Position numbers and translations under genes: made by a program
DNA from: Tepidanaerobacter syntrophicus
Lineage (GTDB): Bacteria > Bacillota > Thermosediminibacteria > Thermosediminibacterales > Tepidanaerobacteraceae
NCBI RefSeq assembly: GCF_001485475.2
Contig: NZ_DF977003.1
Location: 186,001-250,000, forward strand
Length of the DNA stretch: 64,000 nucleotides
Direction of reading: 5' to 3'
The notes under the pieces: generated by a model
Told to the model about the DNA's origin: nothing
Seen by the model: only the letters and a program-made list of their open reading frames with translations
Database searches by the model: none
Part shown: positions 1 through 64,000 of the stretch, in pieces
How positions within the stretch are numbered: the first letter of the stretch is position 1
Layout of the letters: each line of letters begins with the position of its first letter

Positions 1-1
1 A

Positions 2-229
2 AGCGAAGGCTTAATTAAAATAATTGCTGAAGGAAAATATAATCAGATAGTGGGTATGCAGATTATAGGAAAAGATGCAACAGAGATGATTCACGAAGGG
101 GTCCTGGCAGTAAAAGAAGAATTTACTGCAGAGGAGCTGGCGGATACAATTCATGCACATCCTACACTTTCTGAAGGAATTAAAGAAGCGGCTGAAGACA
201 TCTTGGGCATGCCAATAAACAAAGGTTAA
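2..229 (+). CDS. lpdA: Dihydrolipoyl dehydrogenase (E3), C-terminal fragment
   Basis: The window opens inside this gene; only the last 75 codons are present. The fragment is the dimerisation domain of flavoprotein disulfide reductases and carries the HAHPTLSEG motif near its end, whose histidine and glutamate form the active-site base pair that works on the partner subunit in this family. E3 re-oxidises dihydrolipoamide on the E2 lipoyl arm using NAD. It lies directly upstream of the acetoin dehydrogenase genes and is probably their E3, but a terminator and the acoR promoter separate the two units. The FAD-binding and CxxxxC halves are off-window. Confidence 0.9.
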   Translation, partial: SEGLIKIIAEGKYNQIVGMQIIGKDATEMIHEGVLAVKEEFTAEELADTIHAHPTLSEGIKEAAEDILGMPINKG

Positions 230-260
230 AATTAAATACAGCCAAATATTTACTTAAAAT

Positions 261-284
261 AGGGACGTTAACGTCCCTATTTTA
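261..284 (+). terminator. Rho-independent terminator after lpdA
   Basis: A perfect 18-bp palindrome (AGGGACG-TTAA-CGTCCCT) at 261-278 is followed by ATTTTAT. It closes the lpdA transcript before the acoR promoter. Confidence 0.8.
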
Positions 285-307
285 TATGTGAATTTTTTCG
301 CTTAATT

Positions 308-335
308 TTGTAATTTACAAATATTTTGCTATAAT
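308..335 (+). promoter_or_regulatory. Sigma-A promoter of acoR (extended -10)
   Basis: TTGTAA at 308-313, a 16-bp spacer, and TATAAT at 330-335 with TG at 327-328 forming an extended -10. The site is 26 bp before acoR, whose ribosome site GAAGGGAGGG ends 7 nt before the ATG. The regulator thus appears to be made from a housekeeping promoter while its target operon uses sigma-54. Confidence 0.6.
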
Positions 336-361
336 TTAATTATAGAAGGGAGGGATATTAT

Positions 362-2311
362 ATGAAAGATACTTCAGAGCTCATTAAAAAGGCATGGACT
401 GACTTTACCGAGCATGGAATATTAGAATCTGATGTTATAAAAAAAGATGTGGCAGATTCATGGAAAATATGTAAGTCAGCAGGGGTTGATCCGTTAGGCG
501 GTGCCGGTGCAGTTTTAGATAAAACAGCACTTAAAAAACGTCTGAAAGAAAATGAGAATTTAATTAAAATTGCTCATCCTATAATGGAACAAATTTACAA
601 TCAGGTAAGGGGTTCAGGCTTTGTAATCGTTTTGACTGATAAAGACGGCTATCTTATTGATAGAATAGGTGACGAAGGAATAATGGGCGAAGCTAGAAAA
701 ATGAATTTTGTTGAAGGAGCCCTATGGACAGAAAACGCAGTAGGAACTAACGCTATCGGTATGGCTCTGCGCCTTGATAAGCCCATACAGCTTGTAGGAG
801 CTGAACATTACTGCATAACACATCAAACGGGAACCTGCTCTGCCGCCCCTATTCATGACGAAAACGGTCAACTCATAGGTTGCCTGAACATGACAGGATT
901 AAAGGAAGCAGCCCATCCGCATACTCTTGGTATCGTCCTTGCGGGAGCTTATTCGATAGAAAAACAGCTTGCATTAATAAGATCTAATCAAATAATTGAT
1001 ACAGCCTTCAATTCTATAAACGAAGGGATACTTATTACAGATAGCAAGCTAAATTTAATTCTGGCAAATAAAGCAGCTTTAAAAATATTGGGTATCGAGC
1101 AAGAGCAAATATTCCATATTCCGATAGTTTCTCTAATACAGAATCATGAATCAGTTGATGAGATTATAACTTCCTTGAAGCCTATTTTCGATGCCGAATG
1201 CACATTTTGCACAGGAAGCAAGTCTGTTAGAACAACTGCTAATTTTGCGCCGATTCTTGATACTTCGGGAATATCAGGGCTTGTAATAACATTTAAAGAA
1301 GAAAAATATGTGCATAGATTTGTAAACAAGATTGCAGGGTATAGAGCAAACTATGTATTCGAAGATATAGTAGCAGTAAATCCAAACATGAAAAAAGTCA
1401 TAGAATCTGCCCGCAAAGCTTCTATAACCGATTGCAATGTTCTAATAACCGGCGAGAGTGGTACAGGCAAAGAGCTTTTTGCTCAGGCAATCCACAACAA
1501 CAGCAAAAGGGCAAAAGGTCCGTTTGTAGCTGTAAATTGTGCTTCCCTGCCCAAGGACCTGGTAGAAAGTGAATTATTCGGATATGAAAAAGGGGCATTT
1601 ACCGGTGCGAATAAAGAAGGCCATCCCGGAAAGTTTGAACTTGCAGACGGTGGAACAATATTTTTAGATGAAATTGGGGAACTTCCGATTGAGATACAGC
1701 CTAAACTCTTAAGGGTGCTTGATAATCATAAAATCTCAAGGGTAGGCAGCACCCACGAGCGTCAGGTCAACGTGAGAGTGCTGGCGGCTACAAATAAAAA
1801 TTTAAGAAAAGAAGTCGATAATAAAAATTTCAGAGATGATCTTTATTATAGACTAAATGTGATAAATATTACTATACCGCCGCTTAGAAACAGGATGGAA
1901 GATGTAAGGGTATTGGCTAATGTGTTTTTAAGCAGATTAAATAAGGCAAATCCGGAAAACCATAAGGAATTTGACAAGGATTTTATAACCAAACTTGAAA
2001 GATATCATTGGCCGGGGAATGTTCGAGAACTGCAAAATGTTATAGAACGAGCATATTATCTGACCGATGGAAGATTAATTACAGAAGAATACTTACCGGA
2101 AAATATATCAATAGGCCTGAAAAATGAAGACTCAAAATTAAAAGATAACATAATACCGCTGAAAATTATTGAAGAAAGAAGCATCAAAAATACCTTGGCC
2201 GCTTCGGGAGGAGATATTTTAAAGACAGCTGAAATGTTGAATCTAAGTAGAGCTACAATATATCGTAAAATAAAGAAATATAATATTGACGTAAATAGTT
2301 ACAAAAATTAA
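362..2311 (+). CDS. acoR: AcoR-type sigma-54-dependent activator of the acetoin operon
   Basis: A 649-residue enhancer-binding protein. Visible order: N-terminal GAF-like sensor (about 75-200), a PAS-like segment (about 205-310), AAA+ ATPase (about 340-570) with Walker A GESGTGKE near 364-371 and the sigma-54-contacting GAFTGA loop near 411-416, then a Fis-type helix-turn-helix at the C-terminus (AEMLNLSRATIYRKI). Length and order match AcoR. It probably senses acetoin or a related diketone and, bound to the inverted repeats at 2323-2409, drives the -24/-12 promoter at 2455. No receiver domain is present, so control is by ligand rather than phosphorylation. The exact ligand is inferred from the operon downstream. 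Confidence 0.92.
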   Translation: MKDTSELIKKAWTDFTEHGILESDVIKKDVADSWKICKSAGVDPLGGAGAVLDKTALKKRLKENENLIKIAHPIMEQIYNQVRGSGFVIVLTDKDGYLIDRIGDEGIMGEARKMNFVEGALWTENAVGTNAIGMALRLDKPIQLVGAEHYCITHQTGTCSAAPIHDENGQLIGCLNMTGLKEAAHPHTLGIVLAGAYSIEKQLALIRSNQIIDTAFNSINEGILITDSKLNLILANKAALKILGIEQEQIFHIPIVSLIQNHESVDEIITSLKPIFDAECTFCTGSKSVRTTANFAPILDTSGISGLVITFKEEKYVHRFVNKIAGYRANYVFEDIVAVNPNMKKVIESARKASITDCNVLITGESGTGKELFAQAIHNNSKRAKGPFVAVNCASLPKDLVESELFGYEKGAFTGANKEGHPGKFELADGGTIFLDEIGELPIEIQPKLLRVLDNHKISRVGSTHERQVNVRVLAATNKNLRKEVDNKNFRDDLYYRLNVINITIPPLRNRMEDVRVLANVFLSRLNKANPENHKEFDKDFITKLERYHWPGNVRELQNVIERAYYLTDGRLITEEYLPENISIGLKNEDSKLKDNIIPLKIIEERSIKNTLAASGGDILKTAEMLNLSRATIYRKIKKYNIDVNSYKN

Positions 2312-2322
2312 ATTTAAGAGAA

Positions 2323-2409
2323 ATTAGTATCATTTTGAGAAAATACTAATACTTATTTTAAAGTAATCTCAAGTTGAGACAAATTATTTTGTATCAAAAT
2401 GAGATTACT
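2323..2409 (+). promoter_or_regulatory. Upstream activator sites (inverted repeats) for AcoR
   Basis: Nested inverted repeats fill the acoR-operon gap. ATTAGTAT at 2323-2330 mirrors ATACTAAT at 2343-2350. AGTAATCTCA at 2362-2371 mirrors TGAGATTACT at 2400-2409. Inside the latter is an imperfect palindrome with arms TTGAGACAAA (2374-2383) and TTTGTATCAA (2388-2397). The centre lies about 95 bp before the predicted start, a usual distance for sigma-54 enhancers. Assignment to AcoR is inferred from position. Confidence 0.6.
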
Positions 2410-2425
2410 GTTTTTACAAATGGCG

Positions 2426-2456
2426 AAAGCCCCGATAATCGGGGCTTTGTTTTTTT
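2426..2456 (+). terminator. Terminator of acoR
   Basis: AAAGCCCCGAT at 2426-2436 pairs perfectly with ATCGGGGCTTT at 2438-2448, followed by G and seven T. The T tract abuts the sigma-54 promoter, so acoR transcription should stop before the operon. Confidence 0.85.
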
Positions 2457-2472
2457 GGCACGATACTTGCTT
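2455..2472 (+). promoter_or_regulatory. Sigma-54 (-24/-12) promoter of the acetoin operon
   Basis: TTGGCACGATACTTGCTT has the invariant GG at 2457-2458 and GC at 2469-2470 with exactly 10 bp between them, matching TGGCAC-N5-TTGC. The predicted start is near 2482, giving a roughly 20-nt leader before the first gene. It implies an rpoN gene elsewhere. Confidence 0.9.
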
Positions 2473-2501
2473 GATTTATGTAATGGAGGGAGGCGGTATT
2501 T

Positions 2502-2870
2502 ATTAAACGTTTCATTATAGAATTTGGTTATGGCATAGATTTACATGGTCAAGACGTGACTAATGCGGCTAAGAAAGCTGTAAAAGATGCAATTTCTCAT
2601 AGCTGTTTATCAGGACTTGTGGAGATATTAGATGTTGAATTAGATGATGTGATTGTAGATGTAACAGTTGCGGTATCAAAGCCGGAAGAAATTCGGGAGG
2701 AGGTGATAAAATCTGTTTTGCCTATCGGTAAAAAGAAAGTTACGGCAGTAAAAGGAGGCATGAGAGTATCAGGGATTTTTATACCGGGTTTTGAAGACAA
2801 GGATGATACTGTAGAAGTTGCTGTGGCATGTGTGACAGTTGGCATAGAAGATAAGAATTTACAAAAATAA
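2502..2870 (+). CDS. Lin0512 family protein, apparent ATT start
   Basis: First gene of the sigma-54 operon, about 122 residues. From the ATT at 2502 the frame reads a family-like N-terminus with GYGIDLHGQD at residues 9-18, then a compact alpha/beta protein. The first ordinary start in this frame (GTG at 2556) would delete that motif and has no ribosome site, while GGAGGGAGG at 2485-2493 lies 8 nt before the ATT. Lin0512 proteins have no established reaction, but they recur with dehydrogenase clusters. Acceptor or helper roles in acetoin breakdown can only be guessed from position. The family call is good; the start is unusual but well supported. Confidence 0.75.
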   Translation: MKRFIIEFGYGIDLHGQDVTNAAKKAVKDAISHSCLSGLVEILDVELDDVIVDVTVAVSKPEEIREEVIKSVLPIGKKKVTAVKGGMRVSGIFIPGFEDKDDTVEVAVACVTVGIEDKNLQK

Positions 2871-2891
2871 ATTTTGGGGAGGCTTGATTTT

Positions 2892-3878
2892 ATGGACTTT
2901 TCAAAAGAAATTTTGCTTGATATGTATACCAGAATGCTTAGAATAAGAAAATTCGAGCTAAAAGCAGCTGAATTATTTGCCGCAGGCGAACTAGGCGGAT
3001 TTGTGCACTTATATGCAGGAGAAGAAGCAACAGCCGTTGGCGTGTGCGAAAACCTTTCGGATGATGATTACATTACCAGTACCCACAGAGGCCATGGACA
3101 TGTTATAGCAAAAGGCGGAGAGCCTAAGTATATGATGGCTGAACTTTATGGCAAAGAAACCGGGTACTGCAAAGGAAAAGGCGGTTCAATGCACATAGCT
3201 GATGCCACAAAGGGCATATTAGGTGCAAATGGTATAGTTGGTGCAGGATTGCCTATTGCTACAGGAGCGGCTCTTTCTATAAAGCTTAGAGGAAGCGATC
3301 AAGTGGCTGTATGCTTCTTTGGCGATGGTGCATCTAACCAAGGGACATTTCATGAATCAATGAACATGGCATCTGTGTGGAAACTACCGGTAGTCTATAT
3401 ATGCGAGAATAATCTGTATGGTGAGTTTACAAGTCAGAAAGACCATCAAGCCATAACTGATGTAGCAGATAGAGCGATAGCGTATGGTTTTCCGGGAATT
3501 ACCGTAGATGGTAATGATGTATTGGCTGTTTATGAAGCAACAAATGAAGCAATAAAAAGAGCAAAGGACGGAGCAGGACCGACCCTCATAGAATGCAAGA
3601 CCTATAGACTTAGAGGACATTTTGAAGGCGATCCGCAGCTTTACAGAAGCAAAGAAGAAGTAGAAGAATGGGCTAAAAAAGATCCAATACCAAGATTTGA
3701 AAAGTATCTCCTGGAAAATAATATAGCAAGCGAGGAAGAAATTAAAAAAATACAAAATAATATAGATCAAGAAATCGAAGACGCAGTAAAATTTGCAAAA
3801 GAAAGTAAAGAACCCGAAGAAAAAGCAGCGGTTGAAGATGTTTACACAGATATTGTGGAGGAGGTGCGGGTAAGGTGA
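2892..3878 (+). CDS. acoA: Acetoin dehydrogenase E1 alpha subunit
   Basis: TPP-dependent E1 alpha subunit (328 residues). The TPP/Mg motif begins GDGASNQG near residue 144 and ends with ENN. The family's N-terminal segment (RKFELKAAELFAAGEL) and the CKGKGGSMHIAD segment are present. With AcoB it cleaves acetoin, releases acetaldehyde and passes the acetyl group to the E2 lipoyl arm. ATG 2892 is chosen because GGGGAGG at 2876-2882 precedes it; the earlier in-frame TTG at 2874 overlaps that site. Its stop overlaps the acoB start. Confidence 0.95.
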   Translation: MDFSKEILLDMYTRMLRIRKFELKAAELFAAGELGGFVHLYAGEEATAVGVCENLSDDDYITSTHRGHGHVIAKGGEPKYMMAELYGKETGYCKGKGGSMHIADATKGILGANGIVGAGLPIATGAALSIKLRGSDQVAVCFFGDGASNQGTFHESMNMASVWKLPVVYICENNLYGEFTSQKDHQAITDVADRAIAYGFPGITVDGNDVLAVYEATNEAIKRAKDGAGPTLIECKTYRLRGHFEGDPQLYRSKEEVEEWAKKDPIPRFEKYLLENNIASEEEIKKIQNNIDQEIEDAVKFAKESKEPEEKAAVEDVYTDIVEEVRVR

Positions 3879-4840
3879 GAAAGATGAATTTTGCCCAAGC
3901 TATAAACGAGGCGTTAAGAAATGAACTAAAAAGAGACCCTAAAGTATTTTTAATGGGTGAAGACGTAGTTCACGGAGTTTTCGGAGTGACGGCTGGTTTA
4001 ATAGATGAGTTTGGCAAAGAAAGGGTAAGGAATACACCTATTTCCGAAGAAGCTATTGCAGGCGGAGCAGTTGGAGCTGCAGCTGCCGGCAGCAGGCCTG
4101 TAGCCGAGATTATGTTCATAGATTTTGCCACAGTTGCAATGGATCAAATCGTAAATCAAGCTGCCAAAATGCGCTATATGTTTGGCGGCAGAATAACACT
4201 TCCTATAACCTTTAGAACCATGGTGGGTGCAGGCATACAAGCGGCAGCTCAGCATTCCCAAAGCCTTGAAGCATGGTTTACTCATGTGCCGGGCCTTAAG
4301 GTGGTCTACCCATCAACTCCGAAGGATGCTTTAGGTCTTACGATAGCAGCAATTAGGGATGACAATCCAGTGATAGTGTTAGAACATAAGCTTTTGTATG
4401 CCATGGAAGGAGAAGTTCCCGACGAAAACGAGCCTATTCCCATTGGCGTAGCTGATATTAAAAGAGAAGGTAAAGATGTGACCATTATTGCAACTGGTAT
4501 GATGGTTCACAAAGCGCTAAATGCTGCAAATCAACTGGCATCAAATGGTGTCGAGGCCGAAATAGTGGATCCAAGAAGCCTGTTTCCAATAGATAAGGAT
4601 ATGATTTACGATTCTGTAAAAAAGACACATAAAGTAGTTATAGTAAGCGAAGAAGTAAAAAGAGGTGCCTGGACGGCTGAGCTTGCATCTATGATTGCGG
4701 AAGATGTATTTGATTATTTAGATGCCCCAATTATGAGAATAGGAGCACTGAATACCCCTATACCTTTTTCTAAAACTCTTGAAAATTTTGTTGTGCCAAA
4801 TGAAACAGATATTATCAAAGCAGTCCAAGCTATAGTGTGA
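3875..4840 (+). CDS. acoB: Acetoin dehydrogenase E1 beta subunit
   Basis: 321 residues, full length for the transketolase-like beta subunit, with the GEDVV, EEAIAGGAVGAA and VEAEIVDPRSLFPID-type segments of this family. It pairs with AcoA to form the heterotetramer that binds TPP at the subunit interface. GTG at 3875 overlaps the acoA stop (GTGA) and sits 8 nt after GGAGGAGGTG, so translation is likely coupled. An ATG at 3884 is a weaker alternative. Confidence 0.95.
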   Translation: MRKMNFAQAINEALRNELKRDPKVFLMGEDVVHGVFGVTAGLIDEFGKERVRNTPISEEAIAGGAVGAAAAGSRPVAEIMFIDFATVAMDQIVNQAAKMRYMFGGRITLPITFRTMVGAGIQAAAQHSQSLEAWFTHVPGLKVVYPSTPKDALGLTIAAIRDDNPVIVLEHKLLYAMEGEVPDENEPIPIGVADIKREGKDVTIIATGMMVHKALNAANQLASNGVEAEIVDPRSLFPIDKDMIYDSVKKTHKVVIVSEEVKRGAWTAELASMIAEDVFDYLDAPIMRIGALNTPIPFSKTLENFVVPNETDIIKAVQAIV

Positions 4841-4842
4841 AG

Positions 4843-4876
4843 CTTGCAGAGGGGAGACCCTCTGCCCCTCTGCAAG
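4843..4876 (+). promoter_or_regulatory. Intercistronic hairpin between acoB and acoX
   Basis: CTTGCAGAGGGG (4843-4854) and CCCCTCTGCAAG (4865-4876) form a perfect 12-bp stem with a 10-nt loop. No T tract follows; instead AAAGGAGG of the acoX ribosome site begins at 4877. It looks like an RNA processing or stability element that could set the ratio of E1 to downstream products, rather than a terminator. Confidence 0.65.
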
Positions 4877-4890
4877 AAAGGAGGACATCT

Positions 4891-5892
4891 ATGACAAGCA
4901 TAGGAATAATCGCAAATCCTGCATCAGGAAAAGATATAAGAAGACTTGTATCTCATGCAACAGTAATAGATAACAATGAAAAGGTCAATATTGTTGAGAG
5001 AATAATTTTAGCTGCCCAGCATTTTGGAGTAGACAGTGTTTACATTATGCCGGATACGTTTCACATAGGCCTGAAAGCAATAGATGCATTGGTTTCGTTA
5101 AAACAACTTAAATGCAATGCTGAGGTAATAGAACAAGAAATAACTTACAGCATTGAAGATACAATAAAAGCAACTATAGAGATGGAAAAAATAGGAGTCG
5201 GATGCATCGTTTCACTAGGAGGAGATGGAACCAATAGAGCAATTGCGAAGGCTATAGGCGATACTCCACTACTTCCGATATCGACAGGTACAAATAATGT
5301 GTATCCGGAAATGATCGAAGGGACATTAGGAGGAATGGCTGCAGCCGTTACTGCTTCTAAAAAGTATGATTTAACAAGCTTTTGCGAGAAAGATAAAAGA
5401 ATAGAAGTTTATAAAAACGGTGAAATGTTAGATATAGCTCTTATTGATGCTGCAGTTTCTAGAGAGAATTTTGTAGGATCCCGTGCCATTTGGGATATAT
5501 CGACAATATCAGATATTTTCGTAACGCGAGCGCACCCATGCTCAATAGGACTCTCTTCGATAGCAGGATGTTTTATGAAAGTTTTGCGCGAAGATGAGTT
5601 TGGGCTCCATGCAAGGATTGGCGATAATGGAGGGAAAGTGGTAAGCGCACCGATTTCTGCAGGTGTAATAAGAGATGTAAGTGTTTTGGATTACGAAAAA
5701 ATGTACTTAAGCAAAGAATATTCCTATGTGATGGAATTTGCAGGTACTTTAGCATTAGATGGCGAAAGAGAAATATTTGTCAAGAAAGGCCAAAAATTGA
5801 ATATTAAACTTACAAGAAACGGACCTTTGAGAGTAGATGCAAAAAAAGCATTAGAAATAGCGCAGGAGTCGGGATTTTTCGTAAAGGAGTGA
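4891..5892 (+). CDS. acoX: AcoX, NAD-kinase-fold protein of the acetoin operon
   Basis: 333 residues. Like other AcoX proteins it resembles ATP-NAD kinases: IANPASGKD near residue 8 and GGDGTNR near residues 110-116 form the diacylglycerol/NAD-kinase nucleotide site. Its reaction in acetoin use is not established. ATG 4891 follows AAAGGAGG by about 6 nt; the open frame extends back to GTG 4837, but that stretch is the intercistronic hairpin. It ends 4 nt before acoC. Confidence 0.88.
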   Translation: MTSIGIIANPASGKDIRRLVSHATVIDNNEKVNIVERIILAAQHFGVDSVYIMPDTFHIGLKAIDALVSLKQLKCNAEVIEQEITYSIEDTIKATIEMEKIGVGCIVSLGGDGTNRAIAKAIGDTPLLPISTGTNNVYPEMIEGTLGGMAAAVTASKKYDLTSFCEKDKRIEVYKNGEMLDIALIDAAVSRENFVGSRAIWDISTISDIFVTRAHPCSIGLSSIAGCFMKVLREDEFGLHARIGDNGGKVVSAPISAGVIRDVSVLDYEKMYLSKEYSYVMEFAGTLALDGEREIFVKKGQKLNIKLTRNGPLRVDAKKALEIAQESGFFVKE

Positions 5893-5896
5893 GAAC

Positions 5897-7042
5897 ATGG
5901 CGGTAAATGTTGTTATGCCAAAACTTGGCCTTACAATGACTAAAGGAACTTTAAATAAATGGCTTATAAAAGTAGGAGATAAGGTAAAAAAAGGAGATGC
6001 GGTAGCTGAAATATCTTCCGAAAAAATTACAAATGTCGTAGAAGCCCCGGCTGATGGTATCCTTGGCAAAATCCTAGTTAACGAAGGGGAAGAAGTGCCT
6101 GTAGCAACACCCATAGGTATAATTATCAGCGAAGGAGAAAAATTAGACGAAATCCCTAAAGCAGCGGCAAAAGAAGAAGCGGTTACCCCACCGTCTGAAG
6201 GCTTCATAAAAGCCACCCCTATCGCAAAGAAATTGGCAAAAGAAAATGGCCTTGACTTATCTCAAATTCAGGGGACAGGCCCCGGAGGCAGAATAACGGA
6301 AGAGGATGTAAAGAACTATATGGCATCAAAGACTGCCGGCACCAAAGAAAAGGAAGAAAAAGCTGAAGTAGAAAAAATTCCTATGGACAACATGCGAAAA
6401 ATAATCGCTCAAAGGATGAAGCAAAGCTGGACACAGGCACCTCATGTCACAGAAAATATAAAAATTGATGCGACAGAAATGGTAGATTTTAGAAGTAAAC
6501 TAAATATGAATGAGAAAATTAAAATAACCTTTACCGACATAATAGTAAAAGCCTGTGCTATAGCTATTAAAAAATATCCCAATATAAATTGGTCTACCGA
6601 TGGAGAATTTATAATCAAAAATAAGAATATCAATATCGGCGTAGCAGTGGCGTTGGAAAATGGATTGATTGTTCCCGTGGTAAGGGATGTAGATAAAAAA
6701 TCTCTTAAAGAAATATCTGATTGCATCAAGGATTTAAGCATAAGAGCTAGAGAAAATAGGCTGCAACCTGATGAAACAATAGGAGGCACCTTTACGGTAA
6801 CTAATCTGGGAATGTACGAAATTGACAGCTTTACGCCAATAATTAATCCACCTGAAAGTGCAATATTAGGCGTAAATCGGATTTATCAAGAACCTGCCGT
6901 GATAAACGATAATATAACCATACGTCAAAGCATGACCCTTAGCCTGTCTTTTGACCACAGAATCATAGACGGAGCTGCAGCAGCGAAATTCTTGCTTTAT
7001 TTAAAACAAGTCCTGGAAAATCCTGCCACGCTAGCGCTATAA
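5897..7042 (+). CDS. acoC: Acetoin dehydrogenase E2, dihydrolipoyl acetyltransferase
   Basis: 381 residues with the full 2-oxoacid dehydrogenase E2 layout: one N-terminal lipoyl domain with Lys43 in SSEKI as the lipoylated residue, a peripheral subunit-binding domain at about 106-142 (ATPIAKKLAKENG, GTGPGGRI), and a catalytic acetyltransferase domain ending in FDHRIIDG with His354 and Asp358. It transfers the acetyl group from E1 to CoA and carries electrons to E3. It is followed 39 nt later by the VOC gene. Confidence 0.95.
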   Translation: MAVNVVMPKLGLTMTKGTLNKWLIKVGDKVKKGDAVAEISSEKITNVVEAPADGILGKILVNEGEEVPVATPIGIIISEGEKLDEIPKAAAKEEAVTPPSEGFIKATPIAKKLAKENGLDLSQIQGTGPGGRITEEDVKNYMASKTAGTKEKEEKAEVEKIPMDNMRKIIAQRMKQSWTQAPHVTENIKIDATEMVDFRSKLNMNEKIKITFTDIIVKACAIAIKKYPNINWSTDGEFIIKNKNINIGVAVALENGLIVPVVRDVDKKSLKEISDCIKDLSIRARENRLQPDETIGGTFTVTNLGMYEIDSFTPIINPPESAILGVNRIYQEPAVINDNITIRQSMTLSLSFDHRIIDGAAAAKFLLYLKQVLENPATLAL

Positions 7043-7081
7043 GTCCGAAATAAAAATTATAAAAGAAGGAGGTGTGAAAAT

Positions 7082-7570
7082 ATGCAAAAACCAATATTTA
7101 AAAACCTTCTTCAAGTAGGCATAGTGGTAGACGATTTAGATAAATACTTGAAAAAGTATTATGATGAATACGGAATAGGGCCATGGGTAATTCTAGATTT
7201 CAACAAAGATACCGTAAAAAATATGACTATAAAGGGTAAACGTGTAGATTACGCAATGAGGCTTGCTACTTGTGATTTTAATGGAATTCAATGGGAACTT
7301 ATACAACCTCTTGATGACAAATGCGTATATTACGACTTTCTAAAAACCAATGGACCGGGAATTCATCACGTGGCACTTGGCATAGATAATTATGACGATG
7401 TTGTTAAATTCCTTGCAGATAAAGGTATCCATGAACTTCAAGGCGGAAATTACATGGGGCTGCAATATACCTACTTTGACTTAACAGACGAGCTGGCGCT
7501 AATAGGTGAAATATATAACGGAGAAGTGGTAATGCCGGAAGATGCGCCGACTTATCCGCCAAAATGCTAA
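7082..7570 (+). CDS. VOC (glyoxalase/epimerase-fold) protein at the end of the acetoin operon
   Basis: 162 residues with two beta-alpha-beta-beta-beta halves: LLQVGIVVDD at the start, GIHHVALG in the second half, WELIQP and ALIGEIY supplying glutamates. This resembles methylmalonyl-CoA epimerase-like VOC proteins, but the first metal ligand, normally His in HVGIVV, is Gln11. Three of four canonical metal positions remain (Glu, His, Glu), and Gln could still coordinate. The gene sits 39 nt after acoC behind AGGAGGTG and before the operon terminator. Substrate unknown; a role in handling diketones, aldehydes or acyl-CoA is inference. Confidence 0.75.
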   Translation: MQKPIFKNLLQVGIVVDDLDKYLKKYYDEYGIGPWVILDFNKDTVKNMTIKGKRVDYAMRLATCDFNGIQWELIQPLDDKCVYYDFLKTNGPGIHHVALGIDNYDDVVKFLADKGIHELQGGNYMGLQYTYFDLTDELALIGEIYNGEVVMPEDAPTYPPKC

Positions 7571-7612
7571 AACTATTTATTCATTAAATTTATACATTAA
7601 AGAGATCTTAAG

Positions 7613-7645
7613 AAGATAGCGTCATATCGAACATGACACTATCTT
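7613..7645. terminator. Bidirectional terminator between acetoin operon and hisD-like gene
   Basis: AAGATAGCGTCAT at 7613-7625 pairs with ATGACACTATCTT at 7633-7645 with one mismatch. T-rich sequence follows on the + side and A-rich sequence precedes it, so it can serve both convergent units. Confidence 0.75.
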
Positions 7646-7651
7646 CTTTGC

Positions 7652-8917
7652 TTATTTTCGCAAATCAGACGCAAGTTTATGAGCGAAAAGTCCTTCAAGT
7701 TCTGCAAGCTCGGATGCGATAGGAGCAAGTTCTTCTGCCCCCTCAGGTGAGATTTGTTGATAGCTTGCAACCTTTAAAAATGTGCCGACCCATACTCCAC
7801 CTGTGTAGCGGGCGGCTTTCATAGTTGGAAGGATATGATTTGTTCCTGAAACATAATCTCCAAATACTTCTGCCGACCATGGTCCTATAAACAATGAACC
7901 ATAATTATAAAGTTTTGGAATTAGCAGGTTTACATCTGATACTTGTAATTCAAGGTGCTCAGGTGCGATTTTATTTGAAAGTTCAACAGCTTCAATGATA
8001 TTGTCTGCAAAATATATTGTGCCATTGTTTTCCCATGAACGTTTTGCAACAGATTGTGTAGGAAGATCATTTAAGTAAGTTTTTAAATACTCTAGAACCT
8101 CTTGAATGAGGTTTTCATCTAGCGATATTAATATTCCCCTAGCATTTGGGTCGTGTTCGGATTGAGCCAAAAGGTCTGCAGCGATGAAAGCGGGATTTGC
8201 TGTTTTATCTGCAATTATAAGCACTTCACTGGGGCCTGCTATAAAATCTATTCCCACACTGCCGCTGACTTGCCTTTTCGCTTCAGTTACCCATTGATTT
8301 CCCGGCCCCACTACAATATCTACGGGTGCAATACTTTTTGTGCCAAAAGCAAGAGCACCGATAGCGTGTGCTCCACCCATACAGTAAATTTCATCAGCAC
8401 CTGCCATATCCATTGCAACAAGCGTTGCAGGGTGAATTGTACCGATAGATTTATCAGGCGGAGAGCAAGCTATTACCCTTTCTACGCCGGCTACTTTGGC
8501 CGGAATAATAGACATAAGCGCAGATGAAGGAAGGGGATACCTTCCCCCGGGAACATAAGAACCTGAAGATGAAACAGGAATTATTCTGTGCCCTACGGTA
8601 ACACCTGCAGATAATTCTATCTCCAAAGGCTTTATCGCTTCTTTTTGATATAAAGCAAATTTTTTTATGCGATAAGCCGCTGTTTCTAGTGCTTTTATAT
8701 ATTCAGAATCTATATGTTTATAGGCATCTTGAATTTGCTTTGAGGAAATCCTCAGATTTTCACTTTGATAGTTATCAAATTTTCTGCAAAATTCAAGCAA
8801 AGCTTCATCACCGTTTTTTTGTATTTGCAAAAGTATATCTGACACCTTTTCTCTTATCTGGCTATTATTTTCGGACTTAATCTCAGAATTAGGTTTCTTT
8901 ATTATTTTTATACTCAT
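7652..8917 (-). CDS. hisD: Histidinol dehydrogenase family protein (stand-alone)
   Basis: 421 residues. HisD family features are present: GPSEVLI, AQSEHDPNA (Gln and His zinc ligands), APEHLEL (catalytic Glu-His), GDYVSGTNHILPT (Asp ligand) and AHK near the end (His ligand). Classical HisD oxidises histidinol to histidine with two NAD. This copy has no other his genes nearby, and its C-terminal segment (YTGGVWVGTFLK) differs from typical biosynthetic copies, so it may be a catabolic alcohol dehydrogenase of this family. Family certain, substrate uncertain. Confidence 0.8.
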   Translation of the reverse strand: MSIKIIKKPNSEIKSENNSQIREKVSDILLQIQKNGDEALLEFCRKFDNYQSENLRISSKQIQDAYKHIDSEYIKALETAAYRIKKFALYQKEAIKPLEIELSAGVTVGHRIIPVSSSGSYVPGGRYPLPSSALMSIIPAKVAGVERVIACSPPDKSIGTIHPATLVAMDMAGADEIYCMGGAHAIGALAFGTKSIAPVDIVVGPGNQWVTEAKRQVSGSVGIDFIAGPSEVLIIADKTANPAFIAADLLAQSEHDPNARGILISLDENLIQEVLEYLKTYLNDLPTQSVAKRSWENNGTIYFADNIIEAVELSNKIAPEHLELQVSDVNLLIPKLYNYGSLFIGPWSAEVFGDYVSGTNHILPTMKAARYTGGVWVGTFLKVASYQQISPEGAEELAPIASELAELEGLFAHKLASDLRK

Positions 8918-9081
8918 CTACCTGCCCCCGCTCATTTTATTACTCATTTTTTAAAAGCATACCATGTATTTACAGCATTTTCAATTATAACCCATTTTAC
9001 ATTAACCACATTTTAATATTGTTATATTTATAAATTATGTATAAAATAAAAGGAGCTCATACAAGATAGGAGAAGATGCCG

Positions 9082-11196
9082 ATGGCGTTAAATGAAAGAT
9101 TGATTGAATTTATGAATAAAGAGGCATATAAGCCGATGACACCGGAAGAGCTTATTTCCGCCTTAAACGTTGATAAAAGCGAAATTGATCAGTTGATAAA
9201 AGCATTGGATTACATGGAAAAGAATGGCCTGGTGGTAAAAAACAGAAGGGGAAGGTATGGCGTTCCGGAAAAAATGAATTTAGTCGCCGGAAAAGTAGAA
9301 GCCCATCCGGCAGGATATGCCTTTTTGATTCCTAACAATCCTGAAATTGAAGATGTTTATATAGCCCGTGAAGACATGAATGGAGCCATGCATGGGGATA
9401 TAGTGCTGGCAAGACTTAAAATAGCCCCTAAAGGAGCTCATAAAAAGCAGGGAGAAGTAATACGAATCTTGAAAAGGGCCAATAACAAGATAGTAGGAAC
9501 TGTAGAGAGAGGCAAGAACTTCATATTTGTAGTTCCTGACGACAAACGAATATTTTATGATGTATTTATCCCGAAAAATAAGGCACGAGGAGTTAAAAAC
9601 AGGCAGAAGGTTGTAGTAAAAATAACCGAATGGCCGGAAAGACATAGAAATCCCACAGGGGAAATAATCGAAGTACTTGGCTATCAAGATGAGCCTGGTG
9701 TAGATGTGCTTTCTATTATAAAAAAATATGATCTGCCCTTGGATTTCCCGCCAAAAGTTGTAAAGCAGCTGGCAGAGATACCCGATAAAGTCAGGGAAGA
9801 AGATCTTGCCAAAAGAGAAGATTTTCGCCACCTAAAAATCGTCACTATAGATAACGAAGATGCAAAAGACCTAGATGATGCAATTTCAATCGAAAAGACA
9901 GAGGATGGCTACAGACTCGGAGTGCATATTGCGGATGTAAGCTACTATGTAAAAGAAAGAAGCCCACTGGATAAGGAAGCCTTAAGAAGAGGCTGCAGTG
10001 TATATCTTGTAGACAGAGTAGTTCCTATGCTTCCGCCTAAACTATCAAATGGAATATGCAGTTTAAATCCAAGTGTAGACAGGCTTACCATGAGCGTAGT
10101 TATTGATTTTGATAAAAACGCCGAAATCTTAAGCTACACTATAACACCTGGAATTATAAAAACATGTGAAAGAATGACATATACTCAGGTCAACAAAATA
10201 TTAGAAGATGAAGACCCTGAGTTTATAAAACGTTTTGATTACCTCGTAGAGGATTTTATCTTAATGAAGGAACTGGCCGGAAAGCTTACAGCTAAGCGAT
10301 TTGCAAGAGGCAGTCTGGATTTTGATTTAGATGAGGCAAAAGTTATTTTGGATGAGAACGGAAAACCGATTGATGTAGCCAAAGAAGAGCGAAGAATAGC
10401 AAGCCGCATAATTGAAGAATTTATGATTGCTGCAAATGAAGTAGTTGCAGAGCATATGTTCTGGCTAAAAACTCCGTTTATTTACAGAGTTCATGAAACA
10501 CCGGATGAAGAAAAAATTGAATCTTTAAGAGAATTTCTCTATAATTTAGGTTATACAATAAAAGGCAATAGCAATATAGTAAAACCAAAATCACTACAGC
10601 AAGTTTTGGAGAAAGCTAAAGGAAAACCAGAAGAACGTCTTGTAAATACCATGGTTCTTCGTTCACTAAAAAGAGCCAGATATAGCGAGATAAATTTAGG
10701 GCATTTTGGCCTCGCTTCCCCTTACTATACGCATTTTACTGCACCGATCAGGCGATATCCTGACCTGGAGATACACCGAATCTTGCGAGAACTGCAGGAA
10801 AATAAACTTGATTTAAAGCGCCAAGAAAAACTAAGTAAAACAGTCGAAAAGGTTGCAAAAATTTCATCGGAAAGAGAACGCATTGCTGATGAGGCTGAAA
10901 GAGAATCCGTAGATCTTAAAATTGCCGAATATATGTCTACTAGAATTGGAAATGTTTATGAGGCAATTATTTCCGGCGTAACACCTTTTGGTATATTTGT
11001 AGAACTGGACAATACAATCGAAGGCCTTGTTCATGTAAGCAATATCGAAGATGATTATTACAATTTTAACGAAAAAAACATGACACTTCGAGGAGAAAGG
11101 ACAGGAAGAGTATTTAAAATAGGAGATATTGTAAAAGTAAAAGTTTATAAAGTAAATATTGCCGAGCGCCAAATAGATTTTGTGTTAGCGGAGTAG
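9082..11196 (+). CDS. rnr: Ribonuclease R
   Basis: About 704 residues, normal for bacterial RNase R. Order: N-terminal winged-helix and cold-shock-type domains (about 1-230), RNB catalytic domain with DNEDAKDLDDAIS near 255-270 holding the Mg-binding aspartates, and an S1 RNA-binding domain from about 620. It degrades structured RNA 3' to 5' and helps clear tmRNA-tagged messages. AGGAG at 9068-9072 is only 3 nt from ATG 9076 but 9 nt from ATG 9082, so the latter is preferred. No smpB is adjacent in the window. The tRNA-Leu follows. Confidence 0.95.
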   Translation: MALNERLIEFMNKEAYKPMTPEELISALNVDKSEIDQLIKALDYMEKNGLVVKNRRGRYGVPEKMNLVAGKVEAHPAGYAFLIPNNPEIEDVYIAREDMNGAMHGDIVLARLKIAPKGAHKKQGEVIRILKRANNKIVGTVERGKNFIFVVPDDKRIFYDVFIPKNKARGVKNRQKVVVKITEWPERHRNPTGEIIEVLGYQDEPGVDVLSIIKKYDLPLDFPPKVVKQLAEIPDKVREEDLAKREDFRHLKIVTIDNEDAKDLDDAISIEKTEDGYRLGVHIADVSYYVKERSPLDKEALRRGCSVYLVDRVVPMLPPKLSNGICSLNPSVDRLTMSVVIDFDKNAEILSYTITPGIIKTCERMTYTQVNKILEDEDPEFIKRFDYLVEDFILMKELAGKLTAKRFARGSLDFDLDEAKVILDENGKPIDVAKEERRIASRIIEEFMIAANEVVAEHMFWLKTPFIYRVHETPDEEKIESLREFLYNLGYTIKGNSNIVKPKSLQQVLEKAKGKPEERLVNTMVLRSLKRARYSEINLGHFGLASPYYTHFTAPIRRYPDLEIHRILRELQENKLDLKRQEKLSKTVEKVAKISSERERIADEAERESVDLKIAEYMSTRIGNVYEAIISGVTPFGIFVELDNTIEGLVHVSNIEDDYYNFNEKNMTLRGERTGRVFKIGDIVKVKVYKVNIAERQIDFVLAE

Positions 11197-11211
11197 AATA
11201 TACAATAAAAC

Positions 11212-11239
11212 TTGCTTGAAAAATTTCTTAGCATATGAT
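11212..11239 (+). promoter_or_regulatory. Probable promoter of tRNA-Leu(CAA)
   Basis: TTGCTT at 11212-11217, 16-bp spacer, TATGAT at 11234-11239, about 20 bp before the tRNA. Moderate match; read-through from rnr is also possible because no terminator lies between. Confidence 0.45.
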
Positions 11240-11259
11240 AATATTATAAACACATGCAA

Positions 11260-11346
11260 GCCGAAGTGGTGGAACTGGCAGACGCGCTGGACTCAAAATC
11301 CAGTGGTAGCAATACCATGCGGGTTCGATTCCCGCCTTCGGCACCA
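11260..11346 (+). tRNA. tRNA-Leu, anticodon CAA
   Basis: The acceptor stem GCCGAAG pairs with CTTCGGC, discriminator A, and CCA is encoded at 11344-11346. The anticodon stem CTGGA/TCCAG encloses the loop CTCAAAA, giving CAA. A long variable arm (class II) and GGTTCGATTCC T-arm are present. It reads UUG codons. Confidence 0.97.
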
Positions 11347-11361
11347 GATGCGACAAGTAAT

Positions 11362-11399
11362 GCAGGGCTTGGACGAAAACACCAAAGCTCTGCTTTTTT
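11362..11399 (+). terminator. Terminator after tRNA-Leu(CAA)
   Basis: GCAGGGCTTGG at 11362-11372 pairs with CCAAAGCTCTGC at 11382-11393 (one bulge, G-T pairs) and is followed by TTTTTTA. Confidence 0.85.
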
Positions 11400-11491
11400 A
11401 GTTTTTGGTTGGAATCTTGACCGCTGAAAGATCAGCAAAACCAAATGCTATTTAAATTTTTGCCCACAACATATAGGGAGGCACGGTAAAA

Positions 11492-12106
11492 TTGAATATT
11501 GAAGGAGAACTCATATACCGGGCAAAAAGAGGGGATATGTCTGCGTTTGAAGACTTGATTTCCGGTTATGAGAAAAAAGTCTACAATACCGTGTATAGGT
11601 TTTTTAATAACGCCGAAGATGCAATGGATGTAAGCCAGGAAATCTTTATTAAAATATTTACCTCCCTTGATAAATTCCGAGGAGAATCAAGTTTTTCCAC
11701 CTGGCTGTATCGAGTTGCTGTAAATACCTGCATAGATTTTTCAAGAAAACATAGAGAAGTTACTCTCCCCATCCATGAAGAATCAGAAATACATAATCAT
11801 TTAAATCTGGGAACGCCGACCCAACTGCCTGAAGAATTTATAGAAAATAAAGAGATAAGACAAGCTATAGCAGATGCAATTAATATGCTGCCTGAAGAGC
11901 AAAAAATATGTGTAATACTAAGAGATGTTCAAGGCTTTAGTTATGCAGAAATCGGCGAAATTTTAAATTGCTCCTTAGGTACCGTGAAATCAAGGTTGTA
12001 TAGAGGTCGCAGAAATTTGAGAGAATTGCTTAAAGACATGGGGATTTTTTCTCAAACACCATCTGACGGCGAGCTTCAAAGGGGGGAGCAACATGGCCGC
12101 ATGTAA
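11492..12106 (+). CDS. ECF RNA polymerase sigma factor (SigW-like)
   Basis: 204 residues with sigma region 2 (DVSQEIFIKIFTSLDKF, STWLYRVAVNTCIDFSRK) and region 4 (LPEEQKICVILRDVQGFSYAEIGEILN, GTVKSRLYRGR), the SigW/RpoE pattern. Start TTG 11492 follows GGGAGGCAC by about 10 nt. The next gene overlaps by 14 nt and encodes a zinc-finger membrane protein, the normal arrangement for an ECF sigma and its anti-sigma. The trigger is unknown, but envelope stress is usual for this group. Confidence 0.9.
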   Translation: MNIEGELIYRAKRGDMSAFEDLISGYEKKVYNTVYRFFNNAEDAMDVSQEIFIKIFTSLDKFRGESSFSTWLYRVAVNTCIDFSRKHREVTLPIHEESEIHNHLNLGTPTQLPEEFIENKEIRQAIADAINMLPEEQKICVILRDVQGFSYAEIGEILNCSLGTVKSRLYRGRRNLRELLKDMGIFSQTPSDGELQRGEQHGRM

Positions 12107-13091
12107 GGACTTTAGCGACTTAATCGATAAATATGTGGACGGCTTTGCAAGTCCGGAAGAAAAGAAATTACTGGAAGAGCATCTTAAAGTCTGCCCAAAT
12201 TGCAGACGTGAAGTAGAAGAACTCAGACAAACTGTGGCTTTAACAAACTTAGTGGGCGAAGTAGAAACGCCGCCGAATTTTTCCATCAATCTTTCGGAAA
12301 AAATTAATGAGATTTCCAAAACGCAAAGGTCTTCAAAAAAATCATTCTCCGGGCTGCTCCTTAATTTCTATCAATCCCATAAGAGGGAATTTACTGCTGC
12401 TGCAGGCATAATAGTAATTTTTACGCTTATTTTCACGTTCTATAATTTAGGAAAAAACTCTAATATGAACTATGCTTCAAAAGAAAGCACACAAGCTGCT
12501 GCTGAAAATACAACAGGCACTAAGCCTGAGGCCAGAAGCCTTAAAGCAGATGAGAGCTTAAAAAGTTTTGCAGCTATTGCAGAAAGCGATACAGCAATGC
12601 AGAAACGCTTAACAAAAAGCATCACAATTTCGATAAATACAGAAGAATTAAGCGGAAAAATAGAACAAATTGCGAATCTTGCCGAAGAAGCAGGGGGTTA
12701 TATAGAAAACAGCAAGATCGAAATGAAAGGCACAAATAAAACACCTGAGAGAGCCTCAATAGACGCAAGAATTCCGGAGGCAGAGGTTGATAAAATTATG
12801 GAAACCTTTAAAACCGAGAAAAACATCTTAAGCTGGAATGTTGAAACAAAAGATATCAGTAAGGATTATGATAACACTCTTGAAAAACTAGATTATCTGC
12901 GTCAATATGAGCAAGAACTGACTTTGATACTTCAAAAAGCAACTGGTACAAGCGAAATAATTGAGATACAAAAAGAGCTTTATAATACTCGCAGCAAGAT
13001 TATTGATTTAGAAAATCAATTGGCTTTATGGGATGAAGATATAGAGCTGCCCCATGTAAACATAACTATAATAAAGAGTGAGAAGCCATAG
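12093..13091 (+). CDS. Membrane anti-sigma factor with extracellular DUF4349 domain
   Basis: 332 residues. The N-terminus has an anti-sigma zinc-finger pattern (Cys4, then HLKVCPNC near 30-37). One membrane helix follows at roughly 95-117 (AAAGIIVIFTLIFTF), then an extracytoplasmic DUF4349-type region from about 165 with a coiled segment. The cytoplasmic part should hold the sigma factor encoded just upstream, and the outer part likely senses the signal. DUF4349 fused to the anti-sigma zinc finger in one chain suggests a sensor and switch in a single protein. Signal and release protease are not visible. Confidence 0.82.
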   Translation: MAACKDFSDLIDKYVDGFASPEEKKLLEEHLKVCPNCRREVEELRQTVALTNLVGEVETPPNFSINLSEKINEISKTQRSSKKSFSGLLLNFYQSHKREFTAAAGIIVIFTLIFTFYNLGKNSNMNYASKESTQAAAENTTGTKPEARSLKADESLKSFAAIAESDTAMQKRLTKSITISINTEELSGKIEQIANLAEEAGGYIENSKIEMKGTNKTPERASIDARIPEAEVDKIMETFKTEKNILSWNVETKDISKDYDNTLEKLDYLRQYEQELTLILQKATGTSEIIEIQKELYNTRSKIIDLENQLALWDEDIELPHVNITIIKSEKP

Positions 13092-13213
13092 AAAAAGAAA
13101 CTGGATCTAAAATACAAAGATTTATAGATTTTTATTTTCTTTGCAGGTTTTTTAAAAAATTTGGTGAAATAATAATAAAACAGGCATTATAGATACGGAA
13201 TGGAGGAGCCAGT

Positions 13214-15814
13214 TTGAAAAAAATGCTTTTAATAGACGGAAACAGTTTGCTGCATAGGGCTTTTCACGCGCTGCCTCCGCTTAGAACATCTAAGGGAGTG
13301 CCCACTAATGCAGTATATGGCTTCCTGAATATGCTGCTCAGGATTTTACAAGAAGAACAGCCTGACTATGTAGCAGTAGCCTTTGATAAAAAAGGGCCGA
13401 CTTTTAGACATGAAGAATTTGTTGAGTATAAAAGCACACGTCCGCCTACTCCGGAAGAATTAATAGGCCAGTTCGATCTTTTAAAAGAGATATTAAAGGC
13501 CATGAACATCACTTTTTTTGAAATCGACGGGTACGAAGCAGATGATATCATAGGCACTATTTCAAAGAAAGGCGAGAAAGAAGGAATTTCCTCTATAATT
13601 GTAACCGGAGATAAAGATGAGCTTCAACTTATATCTCGCAATATTAAAGTCCTGGTTACCAGAAAGGGCATATCAGACATAGAGGCTTACGACCTTGAAA
13701 AAATAAACTCGAAGTATGGAATTTCTCCTGAAGCTATAACGGATTTAAAAGGTTTAATGGGAGATAAATCCGACAACATCCCGGGCATACCGGGAATAGG
13801 TGAAAAAACAGCTGCAAAGCTTCTTCAAGAGTTTGGCAGTCTTGAAAATGTATTAGAGAACTTTGATAAACTGAAAGGTAAACTAAAAGAAAACATACAA
13901 AAATATGCCGATCAGGCGAAAGACAGCAAATACTTGGCAACTATTGTGACAAATGTACCCTTGGAATTTGATTTTGACAATATTAAATATCGCGAACCTG
14001 ACTATGACAAGTTAATGAATTTGCTTAGAGAATTAGAATTTTACAGCTTGATTGACCGCCTATCTAAAAATATTAAAGACAATAAAAATGTCAAGGAAAC
14101 CGAAAATGCAGCAGATATGAATTTTGCAGAAAATAACAGTTCCCTTGAGGACGTAATAAAGTTAGCAGCTATAGAAAAAAGACTTTCGATTCTTGTAGAT
14201 GCAAAAAAGAAGAACCTTAAATCTTATAAGATAGATGGACTGTATATTTGTGCCAAAGATGAATATGCTTTTGTATCTGGAAAGTTACTTGAGAAAAGCG
14301 ATGTTAGGAAAACGCTAAAACAACTTTTAGAAGATCCTGCAGTATATAAAATTACACATGATAGTAAATTTATAAGAAATGCGCTAAGACAACTAGATAT
14401 CGATTTTAAATGCCAATTCGATACAATGCTTGCCGCCTACCTTTTGGAATCTTCAAGGCCAAGATATGACGTACCGCTACTGGTAACTGAATATTTAGGA
14501 GCTGCGATGCCGGATACAGCAAGTTTTACAGAGCAAATAATTCATATGTTTGCTTTAAGGGATGTAATGGATGATAAAATTAAAGAGTATGATATGAGTA
14601 AACTTTTATACGAAGTTGAGATACCCCTTAGCGTTGTCTTATCAGACATGGAACATGCAGGGATAAAAGTAGACCTGGGCAAACTCCAGGAACTTTCTGC
14701 TAAATTTGGAGAAAAATTAGATCTCCTCACAAAGGAAATTTATGAGCTGGCAGGAACTGAATTTAACATAAATTCGCCAAAACAGTTAGGTGAAATCCTA
14801 TTTGAAAAGCTTTTATTGCCGGTAATTAAAAAAACCAAAACCGGATACTCGACAGATGCCGAGGTACTGGAGAAATTAAGACCTTTACACCCTATAATCG
14901 ATAAAATTTTAGATTATAGGTTCGTAATGAAGATGAAGTCTACATATGCTGATGGCTTGGCTGCCTTAGTTGATAAAGAAACCTCTCGAATCTATACCAG
15001 CTTTAATCAAACGGTGACAACTACAGGACGTATAAGCAGTACAGAACCAAACCTCCAAAATATACCGGTAAAAACAGAGGAAGGCAAGCATATTCGAGGA
15101 GTTTTTACTGCCGACGGGCCGGGGCACCTTCTTTTATCAGGTGATTATTCTCAAATAGAACTAAGGGTTTTAGCACATATGTCAGAGGATCCCGGTCTTA
15201 TAGATTCATTCCTTAAGGGAGAGGATATACACACAAGAACGGCCAGCGAAGTTTTTGGCGTGCCGCTAGAAGAAGTAACACCTTCCCTTAGAAACAAGGC
15301 AAAAGCGGTGAATTTCGGTATTATATATGGTATAAGCGATTATGGGCTTGCGCAAAACCTTGGGATATCAAACAAAGAAGCTAAAGAGTATATAGATGCG
15401 TATTTTAAAAGATATCCAAAGGTAAAAGATTTTATACGCGAAACAATTGCATCTGCTAGAATACAAGGTTATGTTACCACATTGCTTAACCGCCGCCGCT
15501 ATATTCCTGATATTAACAGTAAAAATTATCACCTTAGGTCTTTTGCAGAGAGGACAGCAGTAAATACTCCCATTCAAGGCAGTGCAGCAGACATTATAAA
15601 AATTGCTATGGTTAATGTTTATAAGGCATTAAAAGAAAATGGGTTAGGTGCAAAAATACTTTTACAGGTTCATGATGAGCTTATATTAGACAGCAGGCAA
15701 GAAGAATTGTCTAAGGTAAAAGACATCCTTAAAGATTGCATGGAGCATGCCTTTTCGCTGAAAGTTCCCCTTACAGTGGATATCCATCAAGGGTATACAT
15801 GGGAAGAGCTCTAG
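13214..15814 (+). CDS. polA: DNA polymerase I
   Basis: 866 residues: 5'-3' exonuclease (about 1-290; LLIDGNSLLHRAFHALP, GDKSDNIPG), a 3'-5' exonuclease-like domain (about 305-480), and the polymerase domain with motif A DYSQIELRVLAH, motif B RNKAKAVNFGIIYG and motif C QVHDELIL. In the proofreading domain the DxE of Exo I is replaced (LSILVDAKK), so proofreading is probably lost, as in Taq and many Firmicute enzymes. TTG 13214 lies 7 nt after GGAGG; ATG 13223 is an alternative. Followed 15 nt later by coaE. Confidence 0.96.
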   Translation: MKKMLLIDGNSLLHRAFHALPPLRTSKGVPTNAVYGFLNMLLRILQEEQPDYVAVAFDKKGPTFRHEEFVEYKSTRPPTPEELIGQFDLLKEILKAMNITFFEIDGYEADDIIGTISKKGEKEGISSIIVTGDKDELQLISRNIKVLVTRKGISDIEAYDLEKINSKYGISPEAITDLKGLMGDKSDNIPGIPGIGEKTAAKLLQEFGSLENVLENFDKLKGKLKENIQKYADQAKDSKYLATIVTNVPLEFDFDNIKYREPDYDKLMNLLRELEFYSLIDRLSKNIKDNKNVKETENAADMNFAENNSSLEDVIKLAAIEKRLSILVDAKKKNLKSYKIDGLYICAKDEYAFVSGKLLEKSDVRKTLKQLLEDPAVYKITHDSKFIRNALRQLDIDFKCQFDTMLAAYLLESSRPRYDVPLLVTEYLGAAMPDTASFTEQIIHMFALRDVMDDKIKEYDMSKLLYEVEIPLSVVLSDMEHAGIKVDLGKLQELSAKFGEKLDLLTKEIYELAGTEFNINSPKQLGEILFEKLLLPVIKKTKTGYSTDAEVLEKLRPLHPIIDKILDYRFVMKMKSTYADGLAALVDKETSRIYTSFNQTVTTTGRISSTEPNLQNIPVKTEEGKHIRGVFTADGPGHLLLSGDYSQIELRVLAHMSEDPGLIDSFLKGEDIHTRTASEVFGVPLEEVTPSLRNKAKAVNFGIIYGISDYGLAQNLGISNKEAKEYIDAYFKRYPKVKDFIRETIASARIQGYVTTLLNRRRYIPDINSKNYHLRSFAERTAVNTPIQGSAADIIKIAMVNVYKALKENGLGAKILLQVHDELILDSRQEELSKVKDILKDCMEHAFSLKVPLTVDIHQGYTWEEL

Positions 15815-15829
15815 AGAGGAGAAATACTT

Positions 15830-16426
15830 TTGACGGTAATCGGTCTTACAGGAGGTATAGCCAGCGGTAAAAGTACTGTAACGGCATTGCTTAAAGAAAA
15901 AGGCGCTGTTATAATAGATGCAGACAAAATTGCACGAGAAATAATGTCAAAGGGCGAGCCTGCCTGGTTTGAAGTATTGAATTATTTTGGCGATGAGATA
16001 TTAAATGATGATAGAAGCGATATAGATAGAAAGAAACTTGCACATATTGTATTTTCTGATAAAGCTAAGCTTGAAGTATTAAACAATATTACTCATCCTA
16101 AGATTATAGAAGAAATTAAAAGACAGGTTGAGGAATATAAAAAAGCAGGCAAAAAAATCATTGTAATTGATGCGGCACTACTCATAGAAACAGGTCTTGA
16201 TAAAATCGCAGATGAAGTATGGGTGGTTGCAGCTAATGAGGATATTCAGCTTCAAAGGCTTATGGCACGAGAAAAAGACATTACAAAGGATGAAGCTTTA
16301 AAAAGAATAAAATCTCAGATGCCACTAGCCGAAAAACTGAAATTTGCAGATAGAGTCATAGACAATAACTCAAGTATTGAAGAAACAAAAAAGCAAGTAG
16401 ACAAAATGTGGACTAAAATCTCATGA
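15830..16426 (+). CDS. coaE: Dephospho-CoA kinase
   Basis: 198 residues with the P-loop GGIASGKST at 8-16, DADKIAREI and the lid-region DAALLIETGL typical of CoaE. It phosphorylates dephospho-CoA at the ribose 3'-OH, the last step of CoA synthesis. TTG start preceded by AGAGGAG. It follows polA by 15 nt, a common pairing in Firmicutes, but the usual mutM between them is absent. Confidence 0.95.
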   Translation: MTVIGLTGGIASGKSTVTALLKEKGAVIIDADKIAREIMSKGEPAWFEVLNYFGDEILNDDRSDIDRKKLAHIVFSDKAKLEVLNNITHPKIIEEIKRQVEEYKKAGKKIIVIDAALLIETGLDKIADEVWVVAANEDIQLQRLMAREKDITKDEALKRIKSQMPLAEKLKFADRVIDNNSSIEETKKQVDKMWTKIS

Positions 16427-16461
16427 AGAGATTTAGATTTTGAAATGGTAGGTGAATACCT

Positions 16462-16908
16462 ATGGATCAAGGAGTTTTAATTATCTTAGCAATACTTGTC
16501 TTAGGCGTTCTATCGAAGAACAATTCACTTGCTCTGGCAGCTGCGGTAGTTCTTACCTTACGGCTTGCCAATTTAAAGCAAGCGTTAATTTTTCTTGACA
16601 AAAACGCTTTAAAATGGGGTATAATCATTTTAACAATGGGCATCATAGCCCCCTTTGCAACTGGGGAAATTACCTCAAAAGATGTAAGCGATGCCATGAG
16701 AAATCCCTCGGCAATTGCTGCTCTTATTGCAGGAGCTGTTACTGTCATATTGTCGGGCAAGGGAACAGATTTGATATCAACAAGTCCCCAGATAGTTATA
16801 GGTATTATTCTTGGTTCTATTATAGGTGTAGCATTTTTCAAGGGCGTTCCCGTAGGGCCACTTACAGCGGCAGGCATAGTCGCGGTAATTATGCAGTTCA
16901 CAAAATGA
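16462..16908 (+). CDS. DUF441 family membrane protein
   Basis: 148 residues, nearly all hydrophobic, with about four membrane helices (positions about 3-20, 22-40, 50-68, 80-98 and 108-145, the last long enough for two). The pattern matches the DUF441/YtwI family of Firmicutes. No reaction is known. It lies 35 nt after coaE and 19 nt before the nicotinate phosphoribosyltransferase gene, so it is part of this operon. Confidence 0.85.
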   Translation: MDQGVLIILAILVLGVLSKNNSLALAAAVVLTLRLANLKQALIFLDKNALKWGIIILTMGIIAPFATGEITSKDVSDAMRNPSAIAALIAGAVTVILSGKGTDLISTSPQIVIGIILGSIIGVAFFKGVPVGPLTAAGIVAVIMQFTK

Positions 16909-16927
16909 AAAAAGAGAGGTTTGGCTT

Positions 16928-17962
16928 ATGAAAGAACTCAAAAACTTAAATGATGTAAAAGATATTAAAATTGATCCTGAAAGACCGTTATTTTCAGCAA
17001 GTCATGATGAGATAATAGCAGGAATGACCACAGACATTTATTTTATCAAAACTATGGAAATATTAAGACATATGAATATTTCTCAAAAAGAAGTAGTGGC
17101 AGAAATATTTCCACGCAAACATGGGGTAATGTGCGGTACAGAAGAGGTTATAAATATTTTAAAAAACAAAAATGTAGAAGTCTATGCGGTGCCGGAAGGT
17201 GAGACATTCGAACCGAAAGATACCGTTGTTAGAATAAAAGGACCTTATGAGGAATTTGGCATATACGAAACCGCACTTTTAGGGGTTCTAGCTCATTCCA
17301 GCGCTTGGGCAACAGCAGCCAGAGCTTGTCGCGAAGCAGCAGGGGAGAGGCTTTGTATATGCTTTGGAGCAAGGCATGTTCATCCTGCGGTAGCACCTGT
17401 TATGGAGCGAGCAGCAATCATAGGTGGCGCCGATAATGCAAGCTGTATTTTGGCTGCAAAATTCCTTGGAAGAGAACCTTCCGGAACAATTCCACATGCA
17501 GCTATAATTATGGCGGGAGATACCGTTAAAATCGCAAAGGTCTATAATGAAATAATGCCGCCCGATTCCCCTAGAATAATTCTAGTAGACACTTTTAAAG
17601 ATGAAGCCGAAGAAACAATAAATGTTGCAGAGGCACTCGGAAAGGACTTGCAAGGAGTTAGACTGGATACTCCCGGTGAGCGGGGAGGAGTCACGCCTGA
17701 TTTGGTTTATGAAGTCAGAAAGCGACTGGACCTAAAAGGATATGATTATGTAAAAATCTTTGTATCGGGCGGTCTTACGCCGGAAAGAATAAAGGTCCTT
17801 ATAGAAGCCGGTGCCGATGCTTTTGGTGTTGGCAGTTACATATCAGGAGCATCTCCTATTGACATGACCCTTGATTTAAAGATGGTAGACGGCAAACCTA
17901 TCGCAAAACGAGGCAGAATTCCAGGAATGATAGATAATCCAAAACTTAAAAGAGTTAAATGA
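16928..17962 (+). CDS. Nicotinate phosphoribosyltransferase (short type)
   Basis: 344 residues, related to the compact archaeal/Clostridial NAPRTases. Visible: FPRKHGVMCG, GARHVHPAVAPVMERAAIIGGADNAS, a substrate-binding LVDTFKDEAEE, RLDTPGERGGV and FVSGGLTPERIK with GVGSYISGA, the phosphate-binding barrel segments. It joins nicotinate to PRPP to give nicotinate mononucleotide in NAD salvage. A nicotinamidase-like hydrolase at 22452 could supply its substrate. The specific symbol pncB is withheld because this is the short family. Confidence 0.88.
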   Translation: MKELKNLNDVKDIKIDPERPLFSASHDEIIAGMTTDIYFIKTMEILRHMNISQKEVVAEIFPRKHGVMCGTEEVINILKNKNVEVYAVPEGETFEPKDTVVRIKGPYEEFGIYETALLGVLAHSSAWATAARACREAAGERLCICFGARHVHPAVAPVMERAAIIGGADNASCILAAKFLGREPSGTIPHAAIIMAGDTVKIAKVYNEIMPPDSPRIILVDTFKDEAEETINVAEALGKDLQGVRLDTPGERGGVTPDLVYEVRKRLDLKGYDYVKIFVSGGLTPERIKVLIEAGADAFGVGSYISGASPIDMTLDLKMVDGKPIAKRGRIPGMIDNPKLKRVK

Positions 17963-17977
17963 TCTATTGAGGTTATT

Positions 17978-19606
17978 ATGAATAAGAAAGCAGCGGGAGT
18001 AATCCTTATTATCCTAACAATATTTTTCAGTGGGGCATGCTCTAATTTGAGTAAATCTGGCTCTCAAAGTTCAAATGTCGAAAATGAACTAAGCAAAGCT
18101 GAAAAGCCTATAAGCGGTGGTACCATAAATCTTGCGGCAATGTCAAGTCTGAATTTAGATCCTTTAAATGCTGCAAATGAAGATGACAAAAATATTTTAA
18201 GCCTTATTTATGAAGGTCTTGTAAAAGTTGATGGGCAAGGTAAAATTCAGCCGGCACTTGCTGAAAATTGGCAGATAGATGAAACAGGAACCACATATAC
18301 ATTTAATCTTAGGCAGGATGTAAAATGGCACAGCGGCGAGAGTTTTTCTTCAAATGATGTAAAAGCTACTTTTGACAGGGTTCGTGAGCTGAAAAAATCG
18401 GCAAAAAGCAACACACAGGCCTTGTTTGCAGAATTTAATAATGTCCAAAGCTATGACGCACCCAATGCCGCAACTTTTGTAGTCCATTTATATAAGCCGG
18501 ATCCGGATTTTCTTAACAAAATTACTTGCGGTATCATTCCGGCATCGTCTATTGAAGCTTTAAAGGCAAGCAACGCATCAGGTCAATCGTTTGCCGGAAC
18601 AGGACCTTTTGAAATTGTCAGCAAAACCAGTGATTCAATAACATTAAAAAGGAACGAGTCTTACTACGATAAAAAACCTTATATCAAGGAAGTTAATATA
18701 AAAATCTTCCCAGATAAAGAAACGGCAAAAGAGGCTTTTATGAGCAGCTCTATAGATGTTATTGAAATCGGACAAGAAGATTATGATAAATTTAGCGAAG
18801 TAAAAGATAGTTACATGCTTCAATATCCTTCCAGATATTTTGAGTTTGTGGCTTTAAATCTTACAAACCAATTATTTAGCGATGCCAATGTGCGGCAAGC
18901 GATGTTAATGGGGATAGACCGCAACAGGATTCTTCAAGACACCATATGGGGAAGAGGACTTATTGTAGATGGGCCGATTCTGCCGTATTCATGGGCATTC
19001 AATCCTAATGCACAGCACATAGAATACAATAAAAAACTTGCAGCTGAAAAGCTTGAAGAATTAGGATGGAAAGATGAAAATGGTGATGGAATTTTAGAAA
19101 AGACTATTGGAACAAAAAAATACAAATTTGAATTTGAATTACTAGTTAATGCGTCAGATAGCGCCAGATATCAAGCTGCTTCTCATATAGCAGAAGACTT
19201 AAAAGAACTGGGGATTTCTGTAAAGATAACAAATCTAAACTGGGAAGAACTTCGAAGTAAAGTTATGAGCAAAAAGTACGAAGCGGCTATAATGGGATGG
19301 AAACTAGCGCCAAACCCGGATCTTGGAGTTATGTTTTCCAGCAGCGAGATAAAAAATGGCTATAATTTCGTTTCCTATTCAAGCAAAGAGCTTGATGATG
19401 TTTTAAACAAAATACAGACATCGCGGGATGAAAATAACAAAAAAGAGCTTTTATATAAGGCTTCAGAGATTATAAGCCGAGATTTACCTTATTTATTTCT
19501 ATACAGCCCAAATGATATTTTGGCTCTAAATACTAGGGTAAAGGGTGTAAATCCAAATCCTATAAATGTATTTTACAATATAAGTGAGTGGTGGCTTAAA
19601 CAATGA
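17978..19606 (+). CDS. ABC transporter substrate-binding lipoprotein, family 5 (peptide/nickel type)
   Basis: 542 residues. Lipoprotein signal peptide at 1-21 with lipobox FSGAC (lipidated Cys21), then the extracellular solute-binding family 5 fold (LVKVDGQGKIQPALAENWQ, YTFNLRQDVKWHSGESFSSNDVK). Such proteins bind oligopeptides, opines or metals outside the membrane and deliver them to an ABC permease. No permease or ATPase gene is beside it, so it is an orphan that must use a transporter encoded elsewhere. It starts 15 nt after the NAPRTase gene and overlaps the next small gene by ATGA. Confidence 0.9.
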   Translation: MNKKAAGVILIILTIFFSGACSNLSKSGSQSSNVENELSKAEKPISGGTINLAAMSSLNLDPLNAANEDDKNILSLIYEGLVKVDGQGKIQPALAENWQIDETGTTYTFNLRQDVKWHSGESFSSNDVKATFDRVRELKKSAKSNTQALFAEFNNVQSYDAPNAATFVVHLYKPDPDFLNKITCGIIPASSIEALKASNASGQSFAGTGPFEIVSKTSDSITLKRNESYYDKKPYIKEVNIKIFPDKETAKEAFMSSSIDVIEIGQEDYDKFSEVKDSYMLQYPSRYFEFVALNLTNQLFSDANVRQAMLMGIDRNRILQDTIWGRGLIVDGPILPYSWAFNPNAQHIEYNKKLAAEKLEELGWKDENGDGILEKTIGTKKYKFEFELLVNASDSARYQAASHIAEDLKELGISVKITNLNWEELRSKVMSKKYEAAIMGWKLAPNPDLGVMFSSSEIKNGYNFVSYSSKELDDVLNKIQTSRDENNKKELLYKASEIISRDLPYLFLYSPNDILALNTRVKGVNPNPINVFYNISEWWLKQ

Positions 19607-19746
19607 GTTTACCAAAGAAGAATGATTTTGACTCAAAAGATATACTTGCTATGACAATAGCGATTTTTGAGCTTTTACTGCCTCCGGTTTTTATTATGTT
19701 TGGGGCGGTTACGGCAATATATTTTCTGTTAAAACTGTTTATATAA
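19603..19746 (+). CDS. Small membrane protein, 47 residues, unknown function
   Basis: The ATG overlaps the stop of the lipoprotein gene (ATGA), and the frame encodes a polar N-terminus (about 15 residues, SLPKKNDFDSKD) followed by one long hydrophobic segment (about 16-47) with a double-proline kink. It ends 12 nt before a clear terminator, so it is the last gene of the polA operon. Translational coupling, the helix and the terminator support a real gene. I do not recognise the family; it could assist the lipoprotein or be an independent membrane peptide. Confidence 0.6.
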   Translation: MSLPKKNDFDSKDILAMTIAIFELLLPPVFIMFGAVTAIYFLLKLFI

Positions 19747-19758
19747 AGCAACAATACG

Positions 19759-19794
19759 AAAGCCGGTGCGCTTATGATAAAGCGACCGGCTTTT
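19759..19794 (+). terminator. Terminator of the polA-lipoprotein operon
   Basis: AAAGCCGGT at 19759-19767 pairs with ACCGGCTTT at 19785-19793, with a further GCTT/AAGC extension inside; TTTT at 19791-19794. Confidence 0.8.
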
Positions 19795-19836
19795 AAATAA
19801 CTATTTTTCATATTTAATCGATGTATAAAATAAAAA

Positions 19837-19922
19837 TGGTGCGGGCGATGGGACTTGAACCCATACGAGAAATTCTCACATGCCCCTCAAACATGCCTGT
19901 CTGCCGATTCCAGCACGCCCGC
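19837..19922 (-). tRNA. tRNA-Leu, anticodon GAG
   Basis: Acceptor GCGGGCG pairs with CGCCCGC, discriminator A, CCA encoded at 19837-19839. The anticodon stem CATGT/GCATG encloses TTGAGGG, giving GAG; long variable arm (class II) and GGTTCAAGTCC T-arm are present. It reads CUC and CUU codons. Confidence 0.95.
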
Positions 19923-19935
19923 AGTGCCATAAAAT

Positions 19936-19964
19936 ATTATACCTTCTTATTGCTTTTCTGTCAA
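19936..19964 (-). promoter_or_regulatory. Consensus sigma-A promoter of tRNA-Leu(GAG)
   Basis: On the minus strand: TTGACA (19964-19959), 17-bp spacer, TATAAT (19941-19936), a perfect consensus, 13 bp before the tRNA. The IS30 insertion lies only 10 bp upstream of the -35 side flank. Confidence 0.9.
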
Positions 19965-19974
19965 TAGATTCCTA

Positions 19975-19990
19975 CTCCGTTTTTATATGA
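19975..19990 (+). repeat. Left copy of 16-bp direct repeat flanking the IS element
   Basis: CTCCGTTTTTATATGA, identical to 21320-21335. Interpreted as the target-site duplication. Confidence 0.75.
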
Positions 19991-20079
19991 CGCTAAATGC
20001 AACTTAAAATGAAACACTTTTATCTCTGTTAATATGTTATTGTTTATGTATCTTGTAAACTCTTCTACATCAGTCTATG

Positions 20080-20103
20080 TTCTTCTCCCCTAGGGGAGAA
20101 GAA
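20080..20103. terminator. 24-bp perfect palindrome at the IS left end
   Basis: TTCTTCTCCCC-TA-GGGGAGAAGAA, 13 bp after the transposase stop. On the + strand it is followed by TTTTGCTTTTG, so it could block transcription entering the IS; on the transposase strand no T tract follows, so there it would act only as a 3' hairpin. Confidence 0.6.
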
Positions 20104-20116
20104 TTTTGCTTTTGCT

Positions 20117-21217
20117 CTATGAACATTTTCTTAATTCTTCTTTAAGCAATTCTCTTGCGCTTTTTCCATTTAATATTTTTCGCGGATATGTATTTAGCCA
20201 TTCTTGAATCTTTAAAATCTCTTTTGTGCTGTATTTTGAAATTGCACAGCCCTTTGGAATAAATCGCCTTATGTGGCCGTTTACCTGTTCGTTAGTTCCT
20301 CTTTCCCATGAATGGTATGGATGGCAATAATAAATCTGGGTACGCAATATGCCCCGGCTGCTTACACATGATTGTTCCAAGTTCCTCCAATCCAAAAACT
20401 CGCTGCCGTTATCTACTGTTATCGATTTAAACACCATGCCAAAGCGCTTAGTTCCTATTCTTTTTTCTAATTGATCTAATTGTCTTTTAACCTCTTTTTG
20501 TGTTTGAGAGCGCATCTTGAATATCAGTGTTTTTCGGCTCATTCTCTCTACAAGTACTAATAGGCAGGCTCTTCCTTTTGCGCGTCCTGACTCTATACAG
20601 TCCATCTCCCAATGGCCTAACTCATCTCTGCCATCAGCTTCCTTTGGGCGATCATCTATGCGCTTTGCAGTTATATCCTTTATTCGCCTTGTCACTCGGG
20701 TGTATTTTCGCTTGCTGCTCTTTCCTTTTCGAGGTAAATCTTTTTTGCTTACATTGAGCAATAAGTTTTGGTCTATGTAATTATAAAGGGTGCGCACTGA
20801 TATTGGCGTTTCTTGATAGCTGCTATCGTCTTTTAGTTTTTCTATTGTGGCATAGGGAGAATATTTTTCTTCTATAATGCATTCTTCAATCTTATCTGCT
20901 AATCGTCTATTTTTGCCAATCTTTAAATGAGGTCCTTTAGCGCTTGCCTTATTGTCGTAATCATCTTGTGCTACTATAGCTGAATAGCTGATTACTTCCC
21001 GCAAATAAGTATCTAATAATACTACCTTTCCGCGCTTTAATTCCCGGCTTATTGTTGCAGGACTTACACCCATCCGCTCTGCTATTTTACGCTGGCTCAG
21101 TTTTTCTTTCTTTGGCGCGGCATTGTTTTGCTTTACCATTTCTTCTAATTCTTCTCGCTCGGAAAATGTTAGATGTTTACCTTTTTCTCGTGTTCTGATA
21201 CAATATACTAAGCTCAT
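20117..21217 (-). CDS. IS30-family transposase
   Basis: 366 residues. N-terminal helix-turn-helix (LSQRKIAERMGVSPATISRELKRG) matches the IS30 end-binding domain, and the C-terminal half is a DDE integrase core with HWEMDCIE (first Asp), TVDNGSEF (second Asp) and ERGTNEQVNGHIRRFIPKG (Glu). Full length for the family with no frameshift. It cuts and joins the IS ends. An ATG at 21217 is 20 nt inside the usual promoter space at the right IS end. Confidence 0.96.
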   Translation of the reverse strand: MSLVYCIRTREKGKHLTFSEREELEEMVKQNNAAPKKEKLSQRKIAERMGVSPATISRELKRGKVVLLDTYLREVISYSAIVAQDDYDNKASAKGPHLKIGKNRRLADKIEECIIEEKYSPYATIEKLKDDSSYQETPISVRTLYNYIDQNLLLNVSKKDLPRKGKSSKRKYTRVTRRIKDITAKRIDDRPKEADGRDELGHWEMDCIESGRAKGRACLLVLVERMSRKTLIFKMRSQTQKEVKRQLDQLEKRIGTKRFGMVFKSITVDNGSEFLDWRNLEQSCVSSRGILRTQIYYCHPYHSWERGTNEQVNGHIRRFIPKGCAISKYSTKEILKIQEWLNTYPRKILNGKSARELLKEELRKCS

Positions 21218-21319
21218 GATCTTCTCCGTTTCTGTTTATTGTCATTGATAACATTATAACAGAGAAGCTCTCATGAGCGTTGTTTATTTAGTTGTGTTTC
21301 ATTTAATTATACAATTCGC

Positions 21320-21335
21320 CTCCGTTTTTATATGA
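21320..21335 (+). repeat. Right copy of 16-bp direct repeat flanking the IS element
   Basis: Identical to 19975-19990. It ends one base before the azlD stop codon, so azlD itself is intact. Confidence 0.75.
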
Positions 21336-21336
21336 T

Positions 21337-21669
21337 TTATATTATATAATTAAACAACATAACAATGCCCATTCCTGCCAGCACCGTTGCAAACATGTTT
21401 TTTGTCTTATAAGCAATGGGAAAGGCTATTATCGAAGCAACCAGTAAAGGATTATAGAAAGAAATATTCAATCTTCCTCCATAAATAAATACACCTTGAA
21501 AAAGCAAAGCGGAAAGTACAGCTGCAGGAATGAACTTTAAAAACTTGACAAATAATTTTGGGATTTTCTTTTTTGAAAGAAGTGTGGCAGGCAGCATTCT
21601 TAAAAGATATGTTACAAAACCCATAGTAAGCACGAGATATAAGTAACTTAAGCTAGTCCTCATCGTCAA
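21337..21669 (-). CDS. azlD: Branched-chain amino acid export protein AzlD
   Basis: 110 residues with about four hydrophobic segments, the small AzlD subunit (TYLLRMLPATLLSKKKIPKL, FIPAAVLSALLFQGVF). With AzlC it forms a two-component exporter of branched-chain amino acids (BrnFE type) in the cytoplasmic membrane. It overlaps azlC by 17 nt. The IS element begins right after its stop, so its native 3' end and terminator may have been displaced. Confidence 0.92.
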   Translation of the reverse strand: MTMRTSLSYLYLVLTMGFVTYLLRMLPATLLSKKKIPKLFVKFLKFIPAAVLSALLFQGVFIYGGRLNISFYNPLLVASIIAFPIAYKTKNMFATVLAGMGIVMLFNYII

Positions 21670-22354
21670 TAAACACTCCTATCACCGCTGCGATTACGGC
21701 AGCTAAAATAACATTCCAGTTTCCCGGCATTAGATATATCAAAATGATGGAAAGCAATCCTGATATTAACGACACAAAAATGAATTTAATATTTTTAAGC
21801 TGCATACATAACAAAGCAAGAAACATCCCAGGCAGTGCAAAATCAAAGCCAAGAGCTTTAGTATCCGGTATCAGATTACCAAATGCAGCACCTATAACGG
21901 TGCTTAAAATCCAACTTAGATAAGCGGTAATATAAAGACCTAAATAATAACTATGAGATAAAGAACCTTGTTCCGCATCAGTAATACTTACTGCAAAGCT
22001 TTCATCAGTAATAAAAAAAGAAATGATGAAAATCAATTTTTGCTTTATATGCTGAAAATGCGGCGCTAGCGAAGCACTGAAAAGTAAATGCCTTAAATTT
22101 ACCAAAAATGTAGTTATTATAATGGCGATGAAACTTGCATTTGATCTTATCATATCTATTGCTACAAATTGAGCTGAGCCTGCATAAACAAATACAGACA
22201 TCAAACCGGTTTCAAAGGGAGTCAGGCCTGTATTAGATGCTGTAACACCCATTGCAAATCCAACTGGGATATACCCGAACACAATGGGTATAGCTCGTTT
22301 TATTCCAAAAATGAGATCGTTTTTCTCTTTGCTTTGCTGCATAACTGTTTTCAT
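21653..22354 (-). CDS. azlC: Branched-chain amino acid export protein AzlC
   Basis: 233 residues, six to seven membrane helices, AzlC family (PIVFGYIPVGFAMGV, MSVFVYAGSAQFVA, NLRHLLFSASLAPHF). Partner of AzlD. Two possible starts: ATG 22354 is only 1 nt after AAGAAGG, ATG 22342 is 13 nt after it; neither is ideal. It is divergent from the isochorismatase-family gene and shares a short promoter region with it. Confidence 0.92.
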   Translation of the reverse strand: MKTVMQQSKEKNDLIFGIKRAIPIVFGYIPVGFAMGVTASNTGLTPFETGLMSVFVYAGSAQFVAIDMIRSNASFIAIIITTFLVNLRHLLFSASLAPHFQHIKQKLIFIISFFITDESFAVSITDAEQGSLSHSYYLGLYITAYLSWILSTVIGAAFGNLIPDTKALGFDFALPGMFLALLCMQLKNIKFIFVSLISGLLSIILIYLMPGNWNVILAAVIAAVIGVFIDDED

Positions 22355-22385
22355 ACCTTCTTTATAAGTGATACTTCTAAAAACA

Positions 22386-22394
22386 TGCTATAAT
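22386..22394 (+). promoter_or_regulatory. Extended -10 promoter of the isochorismatase-family gene
   Basis: TGC immediately followed by TATAAT (22389-22394), an extended -10 with no clear -35, 57 bp before the start codon. Confidence 0.5.
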
Positions 22395-22451
22395 ATAAGT
22401 GAATTGTTTTCTATCTAAAAATCTAAATGTTATTTGAAAGGAGAGCCTCCG

Positions 22452-22967
22452 GTGAAAGCTTTATTAGTAATTGACATGTTAAATGATTTTATTGATGAAG
22501 ACGGGGCATTAAGCGTTGGGCCTCAAGGTAAAGCAATTATAAATATTATAAAAGAAAAAATAAGCGAGTTTCGTAAAAATGAATACCCCATTATATTTAT
22601 TTGCGATAACCATGAAAAAAATGATAAAGAATTTGAGATGTTTGCCCCTCACTGCATTGCCGGCACTGCCGGTGCAAAAATAATTAGTGATTTAGACGTA
22701 AAAGATGTGGATAAAGTAATATCAAAAAGACGCTACAGCGCCTTTTTCGGAACCGATCTGGATTTATATTTAAGAGAAAACAATATAGATGAAATATTTT
22801 TGACAGGTGTCTGCACCAACATTTGTGTTCTCTATACTGCTGCTGATGCGCGAAATTTAGCATATAAGGTGAGTATTTATAAAGACGCAGTTGCATCTTT
22901 TGATAGCACTGCCCATGATTTTGCTTTAAAAGAAGCAAAAAATACCTTAGGATGCAATATTATTTAA
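22452..22967 (+). CDS. Isochorismatase-family hydrolase, probable nicotinamidase
   Basis: 171 residues from GTG 22452, placed 8 nt after AAAGGAG. The catalytic triad of the family is visible: Asp8 (VIDML), Lys92 (SKRRYSAF) and Cys121 (GVCTNICV). CDNHEKND and FAPHCIAGTAGA match the Asp-x-His...His metal site of nicotinamidases, so it probably converts nicotinamide to nicotinate, feeding the NAPRTase at 16928. Other isochorismatase-like amidases cannot be excluded. Confidence 0.82.
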   Translation: MKALLVIDMLNDFIDEDGALSVGPQGKAIINIIKEKISEFRKNEYPIIFICDNHEKNDKEFEMFAPHCIAGTAGAKIISDLDVKDVDKVISKRRYSAFFGTDLDLYLRENNIDEIFLTGVCTNICVLYTAADARNLAYKVSIYKDAVASFDSTAHDFALKEAKNTLGCNII

Positions 22968-22979
22968 TTTTGCCAAGCT

Positions 22980-23189
22980 TTATTCGACACTGTCATCCGA
23001 AAAACTGCGATCATCTGAAGGCTCCACAATTTCTATGTTATCCAATTGCGACTTTAGATTGACTTTCACAGAATCAATATAGAGCCTGCGAAGGTATGCC
23101 TGCTCTTGTTTTTCTTCAGGTGTAAGACCTTCGCCTTTTTGTTTTTTATAAAGTGCGTTAATACGGGCTATCTGCTGGTCTGATATCAT
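22980..23189 (-). CDS. DUF896 family protein
   Basis: 69 residues: ARINALYKKQKGEGLTPEEKQEQAYLRRLYIDSV matches the short helical DUF896 (YnzC/YaaK-like) family of Firmicutes, in segments such as GLTPEEKQEQ. Function unknown; members are linked to SOS and ribosome-related contexts in bacilli. AAAGGAGGG precedes the ATG. It converges on the previous gene with only 12 nt between. Confidence 0.85.
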   Translation of the reverse strand: MISDQQIARINALYKKQKGEGLTPEEKQEQAYLRRLYIDSVKVNLKSQLDNIEIVEPSDDRSFSDDSVE

Positions 23190-23280
23190 GAAAAACCCTC
23201 CTTTGAATTCCTAAAATGGCTTTTTTACTATATAATACAATTATAAAGATTTTCGAAAAAAATTCAAATCGGAGCGTAAA

Positions 23281-24309
23281 ATGAATTTAAAATCTGAGAT
23301 AATTCGCTTTTCAAAAGAAATAGGCATTGATAAAGTAGGCTTTGCGTCGGCAGATCCTTTTTTAAAAGAAAAAGAAATTTTGCAAGAAAGAAAGAGAAAG
23401 CAGCTAATTTCTCCTTTTGAAGAACAAGATATGGAAGCAAGATGCAATCCTCAAAGACTTCTTGACGGAGCTAAAACGATTATATGTTTTGCGATTGGCT
23501 ATCTTATAGAACCTTCTGTAAAAAAAGAATTTTCTTCAGTTGATATACCTGAAGGCGAAATTTCCAAATATGCACAAATTAAAGACTATCATAATGTTTT
23601 AAATGAAAAGCTTATCAGGATAGCAGATTTCATTTCAGAAAAAGAACCAGGCAAGTTTAAAATAATGGTAGATACAGGTGCGCTAATTGAAAGAGCTGCT
23701 GCAGCTCGTGCAGGAATAGGGTGGATTGGAGAGAATACCTGCCTTTTTACTCCTGAATTCGGCTCATGGGTGTTCGTAGGGGAGATACTTACTGATATTG
23801 AGATTGAATCAGACGATCCGGCCGAAACTTATTGTGATAAATGCGGCCGATGCATAGCTGTCTGTCCTACAGGCGCATTAATAGAGCCTTTTAAGTTAAA
23901 TCCACACAAATGTCTTTCTTATATCACACAAATGAGAGGGCAAATCCCAAAAGAATTCAGAGAAACTCTTGGAAATATGATTTTTGGGTGCGATATATGT
24001 CAAGATGTCTGTCCTTATAACAAGGATGTCAATATCCCAAATCACCAGGAATTTTTTCCGGATGTACCTTTAGAAAAAAATCTAGAAAAACTAGCAATTC
24101 TTAGCAAACAAGATTTTATTAGGATGTTTAAGCCTACAGCAGCCGGCTGGCGAGGCAGAAATATTATTCGAAGAAATGCCATATGCGCTCTGGGAAACAT
24201 AAGGTATAAAGGGGCGATAAAAACTCTTGAGTATCTAACTACAGACCCTTCGGAAATAATAAGGGAACAAGCATCTTGGTCTCTTCGACAAATTATTCAG
24301 TCTGTATAG
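23281..24309 (+). CDS. queG: Epoxyqueuosine reductase
   Basis: 342 residues. DUF1730 N-terminal part, then two [4Fe-4S] motifs, CDKCGRCIAVCPTGAL and CDICQDVCPYNK, and a C-terminal HEAT-like repeat (GAIKTLEYLTTDPSEIIREQASWSLRQI in segments). QueG uses cobalamin to reduce epoxyqueuosine to queuosine in the tRNA wobble base. Length is normal. It stands between DUF896 (divergent) and the NifS-like gene, each with its own promoter. Confidence 0.94.
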   Translation: MNLKSEIIRFSKEIGIDKVGFASADPFLKEKEILQERKRKQLISPFEEQDMEARCNPQRLLDGAKTIICFAIGYLIEPSVKKEFSSVDIPEGEISKYAQIKDYHNVLNEKLIRIADFISEKEPGKFKIMVDTGALIERAAAARAGIGWIGENTCLFTPEFGSWVFVGEILTDIEIESDDPAETYCDKCGRCIAVCPTGALIEPFKLNPHKCLSYITQMRGQIPKEFRETLGNMIFGCDICQDVCPYNKDVNIPNHQEFFPDVPLEKNLEKLAILSKQDFIRMFKPTAAGWRGRNIIRRNAICALGNIRYKGAIKTLEYLTTDPSEIIREQASWSLRQIIQSV

Positions 24310-24327
24310 GCCCTTATTTCAATCCTG

Positions 24328-24356
24328 ATGACACCATCTAAAGTTATTGATATAAT
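24328..24356 (+). promoter_or_regulatory. Promoter of the NifS-like/thiI pair
   Basis: ATGACA at 24328-24333, 17-bp spacer, TATAAT at 24351-24356. Confidence 0.6.
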
Positions 24357-24393
24357 AAAGTAACATATTTAATAAAGTGAACAGGTGATAAAA

Positions 24394-25551
24394 TTGAGGC
24401 AAGTATATCTTGATAATAGTTCAACAACCAGAGTTTCTGATAATGCAGCTAAGTCTGCTTTTGAAGCGATGACGCTGTATTATGGAAACCCTTCTTCTAT
24501 GCATAGAAAAGGAATAGAAGCTGAAAAGATAATAAAAGAAGCCAGAGAAAAAATTGCGAGTTTTTTAGGAAGGACAGCAAATGAAATTTACTTTACTTCA
24601 GGAGGCACAGAATCTAACAATTGGGCAATCAGAGGAGCAGCGCTAAGCCTCAAACGTCGCGGCAATCATATAATTACCACTAACATTGAGCATCCATCTG
24701 TTTTAGAAGTTTTTAAAGTTCTAGAAAGGCAAGGGTATAAAGTCACATATCTTAATACTGACGAAGATGGTTTCATAGACATAAATGATTTAAAAAAGGT
24801 TTTAACCGAGGATACAGTTTTAGTGAGCATAATGTATGTAAACAATGAAATCGGCTCTATTCAGCCTATAAGTGAGGCGGCTGAAGCGATTAAGAGTTAC
24901 AATAAAAATATACTTTTTCACGTTGATGCAGTCCAGGCATTTGGTAAGATTGACCTTGTGCCGGCTTTAGCAGGAATAGATTTGCTGTCTGTAAGTGGCC
25001 ATAAAATCCACGCTCCTAAAGGCATTGGCGTTCTTTTTGTAAGGGATAATGCAAATATAGAACCACTTATATATGGCGGAGGACAGGAAAAAGGGCTTCG
25101 CTCAGGAACCGAAAATGTGCCAGGAATAGCAGGCCTTAGCTGTGCTGCTTGGGAGATTACACAGAATATGAAAGAATGGAAAATAAAAATGAAAAGCCTT
25201 AAAAAACGCTTAAAAGATGGTATATTAGAAAAAATTCCTGACGTTGTTTTAAATACTCCGGAAATTAACAGCGCTCCCCATATTCTAAATGCTTCTTTTA
25301 TAGGAACAAGAGGGGAAATACTTTTACATGCCCTTGAAGGAAAAGGTATATTCGTGTCAACAGGTTCTGCCTGCTCATCTCACAAAGGCGGAGCAAGCCA
25401 TGTTCTAAAGGCTGTTGGAAAAAGCTTAGAGGAACAGGATAGTGCAATAAGATTTAGCTTATCGCATTTTATTTCAGAAGATGACATAGATTATGTAATA
25501 GAAACCTTAACCGAGGAAGTCTGCGAAATACGAAAATTTGTGCGGAGGTAG
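24394..25551 (+). CDS. Cysteine desulfurase (NifS/IscS family)
   Basis: About 385 residues. PLP enzyme with YLDNSSTTRV at the N-terminus, SVSGHKIHAPKG holding the Schiff-base lysine, and STGSACSSH with the catalytic cysteine. It removes sulfur from cysteine as persulfide. Adjacent thiI (3 nt later) indicates it delivers sulfur for tRNA 4-thiouridine, like NifZ in Bacillus. TTG 24394 follows AGGTGA by 5 nt and yields the family-like MRQVYLDN start; GTG 24385 would put the ribosome site inside the gene. Confidence 0.92.
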   Translation: MRQVYLDNSSTTRVSDNAAKSAFEAMTLYYGNPSSMHRKGIEAEKIIKEAREKIASFLGRTANEIYFTSGGTESNNWAIRGAALSLKRRGNHIITTNIEHPSVLEVFKVLERQGYKVTYLNTDEDGFIDINDLKKVLTEDTVLVSIMYVNNEIGSIQPISEAAEAIKSYNKNILFHVDAVQAFGKIDLVPALAGIDLLSVSGHKIHAPKGIGVLFVRDNANIEPLIYGGGQEKGLRSGTENVPGIAGLSCAAWEITQNMKEWKIKMKSLKKRLKDGILEKIPDVVLNTPEINSAPHILNASFIGTRGEILLHALEGKGIFVSTGSACSSHKGGASHVLKAVGKSLEEQDSAIRFSLSHFISEDDIDYVIETLTEEVCEIRKFVRR

Positions 25552-25554
25552 GAA

Positions 25555-26718
25555 ATGGAAAGACTTTATTTAATAAGTTTTGGAGAGATTGCTTTAAAAG
25601 GCGAGAATAGGCCATTTTTTGAAAGAATGCTGACTCAAAGAATTAAACAGGTTATTATGCCTTACGACAAGAATGTGCAGTTAAAAAATGTCCATGGCAG
25701 AATTTATTGCTTTACGCAAGCACCGAAAGAAAAAGTGGCAGAAGCCTTAAAAAAAGTTTTTGGTATAGTTTATATATGCCCTGCCGTAAGCTGCGAAAAC
25801 AACATTGAAGATATAAAAAATACCGCTCTTGAGGTAATCAAAGAACAAGACTATTACGGCAAGACTTTTAAGGTTGAAACCAGGCGGCCCAATAAATCGT
25901 TTCCCCTTAAATCTCCCGAGGTAAATGCACAGGTCGGTGCTTACATTCTAAGTAATATAGAAGGACTTAAAGTAAATGTCCATGATCCTGATATAAGACT
26001 TGATATCGAGATACGAGAAAAAACGTTTATTTACTCTGAGAAGATTCCCGGACCGGGAGGACTTCCTATAGGATGCACCGGGAAAGCCATATCCCTTCTT
26101 TCCGGCGGTATAGACAGTCCTGTTGCAACATATATGATAATGAAGCGAGGCGTGGAAATAGAACCTATATATTTTCACAGTTTTCCGTTTACCACTGATA
26201 GAGCGAAGGAAAAGGTAATCGATCTTTGCAAAGTGCTTGCCGGTTATTCGGGTAAAATACGGCTTCATGTTGTGAATTTTACAGAAGCGCTGAAAGAAAT
26301 CGGGAAGAATACACCTGAAGAATTTTTGACAATCATGATGAGGCGTATGATGGTCCGAGTAGCTGACAAAATCGCAGAAGAACGCGGAGCCAAAGCATTG
26401 GTTACAGGGGAAAGCCTTGGACAAGTAGCAAGTCAAACCATGGAAGCAATTGCTGCAACCAACGAAGTGGCTTCAATGCCGATTTTTCGCCCACTAATAG
26501 GGTTTGATAAAATCGAGATAATGGATATTGCAAGAAAAATCGGCACATATGATATTTCAATAGAGCCATATGCAGACTGCTGTTCGGTGTTTGTACCTAA
26601 GCATCCAAAAATACGTCCGGCTATTTGCGAAGTCCATAAAGCCGAAGAGGATATTGATGTGGAAAAGCTTGTCAGTATGTGTATTGAAGGTATTGAAATA
26701 TTTGATGTTACTCCATAA
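25555..26718 (+). CDS. thiI: tRNA 4-thiouridine synthase ThiI
   Basis: 387 residues: N-terminal ferredoxin-like and THUMP domains (about 1-165), then an adenylation PP-loop SLLSGGIDSPVA near 180-190. No C-terminal rhodanese domain, as in Bacillus and other short ThiI proteins, so sulfur must come directly from the adjacent desulfurase. It activates U8 of tRNA with ATP and installs sulfur, giving s4U; it may also serve thiazole synthesis. Confidence 0.95.
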   Translation: MERLYLISFGEIALKGENRPFFERMLTQRIKQVIMPYDKNVQLKNVHGRIYCFTQAPKEKVAEALKKVFGIVYICPAVSCENNIEDIKNTALEVIKEQDYYGKTFKVETRRPNKSFPLKSPEVNAQVGAYILSNIEGLKVNVHDPDIRLDIEIREKTFIYSEKIPGPGGLPIGCTGKAISLLSGGIDSPVATYMIMKRGVEIEPIYFHSFPFTTDRAKEKVIDLCKVLAGYSGKIRLHVVNFTEALKEIGKNTPEEFLTIMMRRMMVRVADKIAEERGAKALVTGESLGQVASQTMEAIAATNEVASMPIFRPLIGFDKIEIMDIARKIGTYDISIEPYADCCSVFVPKHPKIRPAICEVHKAEEDIDVEKLVSMCIEGIEIFDVTP

Positions 26719-26833
26719 ATGAATTAGATTTAATTCCAATTGTTATAAATAATTTCTAATAATTAAAAATGCTGCAAGCCTTATAAAAGCGGCTATTTAT
26801 CTACGCTTACTTAAAAATTGCTAAATACCATTT

Positions 26834-26860
26834 TTGCTTTGCAATATTATGCTTTATAAT
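26834..26860 (+). promoter_or_regulatory. Promoter of the flavin oxidoreductase operon
   Basis: TATAAT at 26855-26860 with TTGCTT at 26834-26839 (15-bp spacer, weak). Start predicted near 26867, giving a leader of about 200 nt. Confidence 0.5.
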
Positions 26861-26870
26861 ATTTATAAAT

Positions 26871-26982
26871 AAAGCCTGCAATGAAATTTTGCCCGATAGT
26901 TAAACCGGCTCTGCTGCAGGCTTTTAGACTATAATTTCCGATGGCTTGGAAGGCATAGTTCTTGCATTGTAATTTAATTACA
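26871..26982 (+). promoter_or_regulatory. Structured 5' leader with three hairpins, possible cis-regulatory RNA
   Basis: Hairpin 1: AAAGCCTGCA (26871-26880) pairs perfectly with TGCAGGCTTT (26915-26924), enclosing 34 nt, followed by a TTTT end: terminator-like. Hairpin 2: ACTAT (26928-26932) with ATAGT (26955-26959), enclosing TTCC/GGAA. Hairpin 3: TGTAAT (26968-26973) with ATTACA (26977-26982). It precedes the flavin/Fe-S operon. I match it to no known riboswitch class. Hairpin 1 could equally be the thiI terminator, although the promoter-like site lies before it. Confidence 0.45.
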
Positions 26983-27065
26983 TAACAGTTTATTTAAGCA
27001 AAATGGTCAGATATTTTAAACTAATGCCTAAAATGTTATTTGAAACAAGAATTGGAGGGAGAAAA

Positions 27066-27386
27066 TTGCGCGTAATACATCATCCTATATTAGGAGATGA
27101 AACCAGGCAGTTTAATGCCAAAATAACAGTAGACGGAAAAGAAATCCCGGCAATAGAAGGCGAGCCCATTGCCGCAGCTCTTTTGGCGGCAGGAATAAAA
27201 AAGTTTAGAGAAACACAAAAATACCATAAACCTAGGGGCATATTTTGCGCTATTGGAAGATGCACAGATTGTGTAATGACTGTGGACGGTGTTCCGAACG
27301 TCAGGACATGTGTAACGCCTGTTAGAGATGGAATGATCATAAATACACAAAAGGGTTTGGGAAAATGGGGTGATCAGCAATCATGA
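27066..27386 (+). CDS. [2Fe-2S] ferredoxin-like subunit (HcnA/SoxA N-terminal type)
   Basis: 106 residues from TTG 27066, which lies 7 nt after GGAGG (27054-27058); the frame is open back to 27003 but without a ribosome site. The motif CAIGRCTDC plus a later Cys (VRTC) binds a plant-type [2Fe-2S] cluster. Such proteins are the small subunit of sarcosine-oxidase, hydrogen-cyanide-synthase and hydroxyproline or opine dehydrogenase-like complexes. Overlaps the next gene by 4 nt (ATGA), so the subunits are made together. Confidence 0.88.
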   Translation: MRVIHHPILGDETRQFNAKITVDGKEIPAIEGEPIAAALLAAGIKKFRETQKYHKPRGIFCAIGRCTDCVMTVDGVPNVRTCVTPVRDGMIINTQKGLGKWGDQQS

Positions 27387-28477
27387 AGAGAGCAGATATA
27401 GCTGTAATAGGAGCAGGTCCTGCAGGTCTTTCATGTGCTGTGGAGGCTGCAAAAGCCGGCGCGAAAGTTGTTGTTTTAGATGAAAATTTAAAGCCGGGCG
27501 GACAGCTTTTTAAACAAATCCATAAATTTTTTGGATCGCGGGAGCACAGGGCAGGTACCAGAGGATTTCGAATAGGGCAGCAGCTTTTGGAAGAAACTGA
27601 AAAACTTGGTGTTGAAGTTGTGCTGGATGCGGCAGTTTACGGTATATATGAAGACCGCCTTATAGCTTACATTACAAATGGTAAAGATCATACATTGAAA
27701 GCAGAGAAAATTGTTCTTGCAACCGGAGCTTCCGAAAATGCCCTAGCTTTTCCGGGATGCACATTACCAGGCGTAATGGGAGCAGGAGCGGCACAAACCA
27801 TGATTAATGTAAATAGGGTTTTGCCCGGAGAAAAGATAATTATGGTAGGCTCCGGCAATGTAGGTCTTATAGTTTCATATCAGCTAATGCAAGCAGGAGC
27901 CGATGTTGTAGCACTTATAGAAGCAGCCCCGAAAATAGGGGGATATGGCGTGCATGCATCCAAAATCAGAAGAGCCGGTGTTCCGATATATGTTTCTACG
28001 ACGATTAAAGAAATAATTGGAGAAGAAAAAGTCGAAGAAGTTGTAACTATCGAACTTGATAGAAACTGGCAGCAAATTCCAGGTACTGAAAAAAGCTTTG
28101 AAGCTGATACGGTATGTCTTGCGGTAGGCCTTTCTCCACTAACGGAACTTGCATGGATGGCGGGATGCGAATTTGTTTATATACCTCCATTAGGCGGCCA
28201 AGTTCCAATTCACGACAGGAATATGGAAACAACGCTTGAAGGAGTTTATGTGGCCGGTGATATCACAGGAGTGGAAGAAGCATCTTCGGCCATGGAGGAA
28301 GGACGGCTTGCAGGTGTGGCATGTGCGGAAAGTTTGGGATATTATGATAAAATAAAAGCCCTTGAGCTAAAGAACGAAATCTGGAATAGACTGGACGCAC
28401 TGCGAACCGGGCCGTTTGGTGAAGGAAGATTTCAGGCAAAACTAAAGCAGGTAAACGCAAGGGGGCAATTAGTATGA
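27383..28477 (+). CDS. FAD/NAD(P)-binding oxidoreductase subunit (HcnB-like)
   Basis: 364 residues. Two dinucleotide folds: FAD site VIGAGPAGLSCAVEAAKAGAKV at the N-terminus (GxGxxG) and a second, MVGSGNVGLIV near 153-163, with a closing GVYVAGDITG typical of pyridine nucleotide-disulfide oxidoreductases. It corresponds to the middle part of sarcosine oxidase alpha or HcnB and passes electrons between the substrate-oxidising subunit and Fe-S proteins. ATGA overlaps on both sides. Confidence 0.88.
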   Translation: MKRADIAVIGAGPAGLSCAVEAAKAGAKVVVLDENLKPGGQLFKQIHKFFGSREHRAGTRGFRIGQQLLEETEKLGVEVVLDAAVYGIYEDRLIAYITNGKDHTLKAEKIVLATGASENALAFPGCTLPGVMGAGAAQTMINVNRVLPGEKIIMVGSGNVGLIVSYQLMQAGADVVALIEAAPKIGGYGVHASKIRRAGVPIYVSTTIKEIIGEEKVEEVVTIELDRNWQQIPGTEKSFEADTVCLAVGLSPLTELAWMAGCEFVYIPPLGGQVPIHDRNMETTLEGVYVAGDITGVEEASSAMEEGRLAGVACAESLGYYDKIKALELKNEIWNRLDALRTGPFGEGRFQAKLKQVNARGQLV

Positions 28478-28989
28478 CAGAGCAGCAAGGTATAATATAT
28501 CAAGGATTTCCGTCCAAAGAAGAGCTTTTAAAGATTCCCGGCGTTCCGTCTAAAGAACGAATCAAAAAAGGACCGGTAGCATGTATAGAGTGTGTGCAGG
28601 AAATACCTTGCAATCCATGTGAGGAAGCATGCCCTTATGGTGCCATAAGCGTAGGAAAACCTATAACGAATTTGCCGGTGCTTGATGAAGAAAAATGCAT
28701 TGGATGTGGAACCTGCATAGCTGCATGTCCGGGTCTTGCAATATTCGTTGTGAGTGTTTCGGGAGAAAAGGCAGAAGTTAGCTTTCCTTTTGAATATTAC
28801 CCTTTGCCTAATAAAGGAGACGAAGTTTGGTGTGTTGACAGGGCAGGAAAACAAGTAACCCGCGGTAAAGTGCTTCGAATAATAAAATCTCCCAAATATG
28901 ACGCTACTGCGGTTATAACGGTGGAGATACCTGCCGAATATCTAGATGATGTTCGCAGCATTAAACGTTTAGAAAGAGGGAATAAATGA
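28474..28989 (+). CDS. 4Fe-4S ferredoxin-type protein
   Basis: 171 residues with cysteine groups CIECVQEIPCNPCEEACP and CIGCGTCIAACP, the second a classic CxxCxxCxxxCP cluster. The C-terminal half (about 95-171) is a beta-rich extension. It is an electron carrier of the HcnABC-like complex, a subunit found in Clostridial versions of these operons. Overlaps neighbours by 4 nt on each side. Confidence 0.88.
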   Translation: MTEQQGIIYQGFPSKEELLKIPGVPSKERIKKGPVACIECVQEIPCNPCEEACPYGAISVGKPITNLPVLDEEKCIGCGTCIAACPGLAIFVVSVSGEKAEVSFPFEYYPLPNKGDEVWCVDRAGKQVTRGKVLRIIKSPKYDATAVITVEIPAEYLDDVRSIKRLERGNK

Positions 28990-29252
28990 TGAATGATGAA
29001 TTTATTTGTCGTTGTGAAGAAGTAAAAAGAGAGGAAATAGAAAAGGCCATCGAAGATGGAGCGACTACTTTAGCAGGAGTTAAACGCAGAACCCGTGTAT
29101 GTATGGGCCTGTGCCAAGGCAGAACGTGCCAGCGCTTAGTTACTCAAATGCTTTCAAAAGTTGAAGATCCGGCCCAAATAAAACCGCCTACTTCAAGACC
29201 CCCTGTACGTGCGATTAAAATCGGCGAAATTGTGGAGGGAGAAGACGAGTGA
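28986..29252 (+). CDS. BFD-like [2Fe-2S]-binding protein
   Basis: 88 residues: CRCEEV at the N-terminus and RVCMGLCQGRTC, giving the four-cysteine pattern of bacterioferritin-associated ferredoxin (BFD)-like domains, which in large amino acid oxidoreductases such as sarcosine oxidase alpha and HcnB bind a [2Fe-2S] cluster. Here the domain is a separate gene. Overlaps neighbours by 4 nt. Confidence 0.87.
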   Translation: MMNDEFICRCEEVKREEIEKAIEDGATTLAGVKRRTRVCMGLCQGRTCQRLVTQMLSKVEDPAQIKPPTSRPPVRAIKIGEIVEGEDE

Positions 29253-30445
29253 AAAAAAGTGCTGACGTAGTCGTTATAGGCGGTGGCGTCATAGGCAATT
29301 CGATAACATATCATTTAGCAAAGAAAGGCCTAAAGGTTATTTTATTGGAAAAAGATGACTTAGCCTCCGGCTCTTCAGGGGCATGTGATATCGATATAAT
29401 ACTTCAATCTAAAAACCCGGGTATTCATCTTCAACTTGCGATAGAAAGTGCAAAAATGTATAAACCTCTTGCAGAAGAACTTGGTTCGGAAATTGAGTAT
29501 GAAGCTTGCGGAGGCATGATTTTAATAGAAAATGATGAACAGATGAATATAATGAGGGATTTTGCAAGGCGCCAAAAAGAAGTCGGTCTTTCGGTAAAAC
29601 TTTTAGACTTAAAAGAAGCATTGGAGATTCAACCGGGACTGTCGCCGCATTTATTAGGAGCTACATATAGTCCTGATGATGCTCATGTTAATCCCATGAA
29701 ACTATGTTTTGCATTCGCAAAGGCATCCAAAAAGCTGGGTGCCGAAATAATGCTGAATGCCCCGGCGCTGGATATAAAACTAGAAAAAAACAAAGTAAGG
29801 TCAATAATTACACCAAAAGGTGAAATAGAAACGGATACAGTTGTAAATGCAGCAGGAGTATATGCTCCGTTTATCGGTGAACTGGTAGGAATTTCTCTGC
29901 CGATAAAACCCAGGAGGGGGCAGATAGTTGTAACAGAGCCTGTTCCGAAGCTTGTTATGCATGATGTGCTTTGCGCAAAATATATTGTTGCAAAATACAA
30001 TCCCAAAATACTCGAAGAATCCAATGATCCTGCAACACGTCTCGGAGTGGGACTATCCCTTAGCCAGACACATGACGGCCAAATATTAATAGGAGCTACC
30101 AGAGAGTTTGTAGGGTATGACAAACGTACAACACATGAAGCGCTAAAAGCAGTTTTAAAAAATGCCACACGTCTCGTGCCTGCCTTAAAAAATATTCATA
30201 CAATAAGATCTTTTGCCGGCTTAAGGCCGTATACTTCCGATGGTTTGCCGTTATTAGGGCCAATAGAAGATATAAAAGGATTTTTTGTTGCCGCAGGGCA
30301 CGAAGGAGATGGAATAGCACTTTCCCCTGTTACGGGAAGAATTGTAGCTGATCTTATTACAGAAGGTAAGACATTTATAGATGTAAGCAAATTAAGCCCT
30401 GAAAGATTTGGCTCCTTAAAAAAGAATGAAAACGAAGTTATATAA
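29249..30445 (+). CDS. FAD-dependent oxidoreductase, DAO family (HcnC-like)
   Basis: 398 residues of the D-amino acid oxidase/glycine oxidase fold: VVVIGGGVIGNSITYHLAKKGLKVILLEK at the N-terminus (in GGGVIG), AGVYAPFIGELVG in the middle and AGHEGDGIALSPVTGRIVADLI at the end. This is probably the substrate-oxidising subunit, acting on an amino or imino acid; electrons then leave through the Fe-S and FAD subunits encoded just upstream rather than to oxygen. The following racemase-family gene suggests a substrate that must change chirality first. Exact substrate unresolved. Confidence 0.87.
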   Translation: MKKSADVVVIGGGVIGNSITYHLAKKGLKVILLEKDDLASGSSGACDIDIILQSKNPGIHLQLAIESAKMYKPLAEELGSEIEYEACGGMILIENDEQMNIMRDFARRQKEVGLSVKLLDLKEALEIQPGLSPHLLGATYSPDDAHVNPMKLCFAFAKASKKLGAEIMLNAPALDIKLEKNKVRSIITPKGEIETDTVVNAAGVYAPFIGELVGISLPIKPRRGQIVVTEPVPKLVMHDVLCAKYIVAKYNPKILEESNDPATRLGVGLSLSQTHDGQILIGATREFVGYDKRTTHEALKAVLKNATRLVPALKNIHTIRSFAGLRPYTSDGLPLLGPIEDIKGFFVAAGHEGDGIALSPVTGRIVADLITEGKTFIDVSKLSPERFGSLKKNENEVI

Positions 30446-30489
30446 ATACAAAAAGCATCCTTAAATTTTGTCAAGGAGGGAGTTGCGGC

Positions 30490-31191
30490 ATGATCGTAAA
30501 AGGGGGCAGAACCAATTACGGTGAGGTTATAGGAATATTAATGCTTGATACTAAATTTCCCAGAATTTATGGAGACATAGGAAATGCCGGTACATTTAGT
30601 TTTCCGGTAAAATACAAAAAGGTTGCAGGCGCTACATCACAAAGAGTTGTTAGAGAAGCCGATCCGACTCTTATACAGCCTTTTATCGAAGCTGCGCAGG
30701 AGCTTGAAAAAGAAGGTGTTGCGGCAATCACAACGAGCTGCGGCTTTCTAGCTATTTTCCAGGAACTTTTAGCAGATGCAGTCAATATTCCGGTTTTTGC
30801 TTCCAGCTTGCTTCAGGTGCCTTTAGCACATCGTATGCTAAAAAAAGGACAAAAAGTTGGCATAATGACCGCTAGTAAACCCCACCTTACAAAACTTCAT
30901 TTTCAAGGCGTTGGTGCCGATAATATTCCTGTAGTAATTTATGGAATGGAAAGCCAAGAGGAGTTTCCTAAAGTTTTCTTAGACCAAAAAGAAACCCTCG
31001 ATGTGTCGAAAGTTGAAGAAGAAATGACAGAAGTTGCAAAAACCATGGTAAGCGAGAATCCTGATATAGGTGCAATAGTTTTTGAATGTACTAATATGCC
31101 TCCATTTAGAAAATCGGTGCAAGATGCAGTAAATTTGCCCGTGTTTGATATAGTGACATTAACTAATTATGTCTATAATTCATTAAAATGA
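30490..31191 (+). CDS. Aspartate/glutamate racemase family protein
   Basis: 233 residues. Two candidate catalytic cysteines lie in TTSCGF and ECTNMPPF, as expected for cofactor-independent Asp/Glu/hydantoin racemases. GGAGGG precedes ATG 30490, 44 nt after the DAO gene, and a terminator follows, so it is the last gene of the operon. Probable role: convert one enantiomer of the amino acid into the form oxidised by the HcnABC-like complex. Decarboxylase or isomerase activities also exist in this superfamily. Confidence 0.82.
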   Translation: MIVKGGRTNYGEVIGILMLDTKFPRIYGDIGNAGTFSFPVKYKKVAGATSQRVVREADPTLIQPFIEAAQELEKEGVAAITTSCGFLAIFQELLADAVNIPVFASSLLQVPLAHRMLKKGQKVGIMTASKPHLTKLHFQGVGADNIPVVIYGMESQEEFPKVFLDQKETLDVSKVEEEMTEVAKTMVSENPDIGAIVFECTNMPPFRKSVQDAVNLPVFDIVTLTNYVYNSLK

Positions 31192-31209
31192 ATAATAAAA
31201 AAGCAGTTA

Positions 31210-31238
31210 ATAGCCGGCGTCTAGGACGCCGGCTATTT
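31210..31238 (+). terminator. Terminator of the oxidoreductase-racemase operon
   Basis: ATAGCCGGCGTC (31210-31221) and GACGCCGGCTAT (31225-31236) form a perfect 12-bp stem with a 3-nt loop, followed by a short TT tract. Confidence 0.75.
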
Positions 31239-31326
31239 GATATGAGATAGACTATCTTGATTTGCAAAAAAATTATAAAAAGAAGCAGGACTTTTCGATT
31301 TTATAGCGAATATAAAATATAAAAAG

Positions 31327-31351
31327 ATACTTAATTAATTTAAATAAGTAT
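31327..31351 (+). promoter_or_regulatory. Inverted repeat before the ROK gene, candidate operator
   Basis: ATACTTA (31327-31333) and TAAGTAT (31345-31351), flanked by A5 and T6, centred 33 bp before the ROK start. ROK repressors bind AT-rich inverted repeats, so autoregulation is plausible. Binding is inferred. Confidence 0.45.
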
Positions 31352-31371
31352 TTTTTAAAAAGGTGATGCAT

Positions 31372-32622
31372 TTGACAAAAGAACCTATAAATAGTAAATA
31401 CATTAAAAAACTCAACAGAATGACAGTAATAAACACAATAAAAAAGCATGAACCTGTATCAAGACAACAACTAGCAGAATTTACAGGGCTTACTCCGCCT
31501 GCAATAAGCGGTATAGTGCGTGAGTTACTTGAAGCGGGATTAGTAAGAGAAGTAGGACTGGATAAATCCAACGGAGGCCGCCGACCCGTCAATCTATGTC
31601 TTAATCCTGAAGCAGGGTATGTTATAGGTATTGAAGTTACCAGGTTTGAGTCACTTATAGGAATTGCAGACTTAAAAAACGATCCTACCGATTTTAGAAT
31701 AGCTAAGATTGATATGACAGATCCCAAAAAAGGGATAAAACTCTTAGCGGACGCGGTAGAGCAAATCATGAGCGAAGAAAAATACCTTAAAAAAGCATTC
31801 CTCGGAATTGGCGTAGCATTTCCGGGACTATTAAATGTTCGCGAAGGAAGTGTAAAACGTTCTATCAATTTAGGTAAGGCATGGGATAGTTTTAACGTTA
31901 AGGAATTTTTAGAAAGCGAACTGGAGCTGCCAATATTTATTGAAAACAACTCTAATACATCGGTTCTTGCTGAGCGCTGGTTCGGCGGAGGCAAGGGATG
32001 CAAAGACTTGGTGTATATAAACCTTGGTGAAGGAATAAGCGCCGGGATAATCTTAAACGATAGAATATTACAAGGCGCCAGAGGTTATGCCGGTGAAATT
32101 GGTCATATGTCAATTCAAGAAGGGGGTCCTTTGTGCAATTGTGGTAACAGGGGATGTTTAGAGAGCATATGCGGCATTCCTGCTATTATTAGGCAAGCTA
32201 AAGCTGAGCTGCCTAATATTGCAGAAAGCGATCCTTTAAAAAAAGCTTGGCTGGAAAATGGAGAGATTTCGATTGCTGATATTATTGAATCTGCAAATAT
32301 TCCAGATTCTTACTCGTGGAAACTTTTACGACAGATGTCGATATATATAGGAAAAGCAATAGCGAATGTAATAAATTTTTACAATCCTGAGCTGGTATTT
32401 ATAGGCGGAAAAATGTCTGTGATTGGCGACTATTTTATGGATATAATTAGAAAAACAGCTAATACCCATGCATTTCCCGAAATAGCTCTTTCTACCGAAA
32501 TTAAAGTTTCTGAGCTTAAAGAAAAATCTGGAGTAGTTGGTGCTTGCGCACTGGCGCTAAAACATTTATTTAAAACAGACTCGGATATGTTAGAAGATGT
32601 TAGGCAAATAATGAATGCTTAA
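31372..32622 (+). CDS. ROK family transcriptional regulator of the hexuronate cluster
   Basis: 416 residues from TTG 31372, 4-9 nt after AAGGTGATG. N-terminal winged helix (PVSRQQLAEFTGLTPPAISGIVRELLEAGL), NGGRRP linker, then the ROK kinase-like domain with zinc motif CNCGNRGCLES. Such regulators respond to sugars. The next genes, 16 nt downstream, degrade hexuronates, so this is probably their repressor with a uronate as inducer. The GTG at 31363 is unlikely because it lies inside the ribosome site. Confidence 0.88.
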   Translation: MTKEPINSKYIKKLNRMTVINTIKKHEPVSRQQLAEFTGLTPPAISGIVRELLEAGLVREVGLDKSNGGRRPVNLCLNPEAGYVIGIEVTRFESLIGIADLKNDPTDFRIAKIDMTDPKKGIKLLADAVEQIMSEEKYLKKAFLGIGVAFPGLLNVREGSVKRSINLGKAWDSFNVKEFLESELELPIFIENNSNTSVLAERWFGGGKGCKDLVYINLGEGISAGIILNDRILQGARGYAGEIGHMSIQEGGPLCNCGNRGCLESICGIPAIIRQAKAELPNIAESDPLKKAWLENGEISIADIIESANIPDSYSWKLLRQMSIYIGKAIANVINFYNPELVFIGGKMSVIGDYFMDIIRKTANTHAFPEIALSTEIKVSELKEKSGVVGACALALKHLFKTDSDMLEDVRQIMNA

Positions 32623-32638
32623 AACGGAGGTTTTAAAT

Positions 32639-33457
32639 ATGGAATATTTATATCCAAGCAAGGAAGTAAAAGGCTATAGCCAAGTTGTAAAAGCAGGAAA
32701 GGATATGGAATTTTGCGGGTTGGGTTTGCTGAAATTAAACGCAAACGAAGTATGCAGCTTAAAAACAAACGATGAAGAAGCGGCATTGGTTATTTTATCA
32801 GGAAAATGCAATGTAGTCGTAAATGGAAAAGAATTTATAGGTCTTGGAGAAAGAAAGGATGTATTTTCAGGTAACCCTGCATCAGTTTATATACCCATTC
32901 AAAGTTCTTTTAAAGTGGAAGAAGCTCAGGGATTTGTCTTAGAAGCTGCAGTGGTTTCTGCTAAGGCTGAGAAAAAGTTTGAACCTTTTGTGGTAATGCC
33001 AAAAGAAGTAGTATGCGATCATCGTGGTATCTTAAACTACCAGCGAGATGTTAGAGATATTATTGTAGCAAACGGCGAAGGAAAAGTTCATCGTATAGTA
33101 GTTGGCGAGACTATATCATGCCCCGGACAATGGTCTAGCTATCCCTCTCATAAACACGATGATTATAATCCTCCCTATGAAGCTAAAATGGAAGAAGTTT
33201 ACTATTTTAAGATAAAACCCGAAGAGGGTTTTGGAGTTCAAGTAATGTATAACGATGATTTATCGCTAAGAAAAGCATATATGCTAAAAGATGGAGATGC
33301 AGTTATAATACCTGAAGGTTATCATCCTGTTGCAGCAGCTCCAGGATTTCAGGTGTATTATTTGTGGGTAATGGCAGGAGACTACGGAAGAAAGCTTGTT
33401 CCGAAAGATGATCCTAAATTGGCTTGGCTCAGCAATGTAGCTCCATTGCTAAAATAA
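32639..33457 (+). CDS. IolB-family isomerase in a hexuronate cluster
   Basis: 272 residues from ATG 32639 (9 nt after GGAGG). Bicupin fold with SSYPSHKHDD and EEVYYFK carrying histidine and glutamate metal ligands, PEGYHP and YYLWVMAGD, matching IolB (5-deoxy-glucuronate isomerase of myo-inositol breakdown). No other iol genes are present; neighbours are a ROK regulator, uxaB and uxaA. The expected uronate isomerase UxaC is missing, so this protein may isomerise galacturonate or glucuronate instead. That role is inference; the family is secure. Confidence 0.82.
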   Translation: MEYLYPSKEVKGYSQVVKAGKDMEFCGLGLLKLNANEVCSLKTNDEEAALVILSGKCNVVVNGKEFIGLGERKDVFSGNPASVYIPIQSSFKVEEAQGFVLEAAVVSAKAEKKFEPFVVMPKEVVCDHRGILNYQRDVRDIIVANGEGKVHRIVVGETISCPGQWSSYPSHKHDDYNPPYEAKMEEVYYFKIKPEEGFGVQVMYNDDLSLRKAYMLKDGDAVIIPEGYHPVAAAPGFQVYYLWVMAGDYGRKLVPKDDPKLAWLSNVAPLLK

Positions 33458-33485
33458 ATTAGTCTTAAAGGAGGCATGACTTATT

Positions 33486-35012
33486 ATGGTAAAACTAAAT
33501 AAGGAATTACTAAAAAGTGGTTTTAAATTCCCGGAAGATTTGATGGTGCAGCCGTTTCCTGAAAATTTGCCGGAAAAAGTTATTCAATTTGGCGAAGGCA
33601 ATTTTTTAAGGGCCTTTGTTGATTGGATGTTTCACCAGATGAACAAACAAAAGATTTTCAATGGTCGTGTTGTAGCTGTTCAGCCGATTGCTCAAGGCTT
33701 GGTTGGCAAGCTAAACGAACAAGACGGTTTATATACCTTAATTTTAAGAGGCTTGCAAGATGGAAAACCTGTCGAACTCAAAGAAATAATAAGTTCAATA
33801 AGTCGTGGAATAAATCCGTATACTCAATGGGATGAATATCTAAAATGTGCAGAAAATCCCGATATAGAATTTGTGGTTTCTAACACTACTGAAGCCGGGA
33901 TTTCATATGATAAAAGCGATAGCATTGACAAGAAACCGCCTTTATCATACCCGGGGAAACTTACAGCTTATTTATATCATAGATTTAACCACTTTAACGG
34001 CGATCCATCAAAGGGCATGGTCATTATTCCTTGTGAGCTGATTGACAGAAATGGCGACAACTTAAAAAGAATTATATTACAGCTGTCAAATGACTGGAAC
34101 CTGCCTGAAGTGTTTAAAGAATGGATAGAAAAAGACAATATTTTTGTCAACACTTTGGTAGACAGAGTAGTAACAGGGTATCCTAAGGACGAAATAAATG
34201 AAATTTTAAACCATCTGGGTTATGAAGATAATCTTGTTGATACAGGAGAACTTTTTCATTTATGGGTAATTGAAGGTCCCGGCGAGCTTTCCGAAAGATT
34301 ACCATTTACCAAGGCGGGTCTTAATGTATTATGGACTGATGATATGTCACCGTACAGGACAAGAAAAGTCAGGATATTAAACGGTGCCCATACATCTTCA
34401 GTTCCTGCAGCATTCCTATATGGTCTTGAAACCATTGGAGAGATGATGGAGCACGATGTTATGGGCAAATTTGCAAGAGAAGTTATCTACGACGAGATAG
34501 TCCCTTCGATAAATCTGGACAAAAAAATGCTGCTTGAATTTGCGGATTCTGTTGTTGAGCGTTTTCAAAACCCGTATATAAAACACTATTTAATAAGCAT
34601 TCTCCTCAATTCATCCTCGAAATTTAAAACAAGGGTATTGCCTTCAATTATTGAGTATCAACAATTATATAATAAACTTCCCGAAAAACTTACGTTTTCT
34701 TTTGCTGCATTAATGGCGGTATATAAAGACGGCAAAGTTGAAAACGGTGTAATGAAAGCGCGCCGTGAAAAAGGCGAATTTGTAATGCAGGATGATTTGT
34801 GGGTCTTAGAATTCTTTGAGAAGACATGGAATGATTTTGACAAAAGCAAAAAAGCTGCTAAAAGCGTGGCAAAGGCTGTGCTTGCCAACAGCAAAATGTG
34901 GGATCAAGACCTAAACAATATTGACGGTCTTACAGATAAAGTAGCTGACTATTTGTATCAAATTACCAATGATGGTATAAAAAATACCGTTGAAAGACTT
35001 GTGAAAAACTAG
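33486..35012 (+). CDS. uxaB: Tagaturonate reductase (altronate oxidoreductase)
   Basis: 508 residues of the polyol/mannitol dehydrogenase family: VIQFGEGNFLRAFVDWM at the N-terminus, VSNTTEAGI, IIPCELIDRNGD, FVNTLVDRVVTGYP and VRILNGAHTS, which matches UxaB. It reduces tagaturonate to altronate with NADH in galacturonate breakdown. 28 nt after the IolB-family gene with an AAAGGAGGC ribosome site, 50 nt before uxaA. Confidence 0.92.
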   Translation: MVKLNKELLKSGFKFPEDLMVQPFPENLPEKVIQFGEGNFLRAFVDWMFHQMNKQKIFNGRVVAVQPIAQGLVGKLNEQDGLYTLILRGLQDGKPVELKEIISSISRGINPYTQWDEYLKCAENPDIEFVVSNTTEAGISYDKSDSIDKKPPLSYPGKLTAYLYHRFNHFNGDPSKGMVIIPCELIDRNGDNLKRIILQLSNDWNLPEVFKEWIEKDNIFVNTLVDRVVTGYPKDEINEILNHLGYEDNLVDTGELFHLWVIEGPGELSERLPFTKAGLNVLWTDDMSPYRTRKVRILNGAHTSSVPAAFLYGLETIGEMMEHDVMGKFAREVIYDEIVPSINLDKKMLLEFADSVVERFQNPYIKHYLISILLNSSSKFKTRVLPSIIEYQQLYNKLPEKLTFSFAALMAVYKDGKVENGVMKARREKGEFVMQDDLWVLEFFEKTWNDFDKSKKAAKSVAKAVLANSKMWDQDLNNIDGLTDKVADYLYQITNDGIKNTVERLVKN

Positions 35013-35062
35013 CGCAACTGATTGCCTTTATCTCTTTAGTTACAAGAAAGGATTGAAAACTT

Positions 35063-36550
35063 ATGGCAGTAATCAAAATACACGAAAGAGACAACGTGGC
35101 CGTAGTGATCGATAAAGTGAGTAAAGGTGAAGTAGTAAAAGTGGGTTCTTGTTCAGTTATAGCTTTAGATGATATAGATCAAGGCCATAAAATCGCTCTT
35201 TATGATATAGAGCAAGGCGAAAATGTTATAAAGTATGGATTCCCAATAGGGCATGCTACAACTCATATAAAGGCCGGCCAGTGGGTTCACAGTCACAATC
35301 TGAAAACGAATTTAGGTGAACTTACAGAGTATGAATATACTCCTCGTCTATCCGATGTGAAGGTTGCCGAGGAATGTGGAACTTTCCGGGGTTTTATCCG
35401 CGAAGGCGACAGAGCAGGAATAAGAAACGAAATATGGATTATACCCACTGTAAGCTGCGTAAACAGAAATGCCGAGCTTATAGCCAAAATTTCAAAGGAA
35501 AGATTTAAAGGGGTAAAAAATCTGGATGGTATTTATGAGCTTACTCATCCTTATGGTTGTTCCCAATTAGGCCAAGATCAATTAAATACTCAAAAGATAT
35601 TAGCGAATCTGGTAAATCATCCTAATGCGGGTGGAGTCTTGGTTCTAGGCCTTGGCTGTGAAAATAATAATGTTGACGAGTTCAAAAAAGTGTTAGGAAA
35701 GTATAATTCTGACAGAGTGAAATTCTTAGTAGCGCAGGAAGTAGAAGACGAAATAGAGGCAGGAGTCGGGCTTATAGAAGAGCTGGTAGAATATGTATCA
35801 CAATTTGAAAGACAGGATTGCCCAGTTTCAAAGCTTGTAGTAGGTCTTAAATGCGGTGGTTCCGATGGTTTTTCAGGTATTACCGCAAATCCCTTAGTAG
35901 GCTCTTTTTCAGATAAATTAATTTCTTGCGGAGGAAGTACCGTCTTAACAGAGGTGCCTGAGATGTTCGGTGCAGAAACTATCCTTATGAATCGAGCAAT
36001 AAGTCGTGAAGTATTCGATAAAATAGTTAAAATGATAAACGACTTTAAAGAATATTTTATGAGCTACAACCAGCCAATTTATGAGAATCCGTCGCCGGGC
36101 AATAAAAAAGGAGGTATTACAACCTTAGAAGAAAAATCTTTGGGATGTGTGCAAAAAGGCGGAACAAGTAATGTAGTAGATGTGTTGGATTATGGCGATG
36201 TGGTAAAAAATAGTGGCCTTAGCCTACTTACAGGTCCGGGAAACGATATGGTAGCATCGACAGTTCTTGCCGCTGCAGGGTGTCATTTGATTTTATTTAC
36301 AACAGGAAGAGGAACTCCACTAGGAACTGCTGTACCAACTATAAAAATTTCTACAAATACCAATCTTTACAACCGTAAATCCAATTGGATTGATTTTGAT
36401 GCAGGCAGGCTTCTTTCCGATGAAACAATGGAAAAACTAACTTCGGAATTAATGCGTTATGTTATAAATGTTGCTTCAGGCGAAAAAAGTAAGGCTGAAA
36501 AAATGGGATTTAAAGAAATAGCAATTTTTAAAAATGGGGTTACACTTTAG
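35063..36550 (+). CDS. uxaA: Altronate dehydratase
   Basis: 495 residues: small N-terminal SAF domain (about 1-95, GHKIALYDIEQGENVIKYG in part) and large UxaA domain with HPYGCSQLGQDQ, GLGCENNN, GLKCGGSDGFSGITANP and LTGPGNDMVAST, the cysteines expected for its iron site. It dehydrates altronate to 2-keto-3-deoxygluconate. The later kinase and aldolase (kdgK, kdgA) are not in the window. It ends flush against ndk on the other strand, with no terminator visible. Confidence 0.93.
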   Translation: MAVIKIHERDNVAVVIDKVSKGEVVKVGSCSVIALDDIDQGHKIALYDIEQGENVIKYGFPIGHATTHIKAGQWVHSHNLKTNLGELTEYEYTPRLSDVKVAEECGTFRGFIREGDRAGIRNEIWIIPTVSCVNRNAELIAKISKERFKGVKNLDGIYELTHPYGCSQLGQDQLNTQKILANLVNHPNAGGVLVLGLGCENNNVDEFKKVLGKYNSDRVKFLVAQEVEDEIEAGVGLIEELVEYVSQFERQDCPVSKLVVGLKCGGSDGFSGITANPLVGSFSDKLISCGGSTVLTEVPEMFGAETILMNRAISREVFDKIVKMINDFKEYFMSYNQPIYENPSPGNKKGGITTLEEKSLGCVQKGGTSNVVDVLDYGDVVKNSGLSLLTGPGNDMVASTVLAAAGCHLILFTTGRGTPLGTAVPTIKISTNTNLYNRKSNWIDFDAGRLLSDETMEKLTSELMRYVINVASGEKSKAEKMGFKEIAIFKNGVTL

Positions 36551-36964
36551 TCATGCAAGGTTCATATAAGACATCCAAAGCTTTATTTCACGTTCTGCAG
36601 TTTCCGGCTTATCGGAAGCGTGGACTAGGTTTTCTGTTGTAGAAGTGGCGAAATCCCCTCGGATTGTTCCCGGCAAAGCTTCTTCAATTTGGGTCGGACC
36701 ATTTATAAGCCTTGCAAGTCTTATAGCGTTAGGGCCTTCTAAGACCATAGCTAAAACAGGTCCGGAAGTGATATTTGCAATTAATTCTTGAAAAAATGGT
36801 TTTGACACATGCTCTTCATAATGCTTACATGCCAATTCTTCAGGAACCATAATTAGTTTTGCAGCAGTTATTTTTAAGCCTTTTTGCTCATATCTTTGAA
36901 TAATAGTACCAGCCAAACCTCGGCGAATTCCATCAGGCTTAATCATGATAAAGGTTTTTTCCAT
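36551..36964 (-). CDS. ndk: Nucleoside diphosphate kinase
   Basis: 137 residues from ATG 36964, giving the family-standard MEKTFIMIKPDG start; an upstream ATG at 36982 gives six extra residues and is only 1 nt from its GAAGG. The phosphohistidine lies in STTENLVHASD and GTIRGDFA is present. It transfers phosphate among NTPs and NDPs. Two small departures from the norm are NLVHASD instead of NxxHGSD and GDFAT instead of GDFG. Monocistronic, convergent with uxaA. Confidence 0.92.
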   Translation of the reverse strand: MEKTFIMIKPDGIRRGLAGTIIQRYEQKGLKITAAKLIMVPEELACKHYEEHVSKPFFQELIANITSGPVLAMVLEGPNAIRLARLINGPTQIEEALPGTIRGDFATSTTENLVHASDKPETAEREIKLWMSYMNLA

Positions 36965-37155
36965 AGACAAGTCCAGCCACATCCCTTCAAAATTTAACTA
37001 ACTATCTGAGCTATATTTTTATTATTGTATAATATATAGCGTAAAAATCTAATTTTGTCAAATATTTTATACCATCTTAAAACACAAGTGCAAGCGGTCT
37101 ACCATCTTGACCTAGGTACGATTGTTATTTTATTGTAAGTTCAAAAAATAAAATG

Positions 37156-37184
37156 TTGACAAAAGATTTTATTTGATGTATCCT
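37156..37184 (+). promoter_or_regulatory. Promoter of the trp operon
   Basis: TTGACA at 37156-37161, 17-bp spacer, TATCCT at 37179-37184. Start near 37191, leader of about 345 nt. Confidence 0.75.
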
Positions 37185-37190
37185 ATAAAA

Positions 37191-37473
37191 AACTAATTAC
37201 TGCATCTAAAACCGTTGAGGCGGAGATAAAGATGGTTATGCTCTTACAGAGAGCTCGCGGTGCTGAAAAGCGAGTAGAAAACAAGCCATCAAATGGACCG
37301 CTGAGGGCGCAGCCAAAGGCGAAAGCTGAGTATTCTGCGACGTGTAGGCATACGTAAGTTGCCGGGGATATGATAGTATCCTGCTGAGTGCACGGCTGCA
37401 ATATACCGTGAATCAAGGTGGTACCACGAGCGTAAAGCCCGTCCTTGACTTTTATGTCAAGGACGGGCTTTTT
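37191..37473 (+). ncRNA. T-box leader (tryptophan, specifier UGG) of the trp operon
   Basis: The T-box core AAGGTGGTACCACG is at 37415-37428. Stem I includes the AGAGAGCTCGCGGTGCTGAAAAGCGAG-type region around 37236-37262, and UGG at 37294-37296 followed by A is the likely specifier, the Trp codon. The antiterminator overlaps the terminator at 37434-37473. Uncharged tRNA-Trp should bind both sites and let transcription enter trpE. The bulge reads UGGU, which would match a discriminator A, or G only by wobble. Confidence 0.92.
37434..37473 (+). terminator. T-box terminator before trpE
   Basis: AAAGCCCGTCCTTGAC (37434-37449) pairs perfectly with GTCAAGGACGGGCTTT (37456-37471), 16 bp, then T5. 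Confidence 0.92.
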
Positions 37474-37535
37474 GACGTCCCCCGGCTAAATTCGATACTG
37501 TTCTAATTAAAACTATTTATAAAGGGTGTGTTAAA

Positions 37536-39011
37536 ATGTTGCAGCCAAGCCTGTCGGAGGCCAAAAAAATTGCAAAAACAGGGATCTACAAGAACATTCC
37601 AATAAGCTGTGAATTATTTCAAGATGGAATTGAACCGCTTGATATTTTATCAAAGTTAAAAAATGCCAGCAACCGCTGCTATATTCTTGAGTCTGCTTAC
37701 AAAGAGTCAAAATCTGCAAATTACACGTTTTTAGGATTTGATCCATTGTTAGAGATAATTTGTGCCGATAAAAAAGTAACAATTGTAAAGGATTCATTTT
37801 CTACAACAACGTCAGAGGATCCTGCTGAGGTTATACGTCAAGTAATGAAAGATAACTTTAGTCTGCGCTTTGACTACTTGCCTCCTTTTACGGGAGGGCT
37901 AGTAGGATATTTTTCATATGACTATGTTGGATATGCAGAACCTTCTCTTTTTCTAAATGCAAATGACGCCGAAAATTTTAGGGATATGCATCTGATGCTT
38001 TTTGATAAAGTAATTGCTTTTGATAATGTTCATAATCGATTAATGTTAATTGTGAATATAAAATGCGACAATATAGAAGCAGAATACAAACGGGCCTTGA
38101 GGGAAATTGAAAATCTTAAAAAACTTATTTTATTTGGTTTGCCCGCCGACGAGATACCTGGCAGAATAACATCTTCAGTGCGCCAGATGTTTACCAAACA
38201 TCAATATTGCAATATGGTTAACAAAGCCAAAGATTATATTGGGCAGGGAGAAGTTTTTCAAGTGGTACTATCCAATAGACTAGATGCCGATTTTAAAGGC
38301 AGCCTTTTAAACACTTACAAAGCTCTTCGACAAATCAACCCATCCCCTTATATGTTTTATATTTTTACCGATGATGTTGAAATTGTAGGTGCATCTCCTG
38401 AGACCCTTGTAAAATTGGAAAATGGAGTTCTGCACACATTTCCACTGGCCGGAACACGTGCCAGAGGCAAAACCGAAGAAGAGGACAAACGAATTGAAAT
38501 TGAACTTTTAGCAGATGAAAAAGAGCGTGCAGAACATGATATGCTGGTTGACTTGGGGCGAAACGATATTGGGAAAGTAAGCGAATTTGGCAGTGTAATA
38601 GTAGACAAATATATGGACATAGAACATCTTTCCCATGTAATGCATATAGGTTCAGATGTCTCTGGAAAAATTAGGAAAGATTGTGATGCTATAGATGCAA
38701 TAGCAGCAGTAATTCCTGCCGGCACACTATGCGGCGCGCCGAAGATAAGAGCATGCGAAATAATTGATGAATTAGAAAATGACAAAAGAGGAATATACGG
38801 CGGAGCAATTGGATATATAGATTTTGCGGGTAACTTAGATGTATGTATAGCAATACGCGTTGCTTTCACAAAGAACGGAAAGGTATTTGTGCGTTCGGGT
38901 GCCGGCATAGTAGCTGACAGCATACCTGAAAACGAATACCAAGAATGTATAAACAAATCTCAGGCGGTTGTGGAAGCGCTAAAAATTGCTCAAGGAGGAA
39001 TGAATATATGA
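37536..39011 (+). CDS. trpE: Anthranilate synthase component I
   Basis: 491 residues. Chorismate-binding domain with PLAGTRARGKTEEED, LVDLGRNDIGKVSEFG, PAGTLCGAPKIRA and RSGAGIVADS; the N-terminal LES segment (YILESAYKESKS) is the usual tryptophan feedback site. It makes anthranilate from chorismate with ammonia or glutamine-derived ammonia. First gene of the operon, overlapping trpG by ATGA. Because TrpG lacks its catalytic Cys, this enzyme may depend on free ammonia. Confidence 0.96.
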   Translation: MLQPSLSEAKKIAKTGIYKNIPISCELFQDGIEPLDILSKLKNASNRCYILESAYKESKSANYTFLGFDPLLEIICADKKVTIVKDSFSTTTSEDPAEVIRQVMKDNFSLRFDYLPPFTGGLVGYFSYDYVGYAEPSLFLNANDAENFRDMHLMLFDKVIAFDNVHNRLMLIVNIKCDNIEAEYKRALREIENLKKLILFGLPADEIPGRITSSVRQMFTKHQYCNMVNKAKDYIGQGEVFQVVLSNRLDADFKGSLLNTYKALRQINPSPYMFYIFTDDVEIVGASPETLVKLENGVLHTFPLAGTRARGKTEEEDKRIEIELLADEKERAEHDMLVDLGRNDIGKVSEFGSVIVDKYMDIEHLSHVMHIGSDVSGKIRKDCDAIDAIAAVIPAGTLCGAPKIRACEIIDELENDKRGIYGGAIGYIDFAGNLDVCIAIRVAFTKNGKVFVRSGAGIVADSIPENEYQECINKSQAVVEALKIAQGGMNI

Positions 39012-39592
39012 TATTAGTAATTGATAACTATGACAGTTTTTCTTACAACCTTTACCAATTGGCAGGAATGTTAGATTGCGATGCTAAAATTTTCCATAAT
39101 AATGAAATAACAATTGAAGATATAAAAAAACTTAACCCGAGCCACATTATAATTTCCTCAGGGCCCGGGTATCCTGAAAGTGCAGGCATATGTATGGATG
39201 CGGTAAGGGAACTTGAAGAAACAACACCCATACTTGGAGTTGGGTTAGGCCATCAAGTGATTTGTAAAGCATATGGAGCAGATATTATCCGAGCAAAAAA
39301 ATTTATGCATGGCAAGCAATGCGAAGTAATTATAGACAACGAGAATCCTCTATTTTTTGGTATGCCAAGTCGAATTAAAGTCGCTCGCTATAACTCCCTT
39401 AAAGTTTTGGAAGATAATTTTCCCTGCTGCCTGGAAATAATAGCGAAAACAAATGAAGAAGAAATTATGGCAATAAAACACCGCGACTACCCAATTTTTG
39501 GCCTGCAGTTTCACCCTGAATCAATTTTAACTCCGGATGGTCTGCAAATAATTAAAAACTTTGTAAATATATTGAAAGGAGCATTATTATGA
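39008..39592 (+). CDS. trpG: Anthranilate synthase glutamine amidotransferase subunit, catalytic Cys replaced by Gly
   Basis: 194 residues, class I glutamine amidotransferase with [19 protein letters not shown] and FHPES (catalytic His and Glu). The nucleophile motif, normally GVCLGHQ, reads GVGLGHQ: Gly79, codon GGG at 39242-39244. RYHSL near residue 120 is RYNSL. Without the cysteine the glutaminase step should fail. Start ATG 39008 overlaps the trpE stop and follows AAGGAGG; the longer open frame from 38945 lies inside trpE. Otherwise full length and unbroken, so it may act as a structural partner. Confidence 0.93.
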
Positions 39593-40611
39593 TAAAAGAA
39601 GCAACGGCAAAACTTATTGAGAATAGAAATTTAACCTATGAAGAAGCTGCGGCCGTTATGGACGAAATCATGAGCGGTAAAAGTTCAAACGTGCAGATCG
39701 CAGCCTTCCTTACAGCGCTTTCAGCTAAAGGAGAGACGATAGAGGAAATTACGGCATGTGCTGCCGGCATGCGTAACTATGCTGTGCCGGTCACCCACAA
39801 TTTTGATCTGCTGGATATCGTAGGAACAGGCGGAGATAAATCAAATTCATTTAATATTTCAACAACCGCCTCTGTTGTTATAGCGTCAGGGGGCGTAAAG
39901 GTTGCAAAGCACGGCAATCGCGCTGCATCTTCAAAAAGCGGGGCAGCAGATTGCTTAGAAGCCTTAGGTGTAAACATCAATCTTTCTGCACAAAAATGTA
40001 TAAAACTCTTAGCAGAGATTGGAATATGCTTCTTTTTTGCTCAAAATTATCACACTTCCATGAAATATGTGGGACCTGTGCGAAAAGAACTTGGAATCCG
40101 AAGCATTTTTAATATTTTAGGCCCTTTAACAAATCCGAGCTTGGCTAATATGGAAGTGCTTGGCGTATATACCGAATCATTAGTAGAGCCATTAGCACAT
40201 GTTCTTTCAAATCTTGGTGTAAAACGTGGCATGGTAGTGTATGGGCAAGACGGGCTCGATGAGATTTCCAGTTCATCGCCTACAACTATATGTGAATTTA
40301 CAGAAAATCATTTTAAAAAATATGTTATTATGCCGGAGGATTTTGGCTTTAAACGCTCAGAAAAGAAAGAGCTAATCGGTGGAACACCTGCAGAAAATGC
40401 TAAAATAACACTGGATATTTTAAATGGCACAGAGGGGCCAAAATATCAGGCAACAATTTTAAATGCCGGTGCAGGTCTTTATATAGCGGGAAAAGCAAAA
40501 AATCACACGGAAGGCGTAAGACTTGCCGAAGAACTAATAAAAAGCGGAAAAGCAAAAGAAAAGCTTGTTCAATTTATTAGAGAGTCAAATAAGCAAGAGA
40601 CAGCAGTATGA
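39589..40611 (+). CDS. trpD: Anthranilate phosphoribosyltransferase
   Basis: 340 residues with [17 protein letters not shown] (PRPP and metal binding), [21 protein letters not shown] and GPLTNP, all standard for TrpD. It transfers phosphoribosyl from PRPP to anthranilate. Not fused to TrpG. Overlaps trpG and trpC by 4 nt each. Confidence 0.97.
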
Positions 40612-41393
40612 TTTTAGACGAACTTGCAGCATATGCCAGAACGAGAGTTGAAAATGCAAAAAAGGAAATCAGCCTCCAGCATATTCGTGAACAAGCACTG
40701 AGCTTGCCCAAAGGAAATTTTTGTTTTAAAAGGGCTTTAGAAAACCCCGATATGTCTTTTATATGTGAGATAAAAAAGGCTTCTCCATCTAAAGGACTTA
40801 TCTCAATGGATTTTCCATATATTGAAATTGCAAAAGAATACGAGACGGCAGGCACGGATTGTATTTCTTGTCTTACCGAACCAAAATGGTTTATGGGTTC
40901 AGACGAAATATTTTTCGATATACGTTCACATGTAAAGCTTCCCATGCTCAGGAAAGATTTCACAATAGACGAATATCAACTTTATGAGGCTAAGTGCATA
41001 GGAGCCGATGCAGTGCTTCTAATCTGTGCACTTCTAGATACCAAAACCATACAGAAATTTCTAACAATATGTGAAGAAATGGGGATTTGCGCAATAGTTG
41101 AGGCTCACGATGAAGAAGAAATAAAGTCTGCTGTTTCTGCAGGCGCAAGACTTATTGGGATCAATAATAGAAATCTTAAAGATTTTACAGTGGACTTTAC
41201 GAATACTTTAAAATTGAAAGACAAAGTTCCTTCTGATATTTTGCTTATTGCAGAATCAGGGATAAAGTCGCAGGAAGACATAAAAGCCTTAAAAAAAGCA
41301 GGTGTCGATGCAGTCCTTATAGGCGAAGCTTTAATGAAAGCAAAAAATAAGCACAAAATCCTTGAATCTTTTAGGAGGGCAGCAAGTGGATAG
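40608..41393 (+). CDS. trpC: Indole-3-glycerol phosphate synthase
   Basis: 261-residue TIM barrel with [40 protein letters not shown] and AVLIGEALM, the catalytic lysines and glutamates of TrpC. It closes the indole ring from CdRP with loss of CO2. Overlaps trpD by 4 nt (ATGA) and trpF by 8 nt. Confidence 0.97.
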
Positions 41394-41994
41394 AACGAAA
41401 ATTAAGATATGCGGCCTTTCTCGATTATGTGATATAGAGTATGTAAATCTTGCAATGCCTGATTATGCGGGATTTGTATTTTGGGAGCAAAGCCGCAGGA
41501 ATGTATCAATTAAAAAAGCTGAGAAACTTAGTAAAGCATTAGATTCATCTATAAAATCCGTAGGTATATTTGTAAACGCACCTTTCGAAAAAATTATAAA
41601 TTTATGCGATAAAAACATTATAGATATAATTCAGCTTCATGGCAGCGAAGACAATGAATATATAGCGAAACTTAGAGAATATATTCCAAAAAAGGTGATT
41701 TGGAAAGCCTACAAGGTTTGTTCTAAAGAGGACCTAAAAGCCGCAGAAAGCAGCGCAGCAGATGTGGTGCTTTTGGATAATGGTTATGGAACAGGCAAAT
41801 GCTTTGATTGGTCGCTTATAGAAGAATTTACAAGGCCTTTCATTCTTGCAGGAGGGCTTACACAAGAAAATATTTGCGATGCAATCAGGAAATTTCAGCC
41901 TTATGCAGTAGATATAAGCTCAGGAGTAGAGTCAGAAGGCGTAAAAGATAAAGAAAAAATACTGAAAGTGGTTACCACTGTCAGAAATTGCTAA
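41386..41994 (+). CDS. trpF: Phosphoribosylanthranilate isomerase
   Basis: 202 residues from GTG 41386, which follows AGGAGGGC by 7 nt. KICGLSR holds the general-base Cys, and VQ-like QLHGSED, LLDNGYGTGKCFDW and DISSGVESEGVKD follow, as in TrpF. It converts PRA to CdRP. The frame is open 24 nt further upstream into trpC without a ribosome site. Confidence 0.95.
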   Translation: MDRTKIKICGLSRLCDIEYVNLAMPDYAGFVFWEQSRRNVSIKKAEKLSKALDSSIKSVGIFVNAPFEKIINLCDKNIIDIIQLHGSEDNEYIAKLREYIPKKVIWKAYKVCSKEDLKAAESSAADVVLLDNGYGTGKCFDWSLIEEFTRPFILAGGLTQENICDAIRKFQPYAVDISSGVESEGVKDKEKILKVVTTVRNC

Positions 41995-42032
41995 GAATAT
42001 ACGAACAAAACTTAAAATTTTAGGAGGAAATT

Positions 42033-43220
42033 ATGTCAAAGGGAAGATTCGGAATACATGGAGGACAATATATACCGGAAACATTGATGAATGCTGTAAT
42101 TGAATTAGAAGAAGCCTATGATTATTATAAGAATGATCCGGAATTTAACAAAGAACTGGAAGACTTATTTAGAGATTATGCCGGTAGACCTTCTCGCCTG
42201 TATTTTGCAAGAAAGATGACAGAAGACCTAGGCGGTGCCAAAATTTACCTAAAGCGCGAGGATCTAAATCATACAGGCGCTCATAAGATAAATAACGTAT
42301 TAGGCCAAGCGCTTCTTGCAAAAAAGATGGGTAAAAGCCGAGTGATTGCTGAAACAGGAGCAGGTCAGCATGGTGTTGCCACTGCTACAGCTGCAGCGCT
42401 TATGGGGATGGAGTGCGAAATCTTTATGGGAAAAGAAGATACCCGGCGTCAAGCTTTAAATGTATATAAAATGAGACTTCTTGGTGCGAAAGTGCATCCT
42501 GTTACATCCGGCACTGCTACACTAAAAGATGCAGTTTCAGAGACTATGCGAGAATGGACAAAGCGGATTAATGATACTCATTATATAATAGGATCTGTTA
42601 TGGGACCGCATCCGTTTCCTACAATCGTAAGGGATTTTCAATCTGTAATTTCGAAAGAAATTAAGTCACAAATGTTAGAGAAAGAAGGCAGACTGCCGGA
42701 TATGGTTATAGCCTGTGTAGGCGGGGGTTCCAATGCGATTGGTGCTTTTTATCACTTTATAAACGATAAATCAGTGGAATTAATTGGCTGTGAAGCGGCA
42801 GGCAGGGGAGTAGATACTTTTGAGACAGCAGCAACTATTACTACTGGAAAGCCGGGAATCTTTCATGGAATGAAGTCGTATTTTTGTCAAGATGAATATG
42901 GACAAATTGCACCTGTATATTCAATATCAGCAGGTTTGGATTATCCGGGTATAGGCCCGGAGCATGCTTATCTTCATGATTGCGGCAGAGCTCAATATGT
43001 AGCAATAACTGACGAAGAAGCGGTTTGCGCATTTGAATACCTGTCGCGGACAGAAGGCGTTATTCCGGCCATCGAAAGCGCCCACGCAGTGGCTCAAGCA
43101 ATAAAAATAGCGCCTTCTATGGGTAAGGATAAGATTTTAGTTGTCAATATATCCGGCCGCGGTGATAAAGACTGTGCTGCAATTGCTAGATACAGAGGGG
43201 AGGACATGATAAATGAGTGA
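42033..43220 (+). CDS. trpB: Tryptophan synthase beta subunit
   Basis: 395 residues, PLP enzyme: [22 protein letters not shown] with the Schiff-base lysine, [12 protein letters not shown], and [10 protein letters not shown] for phosphate binding. It joins indole with serine. AGGAGG lies 6 nt before ATG 42033 and the gene overlaps trpA by 8 nt. Confidence 0.97.
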
Positions 43221-43989
43221 CATAAGTAAAGCATTTGACCATGGCAAGGCATTTATTGCGTTTCTAACCTGCGGAGATCCGGATTTAGATACTACAGAAA
43301 AATTAATAAAGGTTATTGCTGATTCCGGCGCAGATCTAATCGAGCTTGGAATTCCATTTTCCGATCCTACTGCAGAAGGACCGGTAATCCAAAACGCAAA
43401 TATGAGGGCACTGGCCGGCAAAGTAACAACGGATAAGATATTCGATATGGTCTATAGAGTTAGAAAAACAGTAAAAATTCCTATGGTCTTTATGACCTAT
43501 GCCAATGTTGTATTTTCTTATGGAACAGATAGATTTATAAAGAGAGCATCTGAAGTTGGTGTGAGCGGATTGATACTTCCTGATGTGCCCTTTGAAGAAA
43601 AAGAGGATTTTGCGCCTCTGTGTAGAAGATATGGAATAGAACTTATTTCTCTTATCGCGCCTACTTCAAATCAGCGCATTTCAATGATTGCAAAAGAAGC
43701 GGCAGGTTTTGTCTATTGTGTTTCGTCTTTAGGAGTTACAGGGGTGAGAAATGAAATCAGTTCAGATAATATACAAAATATGATAAAGCTTGTCCGAGAG
43801 TCTACAAATATCCCTACAGCCGTAGGATTTGGAATTTCAAATGCTAATCAGGCTGCAGAAATGGCCAAGCTTGCTGATGGAATCATTGTAGGTTCTGCTA
43901 TTGTTAAAATCATCGAAGAACACGGAAGAAATGCAGCTCCTTTAGTTTCGGAATATGTAAAAACAATGAAAGAAGCGATAAATTCGTGA
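43213..43989 (+). CDS. trpA: Tryptophan synthase alpha subunit
   Basis: 258-residue TIM barrel. Glu44 in [10 protein letters not shown] corresponds to Glu49 of the Salmonella enzyme; the second acid, Asp60 in that enzyme, is Glu55 here (TAEGP rather than ADGP), a variant I believe is common in Clostridial TrpA. It splits indole-glycerol phosphate to indole for TrpB. The start overlaps trpB, and its TGA overlaps the next gene (GTGA). Confidence 0.95.
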
Positions 43990-45704
43990 AAACCCTCCTT
44001 GTAGGAATAAATGCAAAATATATTCACACAAACCTTGCAATAAGGGATATATTTGGCTATATAAAACAGAACAACAAAGAAGAAGACATACAGATTTACG
44101 AAGCAACAATTAATGATGAATTAGACGATATCTTAGAAGATATTATATCTTATCAACCCGACGTAATCGGTTTTTCGTGCTATCTTTGGAATATAGAAAG
44201 CGTAATATATTTAGCAGAAAACATCAAAAAAATAAGACCGGAGACAAAAATTGTTTTAGGCGGTCCCGAAGTATCTTATGAGGCAGAAAATCTACTGGAA
44301 AGGAATCCCTTTGTAGATTATGTAATTTTGGGAGAGGGAGAGGAAAGATTTTTTAAATTGCTGCTGCATTTAAAAAGCGGAGCTCTTCTTGATACAATCG
44401 ATGGTTTGGCATATAAAAAATGGAACGATATTTTAATACAGTCCCCAAAGTCATATGTAAACTTGAATAAAATTCCATTTCCATACATTAACGAGAACGA
44501 GAATTTAGAGAACAAGTTAGTATACTACGAAACATCGCGAGGATGCCCTTTTAGATGTGCCTTTTGCTTGTCATCTCTTGAAACTGCCGTAAGAGAAGCC
44601 GATCTTGACAAAGTAGAGCAAGACTTTATGCGTTTTTTGAGAATGGGAGTAAGGATAGTTAAGTTGGTAGACAGATCCTTTAACTGCAATCTGCCGCGAG
44701 CGCTGAGACTTCTTGAAATCATTCGCAGCCTGCCGCAGGATATGATATTTCACTGCGAAATAAATCCGGAGTTGGTAAATGAGGAGTTTATTGAAGCTTT
44801 ACAGGGCATTGAAGACAGGCTGCAGTTTGAAGTAGGTATTCAAAGCACAAATCCTGAAACATTAAAAGAAATATCAAGGACTCCTAATACAAAAAAATCC
44901 CTTGACGGAATAAAGCGCCTCAAATCAGCCGGCATAAAACTTCATGTAGACTTAATCGCCGGTCTCCCGCACGAAAACTTTAAAAGCTTTGGCAATTCTT
45001 TTAATGAAGTGTACAATCTTCATACCGATGAAATACAGCTTGGATTTTTGAAGCTTTTAAAAGGAACAAAACTTAGGACAGATGCACATAAATATGGTAT
45101 TATATATCGTTCAAAACCCCCTTATGAAATTTTATACAACAATGACATAACATATGAAGAGCTTTGCATATTAAAGGGAATTGCACGCCTCTTAGACAAA
45201 TATTACAATACAGGCCGATTCTACCATTCTCTTATCTACCTAGAAGAGAAATTTAAATGCTCCTTTGAGCTTTACAAGGCATTTTATGATTATTGTAAAA
45301 GAGAAGGTCTTTTTAAAACCAGGCATTCTTTAAAAGACCGATATGACATATTATATTATTTTGCAGAAAGTTTAGGAACAGATATCGTGAATTTTGACAT
45401 TTTTAAAGACATCCTTAAATTTGATTTTCTACTGACAAATGGTAAGGCTGCTATGCCTAGATGTATTGAGGCTTGCGAAGATCGAGAATTTTTAACAATA
45501 GCCAAGAAATACATTTGCAACAATAAATGGCTTAAGGAAAATCTTCCTCAAGCCATAGGATTCTCAAATCATGAACTTTCTAGATATCTTGCTTATGGGC
45601 TTTTTAACTATGACATCCCTTATAACTATAATGTAAAAAAGAAAAAGGGAGTTGTCTTCTTGCAGAAAAATAACAAAAACTATTACGCTGATTTTGAGGT
45701 CTAA
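43986..45704 (+). CDS. Radical SAM protein with B12-binding-like N-terminus and DUF4080-like C-terminus
   Basis: 572 residues. N-terminal Rossmann-like cobalamin-binding-type domain (about 1-130, GFSCYLWN, LGGPEVSYE), radical SAM core with the Fe-S motif GCPFRCAFC near residues 185-193, and a C-terminal region like DUF4080. No DxHxxG cobalamin ligand is seen, as in many BchE-like members. It overlaps trpA by 4 nt (GTGA), so it is translated with the trp operon, yet no step of tryptophan synthesis requires it. Substrate unknown; modification of a Trp-derived or tRNA substrate is possible. Its last bases overlap the convergent ABC ATPase gene. Confidence 0.85.
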   Translation: MKTLLVGINAKYIHTNLAIRDIFGYIKQNNKEEDIQIYEATINDELDDILEDIISYQPDVIGFSCYLWNIESVIYLAENIKKIRPETKIVLGGPEVSYEAENLLERNPFVDYVILGEGEERFFKLLLHLKSGALLDTIDGLAYKKWNDILIQSPKSYVNLNKIPFPYINENENLENKLVYYETSRGCPFRCAFCLSSLETAVREADLDKVEQDFMRFLRMGVRIVKLVDRSFNCNLPRALRLLEIIRSLPQDMIFHCEINPELVNEEFIEALQGIEDRLQFEVGIQSTNPETLKEISRTPNTKKSLDGIKRLKSAGIKLHVDLIAGLPHENFKSFGNSFNEVYNLHTDEIQLGFLKLLKGTKLRTDAHKYGIIYRSKPPYEILYNNDITYEELCILKGIARLLDKYYNTGRFYHSLIYLEEKFKCSFELYKAFYDYCKREGLFKTRHSLKDRYDILYYFAESLGTDIVNFDIFKDILKFDFLLTNGKAAMPRCIEACEDREFLTIAKKYICNNKWLKENLPQAIGFSNHELSRYLAYGLFNYDIPYNYNVKKKKGVVFLQKNNKNYYADFEV

Positions 45705-46504
45705 GCCAGCATTATTCTGTCTTCTGCAAATTTCTCGCCCTGGACTTGTTCAAACTTACTAAGCAGCCGTGGGATAGTCATTGAAGCCTTTTCTTCACCA
45801 CTAATATCTAAGACGATTTGACCATTGTGCATCATTATAAGTCTATTTCCCATTTTGATTGCATGCTCCAGATTGTGGGTGACCATAATTGTCGTTAACT
45901 TGTTTTTTTGTACGATTTCCTCTGTCAGGCTGTTTACCAATACAGCTGTTTTTGGATCCAGTGCAGCAGTATGCTCATCTAAAAGCAGCAACTTAGGCTT
46001 TTTCATCGTAGCCATAATCAAAGTCAAAACTTGACGCTGACCACCGGAGAGAAGCTTTACCTTTGTAGAAAGACGATTTTCAAGACCCAGATTAATGTTT
46101 TCAAGATACTCCTTAAATATATTTCTTCGCTGAGCATCCAATCCTCGGCGAAGCATCATATTGTTTGGACGAGCATACGCTATTGATAAATTCTCTTCGA
46201 TAGTCATGGATGGGGCAGTGCCAAGCATTGGATCCTGAAAAACCCGACCTATAAATGCAGCTCTTTTGAATTCCGGCAGATTTGTTATATCCTTGCCATC
46301 AAGGTATATCTTTCCACTGTCCGGAAAATAAACACCTGCAATGATATTCAGTAGCGTCGATTTTCCTGCGCCATTACTTCCGATAACGGTTATAAAGTCG
46401 CCATCACTAACTTCAAGAGACAAATCATTTAAAACTCTATTTTCGTTAGGGGTATTGCGGTAGAATATTTTTTGTATATGCTCAAGAATCACCATAGGAA
46501 TCAC
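45701..46504 (-). CDS. ABC transporter ATP-binding protein (TrpZ-like)
   Basis: 267 residues with Walker A GSNGAGKST, signature LSGGQRQ, Walker B LLLLDEHTAALDP and H-loop VTHNLEHA. Closest in pattern to ATPases of the TrpXYZ/DUF-type uptake systems whose permease is a single BPD_transp_2 protein. It follows the permease with a 23-nt overlap. The start may be 46504 or 9 nt later. It powers uptake of the solute bound by the lipoprotein at 47421. Confidence 0.88.
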   Translation of the reverse strand: MIPMVILEHIQKIFYRNTPNENRVLNDLSLEVSDGDFITVIGSNGAGKSTLLNIIAGVYFPDSGKIYLDGKDITNLPEFKRAAFIGRVFQDPMLGTAPSMTIEENLSIAYARPNNMMLRRGLDAQRRNIFKEYLENINLGLENRLSTKVKLLSGGQRQVLTLIMATMKKPKLLLLDEHTAALDPKTAVLVNSLTEEIVQKNKLTTIMVTHNLEHAIKMGNRLIMMHNGQIVLDISGEEKASMTIPRLLSKFEQVQGEKFAEDRIMLA

Positions 46505-47405
46505 ACCTTTGCACGCGAAGTTTTATTGACTGCCTTATTTGAGGGGCTGTAAGGGCTATAATTACAACGATTGCCGTAAAAAGCTTTAAATCAGAAGCCT
46601 GCGCCAATCGGAAGGAAAGAACCAGCGAAATGCTAAATCGATATAAGAATGAGCCGAAAAGCACTCCTAACGTACTGATAAATACACTTCCTTCTCCGAA
46701 AAGCGTGGTGCCTATTATAACTGAAGCAAGGCCGGCTACAATCGTCCCAACTCCCATACCGGCATCAGCAAAACCCAAATATTGAGCAACCAATGAACCG
46801 GACAAGGCCACAAGACTATTGGAAATTACAAGTCCTATAGTTTTTGCCATATCAGTATTTACTCCCTGGCTTCGTATCATCTGTGGATTGTCACCGGTTG
46901 CTCTTAGCGCAAAGCCCATCTGTGTTTCTAAAAAGGTGTCAATTATAAACTTTATAAGCAAAGCAAAAACAATAAAGAATGCAAGATAAATAAATTTCAT
47001 TGGAAATGACGGCCAAACTCGGCTTATAAAAGATTCTGCCATAGAATAGATAGTAGGCTGATTTAGCAGAGGAGTGTTCGGCCTGCCCATTATCCTAAGG
47101 TTTATTGAATAAAGCGATGTCATGGTCAAAATACCTGACAAAAGGTCACTGATACCGGCTTTCGTGTTTAAAAATCCTGTTACATAACCGGCCAAGGCGC
47201 CTCCTAAGATTGCGCCAAAAGTTCCTACTACCGGGTTATATCCGCTTACGATAAGGGCTGCTGTGATGGAAGCCCCAAGAGGAAAACTTCCATCTACAGT
47301 CAAGTCGGAAAACTTTAGAATCTTAAAGGTCATATATACACCGATTGCCATGATTCCGTAGACTAAACCTTGCTCTAAAGAAGTCAGGAATAAGTTTTGC
47401 AACAT
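46482..47405 (-). CDS. ABC transporter permease (TrpY-like)
   Basis: 307 residues with eight or more membrane helices, branched-chain-type inner membrane permease family (GLVYGIMAIGVYMTFKILKFSDLTVDGSFPLGA in segments; GMGVGTIVAGLASVIIG). One permease paired with the family-specific binding protein is the TrpXYZ arrangement. The gene lies 15 nt after the binding-protein gene. Substrate predicted as tryptophan or a related compound from position next to the trp operon. Confidence 0.87.
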   Translation of the reverse strand: MLQNLFLTSLEQGLVYGIMAIGVYMTFKILKFSDLTVDGSFPLGASITAALIVSGYNPVVGTFGAILGGALAGYVTGFLNTKAGISDLLSGILTMTSLYSINLRIMGRPNTPLLNQPTIYSMAESFISRVWPSFPMKFIYLAFFIVFALLIKFIIDTFLETQMGFALRATGDNPQMIRSQGVNTDMAKTIGLVISNSLVALSGSLVAQYLGFADAGMGVGTIVAGLASVIIGTTLFGEGSVFISTLGVLFGSFLYRFSISLVLSFRLAQASDLKLFTAIVVIIALTAPQIRQSIKLRVQRCDSYGDS

Positions 47406-47420
47406 TTATGGACACCTCAA

Positions 47421-48467
47421 TTATTTTTCTAATATCTCATCTGCCCTAGACAATACTTCTTGAGGGATAGTAATCCCAAGAGCTTCTGCTGATTTCTTAT
47501 TTATAATAAGCTTTAAATCTTTTGAGCTTTCTACCGGCATCTCTGCAGGATTTTCGCCATTTAAAACCCTGGCAGCCATTTGGCCGGTTTGTTTACCCAG
47601 AAGATAATAATCTATTCCAATAGTGGCTAAGGCTCCACCTTCTACTTCACCACGCTCGGCTCCTATAACAGGTATTTTTGCCTCATTGGCAACTTTTACA
47701 ATGTTGCTTATCGCGGAAGCTACGGTGTTATCTGTGGGAGTATAAATTGCATCTACTTTGCTAACTAATGACTGGACTGCTTGATTTATTTCGCTGGTAT
47801 TGGCAACTGTTGCTTCAAATATGGTAAGATCAAGTTCTTTTGCGGCTTCTTTTGCTATGTTTACCTGAACAACAGAATTGGGCTCTGCGGCATTGTAAAT
47901 TATACCCACATTTTTAGCCGAAGGAATTATTTCCTTTAACAACTTTAATTGGTCTTTTACTGGATTCATATCAGTAGTGCCCGTAACATTTGTGCCGGGT
48001 TTTTCCATGCTCTTAACCAGACCTGCATCTACCGGATCGGTAACAGCAGTTACAAGAATAGAAATGTCTTTTGTGGCATTTACAGCGGCTTGGGCTGATG
48101 GAGTTGCGATAGCTAGAATAAGGTCTACTTTTTCATTGATAAGCTTATTGGCTATTGCCTGCGTTGTTGAAAAATCTGCCTGAGCATTTTCGACAATAAT
48201 TTCAATATTTTTGCCTTCTTCAAATCCTGCTTCTTTAAGACCGTCTACAAAGCCTTCACGAGCTGAATCGAGTGCAGGGTGTTCGACAAACTGTGATATT
48301 CCAATTTTGTAGACTTTGCCTGTGCCGCCGGCGCTTGTATCTTCACTGTTTGATGTATCAGAGGTTGATTCTTGAGACGCTGGACCGCTGCCACATCCTG
48401 TTTGGATAAGAGCTAGCGCGAGAATTAAAATCATTATTACTATAGATGTTATAAAAGTTTTTTTCAT
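47421..48467 (-). CDS. ABC transporter substrate-binding lipoprotein (TrpX-like)
   Basis: 348 residues from ATG 48467, 9 nt after a GGGGGC ribosome site; the open frame runs back to 48515 through the leader. Lipoprotein signal with lipobox IQTGC, then a two-lobed periplasmic-binding fold of the ABC_sub_bind family (YKIGISQFVEHPALDSAREGF, VTGTTDMNPVKDQL). Members include streptococcal TrpX. The leader at 48504-48633 appears to control it. Confidence 0.88.
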   Translation of the reverse strand: MKKTFITSIVIMILILALALIQTGCGSGPASQESTSDTSNSEDTSAGGTGKVYKIGISQFVEHPALDSAREGFVDGLKEAGFEEGKNIEIIVENAQADFSTTQAIANKLINEKVDLILAIATPSAQAAVNATKDISILVTAVTDPVDAGLVKSMEKPGTNVTGTTDMNPVKDQLKLLKEIIPSAKNVGIIYNAAEPNSVVQVNIAKEAAKELDLTIFEATVANTSEINQAVQSLVSKVDAIYTPTDNTVASAISNIVKVANEAKIPVIGAERGEVEGGALATIGIDYYLLGKQTGQMAARVLNGENPAEMPVESSKDLKLIINKKSAEALGITIPQEVLSRADEILEK

Positions 48468-48503
48468 TTTGAATGCCCCCTTTTGTTTAGCTTGCAGGAC
48501 AGA

Positions 48504-48633
48504 AGCAAGTAGCATACTTGCAAAGCTGAACAGGAGTAAAAAGTATGCAAAAAAGCACTCGGCAAGAGTGCTTGATGTAACTCTACGTTTTCTCCTACCG
48601 TCCTACCATGCTACAAGTTAATTCAATTTATTT
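48504..48633 (-). promoter_or_regulatory. Regulated leader with UAG triplets, terminator and competing hairpins
   Basis: Read 5' to 3' on the minus strand: UAG at 48613-48611, 48605-48603, 48597-48595 (with GAG directly after) and 48585-48583; then the terminator at 48573-48549; then GCAUACUU (48548-48541) able to pair with AAGUAUGC (48519-48512), which competes with a second hairpin GCAAGUA/UACUUGC (48521-48505). The repeated triplets next to a HutP-family gene suggest a protein-responsive attenuator. Function is inferred. Confidence 0.5.
48549..48573 (-). terminator. Leader terminator before the TrpX-like gene
   Basis: On the minus strand AAGCACTC-TTGCC-GAGTGCTT followed by T6. It lies between the promoter and the start codon, so it must be bypassed for transporter expression. 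Confidence 0.85.
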
Positions 48634-48639
48634 GGCTAA

Positions 48640-48668
48640 AGTATATAATTATTAGGTCAGTTTGTCAA
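48640..48668 (-). promoter_or_regulatory. Promoter of the TrpXYZ-like transporter
   Basis: Minus strand: TTGACA (48668-48663), 17-bp spacer, TATACT (48645-48640). It begins 30 bp after the HutP-family gene. Confidence 0.85.
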
Positions 48669-48698
48669 TAGTGAATTCTAACAGTAATTTATGAATAT

Positions 48699-49124
48699 TT
48701 AGATTTCACCTTCACTCCGAGGCAGTGTGCGGTGCCCAAGGCCTATGACCACTTCATTGAAGCTTAAGAATCCTATAGCAAAAAACATTGCTACACTTAT
48801 ATGTTCTCCATACCTGGCAATTCCGATTTTACCTCCCACATTAAAGCCTACAGCTTTTTGCAAAACCTGAGAAAGGGCTTCCCGTGTAGCTCCTATAAGG
48901 GCTCCTTCTAATACATGAACGTTTTCCTTTATGACACCTTCTCGTTTTGCGGCGACCAAAGATCTTTCTATAATTTTTTCGATAGAATCTATTAAATTAC
49001 CGCCAAAATCTACTGCACAAACCTTAACATTCATATCACGGAATGTCTTTTTGAGCTCAGCTTCTTCTGCGCGGGTTGAAATTGCCATTTTTATTGCAAT
49101 TTTTGCCACATCAGTACTTTCCAA
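48699..49124 (-). CDS. HutP family RNA-binding regulator
   Basis: 141 residues. The C-terminal half (HVLEGALIGATREALSQVL, GKIGIARYGEHISVAMFF, IGLGHRTL) lines up with HutP, the histidine- and Mg-dependent antiterminator of the Bacillus hut operon, which binds spaced UAG/NAG triplets. No hut gene is nearby. The next unit on the same strand is the leader-controlled ABC transporter. TTG start after AAGGGGGC. Whether it binds histidine, tryptophan or another ligand is unknown. Confidence 0.85.
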   Translation of the reverse strand: MESTDVAKIAIKMAISTRAEEAELKKTFRDMNVKVCAVDFGGNLIDSIEKIIERSLVAAKREGVIKENVHVLEGALIGATREALSQVLQKAVGFNVGGKIGIARYGEHISVAMFFAIGFLSFNEVVIGLGHRTLPRSEGEI

Positions 49125-49273
49125 GATAAAGCCCCCTTATATAAGATATTCAGACGCGAATTCTTCTTTAGTATATCACAGAATATACGGTTTTTCTATA
49201 TTACTGAATTTTATACGAAATGTATCATTTCCGGACAAAAAATACATATAAAATTTTTTATTACAAAGAAGGA

Positions 49274-49302
49274 TTTACTAAAGTATTATAGAATAATATA
49301 AT
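49274..49302 (+). promoter_or_regulatory. Promoter of the zinc-ribbon peptide gene
   Basis: TTTACT at 49274-49279, 17-bp spacer, TATAAT at 49297-49302. Confidence 0.65.
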
Positions 49303-49367
49303 ATAGATAGCGGAGCGGATTGCAAGGAAAAATTAAGGGTAAAGTCATTTAAGCGGGGGGGTTTATA

Positions 49368-49511
49368 TTGCCATATACCTTATGCCCGTATTGCAATAAA
49401 AAATCATATTCTGCAGCAGAACTAAGAACGTGGATTTGCCCATATTGCAATAAAACCGTGAAGAAAGAAGAAGGAAATAGGGAAATCGTAAAGAGCGAGC
49501 AGGCAAAATAG
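49368..49511 (+). CDS. Small zinc-ribbon protein, 47 residues
   Basis: TTG start 5 nt after a GGGGGGG tract. Two near-identical knuckles, LCPYCNKK near residue 5 and ICPYCNKT near residue 23, form a four-cysteine zinc ribbon; the tail is charged. It has its own promoter and the stop codon lies in a terminator stem, so it looks like a complete single gene. Function unknown; it could bind nucleic acid or protein. Shorter than most annotated genes. Confidence 0.65.
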   Translation: MPYTLCPYCNKKSYSAAELRTWICPYCNKTVKKEEGNREIVKSEQAK

Positions 49512-49523
49512 CCTGCTCGCTTT
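49494..49523 (+). terminator. Terminator overlapping the stop of the zinc-ribbon gene
   Basis: AGCGAGCAGGC (49494-49504) pairs perfectly with GCCTGCTCGCT (49511-49521), 6-nt loop containing the TAG stop, then TT. Confidence 0.75.
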
Positions 49524-49587
49524 AAATCATTGGTTTTAGCCTACTGAGAGTGCAGCAAGCCACCCTGCCTATGCGGGTGTGATGGAT

Positions 49588-51213
49588 TTAGATCAGTTTC
49601 TTAAAGTTTTTGTCAATTCCAAGGATATAACTTGCAATATTAAAAGAATGATCCCCTACGCGCTCCAAATTATTTATTATATCCAAATAGATAACGCCTG
49701 AACTTGGCACGCATGCCCCACTGCTTAAACGCTTAATGTGACTTAATCGCAGCTCTTTTTCCATTGCGTCAATTTCTTCTTCTCTGGCTATTACGGTTTT
49801 TGCAGAAGATTTATCCCAAGCTAAAAATGCATTTATTGCAATAGAAAAGGTTTCTGTAACTTTTTCAGACATTTTTATTAGTTCAACTATAGCTTCTTCA
49901 CTAAGAACTAAACGATGCTCATTTTTAAATTCCGCAAGCTCCAACACATTCATTGCATGATCGCCGACTCGCTCCATATCATTTACCGCATTTATCAGAT
50001 CTGTTATTGAACCTTCTCCGGTTTCCGGCAAAGAAGAGCGTGAAAGCAGAGCTAAATATCTTGTAATTTCTCTTGCAAGCTCATTTATTACTTCTTCCTT
50101 TTCCTTTGCTATTTTACCCTTTTTCTCATCGTAATTTACAAAAGTATCCAATGAATCTTTTAATGTCTCTAAAGCCAGATTTCCCATCCGACCTATTTCT
50201 TTTTTTGCTTGCTCAAGAGCCAAAACAGGTGTTTCTATTAGCCGATCATCTATATACTTTACGCCGTGTTCGATAACTACTGCTTCACCTGGCACAAGAT
50301 GTAAGATTAATCTTATAATTAAAAACGTAAAAGGAAACTGAATAATAGTATTTGTCAAATTAAAAATAGTATGTGCATTAGCTATCTGTCGGACCGGGTC
50401 AAGAGAGGTCATAGCTACAATTTTTTCAACAATCGGTAGGATCATCAAAAATAATGCGCTTCCGATTATATTAAACAGCAAGTGAAAAATTGCAGCTCTT
50501 TTTGCCGTAACATTTGCTCCGATACTTGCCAGAAGTGCTGTGACACATGTTCCTATGTTATCTCCAAATAATATAGGAAGAGCTGAGGAAATAGTTAATA
50601 TGCCTTGACTTGCCAAGGCCTGAAGAATACCTATCGTAGCACTGCTGCTTTGAATTATACTTGTTGTAAGGAAACCGACTACCACGCCTAGAATTGGATT
50701 TTTGCTAAAAGTTGCGATAAAGTCAACGAATTGTGGGACATCGGCAAGGGGCTTTAATGCGATTTCCATTGTCTGCATTCCATAAAATAAAAGCCCGAAG
50801 CCTAATACCACTTGTCCTATGTATTTTTGAGATTTAGTTTTACCTAAAAATAATATTATCGTTCCGATTCCTATAGAAGGCAAGGCAATGTTTGTAAGCT
50901 TAAAAGCAATTAGTTGAGCTGTCATAGTAGTTCCGATGTTAGCTCCCATTATTACACCGACTGCCTGAGAAAGGTCTATTATTCCTGCATTTACTAAACC
51001 AACTACCATAACTGTTGTAGCACTGCTGCTTTGTATTATGGCGGTAACAAACGCTCCCACAATTACCCCTAAAAAGCGGTTCCTAGTCAGCAATTCCAAT
51101 AAACCCTTCAAACGATCTCCTGCTGACATTTCAAGTCCTTCGCCCATAATTTTCATTCCATATAAAAATAGGCCCAAACCGCCAAATAAAGTTAAAAATG
51201 AGTTTAATGTCAA
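49588..51213 (-). CDS. Na/phosphate cotransporter with C-terminal PhoU-like domain
   Basis: 541 residues. N-terminal NptA/YjbB-type transporter with two inverted copies of the QSSSAT motif (near residues 61 and 187) and about eight helices to residue 310, then a cytoplasmic PhoU-like helical region (about 340-541; NDMERVGDHAMN, NNLERVGDHSFN). It moves phosphate with sodium, in either direction depending on gradients; the PhoU part is thought to regulate it. Its divergent neighbour is a PhoP-like two-component system, which fits phosphate control. Confidence 0.93.
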   Translation of the reverse strand: MTLNSFLTLFGGLGLFLYGMKIMGEGLEMSAGDRLKGLLELLTRNRFLGVIVGAFVTAIIQSSSATTVMVVGLVNAGIIDLSQAVGVIMGANIGTTMTAQLIAFKLTNIALPSIGIGTIILFLGKTKSQKYIGQVVLGFGLLFYGMQTMEIALKPLADVPQFVDFIATFSKNPILGVVVGFLTTSIIQSSSATIGILQALASQGILTISSALPILFGDNIGTCVTALLASIGANVTAKRAAIFHLLFNIIGSALFLMILPIVEKIVAMTSLDPVRQIANAHTIFNLTNTIIQFPFTFLIIRLILHLVPGEAVVIEHGVKYIDDRLIETPVLALEQAKKEIGRMGNLALETLKDSLDTFVNYDEKKGKIAKEKEEVINELAREITRYLALLSRSSLPETGEGSITDLINAVNDMERVGDHAMNVLELAEFKNEHRLVLSEEAIVELIKMSEKVTETFSIAINAFLAWDKSSAKTVIAREEEIDAMEKELRLSHIKRLSSGACVPSSGVIYLDIINNLERVGDHSFNIASYILGIDKNFKKLI

Positions 51214-51266
51214 GGCAGCACCTCCTTACTGATGAAATAAGTTTTGTTATTCACAAGTGCTTTTTA

Positions 51267-51295
51267 ATTTTATCATGAGTCAAATATAAAAACAA
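51267..51295 (-). promoter_or_regulatory. Promoter of the Na/phosphate cotransporter
   Basis: Minus strand: TTGTTT (51295-51290), 17-bp spacer, TAAAAT (51272-51267) with TG one base before it, an extended -10. Confidence 0.55.
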
Positions 51296-51348
51296 TCTTC
51301 AGGCACGCGCATTTAGTCTTTGTTCAAAGCTCTGTAAATCTCTGTATA

Positions 51349-51377
51349 TTGACGGTTCTTAGTGCAAAACCTATAAT
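51349..51377 (+). promoter_or_regulatory. Promoter of the two-component/hexokinase operon
   Basis: TTGACG at 51349-51354, 17-bp spacer, TATAAT at 51372-51377; near consensus. Confidence 0.8.
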
Positions 51378-51448
51378 AGGGTTAAGGCATAAATCATGCA
51401 ATTAAAAAAATCTTCTAATGTATTTGTGCGGATCAGGGAGGAAAACAG

Positions 51449-52138
51449 GTGCACGATATTAAGATATTAGTAGTTGATGACGAAAAACGCATTGTAGACT
51501 TGGTAAAAAAATATTTAGAAAGAGAGGGTTTCTCGGTAGATGAGGCATTTAACGGTCAGCAGGCTTTGGACAAGATATCGAGCTCATCCTATGATCTGAT
51601 TATTTTAGATCTTATGCTTCCTATAGTAGACGGCTGGACAGTTTGCAAAGACATAAGGCAAAAATATGATACGCCGATAATAATGCTGACAGCCCGGGGA
51701 GAAGAATTTGATAAAGTTTTAGGCTTTGAACTTGGGGCGGATGATTATGTAGTAAAACCCTTTAGCCCTAGAGAACTTACAGCTAGGGTAAAAGCTCTGC
51801 TCAGGCGCATAGTTTCTAAGGAAGATGAGGAAAGTGAGATACTCGCATTTCCTGAGCTGATGATAGATCCGATATCTAGGGTTGTAAAGGTCAATAATAA
51901 AGAAGTGGCTCTTACTCCTAAAGAATTTGATCTTCTCTACTTTTTAGCTAAAAACAAGGGAAAGGTGTTTAGCAGAGAGAAACTTCTAAAGGAAGTTTGG
52001 GGATACGATTTTTATGGCAGCCTTCGGACAATAGATACACATATAAAGCAGCTTAGAGAAAAATTAGGGCGAAGTAAGGCTGCTTCCTATATAAGCACTA
52101 TTTGGGGAATCGGCTATAAATTCGAGGTGGAAAAGTGA
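51449..52138 (+). CDS. OmpR/PhoP-family response regulator
   Basis: 229 residues. Receiver domain with Asp10-Asp11 and phosphoacceptor Asp54 (ILDLMLP), Lys in VVKPFS, then a winged-helix DNA-binding domain from about 130 (LTPKEFDLLYFLAKNKGKVFSREKLL). GTG start 6 nt after GGGAGGAAAAC. Overlaps the kinase gene by 4 nt (GTGA). Divergence from the Na/Pi transporter makes a phosphate-related role possible. Confidence 0.94.
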   Translation: MHDIKILVVDDEKRIVDLVKKYLEREGFSVDEAFNGQQALDKISSSSYDLIILDLMLPIVDGWTVCKDIRQKYDTPIIMLTARGEEFDKVLGFELGADDYVVKPFSPRELTARVKALLRRIVSKEDEESEILAFPELMIDPISRVVKVNNKEVALTPKEFDLLYFLAKNKGKVFSREKLLKEVWGYDFYGSLRTIDTHIKQLREKLGRSKAASYISTIWGIGYKFEVEK

Positions 52139-53856
52139 TTCCGAGGAAAAGCATTGTTACGAAACTGTGGATTTATATGACGGTTCTTACAGTCGTCGCT
52201 CTTCTAATCTCTGGCTTAGTACTTTCAAACATATTTGAAGATTTTTATTTTAATATGCGAAAGAACGAGATGATAAACGAGGGGCAGCAGCTTATATCTT
52301 TAATTCTAGGAGGTATAAATCCTTCAGAACTGCTTGACATAAGTAAATTTATAAATGCATATTCGGTGATAATTGACAGACAAGGGCTAATCCAGGCAAG
52401 CTCAAATGTTCTAAAATTTGAGGGTGTAGCTATTGGACCTAAAGAGCTTAGGGAGGTGCTCAATGGCAACATTGTTGTAAGCAAAAGTTTTGTATCTCAG
52501 TTTGATGCAAATATGCTTACAGTAGCGCTGCCCATTAGAACTGAAGGCAATGTAATTGGAGGCGTAATACTATTTTCCCCTATGTCTTCTATCGAAAGCA
52601 CTATTTGGCAAATTAGATATTTGGTACTTTCGGTAGCAGGGGCATCAGTCTTAGTTTTGACGGCCTTAAGCCTTGTACTATCAAAGACTATTTCCAAACC
52701 TCTCATCCAAATGAAAAAAGTCGCAGAAGAAATAGCAAGAGGCGAATTCGGCACTAAAGTTAAGGTAAAATCTCAGGATGAAGTGGGGACATTAGCAAAT
52801 GCGATAAACTATATGTCCGAGGCTTTAAATAAAAATATCAATATGCTTGATCAAGAAAAAAGGCAGCTTCAGAATATATTGCTCAGCATGACTGATGGTG
52901 TTATTACTTTCGATGCCGAAAATCGTGTTATAATGGCAAACCCCCAAGCTGTTGAGATGATACCTGATTTGAAGCAAAATGGTGAATTAAAAGTGCCAAA
53001 AATAATCGAGCCGATTGTAAAAAAAGCCATGAAATGCAGTGAATTTATCAGTGAAGAGCTAGAGATAGATGGAAAGGTTGTAGCGGTAAAAATGACTCCT
53101 TTGTTAAGTGATGATGGTGTGCTGCAAGGGGTTTTGGCTGTACTGCAAGATATCACGCGAGAGAGAAAGCAAGAGGACTTAAGAAAGGAGTTTTTAAGTG
53201 ATGTTTCCCATGAACTCAGGACACCGTTAACTTACTTGCAAGGCTATACAGAAGCATTAATTGACGGGATTGTCAAAGATTCTGATGAACATGACCGATA
53301 TCTTAATATTATACTTGAAGAAACTTTGAGGCTGCGCCGCTTAGTTGATGAACTATTGGAGCTTTCGCACATGGAGGCAGGCCACTTAAATATACAAAAA
53401 GATTACGTTTCAATAAAAGAATTAGTTGAACAAGTTTGCAAAAAATTCCTTCCTATCTGTGAGGAAAAGAATATTAACTTGAAAATAGAAATAGAAAATA
53501 TACCGCCGATTTTAATTGATGAAGATAAAATAGAGCAGGTAATGATAAATCTTATTGATAATGCTATAAGGTATTCGCCCAGCGGTCAAGATGTGCTGAT
53601 TAAGGCAGGAGCCGATGAAACAGGAGTTACAATTTCTGTCAGAGATAGCGGAAGCGGTATACCGGACTCCGAACTGCCTTTTATCTGGGAAAGGTTTTAC
53701 AAAGTTGACAAATCCAGAGCGAGGAAAGATAGCGGCACAGGGTTAGGACTTGCTATTGCAAAAAGAATAATTGAGCTTCACAATGGAAAAATATGGGTAA
53801 AAAATTGTGCGGAAGGAGGTACTGAATTTTCCTTTTTTATACCTTGGGACACATAA
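52135..53856 (+). CDS. Sensor histidine kinase (PhoR/WalK-like layout)
   Basis: 573 residues. Membrane helix 1 near 10-34, extracellular sensor about 35-160, helix 2 near 162-184, HAMP (about 185-237), PAS (about 245-345), HisKA with His359 in SDVSHELRTPLTYL, and HATPase_c with the N box NLIDNAIRYSP and G boxes DSGSGIPDSE, GTGLGLAI. It phosphorylates the regulator encoded upstream. The signal is not visible in the sequence. Confidence 0.94.
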   Translation: MIPRKSIVTKLWIYMTVLTVVALLISGLVLSNIFEDFYFNMRKNEMINEGQQLISLILGGINPSELLDISKFINAYSVIIDRQGLIQASSNVLKFEGVAIGPKELREVLNGNIVVSKSFVSQFDANMLTVALPIRTEGNVIGGVILFSPMSSIESTIWQIRYLVLSVAGASVLVLTALSLVLSKTISKPLIQMKKVAEEIARGEFGTKVKVKSQDEVGTLANAINYMSEALNKNINMLDQEKRQLQNILLSMTDGVITFDAENRVIMANPQAVEMIPDLKQNGELKVPKIIEPIVKKAMKCSEFISEELEIDGKVVAVKMTPLLSDDGVLQGVLAVLQDITRERKQEDLRKEFLSDVSHELRTPLTYLQGYTEALIDGIVKDSDEHDRYLNIILEETLRLRRLVDELLELSHMEAGHLNIQKDYVSIKELVEQVCKKFLPICEEKNINLKIEIENIPPILIDEDKIEQVMINLIDNAIRYSPSGQDVLIKAGADETGVTISVRDSGSGIPDSELPFIWERFYKVDKSRARKDSGTGLGLAIAKRIIELHNGKIWVKNCAEGGTEFSFFIPWDT

Positions 53857-53881
53857 CTAATTTTATTAAGAGGTGATGTGA

Positions 53882-55192
53882 TTGCAAAAAACAAAGCAAG
53901 AAGTTAAAGAGTTTTTGAAGCAATATTCTATGAGCTATGAAGAAATAGACATAGAAGAGAATTGTAAACTGTTTGTAGAAGAAATGGAAAAAGGTCTTAA
54001 AGGAGAGGCTAGCTCCCTCCAGATGATACCCACGTACATAAGTCTTGGGGAAAAGGTGCCTTTTAATGAACCCGTTATAGTCTTAGATGCCGGTGGGACT
54101 AATTTTAGAGTTGCGGGATGCTATTTTGATGAAGAAAAAGGACCGATTATCGAAAATTATAAGTCCTATCCTATGCCCGGCGTTGAACGAGAAACATCTA
54201 AAAAAGAATTCTTTGAGACAATTGTAAATTTCATGAAGCCATTGCTTGATTACAGTAAAAAAATAGGATTTTGCTTTTCATATCCTACTGAGGCTCTTCC
54301 TAACAAAGACGGGAAGGTTCTACAATTCAGCAAAGAAATAAAACTCAGCGAGCTCATAGGAGAGGCAGTGGGCGAAGGCTTGTTAAAAGCCTTAAAAGAT
54401 GCGGGGTTTTCCGATGATAAAGAAATAGTTGTTTTAAACGATACAGTTGCTACACTCCTTGGAGGCAAAGCTACATACCCGGACCGATTGTTTTCGAGTT
54501 ATGTAGGTTTCATCTTGGGCACCGGAACAAATACGTGCTATGTGGAACAGAATAAAAACATAAAAAAGCTTCCGGATATTCAAAATAAATTAGGTTCTAT
54601 GATAATAAATATTGAGTCCGGCGGGTACGCAAAGGCCCCACAAGGCGTAATTGACAAAGAGTTCGATCTTCAGACAGCAAATCCCGGCTCTTATACTTTC
54701 GAAAAAATGATTTCCGGAAGATATCAAGGAGGCTTGATTTCTGCTGTAGTGAAAAAAGCTGCAGAAGATAAGCTTGTTACAAAAGAATTTTCCGACAGAT
54801 TTGACAAAATTGGCGAAATTACAGCGGTGGATATTAATGATTTCTTGTACTACCCCTATTCAAAAAGCTTACTTTCCACTTGCTGCCTTGAAGATAGCAA
54901 CGATGCCATAGTTTTATATCATTTAATCGATACAATTATTGAAAGAGCCGCAAAACTCACTGCTATAAATCTTTCAGCAATTTTATCTAAAACCGGCGAT
55001 GGAACAAATCCGTGCAAACCTGTTTGCATAACTTGCGAAGGTTCTACCTTCTATAAATCAAAATTATTTAAAGATAAACTCGTTTACTACATGAAAGATT
55101 ATCTAAATGACAAAAAGGATATGTATTTTGAATTTGTGCGAGCTGATAATTCAACGCTTATAGGAGCAGCTATTGCAGGTTTGATGAATTAA
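53882..55192 (+). CDS. Hexokinase of the eukaryotic-type (PF00349/PF03727) family
   Basis: 436 residues. VLDAGGTNFRVAG (phosphate 1 loop), FSYPTEALP, LNDTVATLLGG with the catalytic Asp, and LGTGTNTCYVE match eukaryotic hexokinases rather than the bacterial Glk or ROK kinases. The C-terminal TCEGSTFYKSKLF segment is also typical. It phosphorylates glucose or other hexoses with ATP. TTG start behind GAGGTGAT; only 25 nt after the kinase gene, so it is probably in the same operon. Confidence 0.9.
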   Translation: MQKTKQEVKEFLKQYSMSYEEIDIEENCKLFVEEMEKGLKGEASSLQMIPTYISLGEKVPFNEPVIVLDAGGTNFRVAGCYFDEEKGPIIENYKSYPMPGVERETSKKEFFETIVNFMKPLLDYSKKIGFCFSYPTEALPNKDGKVLQFSKEIKLSELIGEAVGEGLLKALKDAGFSDDKEIVVLNDTVATLLGGKATYPDRLFSSYVGFILGTGTNTCYVEQNKNIKKLPDIQNKLGSMIINIESGGYAKAPQGVIDKEFDLQTANPGSYTFEKMISGRYQGGLISAVVKKAAEDKLVTKEFSDRFDKIGEITAVDINDFLYYPYSKSLLSTCCLEDSNDAIVLYHLIDTIIERAAKLTAINLSAILSKTGDGTNPCKPVCITCEGSTFYKSKLFKDKLVYYMKDYLNDKKDMYFEFVRADNSTLIGAAIAGLMN

Positions 55193-55195
55193 CTA

Positions 55196-55233
55196 AAAAC
55201 TCTGTGCTAAAAAATTTTTTAGCACAGAGTTTT
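55196..55233. terminator. 38-bp perfect palindrome, bidirectional terminator
   Basis: AAAACTCTGTGCTAAAAAA followed by its exact reverse complement, centred at 55214.5. Terminal A4 and T4 tracts serve both directions, closing the hexokinase and alanine dehydrogenase genes, which converge here. Confidence 0.85.
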
Positions 55234-55236
55234 AGA

Positions 55237-56361
55237 TCAAATTTCTTTTATCACTGTTTCCAGTGGATAATAGGGGAGATTATGGGCGTTTGCAACTGCC
55301 TCATATGTGATTTTTCCATTTAAGACATTTACACCTTTTGCAAGAGCAGGATCTTCTAAAACAGCCTGTTTCCACCCTTTGTCGGCTATCTTTAAAAGAT
55401 AAGGCAAGGTAGCATTGGTCAAGGCAAGAGTTGATGTGCGCGGTACTGCGCCGGGAATATTTGAAACCGCATAGTGAATTACACCGTGTTTTACAAATAC
55501 CGGGTCAGCATGGGTTGTTGGATGATCTATGGTTTCAACACAACCTCCCTGATCTATGGCAACATCTACAATGACACTGCCGGGCTGCATGTTTTTGACC
55601 ATGTCTTCAGTTATAAGCTTGGGTGCTTTAGCGCCGGGAATCAGAACCGATCCTACTACAAGATCTGCGGTCTTTAGCGCCTCAGTTATATTTAAACGAT
55701 TTGAATATAGTGTTTCAAGTCTACCCATGAAAAGATCATCAAGGTATCTTAGCCTGTCCACATTTACATCTATTACTGTAACATGAGCGCCAAGACCCAT
55801 TGCTCTTCTAATAGCACCTGTGCCCACAGTTCCTGCTCCAACCACAACTACTGAACCGGGAGTAACTCCCGGGACACCTTCTAAAAGAATTCCCTTGCCT
55901 CCTCGAGTTTTTTCAAGATATATCGCACCTTCCTGAATGGCCATGCGGCCTGCAATTTCGCTCATGGGTGTTAACAAAGGAAGACTTCTATCACTGCGCT
56001 GAACCGTTTCATAGGCTATTGCAGTAACTCCTGAATCGACAATAACTTTAGTTAGCGCTTCGTCGGCTGCAAGATGCAAATAACCGAAGAACACCAATCC
56101 GGGTCTTAAGTATTTATACTCCGACTCGTGGGGCTCTTTAACCTTTATCACTAGCTCACTTTTCTCCCACACAGTTGAGGCACTGTCAATTACTGTTGCC
56201 CCTGCAGCCTCATAACTTTCGTCAGAAAAACCAGACCCCAGACCTGCCCCTTTCTCAATTAGCACTTGATGGCCACTGGATATAAGGGCGTCTGTGCCTG
56301 CTGGTGTAATAGCCACTCGATTTTCTTGTTCTTTTAATTCTTTAACGACACCGATGATCAT
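55237..56361 (-). CDS. ald: Alanine dehydrogenase
   Basis: 374 residues from ATG 56361, 6 nt after GAGGAGG; the frame is open to 56415 without a ribosome site. [20 protein letters not shown] start, KVKEP, a Rossmann segment [24 protein letters not shown] (in GAGTVG), and [16 protein letters not shown]. It interconverts alanine and pyruvate plus ammonia with NAD. Own extended -10 promoter at 56422. Confidence 0.95.
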
Positions 56362-56421
56362 TTTTTTGCCTCCTCGAAAATTACAAACATTAAGCTTTAA
56401 GCAACATTTATGCATATTGAA

Positions 56422-56430
56422 AGTATATCA
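56422..56430 (-). promoter_or_regulatory. Extended -10 promoter of ald
   Basis: Minus strand TGA then TATACT (56427-56422); no good -35. The 5' leader is about 50 nt. Confidence 0.45.
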
Positions 56431-56471
56431 AAAAAATAATTGCTGCACCAGTAAGATTTAAAAAAAATTAA

Positions 56472-56488
56472 GGCAGGGGATACCTGCC
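56472..56488. other. Hairpin in the ald-arsR intergenic region
   Basis: GGCAGG (56472-56477) and CCTGCC (56483-56488). On the minus strand it is followed by TTAATTTTTTT, a terminator shape, but no gene is seen upstream of it on that strand. The rest of 56431-56615 shows nothing else recognisable. Confidence 0.4.
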
Positions 56489-56615
56489 AAAAAAGGGGGT
56501 TAATAATTAAGATGTATAAAAGGGGATTTAACGATCAAGTTTATTTTACCAGAAAAATTACAGCAGAAATTTGTGCAAAATGTGATGTTTTTGTGATAAT
56601 GCGGTATAACGGAAG

Positions 56616-56654
56616 TGGAAACATCTTGCCAAGTTTGATATAATTCATGTGAAT
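56616..56654 (+). promoter_or_regulatory. Promoter and candidate operator of the ArsR-family gene
   Basis: TGGAAA at 56616-56621, 17-bp spacer, TATAAT at 56639-56644. ATTCA-TG-TGAAT at 56643-56654 overlaps the -10 and start site, the usual place for ArsR autoregulation. Confidence 0.5.
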
Positions 56655-56674
56655 AAACTTTAGAGGGAAGCCAA

Positions 56675-57058
56675 ATGGAGAATAATGATAATAATGTAAG
56701 CAAAGAAATTGATGTTTGTGAAGTGTTTAGTATTGAAGAAGATAAAGTCAGGAAACTTGCAGGTACTATTCCTGATATGGTGGATTTGGCAGATTTATTT
56801 AAAGTCCTAGCGGATGAAACCAGGGTAAAGATTGTATACTTGCTTTCAAAGGATGAATTATGTGTGTGCGATATAGCAACTCTTTTAAACTCCACAGTTT
56901 CAAATGTATCGCATCATTTGAGAGTGCTTAGAACAGCTCACCTGGTAAAATTCCGCAAAGAAGGTAAACAAGTATTTTATACATTAGATGACGAACATGT
57001 GGTTCATATTATAAAAGAAGGATTTGAACATGTAAACCATATTCATCGGGAAAAATAA
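56675..57058 (+). CDS. ArsR/SmtB family metal-sensing repressor (CadC-like)
   Basis: 127 residues. Winged helix with LFKVLADETRVKIVYLL and the DNA-reading helix STVSNVSHHLRVLR. ELCVCD in helix 3 and an N-terminal CEV cysteine match the soft-metal site of CadC; DDEHVVHIIKEGFEHVNHIH at the C-terminus offers His/Asp ligands as in SmtB. It should repress until Cd, Zn or Pb binds. No efflux pump is adjacent; the next gene is uvrC, 26 nt on, possibly in the same transcript. Confidence 0.9.
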   Translation: MENNDNNVSKEIDVCEVFSIEEDKVRKLAGTIPDMVDLADLFKVLADETRVKIVYLLSKDELCVCDIATLLNSTVSNVSHHLRVLRTAHLVKFRKEGKQVFYTLDDEHVVHIIKEGFEHVNHIHREK

Positions 57059-57084
57059 AAGAGTTGCAGCAGGAGGAATAATTT

Positions 57085-58902
57085 ATGTTTAATCCGGAGA
57101 AAATTGCAGAGTTTCCAGAAAAACCCGGTGTTTACATTATGAAAGATAAACGAGGAAGAATTATTTATATAGGCAAGGCTGTGTCTTTAAAAAACAGAGT
57201 AAGGTCTTACTTTCAGTCACCAAAAAACCTACCTGTGAAAGTTGCCTCAATGGTTCCGAAAATCGAAAATATTGAATATATAGTAACGGATTCAGAAGTT
57301 GAAGCACTTATCTTAGAATGTAATTTAATCAAGTTTAACAGACCGAAATATAATATTTTGTTAAGAGATGATAAGCAGTATCCTTATATCAAAATCGCAA
57401 CTAGTCAACCTTTTCCGCGCCTGGAAGTTGTAAGAAGGGTAAAAAAAGATGGTGCTCGCTATTTTGGACCTTATGCCGATGTTGGAGCAATGAGGGAAGC
57501 TATAGATGTAATAAATAAAGTATTCCCTATTCGCAGCTGCAAAAAAGATTTAAGTCAGGTACCGCTAAAAGAAAGACCCTGCCTTAATTATTATATAAAA
57601 CGCTGCCTTGCGCCGTGCCAGGGTTCGGTGGAACAAGAAGAATATGATGAAATGATAAAAAATATCATTATGTTTTTAGAAGGCAAGCAAGAAACTCTTA
57701 TTAAACAATTAAGAGAAAAAATGGAAGAAGAAGCCGCAAAATTAGATTTTGAAAAAGCCGCAATACTTAGAGACCAAATATCAGCATTACAGAAAGTTCT
57801 TGAAGAACAAAAGATCGTATCTACTGACATGACTGACCAGGATATTATTGCAATGGCAAGAGGCATAGATACAGTATGTATTCAGGTATTTTTTGTAAGA
57901 GAAGGAAAACTCGTGGAACGAGAGCCATTTATCCTTAGCAATACCAAAGGGGCAGAGCGCAAGGAAGTTCTTACCGCTTTTGTAAAGCAGTTCTATAATA
58001 ATACAAATTTTATCCCTAAGGAAATTATAATCGAAGAAGAAATTGAAGATAAGACTACAATACAAGAATGGCTTTATGGGAAAAAGGGTTCTAAAGTGTA
58101 TATATCAATTCCTAAAAGAGGAGAAAAGAAAAAACTAGCTGAAATGGTAGCGGAAAATGCACGAATATACTTAGAACAAATTGAAAATAAAGATGAACGA
58201 GAGAAACTTAAAAACATGCAAGCACTTGAAGAACTGCAAAAATATCTTGGTTTAAAAGATATACCTCATAGAATCGAAGCATTTGATATCTCAAATACAC
58301 AAGGGACAGAATCAGTAGCATCAATGGTGGTTTTTGAAGAAGGACAGCCTAAAAAAGAAGATTACAGGAAATTTAAAATCAAGACAGTCGAAGGGCCAAA
58401 TGATTTTGAAAGCATGAGAGAAGTTATTTTTAGGCGTTTTAAAAGAGCGATTTTAGGCGATGAAAAATTTAACAATCTACCAGACCTATTGCTGATTGAC
58501 GGAGGAAAAGGACAATTAAGGTATGCGCGAGAAGCTCTGAGGGAGCTAGGATTAGAGTCCATATTTACAATAGGACTTGCAAAAGAGTTTGAACATATTT
58601 TTGTAGAAGGAAAAGAAGAACCCATAGTATTGCCGGAAGACTCGGAAGCTCTTTATTTAGTTCAGCGAGTGCGAGATGAAGCTCATCGCTTTGCAATAAC
58701 TTTTCATAGAAGTTTGCGCAGCAAAAGAAATTTAAAATCTGCTTTGGATGATATTCCGGGTATAGGAAAAGCCCGTCGATTAGCACTCCTTAAGACTTTT
58801 GGCAGTCTTGAGGGCATCAGACAGGCTTCTGTTGAAGAACTTGCCGGCGCACCAGGAATGAACAAAAAAGCTGCTCAGGCGGTCTATGACCATTTTCATT
58901 GA
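57085..58902 (+). CDS. uvrC: Excinuclease ABC subunit C
   Basis: 605 residues. GIY-YIG nuclease ([25 protein letters not shown]) makes the 3' cut, UVR motif ([19 protein letters not shown]) binds UvrB, the RNase H-like part ([30 protein letters not shown]) makes the 5' cut, and paired helix-hairpin-helices ([30 protein letters not shown] in parts) end the protein. ATG after AGGAGG. It overlaps the tail of the convergent chemoreceptor gene by 7 nt. Confidence 0.97.
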
Positions 58903-60416
58903 TTAAGGCATATCCCTGCAGTAATTGCTCCAATAAATTGGCCATCTTTTAAAATTGGTGTTGCAACATTAATTGTTGGTTTTCCTGTAAGGGCTGAAAT
59001 ATACATTTTTGAGGTAAAATCCTGTCCATTTTTCGTAGATTTAAACCAGTCTCTAAAAGAAAAATCAGTTACTTCGGAAGGATTAGAGTTTGCTATACTT
59101 TTTCCGTGTTCATCTACGGTTATTATACCGGTAATGCCCGGAAATTCCTTCTTCAATTCATTAAAGATCCTCATATGTTCTTCTTTTTTCATTGAAAGCA
59201 TCTCATTTGATTTTGCGTGTTTTTTAAGTGCATTAAGCAGTTTTAATTTTACTTCTTGCGATACATCATATTCCTTATTCTTTAACACTTTGCCAACATA
59301 GCCTGATATTTCGGATGAAACTTTCAAAAGACTCTCCGTAGAATTATTTATATTGTTCATTACAGCAGCTTGCTCCTCAGAAACTGCTGCAGTTTCCTGG
59401 AAAGCGGCAGAAATGTTTTCTGTAAGTGAGGAAAAATCCACAATTAAATTTTTGATATTTTCTGTAGCGGTAGCCTGATCTTTTGTGAGTTTGCTTATAT
59501 GGTCCATTGATTTTAGCGTATTTTCGATTATTGTCGAAGTGGCTTGTAAAGAATTTTTTGTAGTATTTGCCTGTTCGGCCTCTTTTTTTATTTTATCAAA
59601 ACTCGATACAATTTCCTCTGACAATTCAAGGATATTATTACTAATATTTTCAATATTTTCTCTGATTTCGCCGGCGGCGGATTGAGCGTTTATGGAGAGT
59701 TTTCGGATTTCATCAGCTACTACTGCAAACTGTTTGCCTGCATTGCCTGCTCTTGCAGCTTCGATTGCTGCATTTAAGGAAAGTAGGTTTGTTTGTTTTG
59801 CAATACTTTCAACGGAACCTATAATACCGCCTATTTTGTCTGCCTCTTGCTTTAAAAATTGGACTTTTTGGGCGGTGGCATTATTTTCTTCCGATGTGAG
59901 TTTAACTGAATTCACAAGGTTTTCAATTAGCTTAGATGTTTCGTTTAAAGATTTTTGAACTTCCTTATTCCCCAAGACTACATTGTCGGTTTCCTTAGCT
60001 ATGCGATTAGAAAACTCGCTTAGATTTGCAACTTCATTTACGGCATTGGTGCATGCCTTTACTTGCTCTTCGGCTCTTTGAGCTATATGGCTAATAGTCT
60101 CTGCGACTTCTTGAGAAGCCTTGGCCGAAGTTTCAGTTTCTGAAGAAAATTTCTTGCATAATTCCTGCAACTGTTCTGAAGCTATAGAAAGTTCACCTGT
60201 AAGATGCCTCGTGTTTTGAGTGACGCCGGCAATTTCTTTGCAGAGCTTACCAAGAGCGCCGCCTTTTGCGATGTCGTCGAAATTTTGCCATAAGAGCCCT
60301 TCGTTAAATTGCTGAAGCCGTTTAATAATTGCTTCAATCTTATCATTTTCTCTTTTTTTACCAACGAGATATACAACCAAGAAAATTATGATAACTACTG
60401 CTAAAGCATAAATCAT
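58896..60416 (-). CDS. Methyl-accepting chemotaxis protein with C-terminal sensor domain
   Basis: About 506 residues from ATG 60416 (6 nt after AAAGGGG); a TTG at 60449 after GGAGGG is an alternative. One N-terminal membrane helix ([17 protein letters not shown]), no outer domain, then the chemoreceptor signalling hairpin with tip region [15 protein letters not shown], and a C-terminal PDC/Cache-like domain (about 415-506; [29 protein letters not shown]). The sensor is therefore cytoplasmic and behind the signalling module, an inverted order. Overlap with threonine aldolase on the upstream side if the longer frame is used. Confidence 0.87.
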
Positions 60417-60469
60417 GTAAGTCCCCTTTAGTCCGTCTGAAAGTTGCAAAAGTAGTTCCCTCCTAAATT

Positions 60470-61516
60470 TCAAGATATGTGTTTCTTATCAAAAATCGAT
60501 TTAATAGATTCTAAAGCTGTTTCGATATCGCTTCTGGCAATTCCATAATGAGTTACAAACCTTACAGTAGTTCCTCCTCCTCCGTTTATTTTAATTCCTT
60601 TTTCATAAAGTTTCGAAGAAAATTCATCAGCAGACATGTTCAGATTTGCTATATCACAAACTATGATATTTGTTTGAACCGTTTCCATGTCTATTTTAAT
60701 TCCGGGAATATTACAAAGTCCCTCCGCAAGAAGTCTTGCATTTTCATGATCCTCGTTTAGCCTAGAAGGCATCTTTTCTAATGCTATGATACCTGCAGCT
60801 GCTAAAAATCCCGACTGCCGCATTCCTCCGCCGAGCATTTTCCTAAATTTCCGGGCTTTTGCTATAAAACTTTTTGTCCCTACTACTACAGAACCTACCG
60901 GCGCACACAAACCTTTTGAAAGGCAAAACATTACAGAATCTGCATATCTTGCAATTTGATTTACCGGTATATTCAAATATGTAGCTGCATTAAAAATTCT
61001 TGCTCCATCCATGTGTACCGGAATATCGTAATTTTTGGCAAGTTCATATGTATTTTGGAGAATATCCATAGGTATAACAGTTCCGCCTGCCCGGTTATGG
61101 GTATTTTCTACACAAATAAGGCTGGTCTTGGGTTGATGTATGTCATCGTTACGTATAGCGGCTTTAATGTCTGAAGGATCCATGGCGCCTTTTGTGCCTC
61201 TAATAAGTTTTGCCTGAACTCCTGAAAGCCGGCCTATACCCCCTACTTCATACGTTATTATATGAGACTTTTCTTCTAAAATTATCTCATCTCCGGGATT
61301 AGTATGCGTCATTACGCATATCTGATTGCCTTGGGTCCCGCTGGTTACAAACATAGCGGCTTCTTTGCCGAACATTTCAGCTGCCGTCTCTTCTAAATGG
61401 TTTACAGTAGGATCCTCGCCGTAAACATCATCTCCTACCTCAGCATTGTACATAGCGTCGCGCATTTCCTGAGTTGGTAAAGTTACTGTATCACTTCTAA
61501 GATCAATATAATTCAT
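60470..61516 (-). CDS. ltaE: Low-specificity L-threonine aldolase
   Basis: 348 residues, PLP fold [14 protein letters not shown] start, [20 protein letters not shown] and [11 protein letters not shown] with the cofactor lysine. It cleaves threonine or allo-threonine to glycine and acetaldehyde. Acetaldehyde is also the product of the acetoin dehydrogenase genes in this window, though no link is shown. AAGGAGAATC precedes the ATG. Confidence 0.94.
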
Positions 61517-61699
61517 CAGAGATTCTCCTTAACTTGTTATTTGGTTCAAAATATTAATTCTACATAAAAATGGAAAATCCTTTCTTAATTCAAAAGTAAA
61601 TAAGAAAAATCGCGAAATCAAGAAGGTTATTTACACATAGAGTCGAATATATTATATAATATAGTTAAGCAATAAATAATAACGAGGAGGCTTGGTAGT

Positions 61700-62101
61700 G
61701 TGAGTGGGAAAACATTTATCAATGAATCAGTTTTTGTGGAAATAGCAAAAGAAGCTATGCGTGAAGTCGAGGAAGTTTACAAACAAGGTAAAAAAGGCGG
61801 GTTAGCAGGTTTCACTCAGATGTTCGACAGGTTCACGCCACAAATATCAGTAAAGAAAACAGATCCTAGCGAACTGGAAGAAGGACCCGGCAGTGTTTCT
61901 TTTGAAGTAAGATTTTCTGTTATGTACGGCGTTAAAATTCCTGAAGTGGCAGAAAAGACAAGACAGAAGATTATCAGCGAAGTAGAGGCCTTAACAGGAT
62001 ATAAAGTAGAAAAAGTTGACTTAATAGTAGAGAAAATTGTAAGACCTGAGGAAATTCAGCAAGAAAAACCTGAAGAAGGAAAATTAGGAGAGCAAATATA
62101 A
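61700..62101 (+). CDS. Asp23/Gls24 family protein
   Basis: 133 residues. Gls24-like fold (INESVFVEIAKEAMREVEEV, SVSFEVRFSVMYGVKIPEVAEKTRQKI in parts, VDLIVEKIV). Family members are small cytoplasmic or membrane-associated proteins linked to envelope stress in Firmicutes. GTG start after GGAGGCTTG. A weak promoter (TTTACA 61631, TATAAT 61656, 19-bp spacer) precedes it; a terminator follows. Confidence 0.85.
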   Translation: MSGKTFINESVFVEIAKEAMREVEEVYKQGKKGGLAGFTQMFDRFTPQISVKKTDPSELEEGPGSVSFEVRFSVMYGVKIPEVAEKTRQKIISEVEALTGYKVEKVDLIVEKIVRPEEIQQEKPEEGKLGEQI

Positions 62102-62116
62102 TAAGAATAAAGGAAG

Positions 62117-62142
62117 AGATGGGAACCGAAAGGTTCCCATCT
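62117..62142 (+). terminator. Terminator of the Gls24-family gene
   Basis: AGATGGGAACC (62117-62127) pairs with GGTTCCCATCT (62132-62142) around a GAAA tetraloop; only a weak T tract downstream. Confidence 0.7.
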
Positions 62143-62197
62143 AAAATTTATCCTAAAGAGTTAAACAATTTTTCATATTTAGCTTGCGCAGCTGATT

Positions 62198-63616
62198 TTA
62201 CTTTTCAAGCTTATAAATATTCCAAGACACTTTATCTGTTAAGTTATTTTTATATATTACATTTGCTCCCATAAATATATATCTTAAGCTCTCTTCTTGA
62301 GGTATTTTTACCTTTACCCAGAGAGTGTTTTTATTTATTATAGGATGATCTGTAATCACAGATTCCACGATTGAATTCGAAGCCTTTCTTACTTGCCTGA
62401 GCTTGCCATTAACTAAGGATAAATCAATCCTTTTTATACCTTTCTCGTAAAATAGCCTTAACTCAAAATTGTAAAGTACCTTATTTGAAATAGGTCCTAA
62501 GGATTCTAAACCAAGATACAGATCGTTATTGTATATAAAGGCTGTAAATTTTACTATGTCTGCACTTTTGTGAATCCTTTGGTTTAACAGGCCTCCTCCA
62601 TTCATAACAATGAGAGGATGAGATATGTTCATTGGTGACAAATTGGGTTTGGAAGTTTCCTTAGGCACGATTATGGGAGCCTTTACTGCAAAAAGCTCAT
62701 TTTTTCTAACAAATGTCAGCAGAAATGGTGCCGTAACTTTCATTTGTGATTTGTATTGCCTAATTGCCATTTCTTTGTTAAATTCTTCATTTTTATCCAG
62801 TGGTAAGCTTTGCCATGATGTATTACTGCTTTTAAGGTCTGAAGGAGGCAATAATGACTCATGCTTGTTTGAAACCATAAACCACGGAGAAGGCCAGTGA
62901 GGATAGTGGACGAGAAACATGTGTTCCTTTACCTTTAGATTCAGTGCATTAATGGTATATCGCGTAAAATTGCTTACTCCCCAATGATCAGGATGCATAT
63001 CGTCTGCCATCGGATAGTATATATCTGTAGGCTTAAATGAAGCCATTATCTCTGCTAGGCAGTTTTCTAAATTTTGCCCTGTATATGCAATTTTAGGCTT
63101 GTATACATTACTATATGGAGAATATGCAACTTGCGTTCCACCACTGACTCGTGGCTTTCCATTGTCCCAATAATCGCTCCATAAAAATCTTATGCTCCCA
63201 TCGGCAAATCCAAGAAATATTAAGTCTTCTTTAGGAAGACCAAGTTTTGCCATTGCCGACATACTTTCTTTTTGACGCTCCAACCCCAATTCATAAAAGT
63301 CATGGGGCATAGGGTTTTCGTTATCAGTAAATGCAATTGCAGACATTTTTGAGCTTTCTCCATCAGTTACAATTACGACCTTAATAGGTCTTTTTAAGTT
63401 AACAGCTTTTTGAATAATGCCGGCCGTTCCAAGAGATTCATCATCGGGATGAGGTACTATAATAAGGATTCTTTGTCCAGGATCAGTATTTTGTACGATA
63501 TCAACTTTTGCGGAAGATACTAAGGGTACAGCTTCTGCTTTTGCGATTGGAAGTAATGTCATTACGAATATCAATGATAATATAACTGAATAATTTCTTG
63601 ATTTTTTGAATATCAT
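62198..63616 (-). CDS. Secreted PIG-L family N-acetylglucosaminyl deacetylase
   Basis: 472 residues. Signal peptide at about 1-29 (SLIFVMTLLPIAKAEA), PIG-L/LmbE deacetylase domain with zinc motif PHPDDE at 55-60, TDGESS and HPDHW for the remaining histidines, to about residue 290; the last 180 residues are a beta-rich region unlike the core family. It probably removes acetyl groups from N-acetylglucosamine in a surface glycan. Substrate uncertain; the tail may be a binding domain. Confidence 0.87.
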   Translation of the reverse strand: MIFKKSRNYSVILSLIFVMTLLPIAKAEAVPLVSSAKVDIVQNTDPGQRILIIVPHPDDESLGTAGIIQKAVNLKRPIKVVIVTDGESSKMSAIAFTDNENPMPHDFYELGLERQKESMSAMAKLGLPKEDLIFLGFADGSIRFLWSDYWDNGKPRVSGGTQVAYSPYSNVYKPKIAYTGQNLENCLAEIMASFKPTDIYYPMADDMHPDHWGVSNFTRYTINALNLKVKEHMFLVHYPHWPSPWFMVSNKHESLLPPSDLKSSNTSWQSLPLDKNEEFNKEMAIRQYKSQMKVTAPFLLTFVRKNELFAVKAPIIVPKETSKPNLSPMNISHPLIVMNGGGLLNQRIHKSADIVKFTAFIYNNDLYLGLESLGPISNKVLYNFELRLFYEKGIKRIDLSLVNGKLRQVRKASNSIVESVITDHPIINKNTLWVKVKIPQEESLRYIFMGANVIYKNNLTDKVSWNIYKLEK

Positions 63617-63771
63617 CTCAATTGTGTCCCCTGACTATTTATAATTTTGTTGTATAAATTATTATAACAAATTTACAAACCTTGATACATCCATTTTCCC
63701 CTTGTTTTAGATGGAATAAAATGTTACACTAAGCATATGAAATATACGGATTTGAACGAGTAGGGATTACC

Positions 63772-64000
63772 TTGATTACAAAAGGCGACAAAATACTTAT
63801 TTGTGTTGTATTGCTCTTGTCATTTTTACTACTCGCAGCTTTCCAAATATTTGGTTTTGCAGCAGAGAAAACGTATGCTGTAATCGAGGTAAACGGGAAG
63901 CTATTTCAGAAAATCTTGCTTGGTGAAAATGGTTCTAACTTCAAACTGACTGTTCCTGCAGGAAATCATAAGAGTATAGTTGAAGTGGACAAAGATAAAG
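63772..64000 (+). CDS. NusG domain II-containing membrane protein, N-terminal part
   Basis: Runs off the right edge; 76 codons are visible. A TTG start gives a short polar start (MITKGDKIL), one membrane helix (about 9-31), then TYAVIEVNGKLFQK and LTVPAGNHKSIVEV, the opening of the NusG-II beta domain found in small Clostridial membrane proteins often paired with heptaprenyl or Rnf-like Gx transporter genes. Function unknown. TTG follows TAGGGAT. Confidence 0.75.
   Translation, partial: MITKGDKILICVVLLLSFLLLAAFQIFGFAAEKTYAVIEVNGKLFQKILLGENGSNFKLTVPAGNHKSIVEVDKDK

Follow-up and report, generated by a model that had tools for sequence, protein, structure and literature searches.

The HutP-like protein encoded beside a TrpXYZ-like transporter operon of Tepidanaerobacter syntrophicus is likely, judged from comparative sequence analysis, to be a trans-acting and ligand-dependent attenuator of an aromatic amino-acid regulon, with a function resembling that of TRAP. 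The locus lies in the window, as the whole stretch of 64,000 nucleotides that was analysed is called here, and all coordinates refer to that stretch.

Organisation of the locus

The gene of the HutP-like RNA-binding regulator, a putative aromatic amino-acid sensor, is located at 48699 to 49124 on the minus strand and codes for 141 amino acids from a TTG start codon. Its predicted membership of the HutP family was borne out by the match to the Pfam model PF09021 (E-value 3.3e-46, 157 bits, with a cut-off of 25). As also predicted, the gene is followed by a near-consensus promoter of the sigma-70 type, TTGACA-17-TATACT (48640 to 48668, minus strand, 11 of 12 consensus matches), from which a leader of ~85 nucleotides extends to a terminator. 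The operon downstream, on the same minus strand, codes for a trpX-like substrate-binding protein (47421 to 48467; PF04392, E-value 3e-99), a trpY-like permease (46482 to 47405; PF02653, BPD_transp_2) and a trpZ-like ATPase (45701 to 46504; PF00005), in agreement with the transporter type proposed initially. The better of the two NCBIfam matches of the substrate-binding protein is the TrpX model NF041285, with 347 bits and thus under the curated cut-off of 390, as is the score of all trpX relatives of the class. TrpX of Streptococcus suis belongs to a tryptophan uptake system (PMC9382623). The GGGGG core of the trpX Shine-Dalgarno sequence was read directly at 48476 to 48480 (minus strand), and the GGGGG run is kept in an alignment of 12 leaders.

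The absence of hut genes from the locus, part of the original prediction, was supported. The neighbouring trp operon is preceded by a T-box leader (37206 to 37449, plus strand; RF00230, 96.7 bits), which was the sole match in an RF00230 search of the window, with no T-box at the transporter leader; the trp synthesis genes and the transporter are thus under different switches here. Similarly, no Rfam family matched the leader in the window or at seven related loci. The close named relatives are Tepidanaerobacteraceae.

The leader RNA

The leader contains three repeats, UGUAGCAU-GGUAGGAC-GGUAGGAG, which are spaced at an 8-nucleotide pitch on direct reading (48592 to 48615, minus strand) and are proposed to form the binding site of the protein. 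UAG triplets had been placed at 48613, 48605, 48597 and 48585, where all four were indeed found, and the pitch corresponds to the 5-nucleotide spacer that had been put forward as a new geometry. The fourth UAG (48583 to 48585, minus strand, direct reading) is out of the 8-nucleotide register and matches no conserved triplet in the 12-leader alignment. A single copy of the 13-nucleotide repeat core GGTAGNNNGGTAG is present in the 64 kb of the window, compared to 0.02 occurrences expected by chance. In a search of the window's own genome, the covariance model R1 matched the leader with an E-value of 1.8e-18, the window leader being itself among the seeds of this model. A second match in the same genome (C9:305334, E-value 3e-4) was rejected, as it looks like a chance terminator.

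The perfect terminator predicted ahead of the transporter genes is present as AAGCACTC-TTGCC-GAGTGCTT (48573 to 48553, minus strand), followed by a U tract, and its stem covaries in 101 distinct leaders. The segment CUCUUGCC (48561 to 48568, minus strand) comprises the 5' arm and loop of the terminator and is the candidate antiterminator partner of GGUAGGAG (48599 to 48592), with a shuffle p of 0.004. When the window leader was folded, the probability of the terminator rose from 0.04 in the free RNA to 0.997 with the repeats blocked.

Further downstream, the anti-repeat CUGUCCUGC (48494 to 48502, minus strand, direct reading) can form 9 pairs, including G-U, with GUAGGACGG (48606 to 48598), for which a post-termination control is proposed; the duplex between the repeats and the downstream region has a p of 0.035 in this leader. 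The anti-repeat fits the window's own spacer GAC, just as the CCAUAC of the relatives fits their UAU. A different second switch had been suggested originally, in which GCAUACUU/AAGUAUGC would compete with GCAAGUA/UACUUGC (48505 to 48548, minus strand). Both arms are present, but the 12-leader alignment shows them to lie within extra sequence of the window leader, which is largely missing from the other 11 leaders; this switch was therefore rejected as a conserved element. The second element that recurs across leaders is the anti-repeat pairing with the repeats.

Conservation of the arrangement and of the repeat spacing

The hutP-trpX arrangement is closely repeated in relatives of the class. 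The original prediction had made itself dependent on the conservation of the triplets and the terminator, and both were found conserved at related loci. The spacing was analysed in 80 loci obtained from a scan of named genomes and picked by the HutP-like protein alone. In these loci, three G(U/C)AG motifs at an 8-nucleotide pitch precede 13 of 16 trpX, 8 of 47 aroF, 2 of 67 hutP and 1 of 39 aroH genes. Triples at a 7- or 9-nucleotide pitch were not found before any tested gene, the reversed motif did not occur, and no 8-nucleotide triple precedes the control genes trpE, tyrA, aroA, trpB, cmk, plsC, ispH and rluB of the same 80 loci. The regulator gene is linked to aroH, trp genes, aroF or trpX and is often the first gene of its operon, as in hutP-aroH-trpEGDCFBA, hutP-aroH-aroF-tyrA-aroA, hutP-aroH-hisC-aroF and hutP-trpXYZ.

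Generally, the leaders contain two to four GG(U/C)AG repeats at an 8-nucleotide pitch just 5' of the terminator, most of them three or two, and a run of three was present in 79 of 134 leaders selected by the covariance model.

Co-occurrence of leader and regulator

As an exact-pattern genome search gave low-complexity false matches in some genomes, a covariance model built from 26 leaders, with that of the window among the seeds, was used to search the genomes. Of 398 genomes of the phylum, 257 gave matches of varying strength to the HutP-like family. The leader model matched 152 of the 398 genomes. A strong match to the HutP-like protein was also present in 141 of these 152, an association with an odds ratio of 29 and a p of 4e-37, calculated irrespective of phylogeny. 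A strong HutP-like gene with no leader at the threshold was found in 76 genomes, and eight genomes have a leader and no HutP match.

Within the class, all 18 genomes with both a trp-type HutP and trpX have the leader, at about 1e-12 or better, and the seven genomes without a trp-type HutP have no leader match below 1e-5. One further genome (G013) contains a more distant HutP copy and has a weak leader match only. In four genomes (G001, G002, G008 and G009) the leader is present although the regulator is not linked to trpX, as is expected of a trans-acting factor.

Genes downstream of the leader

For 113 of the 145 leader matches examined, the gene that follows was identified by BLAST as an aromatic amino-acid gene. 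The genes 3' of the leaders are aroF (60), trpX (40), hisC-like (6), hutP-aroH (5), tyrA (1), aroH (1) and others (32), a tally to which a single genome contributes a few of its loci twice. Among the others are aroE and aroK (assigned by eye), an NhaC-type antiporter, symporters, binding proteins, a PrdR-like regulator, tryptophanase-like lyases and phenylacetate-CoA ligase; tyrosine has been linked to NhaC-type transporters through T-boxes (PMC2494555). The leader-bearing operons are spread over many orders. HutP control had been predicted to extend to amino acid transport, and the linkage to the transporter leader agrees with this, but the scope appears much wider than one transporter, since DAHP synthase, hutP-aroH, aminotransferase, tyrA and other operons of many orders are concerned.

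Some individual loci deserve mention. Leaders precede genes similar to tryptophanase or tyrosine phenol-lyase at three loci (L268, L282 and L287), where the function is catabolic and the polarity may differ. Weaker leader-like sites were seen before phenylacetate-CoA ligase (PaaK) genes at four loci of the window's family (L306, L311, L312 and L315). At L270 and L285 the gene after the leader has no NCBIfam match at 1e-30 and resembles, by eye, the GHMP-kinase or beta-RFAP-synthase type. The genome G075, one of the eight with a leader and no HutP match, is 99% complete in two contigs; it has a leader before a hisC-like gene (L284) and no detectable HutP-like gene.

Fold and ligand site of the HutP-like protein

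A PDB search with the single sequence found no HutP at an E-value below 0.001, whereas HutP was found when a profile was used. The AlphaFold model of the protein has a pLDDT of 92; its significant fold matches in the PDB, 11 in number, are without exception HutP structures. At the positions of His73, His77 and His138, the metal-coordinating residues of HutP, the aligned protein has G74, G78 and E124, and both glycines are invariant in 50 sequences. Likewise, Arg88 and Glu90, the L-histidine contacts of HutP, align with Q89 and A91. The protein thus shares the fold of HutP but lacks its known ligand site. As all three metal histidines and both histidine contacts are replaced, the ligand is probably not histidine; the putative ligand is an aromatic amino acid, with tryptophan as the best guess for the transporter of the window.

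Evidence for a predicted, mutually exclusive antiterminator

The terminator stem is well supported by covariation, with 116 both-side changes in the 101 distinct leaders compared to 19 in shuffles. The final repeat, GG(U/C)AGGAG, can base-pair with the terminator through its complementarity to the 5' arm and loop; in 37 leaders this pairing gave a median shuffle p of 0.014, with 26 values below 0.05. When the 101 leaders were aligned without the antiterminator helix, 78% of its cells were paired, compared to 47-64% when the helix was slid and 63% when it was shifted to the second repeat. The antiterminator showed 37 both-side changes compared to 9 in shuffles, a U/C covariation which partly follows base composition, the other triplets being correlated with the loop too.

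The mean probability of the terminator over all leaders was 0.53 in the free RNA and 0.87 with the repeats blocked, and reached 0.69 in the free RNA when the repeats were shuffled. A value below 0.5 in the free RNA was obtained for 46 of 101 leaders, compared to 30 of 102 with shuffled repeats. A full switch, crossing 0.5, was predicted in 36 of the 101 leaders; as the thermodynamics does not show a switch everywhere, folding alone was rejected as proof of the mechanism.

The duplex between the repeats and the downstream anti-repeat had a p of at most 0.05 in 14 of 23 trpX leaders and in 14 of 38 aroF leaders. In most trpX relatives, the leader alignment places the C-rich part of the anti-repeat opposite the GGGGG ribosome site, which suggests a second, translational layer of control in the trpX and some of the aroF leaders.

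Proposed mechanism and alternatives

Owing to the pairing between the last repeat and the terminator (5' arm and loop), the free RNA would be read through and an RNA with protein-covered repeats would terminate. The antitermination assumed in the original prediction is therefore not supported, and the polarity is probably the opposite, with the bound protein leading to termination. At low supply of the amino acid, the repeats would be free and GGUAGGAG would pair with CUCUUACC/CUCUUGCC as the antiterminator, so that transcription would run into trpXYZ, aroF and the other operons. When it is plentiful, the loaded protein would cover the repeats, the terminator would form and expression would fall. 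Three repeats would fit one three-fold (trimeric) face of a hexamer of the HutP type. In addition, the downstream anti-repeat could pair with the repeats, its C-rich part being able to pair with the ribosome-binding site in most trpX relatives. The leaders before tryptophanase-like lyases and paaK speak against such an attenuator, as these genes are catabolic and not obviously shut by excess. The eight genomes with a leader and no HutP match, the 76 with a strong HutP-like gene and no leader at the threshold, and the leaders without a predicted thermodynamic switch count against it as well.

The same catabolic targets (tryptophanase-like lyase, paaK), few in number, would suit a true antitermination of the HutP type, in which the protein on the repeats blocks the terminator and increases expression, either at starvation in the absence of ligand or in response to an inducer that is not aromatic. 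Family and fold also point in this direction, and the HutP of B. subtilis, which antiterminates when its inducer is present (PMC12456014), is a precedent. However, the repeats are not part of the terminator and complement its 5' arm and loop, and once they are covered the terminator would be free to form; moreover, plenty should shut biosynthesis and uptake genes, and the metal and histidine ligand residues of HutP are replaced. We consider this explanation unlikely. Still less probable is that the leaders are cis-acting only, as a small riboswitch or as the site of another RNA-binding protein such as TRAP, and that their linkage to the HutP-like gene is incidental. The eight genomes with leaders and no HutP match would be accounted for in this way, but not the strong co-occurrence with the HutP-like gene, unlinked leaders included; in addition, what is conserved is a linear repeat rather than a folded aptamer, Rfam has no match on the leader, and the TRAP domain PF02081 is absent from 23 of 26 genomes of the class and from the window's own genome, for which TRAP was rejected as the regulator.

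A classical ribosome-dependent attenuation by a Trp-rich leader peptide, or a degenerate T-box, is brought to mind by the T-box of the neighbouring trp operon and by the control of trpX by a T-box in S. suis (PMC9382623). Yet an 8-nucleotide repeat changes frame with each unit and has UAG after every GG, and hence cannot be a run of Trp codons, and the leader, of only ~85 nucleotides, gave no T-box match, which makes both variants very improbable.

Comparison with known systems

The system shares with HutP of Bacillus subtilis (PF09021; PDB 1wmq) and of Geobacillus (4ok9) the Pfam family, the fold (Foldseek E-value 1.7e-08, TM about 0.77), and an RNA site of about three triplets combined with a terminator. 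It differs from HutP by an identity of about 22%, by the replacement of His73/77/138 and Arg88/Glu90 in the window protein, and by an 8-nucleotide pitch with GG before the triplet, HutP binding UAG triplets 4 nucleotides apart (7-nucleotide pitch). Whereas HutP acts on the hut operon of histidine degradation, the targets here are trpX, aroF, aroH and others, and the predicted polarity is opposite to antitermination.

The resemblance to TRAP (MtrB) of Bacillus concerns the logic of the switch. By sequence and folding, the repeats overlap an antiterminator that is exclusive with the terminator, the bound protein is predicted to favour the terminator, a second layer at the ribosome-binding site is possible, and the targets are aromatic amino-acid genes. 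The proteins are unrelated, the one here having the HutP fold and its genome no PF02081. The TRAP site consists of about eleven closely spaced NAG triplets with spacers of 2-3 nucleotides, compared to about three repeats at an 8-nucleotide pitch here. PF02081 was found in three genomes of the class (G014, G015 and G016), and in G014 it occurs together with the HutP-like system. In S. suis, a tryptophan transporter of this type is under terminator/antiterminator control by the Trp T-box of trpXYZ (PMC9382623), a tRNA-sensing RNA of about 460 nucleotides, in contrast to the leader of ~85 nucleotides and the dedicated protein proposed here.

On balance, we favour a phylum-wide aromatic regulon at the RNA level, in which a HutP-fold protein, unrelated to TRAP, would have changed its ligand from histidine and metal to an aromatic amino acid, its pitch from 7 to 8 nucleotides and its polarity from antitermination to attenuation, and would have converged on the mechanism of TRAP. 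No description of a HutP-like aromatic switch was found in open-access full texts; earlier work elsewhere is possible. If true, this would explain the control of DAHP synthase, chorismate mutase and tryptophan uptake in many Bacillota, among them Moorella, Desulfotomaculum-type bacteria, Tepidanaerobacter and Halanaerobiales, would assign a function to the many genes that go by the name 'HutP family' alone, and would represent a second evolutionary origin of TRAP-type attenuation, comparable with TRAP.

Other HutP types

A second HutP type of the class keeps the HxxxH and NHE motifs (L020, L021 and L024; gene at about 1486-1896 in the oriented loci) and adjoins a PAS-type regulator (L020 and L024) or a carboxyl-transferase-like gene (L021). 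A third type is followed by a CoA-transferase gene of the CaiB/BaiF type (L023, 1899-2160; L022, 1890-2139). The spacer in L023, AATGAGAGAATGAGAG, again shows an 8-nucleotide period of NAG and is perhaps part of another pair of HutP and target.
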